DNA from: Pseudozyma flocculosa PF-1
Lineage: Eukaryota; Basidiomycota; Ustilaginomycetes; Ustilaginales; Ustilaginaceae
NCBI RefSeq assembly: GCF_000417875.1
Contig: NW_006920872.1
Coordinates: 921,026 to 969,281 of the forward strand
DNA length: 48,256 nt
Direction: 5' to 3'
Positions 1 through 48,256 of the stretch are shown here, piece by piece. How positions within the stretch are numbered: the stretch's first letter is position 1; each line of letters opens with the position of its first letter. Both the position numbers and the translations under genes were made by a program. The notes under the pieces were generated by a model that saw nothing but the letters and a program-made list of their open reading frames with translations, ran no database searches and was not told the origin of the DNA.

Positions 1-47
1 ACCGCACCGCATCGCATCGCCTGCCACCCAGCTTGGCTTCGCTCGGG

Positions 48-1180
48 ATGATTTCGACCATTGCGCCCATGGCGTCTCGCCGGCTGGCGCTGGCGGCTAT
101 CGCCTCGACGTCGTCGGTCACCACCACAGCGACGACGACGGCGACGAGGACGACGGCGATGCTGCGCTCGCTCTCGACGACGGCGCCCGTGCGCTCCGAC
201 CGCGGCGGCGAGAGCGACAGCACGTCGGCGCTCGACTACAAGCTGGCGCACCGCCTGCGCAAGCTTCCTCCGCTGCCCTCGCTCGAGCCGCCGTCGCTGG
301 ATGCGGGCGAGGCCGTGTCCAACATCCTGTACAACACGCCTCCCCCGTCGCGCCAGCCGTTTAAGCGGCACATCCTCAACACGCTGGTGCAAAACGAGCC
401 CGGCGTGCTGTCGCGCGTGGCGGGCACGCTGGCCGGGCGCGGCTTCAACATCGACTCGCTCGTCGTGTGCGGCACCGAGATCAAGGACCTGTCGCGCATG
501 TGCATCGTGCTGCGCGGCCAGGACGGCGTCGTGGAGCAGGCCCGCCGCCAGCTCGAGGACCTCGTCCCCGTCTGGGCCGTCCTCGACTACACCAACACCA
601 AGGTCATCGAGCGCGAACTCATGCTCGTCAAGGTGTCCATCCTCGGCCCAGAGTACTTTGAAGAGTCCCAGATCGGTCCCGTCCCGCCCGAGCTCCTCGT
701 CGAGCGCGAGGCCGGCAAGGGCCAGCAGCAGCAGCAGCACGGCGGCGCCCTGCCCCTCACGCCCACCGAGGCCCTCCGGGTCAAGAGCGACAATATGCGC
801 AGCGTCATTGCCCTCGCCGAGCAGTTCCGCGGCAGGGTCGTCGACGTCAGCTCCTCGAGCGTCATTGTCGAGGTGAGCGGCAAGAGCTCCCGCTGCGACG
901 CCTTCCTCAAGCTCGTCCGTCCCTTTGGCGTCCTCGAGTGCGCTCGTTCCGGTGAGTGCTGCGTGCGGTCGCTGCTGCGCCGATGCCGTCGAGCCTTCCC
1001 GATTACTCACCTTTCGAGACGTCTTCTCCGCCTGCCTGCCTGCCTGAAACCCCTGTCTGCGCCCCGACAGGCACCATGGTCCTGCCAAGATCACCCATCA
1101 CCTCGTCCTGGTCGGGCAACGACGAGCTGTTCGAGGAGGAGATCGCAGACATCGACGCCGGCGCCCTCCCTCCGGGCTAA
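48..1180 (+). CDS. ILV6: Acetolactate synthase small (regulatory) subunit, mitochondrial
   Basis: Regulatory subunit of acetohydroxyacid synthase. It activates the catalytic subunit ILV2 and confers valine feedback in branched-chain amino acid synthesis in mitochondria. Exons are 48-951 and 1071-1180; the 119-bp intron opens GTGAGT and ends CGACAG, and a Gly codon is split across it. About 337 residues, near the fungal norm. The N-terminus is rich in Ala, Ser, Thr and Arg, as expected of a mitochondrial presequence. It is followed by the ACT domain (HILNTLVQNEPGVLSRVAG, then GFNIDSLVV) and a second ACT-like half. The tail reads ARSGTMVLPRSP, typical of the family, but only after the intron is removed. 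ATG 48 is the first in frame; ATG 69 has a better context. The gene begins at the window edge, so an upstream exon cannot be excluded. Family assignment is secure. Confidence 0.93.
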
Positions 1181-1914
1181 GCGTGCGTGCCATCAACCGC
1201 CGTCGTTGCAGTCGGATCGGGTCGAGTCGAGTCGAGTCGAGTCGAATCGACGTGGGAGCGACAAGAAGACGCATCGATTAGGTCGCAGTGGACTAGGCTG
1301 GGCCCTGCTGTCGAAGACGCTGCAGTAGCAGCAGCATTGGCGGGAACGGTAGAAATACAAGGTGACTCAAGGCTCGAAGTCGAGGCCGCCGCACGGGAGC
1401 CGTGCCGTTTTGGCAGCGTCGGATCGAGTCAGATGGAGCAAGGGCTAGAGAGAGCAGGAGCGGAGGCGCGAGGACAAGGCCGAGGACGAGGACGGAGAGT
1501 CAAGAGAGTACACGCTGGCCGGTGCTTGCTGGTCGAGGCTTGCCGGGCTGCCGGGCTGGAAGCGAGAGAGAAACGGGTCAGGCCAGGTCAAGTCGAGTCG
1601 GTGGGGCTGTCGGGCTCGATTGGGTCGAGGGTCGCGATTGGTCGCGATGTTCTTTTTTTTGCGGTTGTCTGGCGACCGACTGGCAGAGTCTGGTGCGGGA
1701 CATCAGCCAAAGAGGCTGACTCTCGTCTGCAAGGCTTTTGAGCAAAGAGAAAAGGGACGTTGTGGCGCCAGTGTTCGCCTACGAGGGCCAGAGTCAGGCC
1801 GCCGCCCTCGGCGAGGCTCGGGGCTGGGCTGGAGTAGCTTCGGCGCCACCCTCGACCCCAGAACTGAGCAGGCATCGGTCGCTGCTGCGGATGCATGGAC
1901 CCGGAGAACACCGC
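1181..1914. other. Convergent 3' intergenic region
   Basis: Shared 3' flank of ILV6 and the convergent gene on the minus strand. Open frames here are GC-driven and show no family motif. It holds a short GTCGA tandem repeat, listed separately. I see no RNA gene. Confidence 0.6.
1221..1245. repeat. (GTCGA)5 tandem repeat
   Basis: Five perfect copies of the pentamer GTCGA lie 40 bp after the ILV6 stop. A sixth, altered copy (ATCGA) follows. Simple repeat, probably in the ILV6 3' UTR. Confidence 0.85.
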
Positions 1915-2634
1915 CTAGCCGTCCATCTCGACGTCGCCCTCGATCGAGTCCCACAGCCTCGACTCGGCCGCATCGCCGGCGCTGGGGGATGCGGCGTGGC
2001 TCGAGGTGCCGTCGTCGGACGAGATGCAGTGGACCTCGCCCTCGCTCATGAGCGCCTCGACCTCGTCGGCGCGGACAAAGCTGTGGCCGTACGAGGTGAC
2101 GACGCGGACCCAGTTGCTCTTGCGCACCTCTGCGGCAGCGGCCGCGGTGCCAGCAGTGGCAGAGGCGGACGTGGAGGGCGCGGCGGGCATCATCATCATC
2201 ATGTCGTCGTCATCGACCTCGAGCTCAATCTGGCGCTGCTTGGCCTTAGCCAGCGACGAGAGCGACATGTGGGACGAGGAGGGTGGGGGGGCGAGCGCGT
2301 GCTCGAGGCGGATCGAGCTGCTGGAAGACCAGGCCTGCTGCTCTTCGACGGTGGGGGGCCTGGAGGGGCTGTTGGTGATGGCGCCGCTGGAGCGGAAGGC
2401 GGCCGAGAAGGGGATATTTTCCTCGCCTACCCTGGCGTCAAGCAAAGAAGTGGCGGGCGCGGCCGTCCTGACACGCTTTCCCATGGCCTCGAAGCCGGAG
2501 GGCGACGAGGGCGACGAGGGGGCAAAGCTGGACTCGAAGCCGCAGGCGCTGAGGCGCTTCCTCTTTCCGCCGCCACCGGTGGCGCTAGCAGAGGTGCCGT
2601 AGTGGAAGAAGGACGAAGTCGGGGTGGCCAGCAT
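1915..2634 (-). CDS. Hypothetical protein with acidic/Met tract, unknown family
   Basis: Single-exon frame of 239 residues from ATG 2634 to TAG 1915. I do not recognise the family. The N-terminal half is Ser/Pro/Gly rich with basic patches (GGGKRKRLS around residue 22 and GKRVRTA near residue 52) that could be nuclear localisation signals. A coiled segment LAKAKQRQIELEVDDDD is followed by a run of five Met. Near residue 172 comes the most protein-like stretch, NWVRVVTSYGHSFVRADEVE, then an acidic tail ending EGDVEMDG. Codon use is strongly G/C-ending like its neighbours, and the frame stays open through varied amino-acid composition, which is why I accept it. A small nuclear regulator is possible but is inference only. 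Confidence 0.62.
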   Translation of the reverse strand: MLATPTSSFFHYGTSASATGGGGKRKRLSACGFESSFAPSSPSSPSGFEAMGKRVRTAAPATSLLDARVGEENIPFSAAFRSSGAITNSPSRPPTVEEQQAWSSSSSIRLEHALAPPPSSSHMSLSSLAKAKQRQIELEVDDDDMMMMMPAAPSTSASATAGTAAAAAEVRKSNWVRVVTSYGHSFVRADEVEALMSEGEVHCISSDDGTSSHAASPSAGDAAESRLWDSIEGDVEMDG

Positions 2635-3624
2635 CTCGAGATCGTGGACTGGGGGTGGTGTAGCGGGAGTGGGAAGCGTGGTTGCGAGGGTGGGCTGCGT
2701 GTATGCTGTGTTGCGCGTGTGTGCGGGTAGTGAGGGGAGCGGTCAAGAGAGGGCGAGCGAGAGGATGTGGTGCGATGCGATGGAACGTGAGAAAAGGAGC
2801 AGGTGTGTGCGTGCGTTTGCGGTGGACGTGGACGTGGAGCGGAGCGGCGAGAAGAGATGGGTTCAGTGGTGGTGGTGGATGGAAGGAACGCCGGCAACGG
2901 CCCGCCCTGCTTCGCTGCTTCCCTGCCTCCATGCCTGCTGGCCGCGCCTCGCCTGGCCCGCCGTCGCGAGCTCAAATTTTCCGCCCGCCGAAGAACCGAA
3001 ATTGGCCGCGCCGCGCCGCGCCGCGCTGGCCGCGTGCGTAGAACTGCTTCAACCGGCCTGCCTGCCTGCCTCTCTGCCTGCTGGCCCGCGGTCCGACGCA
3101 TGCAGGGCTAGGCAACCCCGCATTTTCGTCTTCCAGCGGAGCGGTGCAGGCAGGCCGGGCGTGTCGTGTGCCCAAGCCCGCGCGTCGTGTAGCGCGGGCG
3201 GCGTGGCACAGCATGGTGTGCGCAGCTCTCGATTGCCGTCGATCGTTGCTCTTCACGCCGAGAAGGTGCTTCGACTCCGTCCAGCAGGCAATGGCGAGGG
3301 TGAACGCTTTGTGCTGGCGCAATGTTCGCCAATACTGAGCGAGACGTCGCCGAGAGGCTCCGGCAAAAAACGCGCAGCCACCGCCAGACAAGCGACGACG
3401 ACGCACAGCCTGGCGTTGAATGACCAGGCACCACACACTCGAGCGGCACACGACGGTCGGATAGTGTACAAGTCGTTGCAGGATATCACCGGAAACACTG
3501 AGTCGAGAAGCTAACGTGACAGGCGGGGCGAGCGAGGACCGCCCAGATAAAATCGTAATCGTCGCAGGAGATGACGGGAAGGACATGGAGCAGGGAAGAG
3601 AACAGCGAGGCGGAGCACGGCCGC
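2635..3624. other. Intergenic region between two minus-strand genes
   Basis: About 1 kb holding the promoter of the hypothetical gene to its left and the 3' flank of the hexose transporter to its right. Long open frames on both strands are Arg/Pro/Ala-rich shadows of high GC. No gene, RNA or repeat array is visible. Confidence 0.55.
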
Positions 3625-5417
3625 CTACGAAGTGTAGCTGACGACCGGGTAGCCGCCCTTGCCGTCGTGCGAGCCCTTGTCGCCGTCGACCTCGTCGCCG
3701 TAGCCGTGACGCGCGTGCTCGGCGTCGCCGTAGTGGTTGGAGTCGGGCACGGCGGCAATGACGTTCTTGATCTCCTCGTTGGCCGGCTTCCTCCACGCCC
3801 AGCGACCCAGCTGCTTGGATGCATGCATGTTCATGCCGAAGCCGTACATGGCCACGATGGCGAAGCCAATGATGGGGATGTGGTACGAGTTGGGCGTGCT
3901 CGTGTTGTCGGCCACGACGGCCTGCACCGAGGGCCAGGCGGCACCACCAGACACTCCCGCCGCGACCAGCGCCGAGCCAATCTTCTGGTAAGAGCCAAGG
4001 TTGCTCGTCGCCAGCGTGAAGATGATTGGGTAGCAGACGCCCTCAAAGACTGCGCAACAAGGGTCGGACGGAGATGGTGATGATGGTCAGCCGCGCGTTC
4101 GTCGATGACTGGAAGACCTGAACCCGACATAACGGCCCTCGAAACTCACAGAAAAGGCAGAAGAGCGAGACGATGCCGCCGTACGAGGAGAGGCCGGCCG
4201 TCAGGCACGAAAAGACGACGCACATGACGCCAAAGAGGCCCAGGATCAGGCCCGAGTCGACGTAGAAGAGCACCGGGACCAGCAGGAAGCGGCCAAGGGT
4301 GAAGGCGGCCTGGCATCCAGCGTAGAGGTTGGCAGCCGCCGACGTCGAGATAGAAATGTCCGGCTGTTCCGTAAAGTAGTTGATGGCCAGCGACGCGACG
4401 GCGACCTGGGCGCCGACGTACATGAACTCGGTGACCGCGCCCGCGATGAGGTGGTACTGCTTGAACAGGCCGCCCTTGACCTTGGACTCGATGGCCTCGT
4501 TGACCTCCTGCTTGACCTCGGGCAGCGGGCAGACCAGGAACAGGAAGTTGATCAGGCAGCCGAAAAGCGCGATTCCGAGGTAGACCCATTGGATGTGGTT
4601 GAGGTCCTTTGCGTCCGTCTTCAAAAACGTGTGCGACGCAATGATGGGACCAATCACAGTAGCCACTCCGTTAAAGGATTGAGCGAAAACAAGTCTTTGA
4701 TGGGGAAGAAGATGGTCGACGATGATAGAGGGATGATGAGCTAGGTTCTGAGGAGGGGGAGGGACGGCCTGGGACGCGTTCGAGGACGGGATCGCGTCGC
4801 GGCGTCACTCACCGAAAAGCGGCCATGTTGGGTGCACCGATGACCGTAATATAACTGTTGGCAGCCACCTCGAGCCAAGCGAGACCACTGGCGGTGACGA
4901 ACGTGCAGACGATGAAGCCCGGGAAGCTCTTGTAGATGGCGCACGGCCAGAAGAGGACGGCGCCGATCGAGAAGAGCGCCAGGCCAAAGTGGATTCCGTT
5001 CTTGTAGCCGTACTTGCGCATCGCCGAGCCCGAGACGAAGCCATTGATGAGGTAACTGCCGAAGTAGGCTGTTGGAGTCGAAGGTGCGAGTATGAAGAGT
5101 GCGAAGTGCGGGTGCGGAGGCAAGGTGGATAATGGCAGTCAGCATCAGCGAGACGCGACTCAGCCACGCGGCAGCACCGGACGGGCCAGAAACGAGAACG
5201 CACCTGCCTGGAGACCGGTCGACTCGGCCCTGGTCAGGTTGAGCGAGACCTGGAAGGCCTTGTTGAGCGAGTCGAGCAGACCATACGAGAGGCCCCAGAC
5301 GAAGAAGAGGGACGAGACGAGCGTGAAGGCAAAGACGAAGTGGAATCGGCTCAACTCGGCACCAGTGACGGCGCGGTCGACGGCGGTGCCTTGCTCCTTC
5401 TTGCGGAGGAGGCCCAT
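3625..5417 (-). CDS. FucP-type MFS sugar transporter (fucose/hexose:H+ symporter family)
   Basis: Twelve-helix plasma-membrane sugar:proton symporter of the FHS (FucP) family. The sugar is likely a hexose; the exact substrate cannot be read. Exons on the minus strand are 5204-5417, 4813-5068, 4150-4694 and 3625-4049. All introns are GT..AG and phases join cleanly to 479 residues. Family signatures: FFVWGLSYGLLDSLNK in helix 1, YFGSYLINGF in helix 2, GLAWLEVAANSYITVIG in helix 4, then AQSFNGVATVIGPIIAS, which is restored only by joining exons 2 and 3. FFEGVCYPIIFTLAT is likewise formed across the last junction. The C-terminal tail is hydrophilic, rich in His, Gly and Asp. A TATAAG element lies 201 bp upstream. 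The neighbours give no pathway link. Confidence 0.92.
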
Positions 5418-7859
5418 GGTGGCGGTGCTGGAAAGCGGTTGGAAGCGGGTGAGGGGGCGACGGCGATGGCCGAAAGGCCGATCAAAGGCTGGGCTTAGAG
5501 GAGGAAGTGAGCGCGCAAGACGCGTGCAAGGAGAAAGAAGCGAAGGGTGCCAGAGATACAAGGGGCGGAGGGAGGGACGAGGGATGGGCGAATGATTGCC
5601 ACCAGCCAGCTGAAGTTCTTATATGGCTTCTGCCACGAAGGAGGGTACGTATGAAGGCGGGTGCTCCACGGGCGAGGCCAGCGGGGCCAGCTGCAGCTGC
5701 GTTGCCCTGTTGCTCTGTTGCTGCTCCCCAACGCAGCCCCAGACCGGGAATAGTGCCTCGAGAAGGACACATGGCCAGATCGTTCACGGCATACCGTAGC
5801 GTCGACGTGGTCGCGGCCTAGACGGGCAAAGGCAGAGCCAAGCCCCATGGACAAGAGGGCTAGAGAGGGTCGCGGCGTAGCGAGGCGCGCTAATTGAGGT
5901 CGCGGCGCGGGGCAGCAGCAGCAGCAGCAGCAAAGTTGCGGGGACGGCAGTTGTGTGGGGTAAGGCGACGATGCGGCAGCACAGGCTGGGTCAGGGCAGC
6001 CCCACTAGGGCGTGTCTGGGTGTCTCCGCACCTTGCTCGATTCCCTTCCGTTGCAAGACTCTGCGAAAGGCAGCACGGCACGGCAGCGGCCTTGCTTGCT
6101 TAGCTTTCTTGACGAAGGGGGTGCGATGCTGCTCGCAGGCCCCGCGCTCGCCAGCCTACAGGCCCACCTTTCCTACCCGGCCCGTTGCATGATTCGCGCA
6201 GGCTCGCGCGTGGACCTTTGTCTCCGCTGCGCCCGCCCGGTCAAACGACGGGGGTGGCGGAGGTGCGGTCGGTCAAGCTCGCCGGAGGATTCGCCTTCTT
6301 CCCTCGTCCCGTCCCTTGCTTCTTCGGCGCTCGGTCAGTAATGCCACGGCGGGTCTTCCATCGAATCGACGTCGACAACCGTATCGATGCCGTCCCGAAT
6401 CTGCGACGGCGATGGTACGACGGAGGCGGAAGGAAGCTTGTTGGGAATTTGACGAAGCCACCGAAGCCGGAGACAGGACGTACGGTGCGGCGGATCTTTG
6501 GACCTGATCTTTGGGGCAAGAGCGACCAGGCGAGACCCAGATCTGCCTTGCTCGCTCGGCCTCGTTGTCGCGATGCGAACCACACCCTACATTGAGCGGC
6601 AGGAGCACGGTGCGTGCTGCTCATCGAGGTACAGTTGTAGTTACGTGTACCGTACAGGCCGGTGCCCCTGCCGGTCAGCCTGGCTGCCTGCCCACTGTCG
6701 AGGCTTGGAACCGCTGCGGCTGGGAGGCGCAACCGCGTAAGTGCGCCCTGCTGCGGGGCAGCGAGACACGAGACCATCGCTCTTTGGTCCAAACCCGATG
6801 GTGCCGTGGCTTGACAGCACCTTGCCACCGACTTGGCATTGACGACCCGAGAGGCACTTCCGGCCTTATCGCAACGAGGCTCGACGTTCACAGACACGAG
6901 GGCGGAGAGGAGATCCGGGCCAATTTGCTCTCGTCATGCCGCGATTGCCCACAGGTGGGGCCGCCGGCGACACGGGCAGACTGCGTTGAAGTGCTCGTGT
7001 GGCAAAGACCGAACTTGCACCGGGCGGCCGTCGAGGGCGTCGTCGAGGGCGGGGCAGTTGTGCGTTGGTCGTGTTCGGAACAAAAGGCGGGGCCCCCCAC
7101 CCTGATGCTGCCACGATGGGCTTCGGCTAAAGCAGCGATTTCAGTGCCCGCCTTCGCCGGTCGGTCATCTCTGCCTCTTCTCCTTCACACCCAAACGAGG
7201 CGGCCGCCGAGATGACCGGCTGTCACTGGCAACGGTACGGTAGGGGTCTTAGACAGGCGCAACGTCGAGTTCGACCCGCGGGATCCTTGACGTCGCCGAT
7301 TGAATCGAGTGAGCCGCCGTCACGGTCGATGATTCGTTGGTCGCGGCTTCCGTTCGCATAAGAAGGCGCTCCTTGTCCGTCCGTCGCCGTTTCGATGTCG
7401 GCCCCGGTCGAACCCACGCCACCGAACCGTCCCAGAGTTCACCCGCACGAACAAAGGAGAGGCCTGCCCTGGCCTGGCCTCCCCGTGCAGCGGCGCCGTC
7501 GCAAGCCAGGACCCGCCTTTGTCGGTCGCCCCGTCCAACCACCGAACCTCGACCGACGCCACATCGAGGCGGGAAGGCGGCGCCGTGATCTTCCCAAGCG
7601 GTCGGTCGGGCTTCGAATGCGATAGCGAGGTCAGGAGGTAGCGCGCACAGCGGGTATCTGCGTGAGGGAGCGAAGAGCTATAGCAGCTTGAGGGAAGGCG
7701 CGAGGTAGAAGACGATCATGGTGGGCGGAGGGGAACCGCACGCGGTTGCGCGCCGATGGGGAGATCAAACGTACGAGAACGGGAAAAGACAAGTGCGGAT
7801 CCGCTGCCCGACCGTCTTGCCCCTTGAGCCGGGTCTCGGACCTCGTTCTAGAGCTCGGG
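5418..7859. other. Long gene-poor intergenic region
   Basis: About 2.4 kb upstream of the FucP-type transporter. Six-frame reading gives only Arg/Ala/Pro-rich or Cys/Trp-rich frames lacking any recognisable domain, the longest being about 230 codons near 6.5-7.2 kb. There is a short CAG run near 5921-5933. I see no tRNA-like cloverleaf or snRNA signature by eye. The right edge grades into the A+T-richer relic segment. Confidence 0.5.
5618..5623 (-). promoter_or_regulatory. Candidate TATA box of the FucP-type transporter
   Basis: TATAAG on the minus strand, 201 bp upstream of the transporter ATG. This is a standalone motif in otherwise GC-rich DNA. Function is inferred from position. Confidence 0.4.
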
Positions 7860-8393
7860 CGCACTGATGCAACGTCTTGACATCAGCCCTATCGCCACAT
7901 TGAAGGCGCTGATGCTAGAACCGTTGATCTGAAGTGTCAGTGTGCACAAGAGGAGAGCAGATGGCCATACCCTAGAGCTTTCACCACAGTACTTGTGGCA
8001 TTCTTGCAGGCTGTATTGTCCTTGATGGCACAAGACAAGTGGGATGCACTGCAGCTCAAGCAGGCCTCCATCACCCTTGCTGATGCTGTCATGAGACATC
8101 AGCCCCTCCTTCGGGCTGAGTATGGAAGAGTGCCTGCAGCAGGGTCCTGCACCAGTAGCAGTGAAGCTGTGTGACTCAGTACATGACCCCTCCATGGATC
8201 CAGATTGTGATGTGAAACTGTCACTGACCTGGTCAGCTGTACCAGACCTCTTGGACTGTTACCATGGCCACTGGCAATGTTGCCTGATCTATGTTGACCT
8301 GCCTCCTTGCTGATCAGTGCTGACATTGGACACAGAACACATCTGGCTTGTCATTGTCCTTTGACCGAGCCTATGCCTTGATTGCAGCTGCAG
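7860..8393. other. A+T-richer relic segment with broken plus-strand frames
   Basis: From about 7.86 kb the base composition shifts away from the C/G-ending pattern of the flanks. On the plus strand a 49-codon frame (8025-8174, starting MAQDKWDALQLKQ) and a second one (8194-8313, starting MDPDCDVKLSL) read like ordinary protein but are short and out of frame with each other. On the minus strand at about 8350-8400 a fragment VTAAAIKA followed by a stop and ARSKDN may continue the adjacent pseudogene. Looks like a decayed coding insertion. No terminal inverted repeats or target duplication were found by eye. Confidence 0.4.
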
Positions 8394-9344
8394 TCACCTG
8401 CAGACAAAGATGGAGAAGTACACCACTCCCTCCTGATTGTGGGTGATGTGGCTGGGCATGCTGGGCTGCTCAAGCCTTGCAACTTGTTGATTAAGTGGAG
8501 TGCTGGCAACATTGATGTTGAGGACGTCATTAAGGAACCCAGGGACTCCATCTAGCATGTTGGAGTACTCCACCCTGGCAAGGCGGTTAAAGTGCGCTGC
8601 TGCCACCTGTGCGTCCCGAAAGTGCCCCTGGTTCTGCTGCTGGAAATAGACTTGGTAGTGCCTAGGCAAGGTCTGGATGACACCTTGGTAGCCGCTGATC
8701 GGAGTGTTGTACAGGCGATTGAAGTGATTAAACGCCGAGCTGACCCAGTGGACTTTGTTGACGGTGTTGTTGGTCGTCACACAGTCTTTATGGCCAACCA
8801 CGTTCCTTTTGGGCTTGTCGCAGGGGGGTTCACCAGCCACAAGTTGAGCCACGAGCTGAGAGATGCCGTTGTGTTGTACGACAATTTGCGGGGAAGTCAG
8901 CGCGTTCTGCTGGAACTGAACCCACATCGCGTTGCGCAGGAGGTATTCATTGCTCGTGTTGATCTGGGATTGGACCATGGTGGAAGCAGGCTTGTATTCA
9001 ACTTCATAGGTCGTCACACCATCTTCACGCAAGAGGATGCAGACAAGGTCCGGGCACAATGGGGCACAAGGGACCAGGAGAGGATATTGGAACACCAGGG
9101 ATGGTGCTGCTCATCTGCTAGACAAGATGCTCAGGCTTGCAAAGATGCTTGCAGCAGCCTGATCAGAGCGCTGGAAGGCAGTTTGTGTGGGCAAAATGTC
9201 GATTTCCCACCATTTTCAAGCGTTTTCAGCACTTTGCCCCACAAACCCCCACATCTGCCCAGAGAAGAGCCCTGCAACCTTGCTCATCTGCTAGTCCTGA
9301 TCCTCAGGCTGGTAGATGTGGTAAGAGAGGGCAATATGTTGCAT
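8394..9344 (-). pseudogene. Decayed accessory gene with PD...ExK nuclease-like signature
   Basis: One minus-strand frame runs from ATG 9344 (MQHIALSYHIYQPEDQD) to the stop at 8394. It is interrupted by TAG at 9291-9293, TGA at 9216-9218 and TGA at 9111-9113. All three are in the same frame and all blocks between them look like protein. The last block (233 codons) is intact. It contains CPDLVCILLREDG followed by YEVEYKPAS: a Pro-Asp (9048-9053) and, 16 residues on, Glu-Tyr-Lys (8991-8999). That spacing fits the PD-(D/E)xK nuclease core. Codon use is A+T-richer than every neighbour, suggesting transfer or a mobile origin. Family assignment is inference. The stops could in principle be skipped by introns, but no good donor/acceptor pairs were seen. 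Confidence 0.55.
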
Positions 9345-9777
9345 AGAGGGGCTTTTGCCGTGACTGGATCTTGGCTTCTTGAATTTGGCCTCAGCTTTTC
9401 TGTCTTGTTACACTGTTTGACCTTGTCTTGTTTTTCTTAGTAGATTGACCTATGTTACTTGTAGAATGCTCACGCATATGGTGAAGCGTAAGAGTATGGC
9501 ATAACCATGGCTGCTGCAGCTTGCAGGCATGGAGAAGGAGGGGCACTCCGCAAGGCCGCCTCGAGCCTTGTACCATCGGGCCCTGTTCCCGATTTTGCCC
9601 TGTCCGCCGGCGGGTTTTTTTGAATTGGGGTCCGCCGTCATTCGCGTCTTCTCAGCCTTGCGATCGCTCCCTCCACACTCTGCAGCGCCCTTGTGTGTGC
9701 CTTGACTGCGCACCACCACCACATTGACCCTCACTCCACCACATCGCCGCCCGCCCAGCAACCGAGCGAACCGCACG
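9345..9777. other. Upstream region of the NUP50-like gene
   Basis: Contains the end of the A+T-richer segment (to about 9480) and the proximal promoter/5' UTR of the nucleoporin gene. The minus-strand pseudogene frame remains open without a Met up to about 9407. No other gene seen. Confidence 0.5.
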
Positions 9778-11774
9778 ATGAAGAGACAAGCCGCCAAGCA
9801 GATGCGCCGCGAGGACGGCGACGACGACGACGACGAGGGACAGGACGAGATGCAGCACGGCACCCCCGTGGTTCCCGTGAGTCGATCAGAGGGCTTTCCA
9901 CGCTGCGGGGCTTCGCCGCTGACTTGTGCGATGCCCTCTTGCGTGACCGCCGCTTCTTGAATCCGATCCAGTCGCCAGCATCCGAGGGTCGACAGTGAGT
10001 CTTGCGCCTGCCTCTGCTCCTCGGCCGGTCGCATTTCATCTCACGAGCTGACTCGCTCCTGCCTCCCCGTCGCCACTCGAAGAATCCGAGGCCTCCCGAA
10101 ACGGCGTATTGCGGGCTCCCCTGCGGTGGGCTCGCCGGCCAGCCCTGGCTTTAGCTTTGGTGCCGCTTCTCCAGCAACGCCAGCCCCTCCTTCGCCGGCA
10201 TTCTCGTTCGGGACGCCGGCACCAAAGTCGGACGACGCCAGCAAGCCGGTACGTGGCCTGGCCTCGGCTCCCTTTACTCTCTGTGTCCGCAGTTACGCTG
10301 GTATACTGACAGACCAGAGCCCAACACGCTCTGCTCTTGATCCTCGATGTCAATGCAGGCAAACCCCTTCGCCTCGTTTGGCGGCTTCGGCAAGGCCAAC
10401 ACCGCCACAACGACGCCGGCCAAGAGCGCCACGCCGACCTTTGCATTCGGCGGCGGCGGCGGCGGCGGCAGCGCCAGCACGGCGAGCCCGTCCGCTGCCT
10501 CGACGACCAGTTCCGCGCCTGCGCCGTCCTTTTCTACCACGCCGATCAAGCCGCCGTCGTCGACGTCCAGCTTCCTCTCTGGCATCGTCGCGTCCACATC
10601 CACACCGGCCTCGTCCACCGCCGCTTCCTCCGCAGCAGGGACGGCCTCGGGGTCGAGCGTCTCTGCGTCGCAGAAGGAGCGCTTTTCGTCCCTGCGCGGG
10701 CTCAACGTGTCGCTCAAGGACGCGCTGCTCGCACAGCTTGACACGCGCCTCAAGGAGGATCCGTTCTGCGACCTGACGCAGGCTCTTCGCGACGCAGAGC
10801 GCCAGTACGTCAAGCACCGCGCGGAGATCGAGGGCAAGGCGGGTGCGCAGAACGGCGCTTCTTCTGCCGTCAATGGAGCTTCTTCGAAGCCCGGCTCGGA
10901 CGCAGCCGCAAAGGCCGACGAGCCGAAGCCCAAGCCGCCGGCGTTTTCCTTTACGCCGGTCTCGGCCCCAGCTCCGGCACCCACCGCCACGGCAGCAGCG
11001 ACACCGAAGCCGGCACAAACTGAGGCTCCCTTGACCCCAGCGAAGCAGGAAGCCGACAAGGGCACCACAAAGGACGCGTCTGCGCCTCCAAAGTTCTCGC
11101 TCCCGGCAGGCGGGTTCACGTTCGGAGGCAAGCCCGTATCCGACGCTGCCCCGCCCTCGTCGTCCTCGAGCAACGGCAGCGCCGCATCCGGCCCCAAGTT
11201 TGACATTCCAAAGGGCGGGTTTGAGTTCGCAGGCGTCAAGCCGGCCGCCGCCGCCCCTACCTCGACGTCGTCCGCACCCGCAACATCAGCTGCTGCATCG
11301 GCACCTGCATCCGAGGCCACAAAGTCGGCGGGCGACAGCAAGACGGACAAGGAGCAGGTCGGCAGCAGCAGCAGCAGCAGCGGCGCCACGACGTCGACGA
11401 CGCCGGCCTTTGCATCGCCATCGATTGGCGGATCTCCGCACCGATTCACATTCGGATCCGCAGCTTCGCCCGGTTCCTCGTCGTCGTCGTCGTCGCCACC
11501 CAAGCCGGCGACCACGACGGGGTTCAGCTTCGGATCCACGCCGTCGTCGTCCTCTACCACCTCGGCTTTCGGTTCGCCCTTTGGAACAGCGGGAGCGGGA
11601 GCAGGAGGCGGTGCGGCGGGTAGCACGCCGTTTGGCTCGTCGTTCGCCAATACGTCCGGCGTCTCGCAGCCTGGAGCGTTCTCGTTTGGCAGCAAAATCG
11701 CCTTTGGAGGCGCTTCCGCCAAGACGGAGGACAAGAAGGAAGGAGGAGGAGGAGACGCGAAGGAGTCGAAGTAG
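9778..11774 (+). CDS. FG nucleoporin, NUP50/NUP2-like
   Basis: Nuclear-pore basket protein that binds importin alpha and helps cargo release. Exons are 9778-9876, 9972-9994 (only 23 nt), 10083-10248 and 10359-11774; phases join to 567 residues. The N-terminus MKRQAAKQMRRED followed by an acidic run matches the importin-alpha-binding segment of NUP50/Nup2. IRGLPKRRIAGSP appears only after splicing exons 2 and 3. A helical block with SSLRGLNVSLKDALLAQLD and DPFCDLTQALRDAERQYVKH resembles the conserved NUP50 central segment. FSFG, FTFG and FGSPFG repeats are spread through a Ser/Ala/Pro-rich remainder. The C-terminus ends in a Lys/Glu tail. No Ran-binding domain is visible, unlike typical Nup2. 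Assignment to the NUP50/NUP2 group is good; exact orthology is less certain. Confidence 0.85.
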
Positions 11775-12158
11775 TCGAGCGTCGCCTTTTTGAAGGATGC
11801 CGAGGGAAGATGCTGGAACGCACCGACGCGAGCAGACATGCCCTCTTTCCACCGTTACCGCCCTCCCCTCTCTTCCGTCGTTGACGTTGCTGCTGTCATC
11901 GCCAGGGCGCTGGTCCTCCCTTTTGCCATTCGATCGAGTCCCCACTCGGACGACGAGCGATGGTCGACGACGAAGGCAGGGCAAGTGAGTATATATTCCT
12001 GGTTTTCTAGATGCATCGACGTCCTCCCTTGCCCTGCCCTGCTCTCGTCCTTTGCATCCTGACAGGAGACGAACAGAAAGCTGCCCCTGGCCCTGCCTCC
12101 CTCCCGCTCCTCCGTCATTCCGGCACCAGCACCCCACGTCGGCCTCCGCTCCCCTCGC
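11775..12158. other. Convergent 3' intergenic region
   Basis: The 384-bp region where the nucleoporin and DCAF7-like genes end tail to tail. No gene seen. Confidence 0.6.
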
Positions 12159-14144
12159 CTAGACCTTGAGCGCGCGCACCGAGTTGCCGGCGGCCATGGC
12201 GATCCAGTCGCTCTCGGGCGGCGCGTGGCCGTTCCACTGCTGCTGCTGCTGCGACGACGCGGTGAACTCGTTCCACTCCTGCACCACGCTCCTCTGCCCA
12301 CCGCTCGCCGCCGACGACGCACCACCGCCGCTGCCGCCACCGCCGCCGGCCCGGAGCCAGGCCACGTTGTTGACCATGTCGTGCGTCGGCGTCGTGTACG
12401 CCAGAAAGGGGATCTCGGCGCCCACGCCGATGGAGCCAGCCATCGAGCCCGGGCCCGGGCTGCCGGCCATGGAGCTGCCGCTGTAGGCCATCGACGCGCC
12501 CGCGGCTGGGCTCGCGGCGTGGCCGTTGCGCGACCGCCGCCCCTGGGCCGAGGCGGTGCGCAGCGTGGTCGATGCCAGGTCGTAGACGAGCACCTGTGCA
12601 TCGTCGGCCGCCGAGCACACCATGCCCTTGGACGGGCCGAGCGATCCGTGCCCGCTGCTCGGTGGGCCCCAGGCGATGGCGTTGACCGAGGCCGAGTGGC
12701 CGCGCAGCTCGAGGATCGGCGAGCCCGGCGCCCGCACGTCGAGGATCTGCACGCTGTCGCTCTCGAGGTGGAAGGTGGCCAGGTAATTGGCGTCCCAAGG
12801 GTTGAAGGCAATCCGCAGCAGCGGCGTCGCCGGCACGCCGCCGCGCGTCGATGGCGCCCGGCTGCTCGTGGTGCTGAGGGACGTGCCTGGCCGCGACTCG
12901 GTCGGGCCCGGGACGGTGCCCGTCTCGTAGATGATGGTCGAGTGCTCGAGGCTGCGCAGGTCAAAGACGCGCACGCTGCCGTCGGCACCGACCGAGGCGA
13001 AGACGTCGGCCGAGCCAGGGCACCAGTCGACGTCGTAGACCTCGCGGTCGTGGGCGATGAGCTGCGTCAGCGCCGTCCGCGTCGGCAGGTCCCAGATGGT
13101 ACACGTGGTGTCGATCGAAGACGTGACGATCAGGTTGGGCGATGGCGTGTTCCAGGAGAACGACGTGAGCGGAGCCGGGGGCGAGGTCGTGTTCTTCGAC
13201 TGCAGGGCGGACGAGGCGGCGCAGGGGGCGCAAGGCGGGCGGTCAAGGTCAGCGGCGGCGCCACGACGATCGCCGGCGCAGCGTCAGCCGGCGTTGCCCG
13301 CTACCACGTCCACTCACATGCGCGAGCACGCTCTTCTCCCGAAGGCCGAACCGGAGCTTCTGCCCCGGGTCGGACTGGCCGACGTATCCGCTGCGGTAGG
13401 AGTCGTCGCCTCCGTGCCCTCCGCCTTCGTTGCGGTGGACCTCCCATATCCGCAGGCAGTCGGCAGTGCTGGCCAGCAGCTCGCGATCCGGATAGTTGTC
13501 GATCGAGCCCGACTGGCCGCCGTCGTCTGCACCGCTCGAGCTGCGCACCTTTGCGCCCCACGATCCGCGCTTGGCCATCTTTGTCGTCGGCGAGGCGTAG
13601 GCACGATCGCTCCGCTCGCGCTCCGACGAAGGGCCGCGCGAATGCGACGATGGGTCGGCCAAGGTGGAAGGCTGGAAGCCGAGCTTGGTCGGCGGGTAAG
13701 GATGGGAGGCATCGGCGAGCAGCTGGAGCGACCCTGGATCGTCGGACGAGAAGCCGAGGATCTGGATCCGGTTGGTGTACTGCTCGACAAAGGACCCGAC
13801 GGCGAGACGGGCCGAATCCGGGACCGGGGGCGACGCGGTGTGGCCGTATGGGTAGTCGTCTTGGCCTCTTGCGAGCGGGGAAGGTGATGGCGGTACGTAG
13901 CGCGACGATGACGACGAGTTGCGTGGGTGGTTGTAGGCGGAGAGCGAGGAAGATGAACCGCCGGCGCTAGACGAAGACGGGTGGTTGGACCATGCCAGCG
14001 CGAAGACGGGCCCTGCAGAGTGGGAGCACGGCATGAGCGGGGATACAAGAGGGAGAGAGGAACCTGGAGTCAGCGAGAAACGGCGGGGCGGCCGGGTTGC
14101 CGTCAGCGTGACCCACATGGTGCTGTGTATTCGACGGCCGACAT
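12159..14144 (-). CDS. WD40 scaffold protein, DCAF7/WDR68 family
   Basis: WD-repeat scaffold related to animal DCAF7/WDR68 and plant TTG1, known to bind DYRK-type kinases. Minus-strand exons are 14117-14144 (28 nt), 13318-14012 and 12159-13199. The tiny first exon (MSAVEYTAP plus one base) and exon 2 rebuild YTAPWPVFALAW, with the Trp codon split, matching the family's EAPW start. Further signatures: LAVGSFVEQYTNRIQILGF, HPYPPTKLGF, LTSFSWN, SSIDTTCTIWDL, VFASVGADGSVRVFDLRSLEHSTIIYE, NYLATFH, INAIAWGP-like repeats and the ending DWIAMAAGNSVRALKV. The total is 587 residues against about 340 in animals. The excess is Ser/Gly/Pro inserts between and inside the blades. Assignment is strong. Confidence 0.93.
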
Positions 14145-14527
14145 TGCGACGGCGGCGCAGCAGTGGCCAGCAGAGGCCGCGGCGGGGATGAGACCGAGAG
14201 GTGTCGGGGCGATGAGGCGGCCCCAGGTCTCGGTCGGGCGGGTTCAGACGAGGCCGTAAGGTTGCGATGTTGCTGCGTGGCGGCCGGAGGTGGGCTTCAA
14301 AGGAGCGATTCTTGGATCATGGGTGAAGAAGGAAGGTCGCCGACGACAGCGAGACGTGCGTACAATCGACTCTGCGGGGCGAGGCGTGGCAGGACGGGCC
14401 GAAGGCAGCACGCGATGCCGCTGAAGCAAGCCGGAACGGGGGCGGGGTATATGGCGGCAGGTGGCCGAGCAGGAGCCGTGCTGCCGCGATCCTTGTCGTC
14501 GTCGTCGTAGTCGTGGTCGTCGTCTTC

Positions 14528-14566
14528 GGTGGTGGTGGTGGTGGTGGTGGTGGTGGTGGTGGTGGT
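14528..14566. repeat. (GGT)13 microsatellite
   Basis: Thirteen perfect GGT triplets in the shared promoter of the DCAF7-like gene and MED1. It is immediately preceded by a short mixed TCG/TCT tract. Likely length-variable between strains. Confidence 0.95.
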
Positions 14567-14728
14567 AGCAGAATACACTCAGCAGGGGCCAGAGGGGTGC
14601 GTTACGTTGGTGCAAGACGGCGAGAGGCAAGGTGGCTGGAGATCCCTAGCCTTAATGTTTGGCCTGCCGTGGACCGCTCTCGCAGGTGGGCTGCCAGCCC
14701 CAACGCACGGTGCAGCCCTCTGTCGAGC

Positions 14729-14773
14729 CTGTCTGGCCTGTCTGGCCTGTCTGGCCTGGCTGGCCTGGCTGCC
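14729..14773. repeat. 9-bp tandem repeat CTGTCTGGC
   Basis: Three perfect copies of CTGTCTGGC are followed by two degenerate copies (CTGGCTGGC and CTGGCTGCC), about 200 bp upstream of the MED1 start. It shares the TGGCC core seen in other intergenic repeats here. Confidence 0.85.
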
Positions 14774-14971
14774 TGGTTGGCCCGCCCGCGTATGGCCCAG
14801 CCCGGCCCCGGCTCCGAGGGAAAATGTGGAGAGAACATCGAGGCCGGCAGACCTTCCAACGCCGTGCCTGGAACTGGCCCTGGCCATCTTCATGCCTTTG
14901 CTTGGGGCTCTCGCCAGCACCACCATCGTTCATCCCCTCCTGGCCTGGCCCCCACCTCGCGCCCGCGCAGC

Positions 14972-17746
14972 ATGGACACATCCAACAAGGCTCCGATACC
15001 GGCATCTTCGGCATCCGTGCCGCCGCCGCCGCCGCCAACAGGCAGCGCCAATGGAGGTGGCACAGCATCGGGAGAGCCGCACCTGCCCGTCTCTGCGGAT
15101 GCTCTTCCCTCTGCCACTGCCGGACAGGCTACGGAAGGGACCGACCAGACCGCCGCCGCTGCTTCTACTAATTCTGCTGCCTCTGCAGCTGGTGCCGACA
15201 CCGCCTTCGCCGCTGCCCATTCGGCCCATGCCGCCCTCGCGGCGAAGTCGGCCGGGCCGAGCCGACTACATCTCCTCAGCTCATCAGTCCACAGCCTCTA
15301 CGGCGCGGCGGCAGACTCCCGCAGTCACGGCGGCGACCAAGCAGCCTCAACCAGCGACGCAGTTCGCGCGGATGCACCGCCATCCTCTGCACCCGTTTCG
15401 TCTCCGGACACAAGTCTCTCGCGCCAGCAGTTCCACTCTCTCGTCGCCCAGATCCGTCAGGCCGCCGCCAACTTTGCCCAGACCAGCCCTGCTTTCTCCC
15501 AGCAGTCCTCAGCCCAGCAGATGCCCTCTCAGCCATCGCAGCTGCTGCAGCCTCCCTCTCTCGAAGCTTCGGCGACCTCCAACGCGGTGAGACGCTACGT
15601 CTCGCTCCTCGCAGAGACGTCCAAGCACATCGCCGAGCTGCGTCACTCGATCGATTCCTTTTCCCCCGTGGCCGCGCCTCGGACAAACGACCGCGTCTCC
15701 TCGTCGGCCATGTCCGTCAGCTTGGCCCGTCTACGCTCCTTGGCCGCGTCAAAGGACGTCTCGGGACATCCGGACAAGGCCACCGAGGCCCTCGATGCCC
15801 TGTGCACCGCCCTCGAGGCCCATGCCCGCGCCCTCGGCCTCGAGACCTTCGCAGAACGTGCAGAGCAGACGCAGACCCAGCCCTCGTCCAGCACGCGACC
15901 CGCAGAGACGCTCGTGCATACCCTCACAATCGGTGCAAAGATCCTCGTCATCGACGTCGAGCTCGCCGTCCAGCGGCAGGACACTGATGCCACTCTCCGA
16001 CCCGTCGTCCGTCTCAAGCTGTCATACGCCAACGACGCCGACCACGCCTCGCCAAGCAGGGACCCGGCACTGGCAGACCTGCTACAGAGAGACGTCCAAT
16101 CTGCGGCCGACTTGCTCTTCGGTGTCGATGAGGAGCGGCAGCGACAGCAGCATCAGCAGCAGAGGTGCCCATCCGCTCGCATCGCCGACTGCTTTGTGCG
16201 CCTCGGTGCCAACCTCGAGGCTCTGCTGCACTTTGACGAGGTGGCAGCTCAGGTGCACGAGGCAGGCCCCGCGGCCGAAGTCGATGTCTTTGATGCTCTG
16301 CAGCAGCTCAGCTCGCAGGTGTATCGAGTCGCCGAGGCAGAGAGGCAGGACGCCGCCCTGGCCGCTTCGGCGTCCGGCAGCACCGAGGCCGCGGCGGAGC
16401 GACGGCTGCTCGAGCGTGGCCACGGAATCGCATCCGTCCACCGGGCCCGCCCCTTCCTCGAGGTCGTGTATGCCCGCGACGAGGTGTGCCAGGTCGACTA
16501 TCGGCTCAGCCTCGGCGTCGGTGCTCTCGACTTGGGCGCCGAATCCTCGCCATCCGACGCATCGTCCGGCCCGTCGTGGTCCATGGGCAGCAGGGCGCTG
16601 GCCGCGCTCCAAGAGGCCCAGGCCGGCATGGACCCGTCCTCGAAGCTGGGCAGCGTCAGGCGGGGCGCGTCCACCGTACCAGTCCGCTTCATCGCGCAGC
16701 TCGACCCGCCCGTCGTCGTCACACGAGCCACCGCCGCCAAGCTGGCGAGCATCTGCCGACTGCCCGGCAGTACAAAGACGGTGGCTGCCTCATCCCTCGG
16801 CGGCTCGAACTCCCAGCCCGCCTCGTCAGCGGATGGCGCAGTGTGGTTCGAAGACGTCCTGGCATCGGCGTGGGCGCAGCGGCCGACTGCTCCGTCCGCA
16901 AGCGACTACCTGCCTCGCTGCTCATTCACCCTGGCGCGCACACCCGACAGCTTGCGCGACCCCAAGTCGCAGGGCCTCATTGTCGATGCGCTGCCCTTGA
17001 TGTGCTCCGGGCCTGTCTCGAACGAAGCTGGTGCCTCGGGCGCAGATGCGATGGACGTCGACCAAGGCGCATCATCGGCTGCCAGCACTGCAGCCCGTCT
17101 GTTTGCGGCCATCGAGACGCTCCGGGACGAGGTCAGGACAACCGAGCTGGCTCACTCGGCGCTGTCCAGCAACCAGGACGACCCGGGCGCCACGACGGCT
17201 CCTGCTGCCGAGCCGACCCTCGACGAGCTCCTGGGCGATGCTGCGCCGCCTTCGGGTCCGGCCAAGATCCCAGTCGTCATCAGCTGGCGAGGCCCTGTGG
17301 CGAGCGCCACCGCAGATCCGGCGTCGACCGCTGAGCCGCCACAGCCCCTGCTGATGGACCTCGGCTTCGGCGTTGCGGCGCACCGTTCAGCGCAAGCTGG
17401 CCGATCGCACCTCGACATGCAGGTGACTGTCAGCCCCGCCGCACCCTCATCGCCAGATGCCGCCTGGAGAGTCGAGGTGACTTCCGTGCTGCGCGGCGCA
17501 GATCCCCCTGCGCAGACCAAGAAGCTGGCCGCCGACGATCCGGCGGCACAGCAGCTGGCGGCTCAGTTGTCGCAGGCCGGGGCGGCCAGCGGGCTCGAGG
17601 CGCTCGATCGGATCGTCGTGATGGCCCTGGAGTGGGCCCAGGCGCAGCTTGGCGTCCAGGCCGAGATCCCAGCACCGCCGTCCGCCGGGAAGAACGACGG
17701 CGGCTTTGACCCTTCGGCGTACGAGGAGCAGAACGTGCACGCGTGA
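14972..17746 (+). CDS. MED1: Mediator complex subunit 1 (frame runs on into TRM9)
   Basis: Middle-module subunit of the RNA polymerase II Mediator. A single open frame from ATG 14972 (MDTSNKAP) gives 924 residues if it stops at TGA 17744. About 170 low-complexity residues are followed by a helical block (VRRYVSLLAETSKHIAELRHS). Then comes the Med1-type core: LGLETFAERAEQ, TLTIGAKILVIDVEL, VVRLKLSYANDADHA, DPALADLLQRDVQ, and later RARPFLEVVYA and RFIAQLDPPVVVTRA. The family call rests on these motifs by eye. Oddity: the last residues, SAYEEQNVHA, belong to the TRM9 N-terminus, and the stop codon is the TGA inside the GTGAGT donor at 17743. Without intron retention no stop exists between MED1 and TRM9. 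The fused product would be 1315 residues. Confidence 0.75.
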   Translation: MDTSNKAPIPASSASVPPPPPPTGSANGGGTASGEPHLPVSADALPSATAGQATEGTDQTAAAASTNSAASAAGADTAFAAAHSAHAALAAKSAGPSRLHLLSSSVHSLYGAAADSRSHGGDQAASTSDAVRADAPPSSAPVSSPDTSLSRQQFHSLVAQIRQAAANFAQTSPAFSQQSSAQQMPSQPSQLLQPPSLEASATSNAVRRYVSLLAETSKHIAELRHSIDSFSPVAAPRTNDRVSSSAMSVSLARLRSLAASKDVSGHPDKATEALDALCTALEAHARALGLETFAERAEQTQTQPSSSTRPAETLVHTLTIGAKILVIDVELAVQRQDTDATLRPVVRLKLSYANDADHASPSRDPALADLLQRDVQSAADLLFGVDEERQRQQHQQQRCPSARIADCFVRLGANLEALLHFDEVAAQVHEAGPAAEVDVFDALQQLSSQVYRVAEAERQDAALAASASGSTEAAAERRLLERGHGIASVHRARPFLEVVYARDEVCQVDYRLSLGVGALDLGAESSPSDASSGPSWSMGSRALAALQEAQAGMDPSSKLGSVRRGASTVPVRFIAQLDPPVVVTRATAAKLASICRLPGSTKTVAASSLGGSNSQPASSADGAVWFEDVLASAWAQRPTAPSASDYLPRCSFTLARTPDSLRDPKSQGLIVDALPLMCSGPVSNEAGASGADAMDVDQGASSAASTAARLFAAIETLRDEVRTTELAHSALSSNQDDPGATTAPAAEPTLDELLGDAAPPSGPAKIPVVISWRGPVASATADPASTAEPPQPLLMDLGFGVAAHRSAQAGRSHLDMQVTVSPAAPSSPDAAWRVEVTSVLRGADPPAQTKKLAADDPAAQQLAAQLSQAGAASGLEALDRIVVMALEWAQAQLGVQAEIPAPPSAGKNDGGFDPSAYEEQNVHA

Positions 17747-19441
17747 GTAGGCAGACCATCGCATGGCGAGGCGGCAGGCAGGAGGGGTGAGGTACGGTTC
17801 CGGCGGCGGTGTAGTAGCCCCTTGCTCGCAATCGAATCGCCATCGAAGCTCACAAAGCTGATACCCTCGAACTGCCTCCTTCGACCGCTGCTGTGACTGA
17901 TTCCTGTCGCCGCGTGCCACGCTGTCCGTGCCATTATTCTCGCTCTTCCGAGCAGCGTCTACGAAACGATCGCGCCTCACTTCTCGAGCACACGGTACAA
18001 GGTGAGCCTCTCGGACCCCTCCGATCCCTCTGCAACGCAAGCATAGTTCCGGAGCTGACTCCGTCACCCGGGCCTTTGTCTCCTTGCCCTCGCACGGTAG
18101 CCCTGGCCATTGATCCCGCTCTTCATGTCGACGTTGCCCGCTGGGAGTATTGGTGCAGACCTTGGATGCGGGAACGGAAAGTACCTCCCCATTCGATCCA
18201 TGCTCGCACAGTCGTCCGACGTTGCGGCGGCTCGAGACACCATCGCGGCGGACTCTTCGCCAAACAGCCTCCTGACCATCGGCGTGGATCGGTCGTCGAA
18301 CCTGCTCAGCCTCGCGCAGACCAACTTTGGCCAAGATGCTGCCGTTGGAAAGGATGTTGACAGGACGGACGCGGCGCCTTCGCCGCCACGACGCCTCCAC
18401 GAAGTCGCGGTCGGCGACGCGATGATGAGCGGTCTGAGGACCGGAGTATTTGTGAGTCGATGTACTGCCATCTTGCGAGACGGAGCGATCCCGCTGACCG
18501 CTTCCTTTCGGGCCCTCATCCGCCGGAACTCTCTCATTCTCCCTGGGCGATACGACCAGGACTATGCCATCAGCATCGCAACAATCCACCACTTCTCGAC
18601 GTGGGAGCGGAGAGCCAAGGCGGTACAGGAGCTCATCCGACTTGTACAGCCAGTCGCTTCTGCTCCGACCGCGTCCGCCTCTCCACCCGAGGCCGAGGAC
18701 GAGGCATCGATCCGGCTCAATGGCGGACGAGGCGCGGGACGATTCATGATCTTCGCGTGGGCCCTCGAGCAAAAGGACGAGGGCAAGCGGCAGTTTGAGG
18801 GCATCGCAAAGGGAGGGGCGGAAGCGGCGGAACGCAAGAGCAAGGAGAGACTCGTCTCGGACAGCGGGCTGGGATCGCTGTCGAGGAGAGAGGCGTACGA
18901 GAAGAGCAGCAAGGACGCGGCCGACGAGCAGGATCTGCTTGTGCCGTGGGTGCTCACACAGCCCAAGGCCAAGAACAAGCCCCAGCACGGCAAGGGTGTG
19001 ACGGGAGAGAAGGGCAGCAGAAGAGGTGGTCGGAAAGACAAGCCAGCAGAGGCGCCGCCCGACGCGACGCGCATCGAAGACGACCTGTCCACGCTCAAGG
19101 TGGACGACAAGCCGGCCGAGGATGCCGCGCCGGCCGTGGCGGGAGCTGCTCCCGTCTACCAACGATGTGAGTCGCATCGTGCTCTCGCTCTCGGTATCTC
19201 TCGGCTTCGAGGCGCTGACCCCGCGAGGCCTGTCCTGCTCCGACCTTCACGCTCGCTCGCTCGCGCAGACTACCACGTTTTCCGATCCGGCGAGCTCGAG
19301 GCGCTCGTGGAAGCGGCAGGCGAGGCGATGCCCGTGGTTCACCGGCGCAACGGCCAGCTGGCCAGCATCAAGGTGATCTGCGAGGTCAGCGGCTGGGAGC
19401 GCGGCAACTGGTGGGGCATCTGGAGGGTCGAGTGGGCCTAG
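17621..19441 (+). CDS. TRM9: tRNA wobble-uridine carboxymethyl methyltransferase
   Basis: SAM-dependent methyltransferase that completes mcm5U at the tRNA wobble position, acting with TRM112. Exons are ?-17742, 17956-18001 (46 nt), 18101-18451, 18560-19166 and 19269-19441; every phase fits. Splicing rebuilds YEEQNVHAVYETIAPHF, then SSTRYKPWPLIPLF, ADLGCGNGKYL (SAM motif I), TIGVDRS, VAVGDAM, DYAISIATIHHFST, GRFMIFAWALEQ, DLLVPWVL, QRYYHVFRSGELE and a closing ERGNWWGIWRVEW. All are TRM9 hallmarks. The first exon lies inside the MED1 frame and shares its phase. The nearest in-frame Met is at 17621, giving 432 residues. The start is therefore unresolved: nested promoter, or a MED1-TRM9 fusion. 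IPK1 follows 254 bp downstream on the same strand. Confidence 0.9.
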
Positions 19442-19695
19442 AGCCGCCGGTGGCGAAAGGTGTCAAGGTAGCGCCGGGGATCGGTGTCGACGGAGGAGCG
19501 CGAGGCATAAGGCACGCGAAATTGCTTGGGAAATGAATCGACGTGGGCGGCCGTCCCTGCCGTCAGACAAGCCTGCAGGCAGATGGCCCGAGCGCGCTCA
19601 CATCCTTCTCGACCAGACTCGACGACGCCTCTCTCTCTTTTCTCTCAATTACGTCTCGCTGACCTCTTGTCTGCTCCGTAGCCGCCTGCTCAACG

Positions 19696-21479
19696 ATGCC
19701 GCCAACGCCGTTCCAGCCCTCGCACAGCACGCCGTTCAAGTCGACGCTGTCGAGTTCCGTCCAGCCCGCGCATCTCCATACGCCCTATACCGGCGCCACC
19801 GCATCCTCGTCTGCAGCCGGGACCGATGCGCCGCTCAAGCTGTCCGAACTAGATGCCAGGGACTGGAGCTACCATGCCGAAGGCGGGCTCAACCTCCTCC
19901 TCCGGTACACGCCGTTCAATGGCACAGCCAAGGGCAAGGGCCCTGGCGGACGGTGGCAGGGCAAGGCGTTGAGGCTCGTCAAGGTCCCCCGCGCGTCGTC
20001 TGCCCCTGACTCGCAGCCCAACGGCAACATGAGCGGGACGAGCGGAAACGACGAGGAAAAAGAAGAGGAGGAGGGCGAGCAATTCCGAAGAGAGGTCGTG
20101 CTGCCTCTCCTCTGCGGAGATGGCGCCCTGCTGCCTCACTCGACGCCGATCAAGGTCGAGGATGCCCGGGATCGCGCGGTGCTCGAGACGCTGGCCGCCA
20201 GGATCGAGATCCACCGCCCTAGAGAGCGGAGGCAGAAGGACGGCATCAACACCGAGGCGCACAAGGTGTGGATGATTGACGATCTGTGCTCGACGTCGAT
20301 CGCAGAGGAGCAGGTGCTCACTGTCGAGATCAAGGTGGGTTTGCCGTGCCGCCTCCACTGAACTGCGGCTGGATTCGCTGGCTGACCTTGCCGCTCATGA
20401 ACCTCTGAACGAGTGCAGCCGAAATGGGGCTACCTCCCCTCGTCGTCCTCGCTCTCGTCGATCTCTTCGCCCAACGTTGAACTCAAGACGCGCCACTCGC
20501 GCTTCAGGATGCACAAGGTCGCGCGCCATCCCGATCCTTCCTCGCTCGCTCACGCCGAGTTTGAGGGGCACTATGATCCGCTCGACCTGTACAGTTGCCA
20601 GACGGACAGGATGCAAAAAGCGCTGGATGCACTAGCGGCAGATTGGCAGCAGAGCGGAGGGACCACCAACAATCTGAGGCTGTTCTGGAACGGCGAGGTC
20701 GTCAAGCCCACCCAGGTGAGTGGCTGCAGAGCATGGCGAGGGTGCAACGTGGTTGCGGCGCAGTGGGCTCGGCGCTGACCGACACCACTGCCTCTTCTGG
20801 TGCTCTTCCTTTGACTACACAGACGGCCGAGCTGGACGAGATCAAGGCGTACCTGTCCGCTGGCACCTCGTCCGCCTCCTCGTCCGACGATCTCGCAACC
20901 CTGCTGGCCTCGCACCTCATCTCTCCCCTCGCTGCTCCACGCCTCCAATCAACATCGGACCGAGCGGAGTCAGTCCTGAGCCGACTATCGCACCTGCAAT
21001 CGGCGCTAGACCCGCGCGACATCGAGGGCCTGGCTGCAGACTGGCAACGACTCGTCTCTGCCCCACTGGGCACCGTCCCCGCCGACGCGACACCGGAGCA
21101 GGCGCAGCTGCTCCTGCCTCCGACTGTCGTAGAGGTGGCGGCCGCAATCGGCGACCCCTCACAACCCGTCGATGCTGCAGCGCCGCCGCCGTCGGCGCCG
21201 ACGACGATCGCGGAGCTGCGCCGAGCGACGCTCCGCTTCCTCGTCGCTTCGACGTTCAAGGACTGCAGCATCATGCTCCGGATCGTCCAGCCTCGAGGCG
21301 TCGATACGGCGGACGTCGACGCTGGGCCGGCGAGCAGGGAGGTGGAGATTAAGCTCATCGATCTCGACATGAAGCCGATCGGGAAGCTGGCCAAGTTTCT
21401 GCAGACGGACGAGGAGGTCATCGAGAAGTTCCGCGCATGGTGGGCCACAATCGGCGAGGGCCACAGTCGCGAGTCGTAG
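19696..21479 (+). CDS. IPK1: Inositol-pentakisphosphate 2-kinase
   Basis: Phosphorylates inositol pentakisphosphate at the 2-position to make phytate (InsP6), used in mRNA export and signalling. Exons are 19696-20334, 20419-20715 and 20823-21479, all phase 0, giving 530 residues. Family motifs in order: WSYHAEGGLNLLLRY near residue 55, where the family has an EGAANV-like nucleotide loop; VEIKPKWGYLP split exactly by intron 1 after Lys213; SRFRMH; YDPLDLYS; NLRLFWNGE; TFKDCSIMLR; and KLIDLDMKP followed by the end helix. An acidic insert (DEEKEEEEGE) sits near residue 117. The ATG is the first in frame, 254 bp after TRM9. Assignment is strong. Confidence 0.93.
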
Positions 21480-21913
21480 CACGGAGCTCGCCCTGCTCCG
21501 CCGACGAGCTCGACTCATGAAGTTACGGTCTCGAGCCAGCACGTTCCTCGTGCGCTCCTACCCACGGTCCGATGGAGAGGAGGCTGCAGATGCTGTTGCA
21601 TGCGTGCATTATTAGACTAGGAAGGCCTGCCGAAGGGCTAGGTACATTAGACACTCGTGACCTGAGATGAGGGCCGGATCCTGGATACAGTCGTGAGCGT
21701 GGCGTTGGGTGGTATAAGGTGCGAGCCGGGAAAGGCAAGGGCGGAGGGGCTCGCTGGATCGGGACGGGACTCGGGGATCGGCGGGTGATTGATGGGGCAC
21801 ATGTCGTCTTGACCCTGCTCATGGTCTGGGTCGGTGGCATCTTCTTATGCCTCTCCACCACCACCACCACCACTACCACCATCGTTGATCCCCCTCGGCC
21901 GAGGTGCGACGGT
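21480..21913. other. Convergent 3' intergenic region
   Basis: Short region between the convergent ends of IPK1 and the drug exporter. It includes an ACC-rich microsatellite at about 21856-21880 just beyond the exporter 3' end. No gene seen. Confidence 0.6.
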
Positions 21914-23815
21914 CTAGGCCTCCTGCTTCAGCTCCTTCTTCTCGCTGCTGCGGCCGGATCCGCCGTGGTACTTTGCGTCGTCGGGCGAGGCGCAGTGCTT
22001 GGACCAGGCGCGCAGCTTGGGTCCGTAGACGTAGAGCATGATGGGGATGGGGATCATGGCGACCGAGATGCATCCCATCAGGGTGCTGCCCCAGGCGACG
22101 GGGAAGGCTTCGGGCCCGTTGGCCTGGAGGTTGTTGAACATGGCGCGGGCGACGAGGGGCAGCGCACCGCCGATCATGGCGCGCGCAAAGTCGTTGCCGG
22201 CAAAGACGCTGGCAATGTAGAGCGGATAGGCCTCGCCGAGGTAGCCCAGGCCGGCGTTGAAGAGGCCAAAGGTGCCCGCGCCGAAAAAGAGGCTGAAGAT
22301 GATGGGCACGATCCAGTGGATCGAGGCCGTCGAGGTCCAGCCGAAGCCAAACATGCAGATGGGGATGCAAAAGGCGCCGACGATGCCCGGCCACAGACGC
22401 TGCTCGGGCGGCACCTTGCCCTCGAGGCGGTCGTAGAGGGGCTGGTAGTAGAGGTGGTCCCAGATGAAGAAGGCGCCGAAGCCGAGGAGCGAGCCGACGG
22501 CGATGCCGAGGAAGGCGATGCCCATCTCGCCGTAATTGAAGCCGTACGTCTCGATAAAGACGATCGGGAAGGCCTCGAACCAGAGGTAGAGGATGCCGTA
22601 GACGAGGCCGATGTGCAGGCAGATGCTCAGCACGATGGGCTCGAAAAAGGTGAGGGTAAATGGGCGCACCAGCGTCATCATGACAATCTCGCGGCCCGTC
22701 ATGGCCGCCTCCTCGAGCTCGCCCTCGGAGCGCAGGTGCGGGTTGCCCGTCACCTTGCGCAGGCGCTTGGCGCGCTTGGCGAGGATGTTGGACGCCGACG
22801 ACTCGGGCATGAGGAAGATGAGGACCACAAGAGTGAAGCCCGAAAGCATGAGGAGCGGCCAGATGGTCCATCGCCACCCCTCGGCGCCGTAGGCCTGGGA
22901 TGCGAAGCCGCCGATGAGCGGGCCGAGGACGGGGCCGGCGACGGCGGCCATGCCCCAGACGCCGAGCATGACGGGCAGACGGCGGACGGGGAACATGTCG
23001 CCCATCGACGCGCCGCCCGTGGCGAGCGGGGGCGATCCAAAGATGCCGGCGAGGAAGCGGAGGATCATGAAGCCGGCGATGTTGGACACGAGCGCCGTGG
23101 GGATCTGGAGGATGACAAAGATGGCGAGCGTCGCGACGTACGGCGGCGCGCGGCCGATCGAGGGGATCTCGGACATGGCGCTCAGGCCAATCATGGGCCC
23201 GATGCCGTAGCCGACGACGAAGAGCGTCAGGCCCAGCGTGGCCGTCACGGTGCCCACGCCGAACCACTGCGCCAGGCCCATGACGCCCGGCGTGTAGATG
23301 GCCGAGCCCATGTAGACGCTCGTCGTGAGCAGGCAGATGAGGGCGACGGTGAAGGCCTTGCGCGTCGTGGGCCAGTTCTGCGGGTTCTCTGGGTCATCGG
23401 GACCGTTCCAGGTGACGAGGTAGGGGTCGTTTTCGTCACCCTTTTCCGGAGGCGACTCGATGTCCTTCGACGAGCTGCCGCCGCCAGCGCCGCCGGTCGC
23501 CGCCTTTTCGCTGTGCTCGAGAGCATGGCTGCCGTGACTGGAATGGCTCGGGCTGCTCGACGGGCTACGTAGCGGCGTGCTGGTATCGCTGTCGGTTCGG
23601 GCTGGCGGTTCGAGGGTGGAGCCGTTCTGCTGCTGCTGATGGGAACGCAAGCCAGATCCCTGCTGGGCGAGTCGGGTCTTGTAGCCGGCCTGGTACCGCT
23701 CGGGCACCTGGTAGCCGGGCGCCTCTTCGGGACGGACAAAGACCTTGCCCTTGGAGAGCTTGTTGACGACGATGCCGAAGACGGAATCCTCCCAGACGGG
23801 ACTGGGTTTCGACAT
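21914..23815 (-). CDS. MFS drug:H+ antiporter (DHA1-type) exporter
   Basis: Single-exon 633-residue plasma-membrane exporter. About 170 hydrophilic residues at the N-terminus contain the DHA-type lead-in TWNGPDDPENPQNWP. Twelve helices follow, starting FTVALICLLTTSVYMGSAI. Antiporter signatures include FVVGYGIGPMIG, the loop-2 region SEIPSIGRAPPY, and GVWGMAAVAGPVLGPLIGG (motif C of 12-helix drug exporters). The central loop SNILAKRAKRLRKVTG is basic. The tail is polar (SSEKKELKQEA). ATG 23815 is the first Met, with a TATAAA element 165 bp upstream. Closest in style to fungal FLR1/CYHR-type exporters; the substrate is unknown. A second DHA exporter and a flavin monooxygenase lie within 7 kb, hinting at a detoxification or metabolite-export role (inference). 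Confidence 0.92.
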   Translation of the reverse strand: MSKPSPVWEDSVFGIVVNKLSKGKVFVRPEEAPGYQVPERYQAGYKTRLAQQGSGLRSHQQQQNGSTLEPPARTDSDTSTPLRSPSSSPSHSSHGSHALEHSEKAATGGAGGGSSSKDIESPPEKGDENDPYLVTWNGPDDPENPQNWPTTRKAFTVALICLLTTSVYMGSAIYTPGVMGLAQWFGVGTVTATLGLTLFVVGYGIGPMIGLSAMSEIPSIGRAPPYVATLAIFVILQIPTALVSNIAGFMILRFLAGIFGSPPLATGGASMGDMFPVRRLPVMLGVWGMAAVAGPVLGPLIGGFASQAYGAEGWRWTIWPLLMLSGFTLVVLIFLMPESSASNILAKRAKRLRKVTGNPHLRSEGELEEAAMTGREIVMMTLVRPFTLTFFEPIVLSICLHIGLVYGILYLWFEAFPIVFIETYGFNYGEMGIAFLGIAVGSLLGFGAFFIWDHLYYQPLYDRLEGKVPPEQRLWPGIVGAFCIPICMFGFGWTSTASIHWIVPIIFSLFFGAGTFGLFNAGLGYLGEAYPLYIASVFAGNDFARAMIGGALPLVARAMFNNLQANGPEAFPVAWGSTLMGCISVAMIPIPIMLYVYGPKLRAWSKHCASPDDAKYHGGSGRSSEKKELKQEA

Positions 23816-23979
23816 AGTCGCAGAACTGGGCGCTGGCAGGCTGAGGCGGCGGGTGTGCGTCCCTAGGACTGAGGTGGAGCAGGTGATGCCTGGTATGCTG
23901 CCGGGAGGGGGGCAGGGGAGGTGGTCGATGGGGAGCTCGGGGGAAAGGGCGGAAGGAGCTGAAGCTCGCAGGGACGTGC

Positions 23980-23985
23980 TTTATA
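23980..23985 (-). promoter_or_regulatory. Candidate TATA box of the DHA1 exporter
   Basis: TATAAA on the minus strand, 165 bp upstream of the exporter ATG. Position and match are good for an inducible fungal promoter. Confidence 0.5.
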
Positions 23986-26435
23986 TGAAGCTCTGTCATT
24001 GCCCATCTTCAAGCCGCGTGGATCCTTCGGTGCTCCTCAACGCGAACGCTACCGCCTGCCCTGCTACTCCAGCTCGGGCCTGACTCTCCAACGGAACGTC
24101 ATTCCACGTACGTTTGAAGGGGTGCCGACCCGCCGCTTCCGTGGTTTTCCAGAAGGAAGGGGGCATGGACCCGAGGCCGAGTAAAGCTTCCTATCGCCGG
24201 ATGGGAAGGTGGATCTGTACCCCACGGTCTTCCCGACGGCCGGTATCGAGAGCCACCGAGAGGGTAGCGACAGGTGCCGTCAGAGCAGGGTACCTGTACC
24301 CCGCGGTACGGTGTAGGTAAGCTCGTCATCGCCGGAACGGAAACGCCGGCGAGATTTGGCGGCGAGATTTGGGGGGATGGCCTGGCCGAGAGGGTGGCCG
24401 AGAGGCAGGAGTACCAGGACGACTTTCATCTGAAACATGCAAAGAAGGCCAGCGGCCGGCGTGGAGCGAAGCGGCACGAGTAGGTAAGTCAGTCATCCCG
24501 AAATGCTGAGGATGGCCCAGTAGGCTAGGGTCCAGCCAGGCCCTGATCTGGCGGGCCTAGCCCGCTACTTAGCTGTCTGCTTCCGCGGGAGGCTGACGAG
24601 TGTACGACGACGGCCGCGACGACGGCCGCGACGACGACATGGTTCCACGCTCAGCCACGACGACCCACCAACGCTCCGCTCGGCCCGAGGGTTCCGATGG
24701 ACGTGGAGCTTACGAGAGTCCTGGACGACCCCATCGCTGCCGGTGGCTCCAGCACTCTGGCGTTCCAATTCCCCTTGCTTTCGACGACGACGATGCGGTC
24801 GATTTCCATCAGGACGGAAGCAGGACGGGGCGCGACAGAGCCTTAAAGTCCGTGATGATCTTTTCTTTTTCACCGGCCGCCGCTGCGCTGCCGAGCGGTT
24901 ACACAAGGCTGCATGACGCAGGCACGTCAAAGGGGCTCTCCCGGCCAGGCGGTCCACACGTACGGTGCTCGGTACGGAAGGGCCAGGTCCTCGGCGGTAG
25001 GCACACGGTCAGGCAAGGCAGGGGCGGCCAGCCGGGGCCCTCGGGACCCTTGATGAAGATCTCGTCGTCGCTGGCCGCATCCAATCGCCGGCCGGGCCGC
25101 TGGACTGCCGACAATTTGCTGTCCAAGTGGAGAGAAGAGGGTTGATGAGTGTGTGATGGCGACCACGACGGCGACGGCGCCAAGAGCCAGGGTTGCGGCC
25201 GCTCCGAACATCATCGTTTCCAGCTCCACCGAACACGCACGGCGGTAAGGATGCGATAATGGGGACAGGGGGACGGCTAGGGAGAGGCGGGGCATGTTTG
25301 AAAGGAAGATTGCTTTGCGCGATGCGGCGAAATTTCTTTGTGGACGCGTCTCTTAGCTCAGCTGAGCCATCGGCGGTATTTGACGTCAGTCCCGACCGTG
25401 CCGCGATGAACGCGCCCGCCCTCCACGTCGGTGGCCGCCCCATCCCGCCATCCCCACCGCCGACCGATCCGCCTGTCCATCATGCGACGAGCGGGCCGCA
25501 CCTCACACTCGCACGACAGAGAGCAGGAGCTTGGGTGCAGATAAAATGGTGAGTGACGGAAGGCTGTTGCCGCCTGCCGAACTGGGCGCGCGCAGGCAGG
25601 CACGTGCTGGGGCGGCTAGACGAGGCGTAAAGTACGGAGAATTGCCCGATCTTTGCCCGATCCGTCTGTACTCTGAGACTTAGCCCGATGGAGATTGCTT
25701 GGGAAACTCGGAAGACGGCCGGCAGTCTTTCTCGGACCCGTTGGCCCATCCGTCTGCTCGCGACTCGGGAAGCGGACAGCGGCAAGCGAGGCGGACGGTG
25801 CGCTGGATGCGGCTGCTGCACCTAGATAGGCATGAGGGCTGACGACGAGAGCCGCGGGCGTGAGGCGGGCGACGGGGCGGCGAGGCTGGCTTTCACGCAC
25901 GCTGCGCTGCGTTGTGAGTCGCTCAGGCTGGGGACCCCTCTTTGGCATTTTCCCGCTGCTCGCCCGTTAGCGAAGGCGACGGAGGGTTCGCCACCTCGCC
26001 TTGGCCCTACGGTGCTAGGCTGCCTCAGAGGGAGCGCTTCGACCCTCTGGAATGACCCAATTCCTGACGGCCGCTAGGCACCCAACGGCGCTGCGCCATT
26101 CGAGAGCCGCAAACCCAGCCAACCCCCCGTCTCGCTGCGGAGTCTCTGACCTCGCCTCTCGCTCTCTCTCCGCGCGCAGAGGTGGCAGGTCGTTGAAAAC
26201 GCATCGTCAGCGTTTCAGAGGCCCAAGCGACATGCTAGCTAGCGCAGAGGGGCACTGCCCGCGGCCTGTTTGCCTCCTCCTTCCCCAGACTTTTTGGCGC
26301 TGCCTGGCCGCGCCCTCCTGGCGCAGGCCTCCTTTGCCCGGCCAGCTTCGACTTCCGGGCGGCGGGTGCTGAAAGCCGCGGGGTCCGCACCGACCAGTTT
26401 CCTGCATGTGGCCATTCGACTCGGCGCGCCATCGG

Positions 26436-26442
26436 TATATAG
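26436..26442 (+). promoter_or_regulatory. Candidate TATA box of the flavin monooxygenase
   Basis: TATATAG, about 180 bp upstream of ATG 26618, followed by a pyrimidine-rich stretch typical of fungal transcription start regions. Confidence 0.45.
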
Positions 26443-26617
26443 CCCTTCGTCTCCTTCTCGCCATCCTTGTCGTCGCCATCCCGCCACCAATCGTCCACAA
26501 CCTTGCCATCCTAACTTGCCTCCCTGCGCACACTCACCCGCTCCCATCAAGCCACGTTAGACTCGCACCTGCGCCACACGCATTTCCACCTCCGCCACCC
26601 GTCTCGACGCTGCCACC

Positions 26618-28223
26618 ATGGGCTCCATCCCCAACTACGACGACTCTGGCGTCCTCGACGTCCTCATTGTCGGCGCCGGCATTTCGGGCATCAACGTCGC
26701 ATACCGCCTCACCGACGAGTGCCCTGACAAGAAGTTCCTCATCGTCGAGAACCGTGACACCCTCGGCGGCACCTGGGACCTCTTCAAGTACCCCGGCATC
26801 CGGTGGGTAGCCGCCGACGTTGCCCGCTTCGCCTTTGGCCCGTCGCGATCTGCTCCCTTGCTGACCAGCTTCCCTCCATCCCTGTTTCACCCTCCCCTCA
26901 CCTTCCCACCCCTTGCCCGATGGCCCCACCCACCCACCTCGCAGATCCGACTCTGACCTTCACACGTTCGGCTACGCCTTCAAGGCGTGGGAGGGCGCCG
27001 ACATTGCCTCGGGCGAGTCGATCAAGGCCTACCTCAAGCAGGTCTCGGACGAAAACGGCATCACCGAAAAGACGCGCTACAGCACAAAGGTGACGAGCGC
27101 CAACTTTTCGACAGAGGAGCGATGCTGGAACGTCGAGCTCGACCACCGCGGCCAGAAGTCCGAGGTCCGCTCCCGCTTCCTCTTCCTCGCCACCGGCTAC
27201 TACGACTACAACCAGCCGCTCAAGGCCGAGATCCCCGGCATCAGCAACTTTGGCGGCAAGGTCGTCCACCCGCAGTTCTGGGATCTCACCGAGGCCGACT
27301 ACACCGACAAGCGCGTCGTCGTCATTGGCAGCGGCGCCACCGCCATCACCCTCCTCCCCTCGATGGCCGAAAAGACCAAGGACATCACCATGCTCCAGCG
27401 CAGCCCGTCGTACATCGTCTCGCTGGACAAGTTTGACCCCATCGCAAAGTGGATCCGCCGGCTGCTGCCCGCCTCGATCGCCGCCAAGGTCATCCGCCAG
27501 AAGAACATTGCGCGCATCTACGCCAGCTACCACGTCTTCCGCACCTTCCCTGGCATCGCCAAGCGCATCCTCGGCGCCATGACCAAGAGCCAGCTGCCCA
27601 AGAGCGTGCCCCTCGACCCGCACTTTAAGCCGAGCTACAACCCCTGGGACCAGCGCCTCTGCATCTGCCCGGACGGCGACTTTTACCAGTCGCTCCGCTC
27701 CGGCAAGGCGCACATTGTCACGGGCCACATTGCCGAGGTCAAGAAGGACGAGATTGTGCTCAAGGACGGCCAGCGCCTGCCCGCCGACATCATCGTCACC
27801 GCCACGGGCCTAAAGCTGGCCATCGGCGGCAACATTGACATGCAGGTCGACGGCAAGCGCGTCGACGCATCCAACCGCTACGTCTGGAAGGGCGCCATGC
27901 TCGAGGGCGTGCCCAACATGGCCCTCTCGATTGGCTACACCAACGCCAGCTGGACGCTCGGCAGCGACTGCACCGCCATGTACCTCTGCCGCCTGCTTAA
28001 GCACCTCGACACGCACCACCAGACGCTCGTCGTGCCCGAGCCAAAGCAGCGCGAGCAGCTCAAGCAGGGCCCCCTCCTCAACCTCAACTCGACCTACGTC
28101 GTCAAGGCCTCCGACGACCTGCCCAAGGCGGCCACGTCGGGCCCCTTCCGGATGAGGACAAACTACTGGTACGACCTCCTCGACGCAAAGTACGGCAGCT
28201 ACAGCGAGCTCAAGTTCAGGTAG
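26618..28223 (+). CDS. Flavin monooxygenase, Baeyer-Villiger type
   Basis: FAD/NADPH monooxygenase that inserts oxygen next to ketones or oxidises heteroatoms. Exons are 26618-26802 and 26945-28223, giving 487 residues. The first Rossmann motif is VGAGISG at residue 18, followed by ENRDTLGGTWDLFKYPGIR with the Arg codon split by the intron. LFLATGYYDY is near residue 141. FGGKVVHPQFW at 164-174 matches the Baeyer-Villiger fingerprint FxGxxxHxxxW. The second nucleotide motif VVIGSGATA follows shortly after. The C-terminal half holds DIIVTATGLKL. No signal peptide. The downstream neighbour, converging on it, is an MFS exporter. Substrate is unknown. The enzyme class is well supported; the Baeyer-Villiger label rests on the fingerprint. 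Confidence 0.9.
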
Positions 28224-28731
28224 GCGGCTCGGTTGGCTGCCCCGCCTCCCCTGCTCGCTCTGTTCGTCTGGCCGTGAGGACCCGACCCCATACCACAGGC
28301 TCGTGGCCGTGGCCCCTTGCCCTGCCGTCTTTTCACCTTCCCGACTGCATCCCGCCGCTCGTTTCTCTTTGACCCTCTCTCCTATTTGCTCCGTGTACTA
28401 TACTCGACGCAGGCTGGCCATCGTCCCGCCGCCTTCGCTCCTTGATCTTCCGATTGCAACTCATCGTAGACATCCCTCCGCGTCGCCCGGGGTCCTGGCT
28501 GCGCTTCGATCAGGTCGACGTTGCATGGCATTCGCGATGGAACCGAGACCGCATCTACTCGACAATGACAAGGGGACGAGGGGAACTGAGAAGCAAGGGA
28601 CACGTACAAGACGAAACGAGGAGCCAAGCCCGTATCGGGAAACCAAGGGACCCACGAAGGCGACAACGAGGCGAAAAGGACGATCAGCGGCGCGCGTCAC
28701 CCTCCTCCCATCCCCTCCCCTCTCCTGGGGC
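28224..28731. other. Convergent 3' intergenic region
   Basis: About 500 bp between the convergent stops of the monooxygenase and the exporter. No gene, RNA or repeat seen. Confidence 0.55.
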
Positions 28732-30300
28732 TCAGAGCATGGGCATGCGCTGCCACCTCCTGATCTTTTCGCCCCACAGGATGAGTGCGATGGCCATGGC
28801 GTACCCGATGACGACGACGACGACGGCCTGGACAATGTAGGCCGACTTGAAGTTGCCAATGGCCCACGACGGGATGAAAAAGGGCGCGGCAAAGGCGAGG
28901 CAGCACTTGACAAAGTTGAAGAGGGCGATGCCGTGCACGCTCTTGGCCAGGTAGGTTTCGCAGATGTAGGTCTGGATGATGCCGCCGAGCGCCGAGTTGG
29001 CAAAGTAGAAGACGCCGAAGCCGCCAATGACCTCGGCGGGCCACGAGAGCTCGTTGGCGAAGCCGAGGCCGAACATGAGCAGGCCGACGAGCAGGATGGG
29101 CCACTGCGGCAGCGTCGCCCACAGCCGGTACTCGGGCTTGCGCAACGGCATCGACGAAGACCCGACGAGACCGTTCTCGACCCCACCGCCCGCACCACCG
29201 CCACCTGCGGCGGCAGCGCGACGCTGGAAGAACGAGACGGTGCCGTCGGCAAAGTAGCCCCCTGCAAACTTGCCGCCGACGGAACCGACGGCGGCGGCGA
29301 GGAAGGCGGCGCCGACGGCGACGCCGGAAAAGTGCCAGGGCGGGTGCTCGAGCACCTGCGGTGCGACGACGGTGAAGCCGACGCTCCACATGAAGACGAC
29401 GGCGTAGACGATTGAGGGCACGAGCATGACAATGTAGCGGGCCATGAGGAGGGGCTCGATGATCTCGCCGAGGAAGCGCAGCGGCTGCTGCCACGGGTAC
29501 CACGCTGCTCCGATGCGGCCGTGGGCGCCCGTGGGCGCCGCGAGCGTGGGCGAGGGCAGGGCGTCGCGCACCTCGTCGACGTTCCACTCCTTCTTGTCGT
29601 CGAGGTCCTGCTGGTGGTGGTGGGAGCGGTCGACGATGCTGCTCGTCGTCTGGCCGTTGACGGCGTCGGCTGCGGTGGCGCTCGGGTTGTAGAGCGTCTC
29701 GGGCATGAAGAAGAAGATCATGAGGCCGACGACGCCCGAGAGGATGATGGTGAAGTAGTAGATCCACCGCCACGTCGTCACCGTCAGGAAGGCTGCGCCG
29801 ACGATGGGGGCGGTGACGGGGCCGATGAGGAGGAGGAGGGCCCAGAAGGCGATGGCGGTGCCCCTGCGCTCCGGCAGGAACGTCTCGGAGACGACCGTGG
29901 CGGGAATGGTCTGGGAGCCCGACGCGGCGAAGCCGGCAAAGTAGCGCGCGGCGGCGAAGCTGTTGTAGGTCGAGGAAAACGAGATCCAAAAGGTGCAGCC
30001 GAAGAAGAGGAACCAGCTAAAGAGCATCGTGGGCCTCCTTCCGATGGAGCCGGCCAGGGCGTTCCAGAGGAGGGGCCCGGTGCCGAGGCCGAGGATCATG
30101 ATGCCGATGGCGTTGGCCACCTGCGGGATGGTGGCATCGAGCGACTTGGCCACCTGCGGGAACGCAGTGAGGTGCGCGGCGGCCGTGTAGTTTGCCAGCC
30201 AGGCGGCGACCGAGAGCGTGACGAGGAGGAGGAGCTTCTTGGTCGTGGAAAAGTTGAGCGGGTGCGCCGGATCAGGGTGGTGCAGCGTCGAGCCCGTCAT
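28732..30300 (-). CDS. MFS drug/polyamine exporter (DHA1-type)
   Basis: Single-exon 522-residue transporter. The first ATG is at 30300 (MTGSTLHHPDPAHPLNFSTTKK); the open frame upstream of it lacks another ATG. Twelve helices: motif A region GSIGRRPTM after helix 2, FAGFAASGSQTIPATVVSE in helix 4, and GPVTAPIVGAAFLTVTTWRWIYY (motif C type) in helix 5. The central loop is long, rich in His and Asp (SHHHQQDLDDKKEW). Helix 7 starts ARYIVMLVPSIVYAVVFMW. The frame carries a Gly-rich insert near residue 360 and ends GEKIRRWQRMPML. It converges on the monooxygenase, about 500 bp away. A motif resembling one upstream of the other exporter lies about 0.5 kb upstream. Substrate is unknown. Confidence 0.92.
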   Translation of the reverse strand: MTGSTLHHPDPAHPLNFSTTKKLLLLVTLSVAAWLANYTAAAHLTAFPQVAKSLDATIPQVANAIGIMILGLGTGPLLWNALAGSIGRRPTMLFSWFLFFGCTFWISFSSTYNSFAAARYFAGFAASGSQTIPATVVSETFLPERRGTAIAFWALLLLIGPVTAPIVGAAFLTVTTWRWIYYFTIILSGVVGLMIFFFMPETLYNPSATAADAVNGQTTSSIVDRSHHHQQDLDDKKEWNVDEVRDALPSPTLAAPTGAHGRIGAAWYPWQQPLRFLGEIIEPLLMARYIVMLVPSIVYAVVFMWSVGFTVVAPQVLEHPPWHFSGVAVGAAFLAAAVGSVGGKFAGGYFADGTVSFFQRRAAAAGGGGAGGGVENGLVGSSSMPLRKPEYRLWATLPQWPILLVGLLMFGLGFANELSWPAEVIGGFGVFYFANSALGGIIQTYICETYLAKSVHGIALFNFVKCCLAFAAPFFIPSWAIGNFKSAYIVQAVVVVVIGYAMAIALILWGEKIRRWQRMPML

Positions 30301-31107
30301 GGTGGCGGAGCGGAGTGTCACGGGATCAAGAAGGTCGGCGAGGGGAGAGGGAGAGGTGAGAAGGAGGAGATCAGGGTATGGGAAGACGTGCTAGGTTTCG
30401 TCGTTGCAGGGCGTGGTTGTCGTGGTCGTCGTCGCGGCTCTGAGAAGGGGGGGATAAGAGGAGCTGCAGGGGCTGCCAAGTCACGAAGGGGCGCCGGAGC
30501 GTGTATGAAATAGGGGCCAGGGGCAGCCGACTCGGGGAGGTAGATGGAGATGGAGGGAGGTGGAAGGAGAAGAACAAGAAGAAGCTCAGAGGGTATCGGG
30601 GCGTCAGGGCGTCAAGAGTCAGTCGTTGGCGGCGGCGGCGGCGGCGGCGGTTAGAGGTGGGGGGGAGGAAGGCGGAAACCCTCGCGGCTGTCTGTCTTGG
30701 CAAAAGAGGAAGACGAGGCGAGGCGCCATCCTCGCTCTGCCTCTCGGTATAAGTACACTCTCGCAAAGGCTTCCGTCGTTCGCAAAGCTATAGCTAGGTA
30801 CTTAGTACGGCAGCTCACACATCACCGTACCCCGCAGTCGAAGGGTAGGCTCGTCGGCGATAGCGCAGGGACAAGGCGGGGCTCCGCAACGGCACGGCAA
30901 AGGCAATCGAGACGGGACGGCAACTGCAGTGAGGTGCACTATCGCTGTACAACCGCCCCCACACCACATTGCGACGACGGGCGCGAGGACCGAGTGCCTG
31001 GTCTGACCCCGTGCTGTACCCCGGATCTCTCCAAGCGGCTGCTGCTGTGCCAGGCAGGGGAGTGCGCCTGGGGATTGAGGTTTGAATGGCGCGCGACGCC
31101 CTGCCCT

Positions 31108-31132
31108 GCCATGCCATGCCATGCCATGCCAT
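31108..31132. repeat. (GCCAT)5 tandem repeat
   Basis: Five perfect copies of GCCAT. Intergenic. Confidence 0.9.
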
Positions 31133-31891
31133 GCCGCCGTGCACTACCGTTCTACGTAGGGACTGCAACAGAAGTGCCACGCGAGCCAGCTCAGTGCGGG
31201 GGGAACGAGAGGAGAGGCTTCGGAAGAGGTTGCCGGGGAAGGGCTTGCTTGGACCAGTGACCAGAAGGGGGCCAGGCCACGAGGACATGGACGAGGGACA
31301 AAGAGGCATGATGGCGAGGCGGAGCGGATACCGCAGCCCGCTACGGGCAGCGGGCCATCGCCTGAGTGGCTTTGGGTACGGTACGAGTGAATCACAAGCC
31401 AAAGCGACTCTCTGGGCCGTAAGAAGGCGAGGGGCGCCGCGGTATCCGAGGGTCGAAATCGGTCAGCGAGAGGGGGGGAAGCGACAAAGCAACGTACGAC
31501 GTCGTGAGCCATCTCGAACGACGGCCTCTGTTGCCTGGCAGGGCAAAGTGGGGCGGCCCTTTGAACCGGACGTCTGCGCCGCTCAGCCGCGCCCACCGCC
31601 GGCATCACGGTGCCGCCGCCCGCCCGCCCGCTCGCCCGCCTTTTAGCGCTCCGCTGCGGCGATTTTCTCGTCTCGTCACTTGCCGCGGCCCGCGCTTGCC
31701 GTCAAGCTTAGCTTCGTCGTCGTCGTCGTCGTCGTCGTCGCTGTGCGTGTGAGCTTGCGCTTGCGCTTGGCCTGGCGAGCTCGACCAAGGTCGTACATAC
31801 AGCCAAGGTTGCCGCAATTCAAGAGGATGGCCCAACCGACTCGCCCGTCCGTAGGAATGGGATCGAGTGACGACGTCAAAGACGACCGCAT

Positions 31892-31916
31892 GGCCAGGCC
31901 AGGCCAGGCCAGGCCA
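31892..31916. repeat. (GGCCA)5 tandem repeat
   Basis: Five perfect copies of GGCCA. A near-identical (GGCCT)5 array lies at 48025-48049. Intergenic. Confidence 0.9.
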
Positions 31917-32720
31917 GGGCGACTGAGGGGCGGCCGTTGAAGAAATCCTCCGCGGCGCCGCTCTTTGATCACTTTGGGCGGGGATTGGCCGGTCAGTCAG
32001 CGCAGCGCAGCTCCAACGAAAGAGGCAGGAAAACTCTTTGCAGAACCTGAGCGGTTGCGGCGGTTCCAGTCGCCAGGGAGGCCAGCTCGCCTGCGCCCAC
32101 GCTCAGACGAACCACGCGGTCCACGCGAGCTGCCTCTTAGCGCCCTGACTAGTCTGCCTCTTGGCTTGGCTTGGTTTGCCGCATCTTCCGTCGTTGCCTT
32201 GGCACCTCTCGCCCGGCTGGTCGGCGCTCGAGACGTCTGCCTGGCTCAGCTTCGGGTCCGCACTTTTGCTCCTCTGCCTGACCAGTGACCACTCTCCTCG
32301 GCCTCTTGCCGGTCTCCGGATGCCAACGTCGACTTGAGCCGTCGACGCCCCCGCACGCATCCCGGCTGCCGATGCACGTCAAACCTCGTCCGTCGGTGCC
32401 ACCCCGCGCGTCCCGCCCCCCTCCCCCGGCCCCGCGCGTGTCAAAGCCAAACCGCGCCAGACGAGCACACCATATCGCCTCCCAGGCTTGCCATTCCATC
32501 GACGACGCACGCCTGCCACAACCAAACAGGCGAGGGATCAGCTGAGAGGCGTCGTACAGTGAACCAATCCTCCCCGACCATCTCGCTCCGACAATCACGC
32601 CAAGCTTCCAGGAGCGTGCAGAGACGCTGTACTGAAGCCTTGCTCGCCATCGGCCGTGGATCGACCCCGACGTCGAGTTGACACGCGAGCGCCACCCTGC
32701 TCCTCTCCCACGCTATCTCA

Positions 32721-32760
32721 TACAGTACTGTACATACAGTACTGTACATACAGTACTGTA
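32721..32760. repeat. Three tandem copies of a 12-bp perfect palindrome
   Basis: TACAGTACTGTA occurs at 32721-32732, 32735-32746 and 32749-32760, with an exact 14-bp period and the same 2-bp spacer CA each time. The array lies 270-310 bp upstream of the sulfatase ATG and about 180 bp upstream of its TATA element, where a dimeric transcription factor would bind. Its A+T content contrasts with the flanks. Function is inference. Confidence 0.7.
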
Positions 32761-32938
32761 CAGAGGGTCGCGTGGCGAATGACTCCGTCTCTATCGCTTT
32801 GGGCCGGCCAGTACCGAGCTGCCCAAGTCCGTGCCCCAACGTACGGCTCTAGATGGCACTCTGCACACCAGACGTGCTCGCCGACATGTCGATTGCAGGC
32901 AGCGATCCAGCCTCGTCTGCAAGTTTGGCCGGCATCGA

Positions 32939-32944
32939 TATAAG
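32939..32944 (+). promoter_or_regulatory. Candidate TATA box of the sulfatase gene
   Basis: TATAAG, 91 bp upstream of ATG 33030, downstream of the palindrome array. Confidence 0.45.
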
Positions 32945-33029
32945 TCGAGGTCAAAGGGGATCAAGTCCTTGATCAAAAGGTCCCATCCTCGCCCTCTAAC
33001 GCCCTGCTCTCCGGAGATCTTTGCCCAAG

Positions 33030-34971
33030 ATGGTCGTCGTCAGCAGCTCCTTCTTGACGACCCTGCTCGCGCTGCTGCTGCTCACCAGCGCCACCTCGGC
33101 CACGCCGGCGCAGCCCCGCGGCGCACCGCCCGCGTCCAACGCAGCCTCCCTCTCATCCCCATCATCGTTATCGCGTCGGGCGCCCAACTTCATCTACATC
33201 CTCTCCGACGACCAGGATGCCGCCTCTGCCACACGGGACGTCATGCCGCACCTGGCGCGCACCCTGTCCGAGGGCGGCAGCAACTACACGCACTTCTACA
33301 CGCCCATGTCCATCTGCTGCCCGTCGCGCGTCGGCTTCCTGCGCTCGCAGCACGGCCACAGCCACAATGTCACCTACGTCTCGGCGCCCTTTGGCGGCTG
33401 GGAGCGCTACGTCGAGCTCGGGTACCGCGACGATGCCCTGCCCTCGTGGCTCCAGCGGGCCGGCTACCACACCTCGTACGTCGGCAAGCTCATGAACGGC
33501 AACACGCTCACCAACGCCCAGAGCGTCGCCGTGCACGGCTTCAACCGCTCCGAGATCCTCCTCGACCCGCACACCTACGCCTTCACCAACGCCACCTACA
33601 GCGTCGATGGCGGCCCGCCCGAAAACAGGCCGGGCGAGTACTCGACCGACCACATCCGCGACGTGGGCCTCTCGATGCTCGACGAGGCCGTCAAGAGCGA
33701 CCAGCCCTTCTTTGTCGGCATCGCGCCCATCGGCCCGCACGCCGAGCTGCTGCCCGCGGACAAGAGCGTCTTCCTCCCGCCCGTCTCGGCGCCGCGGCAC
33801 GCGCATCTCTTCCCCGACGCCACCATCCCGCGCACCCCCTCGTTCAACCCGGACCGACCCAGCGGCGCCTACACGATCCGCAACCTCACCCGCCTCGACG
33901 ACGAGCAGGTGGCCTACCTCGACGAGTGGTACCGCCTCCGCCTCCGCTCCCTCCAGTCCGTCGACGAGCTCATCGGCGCCGTCGTCGACCGCGCCGAGCA
34001 GCTCGGCATCCTCGACAACACCTACATCATCTACAGCAGCGACAACGGCTACACCCTGGGCAGCCACCGCAGGCAGCCGGGCAAGACGACCGGATACGAG
34101 CAAGACATCCGCGTCCCCTTTTTCGTGCGCGGGCCCGGCGTCCCGGCCGGCGGTCTGCGGGACGACGTTCACAGCAACATCGACGTGTCCGCCACCATCG
34201 CTCATCTGGCGGGCGTCGAGACGCAGTACGAGCTCGACGGAAGGGTCATGCCCTGGGCGCGTCCTGTCGGTCGCGAAGGCAAGCACGACAAGTCGATCGG
34301 GACCGCGGCTGACGGCGTGGATGGGGCATTGACGGGGACGTCGACGCACCACCTCTCCGAGTACTGGGTCTACCTGCTCGACGAGGGCAAGTACGCCGGG
34401 GAACAGCAGGCCGCCCTCTACCGCGCGCTGCGGGTCAAGGACGACGGCGCCAACTGGGCCTACACCGTGTGGTGCAACGGCGAGCGCGAGCTCTACGACA
34501 TGAATGTGAGTGGCGCGTCTGGACCTGGCGATGACTGCTGCGGTACTCACCTCGACCCTTCACTCCTGGCTACCTCGTTCCCTCCTTGCCACTCGACAGG
34601 TTGACCCGCACCAGATGAACAACCTCCTCCTCCCCCCGTCGACCAACGGCACGGCGCTGGCGGAACCGTTTGCGCCGCTGCAGAGCCGCACCTCGTCGTC
34701 GCACCGCGTGGCCACGCGGCTGGATGCGCTGCTCCTCAACCTCAAGAACTGCAAGGGCCGGGCGTGCCGCGAGCTCTGGACCGCCCTCTTCCCGCGCGGC
34801 GAGGTGCAGTCGCTGCGCCAGGCGCTCAAGACGGAGTGGGACGCCTACTTTGACGCCGTCCCCCGTCTGCATTACACGAACTGCACGCCTGGCTTCAGGA
34901 GGGAAAACGAGCTGCCGGATTGGAGCGACGACCTGGCGTACGACGGCGCGAAGGGCAAGGGGCCCAAGTAA
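33030..34971 (+). CDS. Secreted arylsulfatase-type sulfatase
   Basis: Type I sulfatase that hydrolyses sulfate esters, probably outside the cell or in the vacuole for sulfur scavenging. Exons are 33030-34505 and 34600-34971, phase 0, giving 615 residues. The N-terminus MVVVSSSFLTTLLALLLLTSATSA is a clear signal peptide. PNFIYILSDDQDA (residue 52) supplies the metal-binding Asp pair. ICCPSR at 95-100 contains the C-x-P-x-R formylglycine motif with Cys96 as the converted residue, followed by VGFLRSQHG. Further: YVGKLMNG, PFFVGIAPIGPH, and SSDNGYTLGSH. Several N-x-T/S sites (NYT, NVT, NRS, NAT) fit secretion. Upstream are a TATA element and three palindromes. The substrate cannot be read. Confidence 0.92.
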
Positions 34972-35064
34972 AAGTCACCTTGGCAGCGGCGGCGGCGGCG
35001 GTGGTGGCAGGCATGTATCGTAGACAACCCATAGATGCGAGCGACAGAGCGAGTGACCCACGCC

Positions 35065-36152
35065 CTACGGCACCTCGCGCAGCCCCGTGGCAAAGGCGAC
35101 CGAGGCGTTGATGATGCGCTTGACGGCCTCGACCTCGTCGTCGTCCCGCGGTGCGTAGATGAGGGTGTACGTCGGCGGCAGGCCGACTTTGCGCTGCACT
35201 TTGTTCGCCGCACCTGCTCCGGCCCGACCACCTGCCCACCACCCTGCGCCGCTCCACCACCGAGCCGAACCCGAAATGCTCCACCGCCGAGCCAGCCAGG
35301 CGGGCCAACCGATCCAGAAGCCCGTGTAGGCCGGGCACCCGGCGAGGCCGTGCAGCTCTCCCCATCCCTTGCCGATGACCTCGTCGGCATCTTCGGGCGA
35401 GAGGACGAGGTGGAGGCTGCCGTCCTGCTTGCCGGGCGCGTCAGGCGGGGCGTGGACGTGGCAGAACTCTGCGCCGGGCAGCGACGAGAGGAAGAGGCGC
35501 GACAGGTCCGAGGGGAAGGCGGCGGAGCGCGTGGAGCGCGAGGGTGCGTCGGAGCGGGTCACGAGGGTGTGGGTGAGCGAGAAGAGGGCGGTGGACGAGG
35601 GTTCGATGCGGGAGGACGAGATGAGTAGGTGCGAAGGGTGGTTGGCGGCCAGCTGCCGCAGGTGCGCCTTGAGCGCCTGTGCGGGTGTGCGCGAGGGAGA
35701 ACATAACAGCGTGATCAGCCAGGGTCGGCGTTGCACCTTGTACCAGCTCGATGACCCACCTCTTCGCTGCCAGTCTCGTCGAGCTGGTCGACCTGCCGAT
35801 GCGGAGCCACTCCGGCCGTCTTTGGCCTCCCGCCCCTCCTCGATCCCAGCTGGCCCTTCAGATATCCCCTGCCACCACCATCGGCGAGTGGAAGGTAGTG
35901 GCGGCTACTTGTGCGCCAGAACCTTGCCAGGGCAAGCGGCTGAAGCACGAGGGAGTGTACGAGCCAGCCGAACAGGTTGTGCGGCAACGGTCCGCCGCCT
36001 CCCAGCGAGATGTAGAGGCGGTAATCGCGGTAGCCCGTCGACGCGAGGTTTGCCACGAGCAGCGCGACCAGACTCGAGACGAGGAGCGGAGATGTGTCGT
36101 AGACTGCGCGGGCGAGACGCACTGGCCGCCATGCTTGGATATACGTGGCCAT
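35065..36152 (-). CDS. Luciferase-fold (DUF5519) domain protein, membrane anchored
   Basis: Two exons, 35760-36152 and 35065-35676, joined in phase 0 to 334 residues. The N-terminus MATYIQAWRPVRLARAVYD is followed by one membrane segment (PLLVSSLVALLVANLAS) and the fungal lead-in YRLYISLGGGG...HNLFGWL. The C-terminal domain has the signature of the fungal family annotated as luciferase domain (DUF5519): EFCHVHAP, DGSLHLVLSPEDADEVIGKGW, GELHGLAG, TYTLIYAPRDDDEVEAVKRII. An Ala/Gly/Trp-rich insert interrupts the domain. The family name does not imply bioluminescence, and the function is unknown. It lies 334 bp downstream of the P-type ATPase on the same strand. Family call is good; role unassigned. 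Confidence 0.82.
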
Positions 36153-36485
36153 GTCCGCGATGATACCGGAAAGGCATGGAGGCAGGAGGGAGGAAAGTGT
36201 GGCGGCGTGGTCTCGAGCGAGCGGTGGGCCAGGGTCCAGCGCCGGCGCCCGTGCAGCAGCGCTCCCCCCCGCTGCCCCCGAGCTTTCCGCACGAGAGGCG
36301 GGCTGCTCATCAGGCCAAGGACAAAGCTCGCCGACAAGCTTTCGTCCTGCTCTCGACTCTGCCATGCTGGATTCGTGAGATTGAAACAAGGCTGTTTACA
36401 GTGCGTGAGATGACGAGGGGAGCGTTGCTTTCGTGGGCGAGATCACAAGGCGAGGCGAGCCCGCAGGGCATCAAGCGGCGGCGCT
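36153..36485. other. Intergenic region, ATPase 3' / DUF5519 promoter
   Basis: 333 bp between two same-strand genes. The frame upstream of the DUF5519 Met stays open, but its residues are low-complexity and not family-like. No further gene. Confidence 0.55.
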
Positions 36486-39400
36486 TCACCAGGCCATCTT
36501 GGCGACGACGCCGCGCGGGTAGCGGCGGACGAGGTACTTGCGTCCCTCCTCGACGAGGAGCATCGTCGCGCCAAAGGCCATCGGCAGGAAAAAGTGCTCG
36601 ACGGACACGCCGCGGGTGAGAAAGACGCGCTGGAGGGCGGGGATGTAGGAGAGGAAGACGGCGAGGACAAGGGCAAAGGCCATGGCGGGGAATAGGGCGA
36701 GGTTCTGGGTGCGCGCGTTGCCGATCGGAGGCTGCTGGAAAAGGCTGCTGAGCTTCTGCGTGCGCCACCCGAGCAGGTTGAACCACTGCATCAGAATCAA
36801 GTTGAAAAAGTAGACGGCGTTGGCCTGGTAGAGGACCTCGTTGAAGAGGGCCGGCGACTCGGTCTGCACGCGCCCGCCGCCGTAGCGCAGCCACATGTCG
36901 CTGAAGGGGACGCCGTGCCGCTGCATCCACCAGAATCCCATGGCGCACGAGGCAGCCGTGACGGGGAGGCCGACGAAGAGGTAGGCGTGCGTCAGCAGGC
37001 GCCAGTCGGCCAGGCGGTCGGTCCTGACGTTGCGCGGCTTGCGCTTGAGCAGGTCCGACTCGGGCTTCTCGAGGCAGAGCGAGAGCGACGGCAGCACGTC
37101 GGTGCCCACCGACACAAAGATCATCTGCAGGTTGCTGAGGATCTGCGGCAGGCCAAAGAAGAACGACAGCAGCACCGCCCACAGCTCGGCAAACGTGCCC
37201 GCCGGCAGCAGGTAGGCCACCGTCTTCTTGAGGTTGCAGAAGACCAGCCGGCCAAAGACGAGGGCGTCGACGATGCTGGCAAAGCTCTCGAGCAGCACCA
37301 TGTCGGCCGCCTCCATGGCCACCGATGAGCCGCCGCCCATGGCGATGCCGATGTCGGCCTGCTTGAGCGAGGGCGCGTCGTTGACGCCGTCGCCTGTCAT
37401 GCCGACGCAGCCGCCGCGCGCCTGAAACTCTTTGACGATGCGCAGCTTCTGCTCGGGCGTGGTGCGAGAGAAGACGATCTCGTCGTACCGGCAGCATTGC
37501 TCCCACTGCGCCTCGGCCATCTGCATCAGGTCGCTGCCCGTCAGGCTGAGGGCGCGCTGCGGACGTGTGTCGTTGCCATCGGCGAAGGTGTCGTACTCGG
37601 GCAGCGAGGCGGTCGAGAGCGCGTCGAAGCGATCCACCTTTTCGGCGGTGACGATGCCGCACTGGCGCGCGATGGCCTCGGCCGTCAGCTGGAAGTCGCC
37701 GGTGACCATGAAGAAGCGGATGCCCGCGCCGCGGCAGGTGCGCACCACCTCGGGGATCTCGGGGCGCGGCGGATCGACGATGCCAACCAGGCCCACGACG
37801 GTGAGGTCGACGTTGAGAGCGAGCGCCGCCGCATCCTCGATCGGCAGCGAAGTGTCGATCATCGTCGACGTGACGATGCGGCGGGCCAGCAGGATGACTC
37901 GCTGGCCGCGCGACGACCAGGCTGCCTGGGTGGCCATGAGCGACTGTCGGATCTCGTCGGTCAGCGGCACCACCTCTCCCGACGCGTCGAGGGCGTAGGC
38001 GCTGCGCTTGAGCAGGACATCCGGCCCACCCTTGGCCAGCAGGATCAGGTCACGCTCGGCATCGAAGCGCTCCGCCTCGGCGATCGAGATTGCACGGCTC
38101 GCAGCGCCAGCGTCCGAGGCGCGGACAAGCTTGAGCATGAACTTGTTCTTGGAGTTGAACGCGAGCTGGAAGCGCGTCGTCCAGGCGCTGGAGAGTCGCT
38201 CGACGCCGCTAGCCATCTCCTCGGCCATCTTGAGAATCGCGGTGTCGGTGGCGTCGCCGTGCACAGTGCGCTCGCGGACGGGCAGGTGGCACGAGGCGGC
38301 GTCAAAGGTGGCGGCGTTGCAGACGGCGCCGACAAGCTGGAGCTGGGTGAAGGCCGAAGCGAGCGGGCCGCCCGTGGTCATGTGGTCGCGTGCGTCGAGC
38401 GGGTCCGAGGTGAAGCCGTGGACGCCGACCGAGGTAACCGTCATGCGGTTGCTCGTCAGGGTACCCGTCTTGTCCGAGCAAAGGACCGTGATGGCTCCGA
38501 GCGTCTCGCAAGTTGAGAGCTGCTTGCAGAGGATCTTGGCCTTGGCCATCTTGCGGGCGGTGACGGTGAGCGAGAGGGTGACGGCAATCGGCATGCCCTC
38601 TGGGATAAAGGCGACGAGGATCGAGACGACGTTGACCAGCAGCGCCGACGTCGACATAAAGTCGGGGTGCCTGGGGCGCAGATAGGCGGCCCAGAAGATG
38701 ACGCAGACGACGGCGACGCCAATGGCGATGGCGGCGATGGTGTAGACAAACAGGCGGACCTCGCGCTCGAGCGTCGTGAGGCCCGTCCGCGGACGGTTCG
38801 TCATCTTGGCGATTCGGCCAAAGACGGTGTTGTCGCCCGTCGCGACGACGAGGCCGAGCGCCGAGCCGTTGACGCAGCTGGTGCCGGCCAGGGCAATGTT
38901 GCGGGTCTCGAGGTAGTTGTGCTCGGTCATGTCGACCGAGCCAGCCACGGCGTCAGCCTCGCCCGTGACGACGCTGCGGTCGAACTTGGCGTCGGAGCAG
39001 GCGATGATGCGGCAGTCGGCGGCCACCTTGCAACCGAGCGAGATGACGACGACGTCGCCTTGCACCAGTTCGGCGGCCGGGATCGAGTGCTTCTGGCCGT
39101 CGCGGACGACGATCACCGCCTCGGGCAGCATGCCGGCGATCGACTCCATGACCCGGCCCGTGGACCAGTCCTGGTGGGCGTTGAACGCCGCCTGGAGCAC
39201 GACGACAAAGACGAGCACGCAGGCGAGGGCGAGGTTGGACACTTGCGGGTGCGGGTTGCCCAGCGGCTTCCAGGCAATGAAGCAGACGATGGCACCGGCG
39301 ACGAGCAGCGGGCCGAAGCCGCCAAAGACGTAGCCAAAGAGCTTGCGGGCCCAGCGGTTCGGCGGCTTGGACATCTCGTTGCGGCCGTACTGCTTGAGGC

Positions 39401-39954
39401 GGCGCTCGGCCTGCGAGGTGTCGAGGCCCGCGTCGGCCGCCGAACCGAGGCGCTTGAGCGCATCTTCTGCGCTGATGGAGTGCCAGTCGAGCTCAGACAG
39501 TTCTGTCGGGTCAGGCGCCGCGAGGGGAACGCAAGAAAGGAGGTCAGCATGTGGTCTGCTCGCCAAGACGACCGCCCCCGCTCCTCGTCGACTCTGCAAA
39601 CGCACCCTTGACCGTCTTCTGCTCGCGCTTCTTTCGCTCGATGCGATCGTTGAGCCCGCCCTGGGACAGCTGCAGGCTGAGCGTCTTGAACTCGCCCGGC
39701 ACCTTGGCGCCCGCCTCGACGCGTGCCGGACCGCGGATCGAGGGCGCAACGCTGTAGGTGCGCTCCAGCGTCTTGTTGGTCTGCAGGCGGAGGCGCGAGG
39801 GACCTTGGCTCTCGAAGGTGGCATTGTGTGTCTTGTTGAGGATGGATGGGTGGCCAACGCCGCCCTTCTCGAGGTCGTGGTCGTGGTCGAGGTCGAGGTC
39901 GAGGTCGCGCTCCTTGTCGTCCTGACCGTCCAACGAGTGCTTCTCGGGATCCAT
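36486..39954 (-). CDS. P-type cation ATPase, type II, ACU (alkali-cation uptake)-like
   Basis: Large membrane cation pump. Exons are 39606-39954 and 36486-39502; the junction rebuilds KELSELDWHSIS in phase, giving 1121 residues. The N-terminus is acidic with Asp-Leu and Asp-His runs. The N-domain lead-in LKQYGRNEMSKPPNRWARKLFGYVFGG resembles Na,K-ATPase-like (IIC) and fungal ACU pumps. Catalytic signatures: VTGEADAV (TGES-type loop with Ala for Ser), PEGMPIAVTLSL in helix 4, CSDKTGTLTSNRMTV (phosphorylated Asp), KGGPDVLLKRS, MVTGDFQLTAEAIA and GMTGDGVNDAPSLKQADIGIAM. Six C-terminal helices follow. ACU ATPases of Ustilago mediate high-affinity K+ or Na+ uptake; the match here is by motif style only. 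A TATAAG lies 164 bp upstream. Confidence 0.88.
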
Positions 39955-40117
39955 CTCGGGCGAGGGGCTGCGGTCCGGCGAGGTGGTGGAGGTGGCAGCT
40001 GGGTTGGTCTTCCGTGGTGGACAGGAGCACAAGGCGGAGGAAAGTGGGGAGGACGATGAGAGACTCCGGGGAGGGCGAGGGATGGCGGCGAGAGTACGAT
40101 GAAGGTCGCCCTGGCTT

Positions 40118-40123
40118 CCTTAT
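40118..40123 (-). promoter_or_regulatory. Candidate TATA box of the P-type ATPase
   Basis: TATAAG on the minus strand, 164 bp upstream of the ATPase ATG. Confidence 0.45.
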
Positions 40124-40765
40124 AGGCTCCTCTCTGTCGTTGTGACCCGCGCGGGCGGCCAGGAAGGGGTGGACACGGCGCCGAGCGACGAGCGACGAGG
40201 ACGAACGTTGCGCCATCGACCAGGAGCGCGGCGAGGGGAGGCGTCTCTTGCCATTCACAGGCGCCGTGGCTGTGCAAGGCGGCCTGGGACGAGAAAGCGG
40301 CAAGGAGCCCGCCGTCAGATCCATCCACGAGCCGACTCGGGCTGGCCTGGCCAGGCAAGCAACGTGGCCACTGGACGGCGAGGCGAGACGGTGATGGCCA
40401 GTAGGGCGTCGAGGTGGGCGGAAAGCACTCACCACTGGGCGCCGCAAGGCCAGGTGGACGACGAAGCCACGCGGCGCTGCTGAAACAAGCTCAGAGCGCT
40501 GCGGCTGGTCGACCCACCGACGATGGCCTCGCCGACGCTTGCCCCTTTGGCCGCGCTGCCAGATGATCCCGAGTCGATAAGGGCCCGAGGGCAAGGCTGG
40601 GTGGGCGCGCTGTTGATCTTCCAGCCCAGCAGCGGCGCAGGGAGCTCCGGCATGGTGGCATCGCTGCTTCTCCCCAAGTGGCAGGCGGGTTGTTCTCTGC
40701 TTGTGAGCCGTGCCGCCGCCGGCGGGGGAATGTACACCAGGAGTCGTGCGGGGCTGGACCAAGCC

Positions 40766-40824
40766 GAGGGTCGAGGGTCGAGGGTGACGGAGAGGGTCGA
40801 GGGTGACGAAGAGGGTCGAGGGTT
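40766..40824. repeat. Tandem GGGTCGAGGGT(GACG) repeat
   Basis: GAGGGTCGAGGGT-type units are repeated with GACGGAGA or GACGAAGA spacers. At least three units lie within 59 bp, and single copies recur 0.5 and 0.8 kb to the right in the same intergenic region. Confidence 0.75.
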
Positions 40825-42257
40825 ACCACGTAACAGGCACCGCGCATGGCCGACCGGCCGGCCGGCAAGGAAGCAAGCACGGCCAGGCCATCGTCCGTAT
40901 CGGGAGCGAAGCGGGGGGCAGCCCACCTCCTCGGACGACGCATCGCCTGCAACATGACGGGCGAGGTGGAGCGACCTTTGCCGCCTTTGTCTTTGGATGG
41001 CCGCATGGCGAGGCTGCGGCGCAGAGATCCGCCGCCCTCTTTGACAGCCTCGAACTGCGCTCTGCCTGCCTCGTCGATCGTCATCGAGGTTGACCGAGCC
41101 AGCGACCCAGCCTTTCCTTTCGATCGGACCGTACGTGTTCGCCGGCGTGACCTGACAGCCTGATGGGCTCGTCGTGCGGCCTTTGACAACATCGTCCAAA
41201 GGTGCGGGCCGGTCGCCCTCATTGGACGGTCCACATCGACGTACGTGGGTCGAGGGTGAGGCGGACGAAGGCGAGGGCAAGACAGGGCGCGCATGGAAGC
41301 CGTGGACGCAGGAGTCGGTCGATCTTTGATGGCTGGCGCATGGCAGGCCAGGCTGTTCGCCGCCACGCGACAGCATCCATCCGCCCAATCAAGCTAAGAG
41401 CAGGTCAGGAGCGGGCGGTTTGGATGTCCCAGAAATAGCATACCGGCCCCAATCAAGCAGACGCCGGGAATTGACAGCCTGTCGGGATGCATGGATCGAA
41501 GCAAGGCCGTCACCAGCACCAGGGAGATGGAGCATGCATGCTGCCGAGTTGCCTGGTCTGCCTGCTGTGGCTGGGTCGAGGGTTACGAAAGGTGTGGTGG
41601 GGTCGGGGCCCACGACCTTCGGGCCGAGCGAGGGCGTCCCTCAAATGGCCAACCAGGGGTCCCCTCTCGACTTCAACCGCCGCGCGTCTCTCTCGTGCGG
41701 CTGCACAGCACACGCAGTGCCAGCGCCCTTTCCGATCTCCATCATTCGGTCCAGAGTTGTCACGGTCTGCTCGCCCGCTTCGACAGCTCGCTCAGGCAAC
41801 GCGGATGTCGGCATTCGCCATCGCACACAGGCATCACGGCGCAGATGGGCACACGACGGGCCAGCAAGGATCGTGACAAAGGGTCGATTTCGTCATTGAT
41901 GAAGGATCCGTTCGAGCTCCCCTCACCACGCCGGGACAGGACGGGGCCCGCAGCATGACCTGCAACGACCAGACCGCCATCCCAGCGCGGCTGGGTGTAA
42001 GCGTGCGAGATGCTTTTTGGGTGTCCGGACAAGGATCATCAAGGGGGATAGGCGAAGACCGACGCACGGGCGTCACGAGGGAGGGGTGGAGAGGGGTCAA
42101 GCGTGGCGCAGGAGAGGCCAAGGAGCGGCGAGGATGGACCGCCGACGGGAGAGACCGCGCGCATCAGGCTACACCCGGTTGCAGGGCCGCCGCCGGCGTG
42201 CGCCGCTCGCCTGCGCCTGCCCACCACCGCAGGTCCACCAGGGCAAGGGCGACCCGC

Positions 42258-43148
42258 TTAGTAGAGGGTGAAGGGCTTGCCCATGGTCGACTTGATGGTG
42301 AGCGACTTGACGTTCTGCCACTGCTTCTTGAGCAGCGAGATGAGGAAGTTGATGGCGAGCATGATGTTGGCGAGCAGCTGCTCGTCGGTCATCTGGACGT
42401 GGCCAATGGCGACGGCAAGGCAGAGGACCTTCTTGAGCTGGAACTTGATCGTGCTCTTGACCTCGTTGACCTTCTTCTCGAGGTCCTCGCTGTGCGAGAC
42501 CGGGGTAGGGAACTTGCCGGCCTTGGACAGACCGGGGCCGAGCAGACGGGGAATCTGCTTGATCAGCGCCTCGGAAGCAAGGAAGGCGTCGTACTTCTTG
42601 GCCAGCTTCTTGACAAGCTTCTTGTTCTTGTTGAGCTTCTTGAGGTCCTCGACCGTCATGTACTCGAGCTCAATCAGCTTGGCACGGTCGACATCGGCAG
42701 CGTCGGCCAGAATGCACATCGTCATGCGCGGACGAGGCACATGGGGAAGCTTGATGGTGCCCGAGAAACGCTTGTCACGCGACTGTCGAAACGCACAGCC
42801 CCAGAGAGGCCACATCCGGTCAGCCAAGTTGAGGCGCAAAGCCGCCCAGATCATCCCAACAGCATACCCACAGGATCGTAGTTCTTCAGACCGATCTGCA
42901 GCTCGACAGTCTCGCAGAAGTTCCTCCTCTTGTCGGAGCTCGCCTGAATGAGGTCCTTGATGGTAGCTCGCACGCCTGGGGAAGGAGGAGGGAGGGCGGA
43001 AGGGGGCGTTGGTTTGAGTGATGAACTCGCAAGGATGTCGAGACAGAGCGCCAGCCGAGGCCAGGCGAATACGACGGGCCGGATTGCACGCCAGCGATCC
43101 GTGACAAGAGATCGACAGCTACTCACTTGACACTTGAATCTTCGACAT
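42258..43148 (-). CDS. RPL1: 60S ribosomal protein uL1 (L10a/L1)
   Basis: Large-subunit protein of the L1 stalk. Exons are 43127-43148 (22 nt), 42872-42975 and 42258-42782. Joining gives MSKIQVSS, then [38 protein letters not shown], and the rest, 216 residues in all, the expected length for a fungal uL1. Signature segments: [43 protein letters not shown] and the ending [10 protein letters not shown]. The tiny first exon encoding just the start is typical of ribosomal protein genes. It is divergent from the small frame at 43560, with 411 bp between starts. Secure. Confidence 0.97.
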
Positions 43149-43559
43149 CTTGACGGATAGGATGGGTTTGAGGGGGTGGTGGTGTCGGGAGGAGGAGGTG
43201 GGCCGACGACGGTTCTGGTCGTCCCCGCTCGCCGTCGCCCGCCCGACCCCGCGCGCGACGAAAAAATCTTCGCTTTGAAGTCGGTTCCGCTGCATCCTGC
43301 TAGATCGGCCGAGCCATCGAAGATGGGCTCGACCTTGCCATCTCTTTCGCGCGAAAAAAAAAAAAAAAAAGCGTCGAGTCTAGAGTTCGGGAGTCGGCCC
43401 TTGAACCTTGTTGGCTGTACCCCGAGAACCGCAGCCGGGCTGGTGCACGGCCGGGGCCCCGCGGCAGCCGAAAGGCACGCGTGAGGTTCAGGCGAGGCCG
43501 TCCTGCACTCGCTTCGCACCCACACCACCACCACCATCTCACTCTTCGATCGTGCAAGA
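43149..43559. promoter_or_regulatory. Divergent promoter region of RPL1
   Basis: 411 bp between RPL1 and the small plus-strand frame. It contains a run of 17 A (43354-43370; oligo-T read from RPL1), a nucleosome-excluding element common in fungal ribosomal protein promoters. Confidence 0.55.
43354..43370. repeat. A17 homopolymer
   Basis: Seventeen consecutive A in GC-rich DNA, about 200 bp upstream of the RPL1 ATG. It is the longest homopolymer noticed in the window. Confidence 0.95.
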
Positions 43560-43730
43560 ATGGCCTTCTTCAAGGTACCGGCATGGGCGGAGCTGCGGCC
43601 GGTCGAGTCGCTACAACACGCCGTGGTCAACCTGGTCATCGTTGCGCTCTCCATTGCCGCCCTCGTGCTCCTCAACCGCTCGACGACTCGGCTCCAAAGT
43701 CGAGGTCCGACACGGCCGGCGTTCGGGTGA
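43560..43730 (+). CDS. Small single-pass membrane protein, unrecognised
   Basis: A 56-codon frame starts at ATG 43560 (MAFFKVPAWAELRPVESLQH) and holds one strongly hydrophobic helix (VVNLVIVALSIAALVLL) followed by a basic tail. C/G-ending codons match the neighbouring genes, and the ATG sits in a good context after a CACCACCACCAT leader. It ends at TGA 43728. That stop is again preceded by a GTGAGG donor-like site (43726), so the coding region may be spliced to exons in 43.8-44.1 kb, where frames stay open. I do not recognise the family. Real gene likely; its full structure is uncertain. Confidence 0.45.
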   Translation: MAFFKVPAWAELRPVESLQHAVVNLVIVALSIAALVLLNRSTTRLQSRGPTRPAFG

Positions 43731-44117
43731 GGTGACCCCCTTCGTGCTGACCTTGCGGGCGCGGTATCTCGCGGGCGTGAGGGTCGGCTCGTTCTTGCAC
43801 GCAGCGCGGCGTGGACGGTGCTCGACACCTCGTCTGCGCGGCCAATTTCATCCCCTGGCCGGCTGCGGACGATGACTTGGCGCTCAGACGGGCTTTCAGG
43901 AAAGAACGATGGACGCTGCAGGATGGCCAGCCCTGCCTTGAGAAGCTCGACACGCCGGAGATTCCGCCCTTCCATCTGCGCCTGGCTCGTCCAACTCGCG
44001 ACTTGGTTGATCGTCGCGCAATGCTCAGTAAACGCCATCCCGCGATCGAGAAGGGCGCTGTCCAAGCCTACCTGCATTCGTGCCACGACGGCAATCAGGA
44101 CGGCCGCCACCCCTCTA
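43731..44117. other. Region between the small membrane protein and the OXLD1-like gene
   Basis: May hold downstream exons of the small plus-strand gene: a candidate acceptor GCACGCAG lies near 43803 and the frames are open. I could not settle a model. Convergent with the OXLD1-like gene. Confidence 0.35.
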
Positions 44118-45358
44118 CTACTGCGCCGCCTTGGCGCGCTCCTTTTTCTTCATCCTCCTCTCCATCTCCAAAAACGCCTTCATGGTCGGATCGAGATCGC
44201 CAATGACCTGGTCCACCTCCCTCTCCGCCTTGGCCTTTACATCCTCGCCGCCCGATGGACCGGTCCCGGACTCGGCGCCAGGGTCCGACGACGGGAACGA
44301 GCCCAGCAGGTCCTCGCGCCACTCGTCGGCCGCGACGGGCGGCTGCAGCGCGGCGAGGCGGGCCCGTACGTCTTGCAGGCGCGAGTGGAAGTCTTCGAGG
44401 TCCTCGGCGTAGATGTCGTACGCGCAGTGGGCGCAGCCTGTCGATCGGTTGTCGCCGTAGCGTGGCGTGGAGTGGCATGGCGTGGGGCTCGTCAGTCCGG
44501 ACGCCTCGACGCGAAGGGGGAAGCAGAAGCCGACTGGTCCAACCGAGGAAGCGGCCACGTACCGGACATGCAACATTCTGGGCCGCGGTCGGGTATGAGA
44601 AGCAAGATGAGGAAAAGCGGCGTGTTTCAGCGAACCGCTGTGCGCGGGAAGCGCCGTATTCGCAGCGGCGGCGGCAGGACCTACCATCAGGACCAGGCGG
44701 CGGCGGTTTGAGTGGGATCGTGATGCCACGAATGACCGTCGGGCCCATCGGCTTGCACTCCGCCTCGTCTGCACCCTCGACGGGCGGAAGGGGCGGGCTG
44801 GCCGAGTCGGACTCGACAGTGTCCTGCCGCGCCGTCATCGGCGATTCGGCCCTGGACGGCGTCACTTCAGCCGGGAGCACCTTCCTCCCGAGATCCACGC
44901 CGCCCGCTTCGGCATTCGCATCGCTGCCCGTTTCGACAAAAGACCCCGCGGCGAATCCAGGCGAAAGACTCGTCACCGTCCCCTCCGTCTCGACCGGAGC
45001 GACGATCCGAGAGCGAGGGAACCGATCGTTGAGGTTGATGCCGTGCCCTGTCGGTCATTGCGGGGCAACACAAGACGGGACAACCGAAGGACAAGGTCGA
45101 AAGGGCGTGTAAGGCTGGCATTCCATGGATCTGCTCCGCCCCGCTCTATCCGGACACAGAGTGCAGATGCTCACGTCTCGCTGGCCTCGGTCGGTCTCTA
45201 CTGCCGATCGTCTTGCGGAGCTCTGCTCCGAGGGAGGCCGGGCCCGTATCGCCCGACCCGGCGGCACCTCCGGCACCGCCTGCCTCCCTCTGCTCGAGGA
45301 CGCGACGCGCTTCGCGGACGATCCTCGACGTATGGAACTCTCTTCGGCCATCCGGCAT
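44118..45358 (-). CDS. Oxidoreductase-like (OXLD1 family) mitochondrial protein
   Basis: Minus-strand exons: ?-45175, 44685-45047, 44563-44577 (15 nt) and 44118-44437. Joining rebuilds ITIPLKPPPPGPDECCMSGCAH and CAYDIYAEDLEDFHSRL, the Pro-rich, Cys-containing signature of the oxidoreductase-like N-terminal domain (OXLD1). Met 45358 opens MPDGRREFHTSRIVREARR, which has the Arg-x-Phe-His-Thr-Ser look of a fungal mitochondrial presequence and gives 293 residues. This first exon lies inside the COQ8 frame, in the same phase, so the protein may start there or be fused to COQ8. The donor GTGAGC at 45174 and the acceptor GACAG at 45048 fit in phase 1. The C-terminus is a Lys-rich helix. Biochemical role unknown. 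Confidence 0.75.
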
Positions 45359-47905
45359 CGAGGGCGCGGACGCCGCGCGAACGCCCTGCACCACAGCGGC
45401 AGACGGCGGCGAAGCGACGGGACCGAACTGGTACTCTTGCTCGATCGACTTGAAGAGGCCCCGGCAGCTGACGCGGGCCTTGAGGCGGGCGCACAGGAGA
45501 AAGGCGCCGCTCAGCTTGCGGTTGAGGCTGTACGTCTCCTCGGGCGGCGGCGTGAGGCGCTCCTTGAGCATCAGCGGGATCTGCGCTTTGACGCGGTCCG
45601 TGATCGTCTGCGACTCGAACGGGTACGGATCAGGCGAGCCGTCGCGGAACGGCTCGCCGAGCGCGATCATCGAGTCGACGTGGGCCCTCTCCATGCGCTG
45701 CCGGGGGTTCAGTCGCGAAGGTCAAGACGCGCAGATACGTCAGCACGCCGTCGCCCTCGCCTCGCCGCCACGGTGGCGCAACAGAGCCTCACGCGGCCGA
45801 GCTCGACTCACCTCGCTCTCCTCGCCGGTTAGGTAGCCGACCTTGCGGCTCCACTGGACGCACTCGTCGTGGTTGCCCCTGATGGCGGCCTGAAGCATCT
45901 TGAGCCAGTCGTCCATAAACTCCTTGGAGTACTCGCGCGTGGCGCCAAAGTCGATGAGCTGGAGCTTGCCGTTGCGCTCGTTGTAGAGGAAGTTGGTCCA
46001 GTTCGGGTCGGTTTGCATCAGGCGGAAGCGGAAGAGCTCCGAGAGCGACAGGTTGAGGATCGACCTGGCAATCTGGTCGCGCTTCTCCTGCGTGTAGCGC
46101 GAGGCCTGGGTCAGCGGACGGCCCCGCATCATCTCGGTGACGAGGACCCTGCGCGTCGACAGCGCGTCGACCACCTTGGGCACCTCGAACTCGGCGGATC
46201 CCTCGAGGAGCGCGCGGAACTTGCGGCCCATCTCGGCCTCGCGCTCGTAGTCGCACTCGTCGCGCAGCTCCCGGCTCATGACCTTGAGCGAGTTGTCGAG
46301 GAAGAGGCCGCGCGGCAGCAGCGCCGAGGCCGAGACGAGCCAGCGGATGTACGAGAGGTCCGAGTCGATCGACTCGAGCACGCCGGGGAACTGCACCTTG
46401 ACCGCCACCCGCCTCCCCGCCATGCTCGGGTCGTCGGCAAAGTCACGCCGCAGCGTGGCCGAGTGCACCTGGCCGATCGAGGCGCTGGCAAACGGGATCT
46501 CGTCGAAGCTCTCAAAGTAGCGCTCCTTCCAGTCCGAGCAGCCGAGCTCGGCCGACATGACCTTTTGCATCTGCCACACGGGCATGTAGTTGGCCGCGTT
46601 CTGCACGCGCAGCAGCACCTTTTCGATCTGCGGCGGCAGCACGTTGGTGTCCTGGATCGACAGGAACTGGCCCAGCTTGAGAGCAGCGCCGCGCATCGTC
46701 GATAACTTGTCGACGAGGCGGGAGATGTTTTGCTCCGAGAGCACCATGCCGCCGCCGCCCGACGAGTCGCCGCCGCCGCCGCGGAAGAACTGGCCGGCGG
46801 TGCCCACCGCGAGACCGGCCCCCAGGCTGCCGTAGTGGAAGAGGCGGCCCAGGCGCGACGAGGGCACCTTTGCGGCGCGCAGCGGTGTCTCGCGCACCTC
46901 GGTGGCCGCATCGTACTCTTCCTGTTCCGCGCCGATGACGTCGGCTGGCGGTGCCGTGGCGTCGACGCCTACATCGGGGACGGCCTCGGGCGTCCCATTA
47001 GACGGCGCTGCCGTCCGTAATGGCTGCGGGGCGACTTGTACGACAGGTTCCACTGGATCCGACGTGTCGGTCGGAGGACTTGGCGGGCTCGACGTTGGTG
47101 CGACTGGTCCCGCTGTCGGATGTGCCGCAGTGTTCGCCTCGACGGCGGATACAGACGACGCCGCTGCAGCGGTGTGGGCTGGCTCGGGCTCGCCATAGTA
47201 GGTATGCAGGCTATCGTCGAGCCCGCGCATCAGGGCCAACCTGGCCGCGGCGTCGGCGTCGACGCTCGGGTCACGGGTGACGGCGCTGTGGCGGCTGCTG
47301 CCGCTGTGTACGACCTTCATCTCGGTGTGCGTGCCGTCGGGTGCGCGAGGAGGCAGCGATACTCTGTCGTCTATCGTTGGCGTCCGGTCGTCGTAGTGCG
47401 GTGGAGCGGCAGGTGGGTTGAGCGTCGAGTGGTCCTGGGTGGAAGAGGTGGACGTGGATGAGGGTTGGGCTGGCTGTGCGGGGGGTTCCGAGGGAGTCGT
47501 GAGCGTGTCTTGAGGCGAAGCAGTCTGGGAGATCTGGGCAGCTCTGATGTGCGTGGACCACGGACGAGGCTTTGGGCGGGGTGGTGGTGGGGTCGTCGGG
47601 CTGGCAGCACCCGGTTGTGGGACCGGAGCGGCCGTGGCCGAAGTCGAGGCCAAAGACGAAGCCGCAGCGTCGTGCGATGCTGGACTCGACTCATGATGCG
47701 GTTCGACGGCAGCAGGGTGGTGCATTGGCGAAGTCTGGGCAGGTGTGGCGGCGGCGTTTTGGTGCACCTGGGTAGGCCATGGTGTAGATGGTTGTGGGTG
47801 CAGAGGACGGGTTGCCGAGGCGGGAGCGGCGACGACGATGCGCTTTGTGATCTGGCAGACTGCGGAGGCGACTGCTGCTGCGTCGTTGAGGGACGAGCGC
47901 AGCAT
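45146..47905 (-). CDS. COQ8: Coenzyme Q biosynthesis atypical kinase (ABC1/ADCK/UbiB)
   Basis: Mitochondrial UbiB-family kinase/ATPase needed for ubiquinone synthesis. Exons are 45812-47905 and 45146-45697; 881 residues if read to TAG 45146. The first ATG is 47905 (MLRSSLNDAAAVASAV), followed by about 350 residues of Ala/Pro/Ser/Thr-rich sequence, far longer than in yeast (501 residues total). Family motifs: ALKLGQ (KxGQ), FASASIGQVH (Ala-rich loop), VAVKVQFPG (Lys), ECDYEREA, VLVTEMMRGRPL, QTDPNWTNFLY, and LIDFGATREY (DFG). Exon 2 starts RMERAHVDSM and contains PPPEETYSLNRKLSGAF and CRGLF. The usual end comes soon after this. About 100 further residues belong in character to the OXLD1-like gene, and the stop lies inside that gene's intron. 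Confidence 0.94.
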
Positions 47906-48256
47906 GGTTGCCGAAGTCGTTGCACAAAGGCGTCTAGGCGGGACGAGGGGGACGTGAGGAGGGCAGGCCAAGGTGGTGATGATGATGGAGGCGGGAGGCG
48001 GAGCCAAGAACCGAGGGTTTTGTGGGCCTGGCCTGGCCTGGCCTGGCCTGCTGCAGAGCTGCCTGCTGAGCTACGTTTGTTGCGGAAGTCGGAAGCTGGC
48101 GGGGCGACCTCCACCTGCTGCCTTGGGCCCAGGCCTGGCCCGGCCTGGCCAGGCCAAGCGACGCCAAGCGCTGCCTCCCCGGGCCGACGGCAAGAGAGTG
48201 GCGACGCGGGCCACCAAGGCCAAGGCCAGAGGCCTGGCTGCCGGCCTGACCTGGCC
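47906..48256. other. COQ8 upstream region
   Basis: Promoter-side sequence with a GGCCT pentamer array and scattered GGCC-rich motifs up to the window end. No gene seen; an upstream gene may start beyond the window. Confidence 0.5.
48025..48049. repeat. (GGCCT)5 tandem repeat
   Basis: Five perfect GGCCT copies about 120 bp upstream of the COQ8 ATG. Confidence 0.9.

Follow-up and report, generated by a model that had tools for sequence, protein, structure and literature searches.

An open reading frame joining MED1 and TRM9 in Pseudozyma flocculosa and related smut fungi predicts a Mediator–tRNA methyltransferase fusion

The window analysed here, the whole 48,256-nt stretch of Pseudozyma flocculosa DNA, carries MED1 and TRM9 on its forward strand in a single frame that runs from the Met codon at 14972 through MED1 and the first TRM9 exon to 19441 and that encodes 1315 residues once four introns are taken out (Table 1). 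Between 14972 and 17742 the MED1 frame contains no stop, and the two other frames contain six and seven. An open MED1 frame to the end of exon 1, a phase-2 intron after it and a 1315-residue spliced product had all been reported in the initial annotation and were confirmed from the DNA. The TGA within the intron 1 donor, which had been singled out as the only MED1 stop, is likewise present, but its significance was overstated, since such a stop arises automatically when a phase-2 intron has a GTGA donor. A second MED1 intron with a private stop was looked for in 16800–17742, in a partial test confined to donors of the form GT[AG][AT]G, and was rejected: beyond GTGAGT at 17743, the scan returned one weak donor (GTGTG at 16841) and one acceptor-like site (16810). 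The public P. flocculosa model P0002 lacks 37 residues including the SAM motif, and could therefore represent an inactive splice form.

Table 1. Features of the MED1–TRM9 locus (window coordinates)
Feature	Position	Strand	Remarks
Exon 1: entire MED1, linker and 13 initial codons of the TRM9 part, the last codon split by intron 1	14972..17742	+	PF10744; same start Met in P0002
MED1 Pfam stretch with top score, residues 279-485	15806..16426	+	
Met, proposed nested TRM9 start, four residues N-terminal of the common Trp	17621..17623	+	Not conserved
Putative linker from MED1 fold end to TRM9 N-terminus, residues 893-911	17648..17704	+	Start (17648) transferred from the P0146 model via position relative to the common Trp
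TRM9 N-terminal motif FDPSAYEEQNVHA, within exon 1	17705..17742	+	YE..NVH in 24 of 24 listed relatives; Tilletia stand-alone TRM9 aligns
Intron 1, 213 nt, phase 2	17743..17955	+	
TGA, read only on intron 1 retention	17744..17746	+	
Exon 2, TRM9 part	17956..18001	+	
Intron 2, 99 nt	18002..18100	+	Ends at 18211 in public model P0002
Exon 3, TRM9 part	18101..18451	+	Contains SAM-binding motif
DLGCGNGKY, SAM motif	18158..18184	+	Presumably SAM motif I
Intron 3, 108 nt	18452..18559	+	
Exon 4, TRM9 part	18560..19166	+	
Intron 4, 102 nt	19167..19268	+	RYYH, joined across the intron, also present in 5cm2
Exon 5	19269..19441	+	Sole stop of the fusion, 19439-19441

The MED1 part matches Pfam family PF10744 at 35.4 bits (cut-off 25), and PF10744 matches at E ≤ 0.001 were obtained in 24 of 70 aligned members, the number that bear the MED1 part. 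The TRM9 part is related in sequence to Yarrowia Trm9 (5cm2_Z, E 1.2e-22), and residues 4–350 of the stand-alone TRM9 of Tilletia align with the C-terminal part of the fusion. Fold recognition of both halves was made on models of relatives. For the fusion model of P0014, the two top Foldseek matches were to Trm9 (5cm2) at E 7.2e-15 and to a chain of human Mediator at E 4.9e-7, and Mediator-entry chains appeared in the top seven rows of the fold search with the MED1-only model of P0146. The structural end of MED1 is set by human/mammalian chains that align at high rmsd (14–16 Å over several domains); the remaining Mediator chains align to residue 634 of the P0146 model at most. In another fold search the best 50 matches listed were methyltransferases, with Mediator absent among them, and a profile search for MED1 relatives among solved structures gave just two chance-level photosystem matches. 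As judged from these models, the MED1 part is predicted to have the fold of the Mediator Med1 chain and the TRM9 part a Trm9-like class I methyltransferase fold. A Trm112 partner domain is encoded in the same genome (PF03966, 30.5 bits, cut-off 22).

Searches of the genome with the TRM9 piece itself and with yeast Trm9 found one TRM9, a search with the MED1 protein found one MED1, and no second gene of either kind was found with these queries. A Pfam MED1 family search of the genome gave no match even at the MED1–TRM9 locus and is thus uninformative on copies. Most likely TRM9 exists here only as the MED1–TRM9 fusion, and a smut cell can apparently make Trm9 only as the tail of MED1.

Orthologues in related smuts, a comparison suggested in the initial annotation, appear to be fused as well. 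Fourteen of the 21 proteins returned are single Ustilaginomycetes records covering MED1 and TRM9 (P0002–P0015), ranging from Ustilago to Thecaphora, which belongs to another order. Ten further MED1 sequences (P0016, P0143–P0151) have no TRM9 part and nevertheless continue through the TRM9 motif YE..NVH, all ten stopping exactly at NVHA or NVHE, the site of intron 1. They include one public record, P0146 from Pseudozyma hubeiensis, which is MED1 alone, ends at the donor stop and counts against a fusion, although P0013, from P. hubeiensis SY62, covers both parts. Among the matches listed, YE..NVH is thus reached in 24 of 24 sequences and a MED1 stop precedes it in none, in a search whose query ended ahead of the motif, which admitted shorter proteins and which scored 7995 candidates sharing most words. 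Because all 24 listed relatives have the same layout, the arrangement is more than chance.

The segment between the common Trp and the motif measures 21–37 residues and occurs in nine lengths, every one in frame. Its sequence is variable, and by eye the sole common motif is a stretch rich in lysine and proline that some members of the group have. No conserved start codon precedes the TRM9 motif in the 24 sequences: the nearest upstream Met lies 16–398 residues away, at more than 100 residues in 18 and within 60 in five. Separate TRM9 genes of the listed relatives have their own start. Among the TRM9 matches (best 120 of 1104, about 8000 candidates scored), 33 of the 109 listed as P0034–P0142 fit the motif pattern, all at their own residue 15–79, and the motif is absent from all 12 smut-like gene calls that comprise TRM9 only (P0023–P0033 and P0036, the last also one of the 109). 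No Ustilago maydis record was found among the matches listed in the fusion, TRM9 (best 120 of 1104) and MED1 searches, about 8000 candidates being scored in each, and no stand-alone MED1 of Exobasidiomycetes or Malassezia was found among those listed in the MED1 search.

Tree support for a single origin of the fusion is mixed. Within Ustilaginomycotina (12 fused and 10 separate TRM9 genes) the fused genes form one group (support 100/98). When four mushrooms and an ascomycete were added, the fused genes were not one group, the mushrooms being placed beside Testicularia along a branch 6.75 changes per column long; we take this placement as long-branch attraction, although it counts against a clean single origin. 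With two mushrooms included, a one-clade constraint was disfavoured (p-AU 0.033), and long branches were flagged in these trees. Probably, in an ancestor of the sampled Ustilaginomycetes, MED1 lost its stop and an adjoining downstream TRM9 its start, together with the spacer, and the first intron of TRM9 itself was retained. Intron 1 appears to be inherited from an unfused TRM9, its position being apparently common to both, as judged from where the gene calls of relatives break.

We conclude that MED1 and TRM9 are very probably one fused gene from which one polypeptide is made, transcription presumably beginning upstream of 14972 and intron 1 normally being spliced out. At the level of DNA and protein sequence, a Mediator–tRNA methyltransferase fusion is strongly supported. 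Three possibilities had been raised in the initial annotation, a true fusion, a switch by intron retention and a nested TRM9 start; the conserved open frame, the lack of a MED1 stop and of a conserved TRM9 start, and the two folds favour the first and leave the last without support. The product, of ∼137 kDa, would consist of a MED1 core, a linker of roughly 14–19 residues and a complete Trm9 methyltransferase, and would stay uncut. Together with Trm112, its Trm9 part may modify the wobble uridines of tRNA while joined to the MED1 end, and the enzyme would therefore be at least partly nuclear.

Alternatively, intron 1 could act as a splice switch, yielding MED1 with a short TRM9-derived tail up to the donor TGA when kept and the fusion when removed, with the kept/removed ratio fixing the share of Mediator that bears Trm9. 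This is compatible with the fusion explanation and, on balance, unlikely. At 213 nt, intron 1 exceeds the other three in length (99–108 nt), the stop within it recurs as the end of the ten MED1 sequences described above, and P0146 is annotated as the intron-retained form. However, the donor stop is automatic and the intron appears inherited, and a message in which three further introns lie downstream of the stop could undergo decay. The splice sites are canonical: the donor reads GTGAGT, the acceptor is preceded at ∼55 nt by a branch-like CTGAT, and weak sites were not seen at intron 1, as judged against consensus only. No poly(A) signal was found in intron 1 (none of five A-rich hexamers), which is a weak test for a fungus. 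According to PMC2219887, retention makes up 59% of alternative splicing events in U. maydis ESTs, but degenerate sites are typical of the introns retained. It is less likely still that retention and removal of this inherited TRM9 intron constitute a controlled switch between Mediator with and without a covalent wobble-uridine methyltransferase; if they did, codon-specific translation would be tied to RNA polymerase II output and the cell would contain no free Trm9.

A fusion made as one chain and then cut at the linker, setting both proteins apart, is very unlikely. The variability of the linker would accommodate such cutting, as would the lower model confidence there (mean pLDDT 63 for residues 771–780 of the P0014 model), but, as judged by eye, a motif common to the linkers is lacking apart from the lysine/proline-rich stretch noted above. 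More improbable again are overlapping genes, with TRM9 transcribed from its own promoter inside MED1 and starting at Met 17621, and MED1 ending at the retained-intron TGA. The ATG at 17621 is in frame and would yield a 432-residue TRM9, and in mushroom fungi, according to PMC4503453, co-transcribed neighbouring genes are also transcribed independently. Those polycistronic transcripts resemble MED1–TRM9 in that two adjoining genes share one message, whereas the MED1 and TRM9 reading frames are one. A Met at the place of 17621 occurs in the P. flocculosa record itself and in none of the 23 others, in most of which the next upstream Met is far away, and the MED1 stop would depend on intron retention; the nested start is therefore not supported. 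An assembly or annotation artefact is barely credible: the public fusion records are gene predictions, prediction programs run together frames uninterrupted by a stop and fungal gene models are frequently merged, but the frame is present in the DNA itself and recurs in 14 records and nine further sequences, and an artefact is already excluded as the source of the open frame.

In the literature searched, no paper describing a MED1–TRM9 fusion was found; the one paper in which Med1 and Trm9 both occur as whole words (PMC7510981) names them among yeast genes only, and the word Mediator is absent from a smut transcriptome paper (PMC5414199). The predicted fusion resembles stand-alone fungal Trm9, the tRNA cm5U34 methyltransferase that works with Trm112, in comprising the whole enzyme with the YE..NVH N-terminus, the SAM motif and the C-terminal YYH/GW, but differs in that its TRM9 has no conserved start of its own and is attached to MED1. 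Similarly, it shares with the stand-alone MED1 of fungal and human Mediator the PF10744 match and the fold of Mediator-entry chains, whereas no stop follows the core and an enzyme does; in animal MED1 the core is followed by a long disordered tail (PMC4770211). A Trm9 domain is also joined to another protein in ALKBH8 (ABH8), the animal RRM–AlkB–Trm9 fusion, where it still needs TRMT112 (PMC5372719). The ALKBH8 partner acts on the same tRNA base, whereas the partner in MED1–TRM9 is a transcription coactivator subunit.

Mediator is nuclear and acts on RNA polymerase II, while Trm9 is a tRNA-modifying enzyme with an influence on codon-specific translation. The fusion, conserved in two smut orders, would place both functions under one gene dose and one message, and probably in one location. 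It would provide a natural test of nuclear wobble-uridine methylation and of whether the MED1 end tolerates a whole enzyme, and a knockout of 'MED1' or 'TRM9' in smut fungi could hit both functions. In databases, the names given to the fusion gene are divided between MED1 and TRM9 functions.

Starting from the Met codon at 14972, the MED1 frame extends through 924 codons to 17742 without a stop, its last codon being split by intron 1, and the TGA at 17744-17746 is encountered solely when this intron is read through. Removal of four introns gives a product of 1315 residues (about 137 kDa) with its sole stop at 19439-19441; the frame, intron and stop coordinates and the product length proposed in the initial annotation were all reproduced on the window sequence. 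Pfam identifies the N-terminal part as MED1 (35.4 bits against a cut-off of 25), and the C-terminal part is Trm9, matching Yarrowia Trm9 of the Trm9-Trm112 crystal 5cm2 (E 1.2e-22). All four intron lengths are divisible by three, although intron 1 carries in-frame stops if retained. Just 5' of the MED1 start, at 14528-14782, lie a 13-copy GGT run and a 9-base tandem array (GCCTGTCTG). The downstream neighbour (19696-20778) encodes inositol-pentakisphosphate 2-kinase (PF06090), its ATG lying about 255 bases past the fusion stop.

Introns of the MED1-TRM9 reading frame
Feature	Position	Strand	Length and phase
Intron 1	17743-17955	+	213 nt, phase 2
Intron 2	18002-18100	+	99 nt
Intron 3	18452-18559	+	108 nt
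Intron 4	19167-19268	+	102 nt

The public P. flocculosa model, PSFLO_02192, is letter-for-letter identical to the window product except for 37 absent in-frame residues, a gap that corresponds to intron 2 ending at 18211 instead of 18100. Since the missing residues include the SAM-binding motif, which is kept in 13/13 other public fusion records, PSFLO_02192 is probably wrong at the end of intron 2; the 18211 acceptor would come from a misannotation or else mark an inactive splice form.

A search queried with the whole fusion gave 21 proteins, 14 of them Ustilaginomycetes records (1120-1366 residues) with MED1 and TRM9 in one chain, from Pseudozyma, Ustilago, Sporisorium, Moesziomyces, Melanopsichium, Testicularia, Kalmanozyma and Thecaphora frezii, the last belonging to the order Urocystidales. 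The remaining seven were one MED1 piece and six ALKBH8-type proteins that combine methyltransferase with AlkB domains and match at most 38% of the query. As this search took long proteins only and was blind to a short unfused MED1, a second one used a MED1-only query ending 5' of the TRM9 N-terminal motif (YE..NVH) and allowed shorter proteins. It listed 24 proteins, namely the same 14 fusions and ten more, nine from contigs and one a public P. hubeiensis record (P0146). All ten terminate precisely at NVHA or NVHE, the position of intron 1 in the window, and therefore none of the 24 has a MED1 stop ahead of the motif. The linker from the shared Trp to the motif has nine lengths (21-37 residues), in frame every time. 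Smut orthologues, whose state the initial annotation had left to be checked, are fused as well in the 14 records that span both parts, and judged from these sequences the fusion is not a local accident of the window.

Could intron 1 serve as a switch? In the fused gene, retention of this intron alone would give MED1 by itself, and the P. hubeiensis record P0146, a MED1 ending at the donor stop, may reflect such retention or be a prediction. In a U. maydis EST study (PMC2219887), intron retention is the main class of alternative splicing, making up 59% of events, and the introns that are retained tend to have degenerate sites. Intron 1 has a canonical donor and a branch-like CTGAT upstream of its acceptor, and a scan for five poly(A)-like hexamers found none within it. 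The stop that the initial annotation placed inside the splice donor exists, but it is no special device, since any phase-2 intron with a GTGA donor invariably reads NNG TGA. Eight gene calls open with unrelated sequence right before I/VYETIAPHF or its equivalent: P0023-P0026 are smut-like, whereas P0048, P0055, P0057 and P0063 resemble unfused Exobasidiomycete TRM9s (an assignment by similarity alone). Because fused-like and unfused-like calls break at the same site, the intron position appears to be shared, which points to an inherited TRM9 intron. We consider it unlikely that intron 1 is used as a source of MED1 alone, a use that would be compatible with a working fusion.

A nested TRM9 start at Met 17621 finds no support among the 24 fused or MED1 sequences, only the P. 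flocculosa record itself having a Met at that place, four residues before the shared Trp. Separate TRM9s with their own Met before the motif occur in Tilletia, Tilletiaria, Acaromyces, Meira, Exobasidium, Malassezia yamatoensis and others, and residues 4-350 of the 353 in one Tilletia TRM9 align with the fusion. Among the 109 TRM9 matches listed (from the best 120 of 1104), 33 fit the motif pattern and 76 do not; in all 33, which the position count covers, the motif lies at residue 15-79. The distance from the motif back to the closest preceding Met ranges over 16-398 residues in the 24 sequences, exceeding 100 in 18 and staying within 60 in five, whose Met contexts differ from one another. 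The motif is absent from 12/12 smut-like TRM9-only gene calls (P0023-P0033, P0036), which begin within or after intron 1. On this comparative evidence the TRM9 start is lost in fused genes. The lack of a conserved Met and of the motif in TRM9-only calls argues that the conserved TRM9 N-terminus can be translated solely as a continuation of MED1, unless initiation occurs at a non-AUG codon or on a 5' exon that escaped notice.

A plain working fusion is very probably what the locus encodes, a single spliced message that would yield one MED1-linker-Trm9 polypeptide. According to PMC5372719, Trm9 elsewhere forms mcm5U at the tRNA wobble position together with Trm112, and the Trm9 domain of animal ALKBH8 tolerates fusion while still requiring TRMT112. 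The P. flocculosa genome encodes a Trm112 domain. Since genome searches found no second TRM9 there, wobble methylation would rest on a protein doubling as a Mediator subunit, or on its fragments or isoforms. The link of Trm9 to Mediator may be either meaningful or a tolerated accident of gene order.

A TRM9 tree of Ustilaginomycotina only, built from 12 fused and 10 separate genes, placed the fused ones in one group with support of 100/98. When four mushrooms and one ascomycete were added they did not form one group, and constraining them to a single clade was disfavoured in a set with two mushrooms (p-AU 0.033); long branches were flagged in these trees. We read the data as one fusion event in an ancestor of Ustilaginales and Urocystidales, with mixed tree support. 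The P. flocculosa fusion is 54% identical to that of Thecaphora and 39-44% to the other 13 aligned rows; the two pair in both TRM9 trees, in conflict with the Ustilaginaceae listing of P. flocculosa.

No description of a MED1-TRM9 fusion was found in searches of open-access literature. It is a domain fusion with an unexpected pair of partners. The fusion sequences are public, but the database names they carry are split or uninformative. The public name of a plain TRM9 of 282 residues (P0105) begins 'putative component of the Mediator complex', a label that possibly leaked onto it from the MED1 naming of smut fusions.
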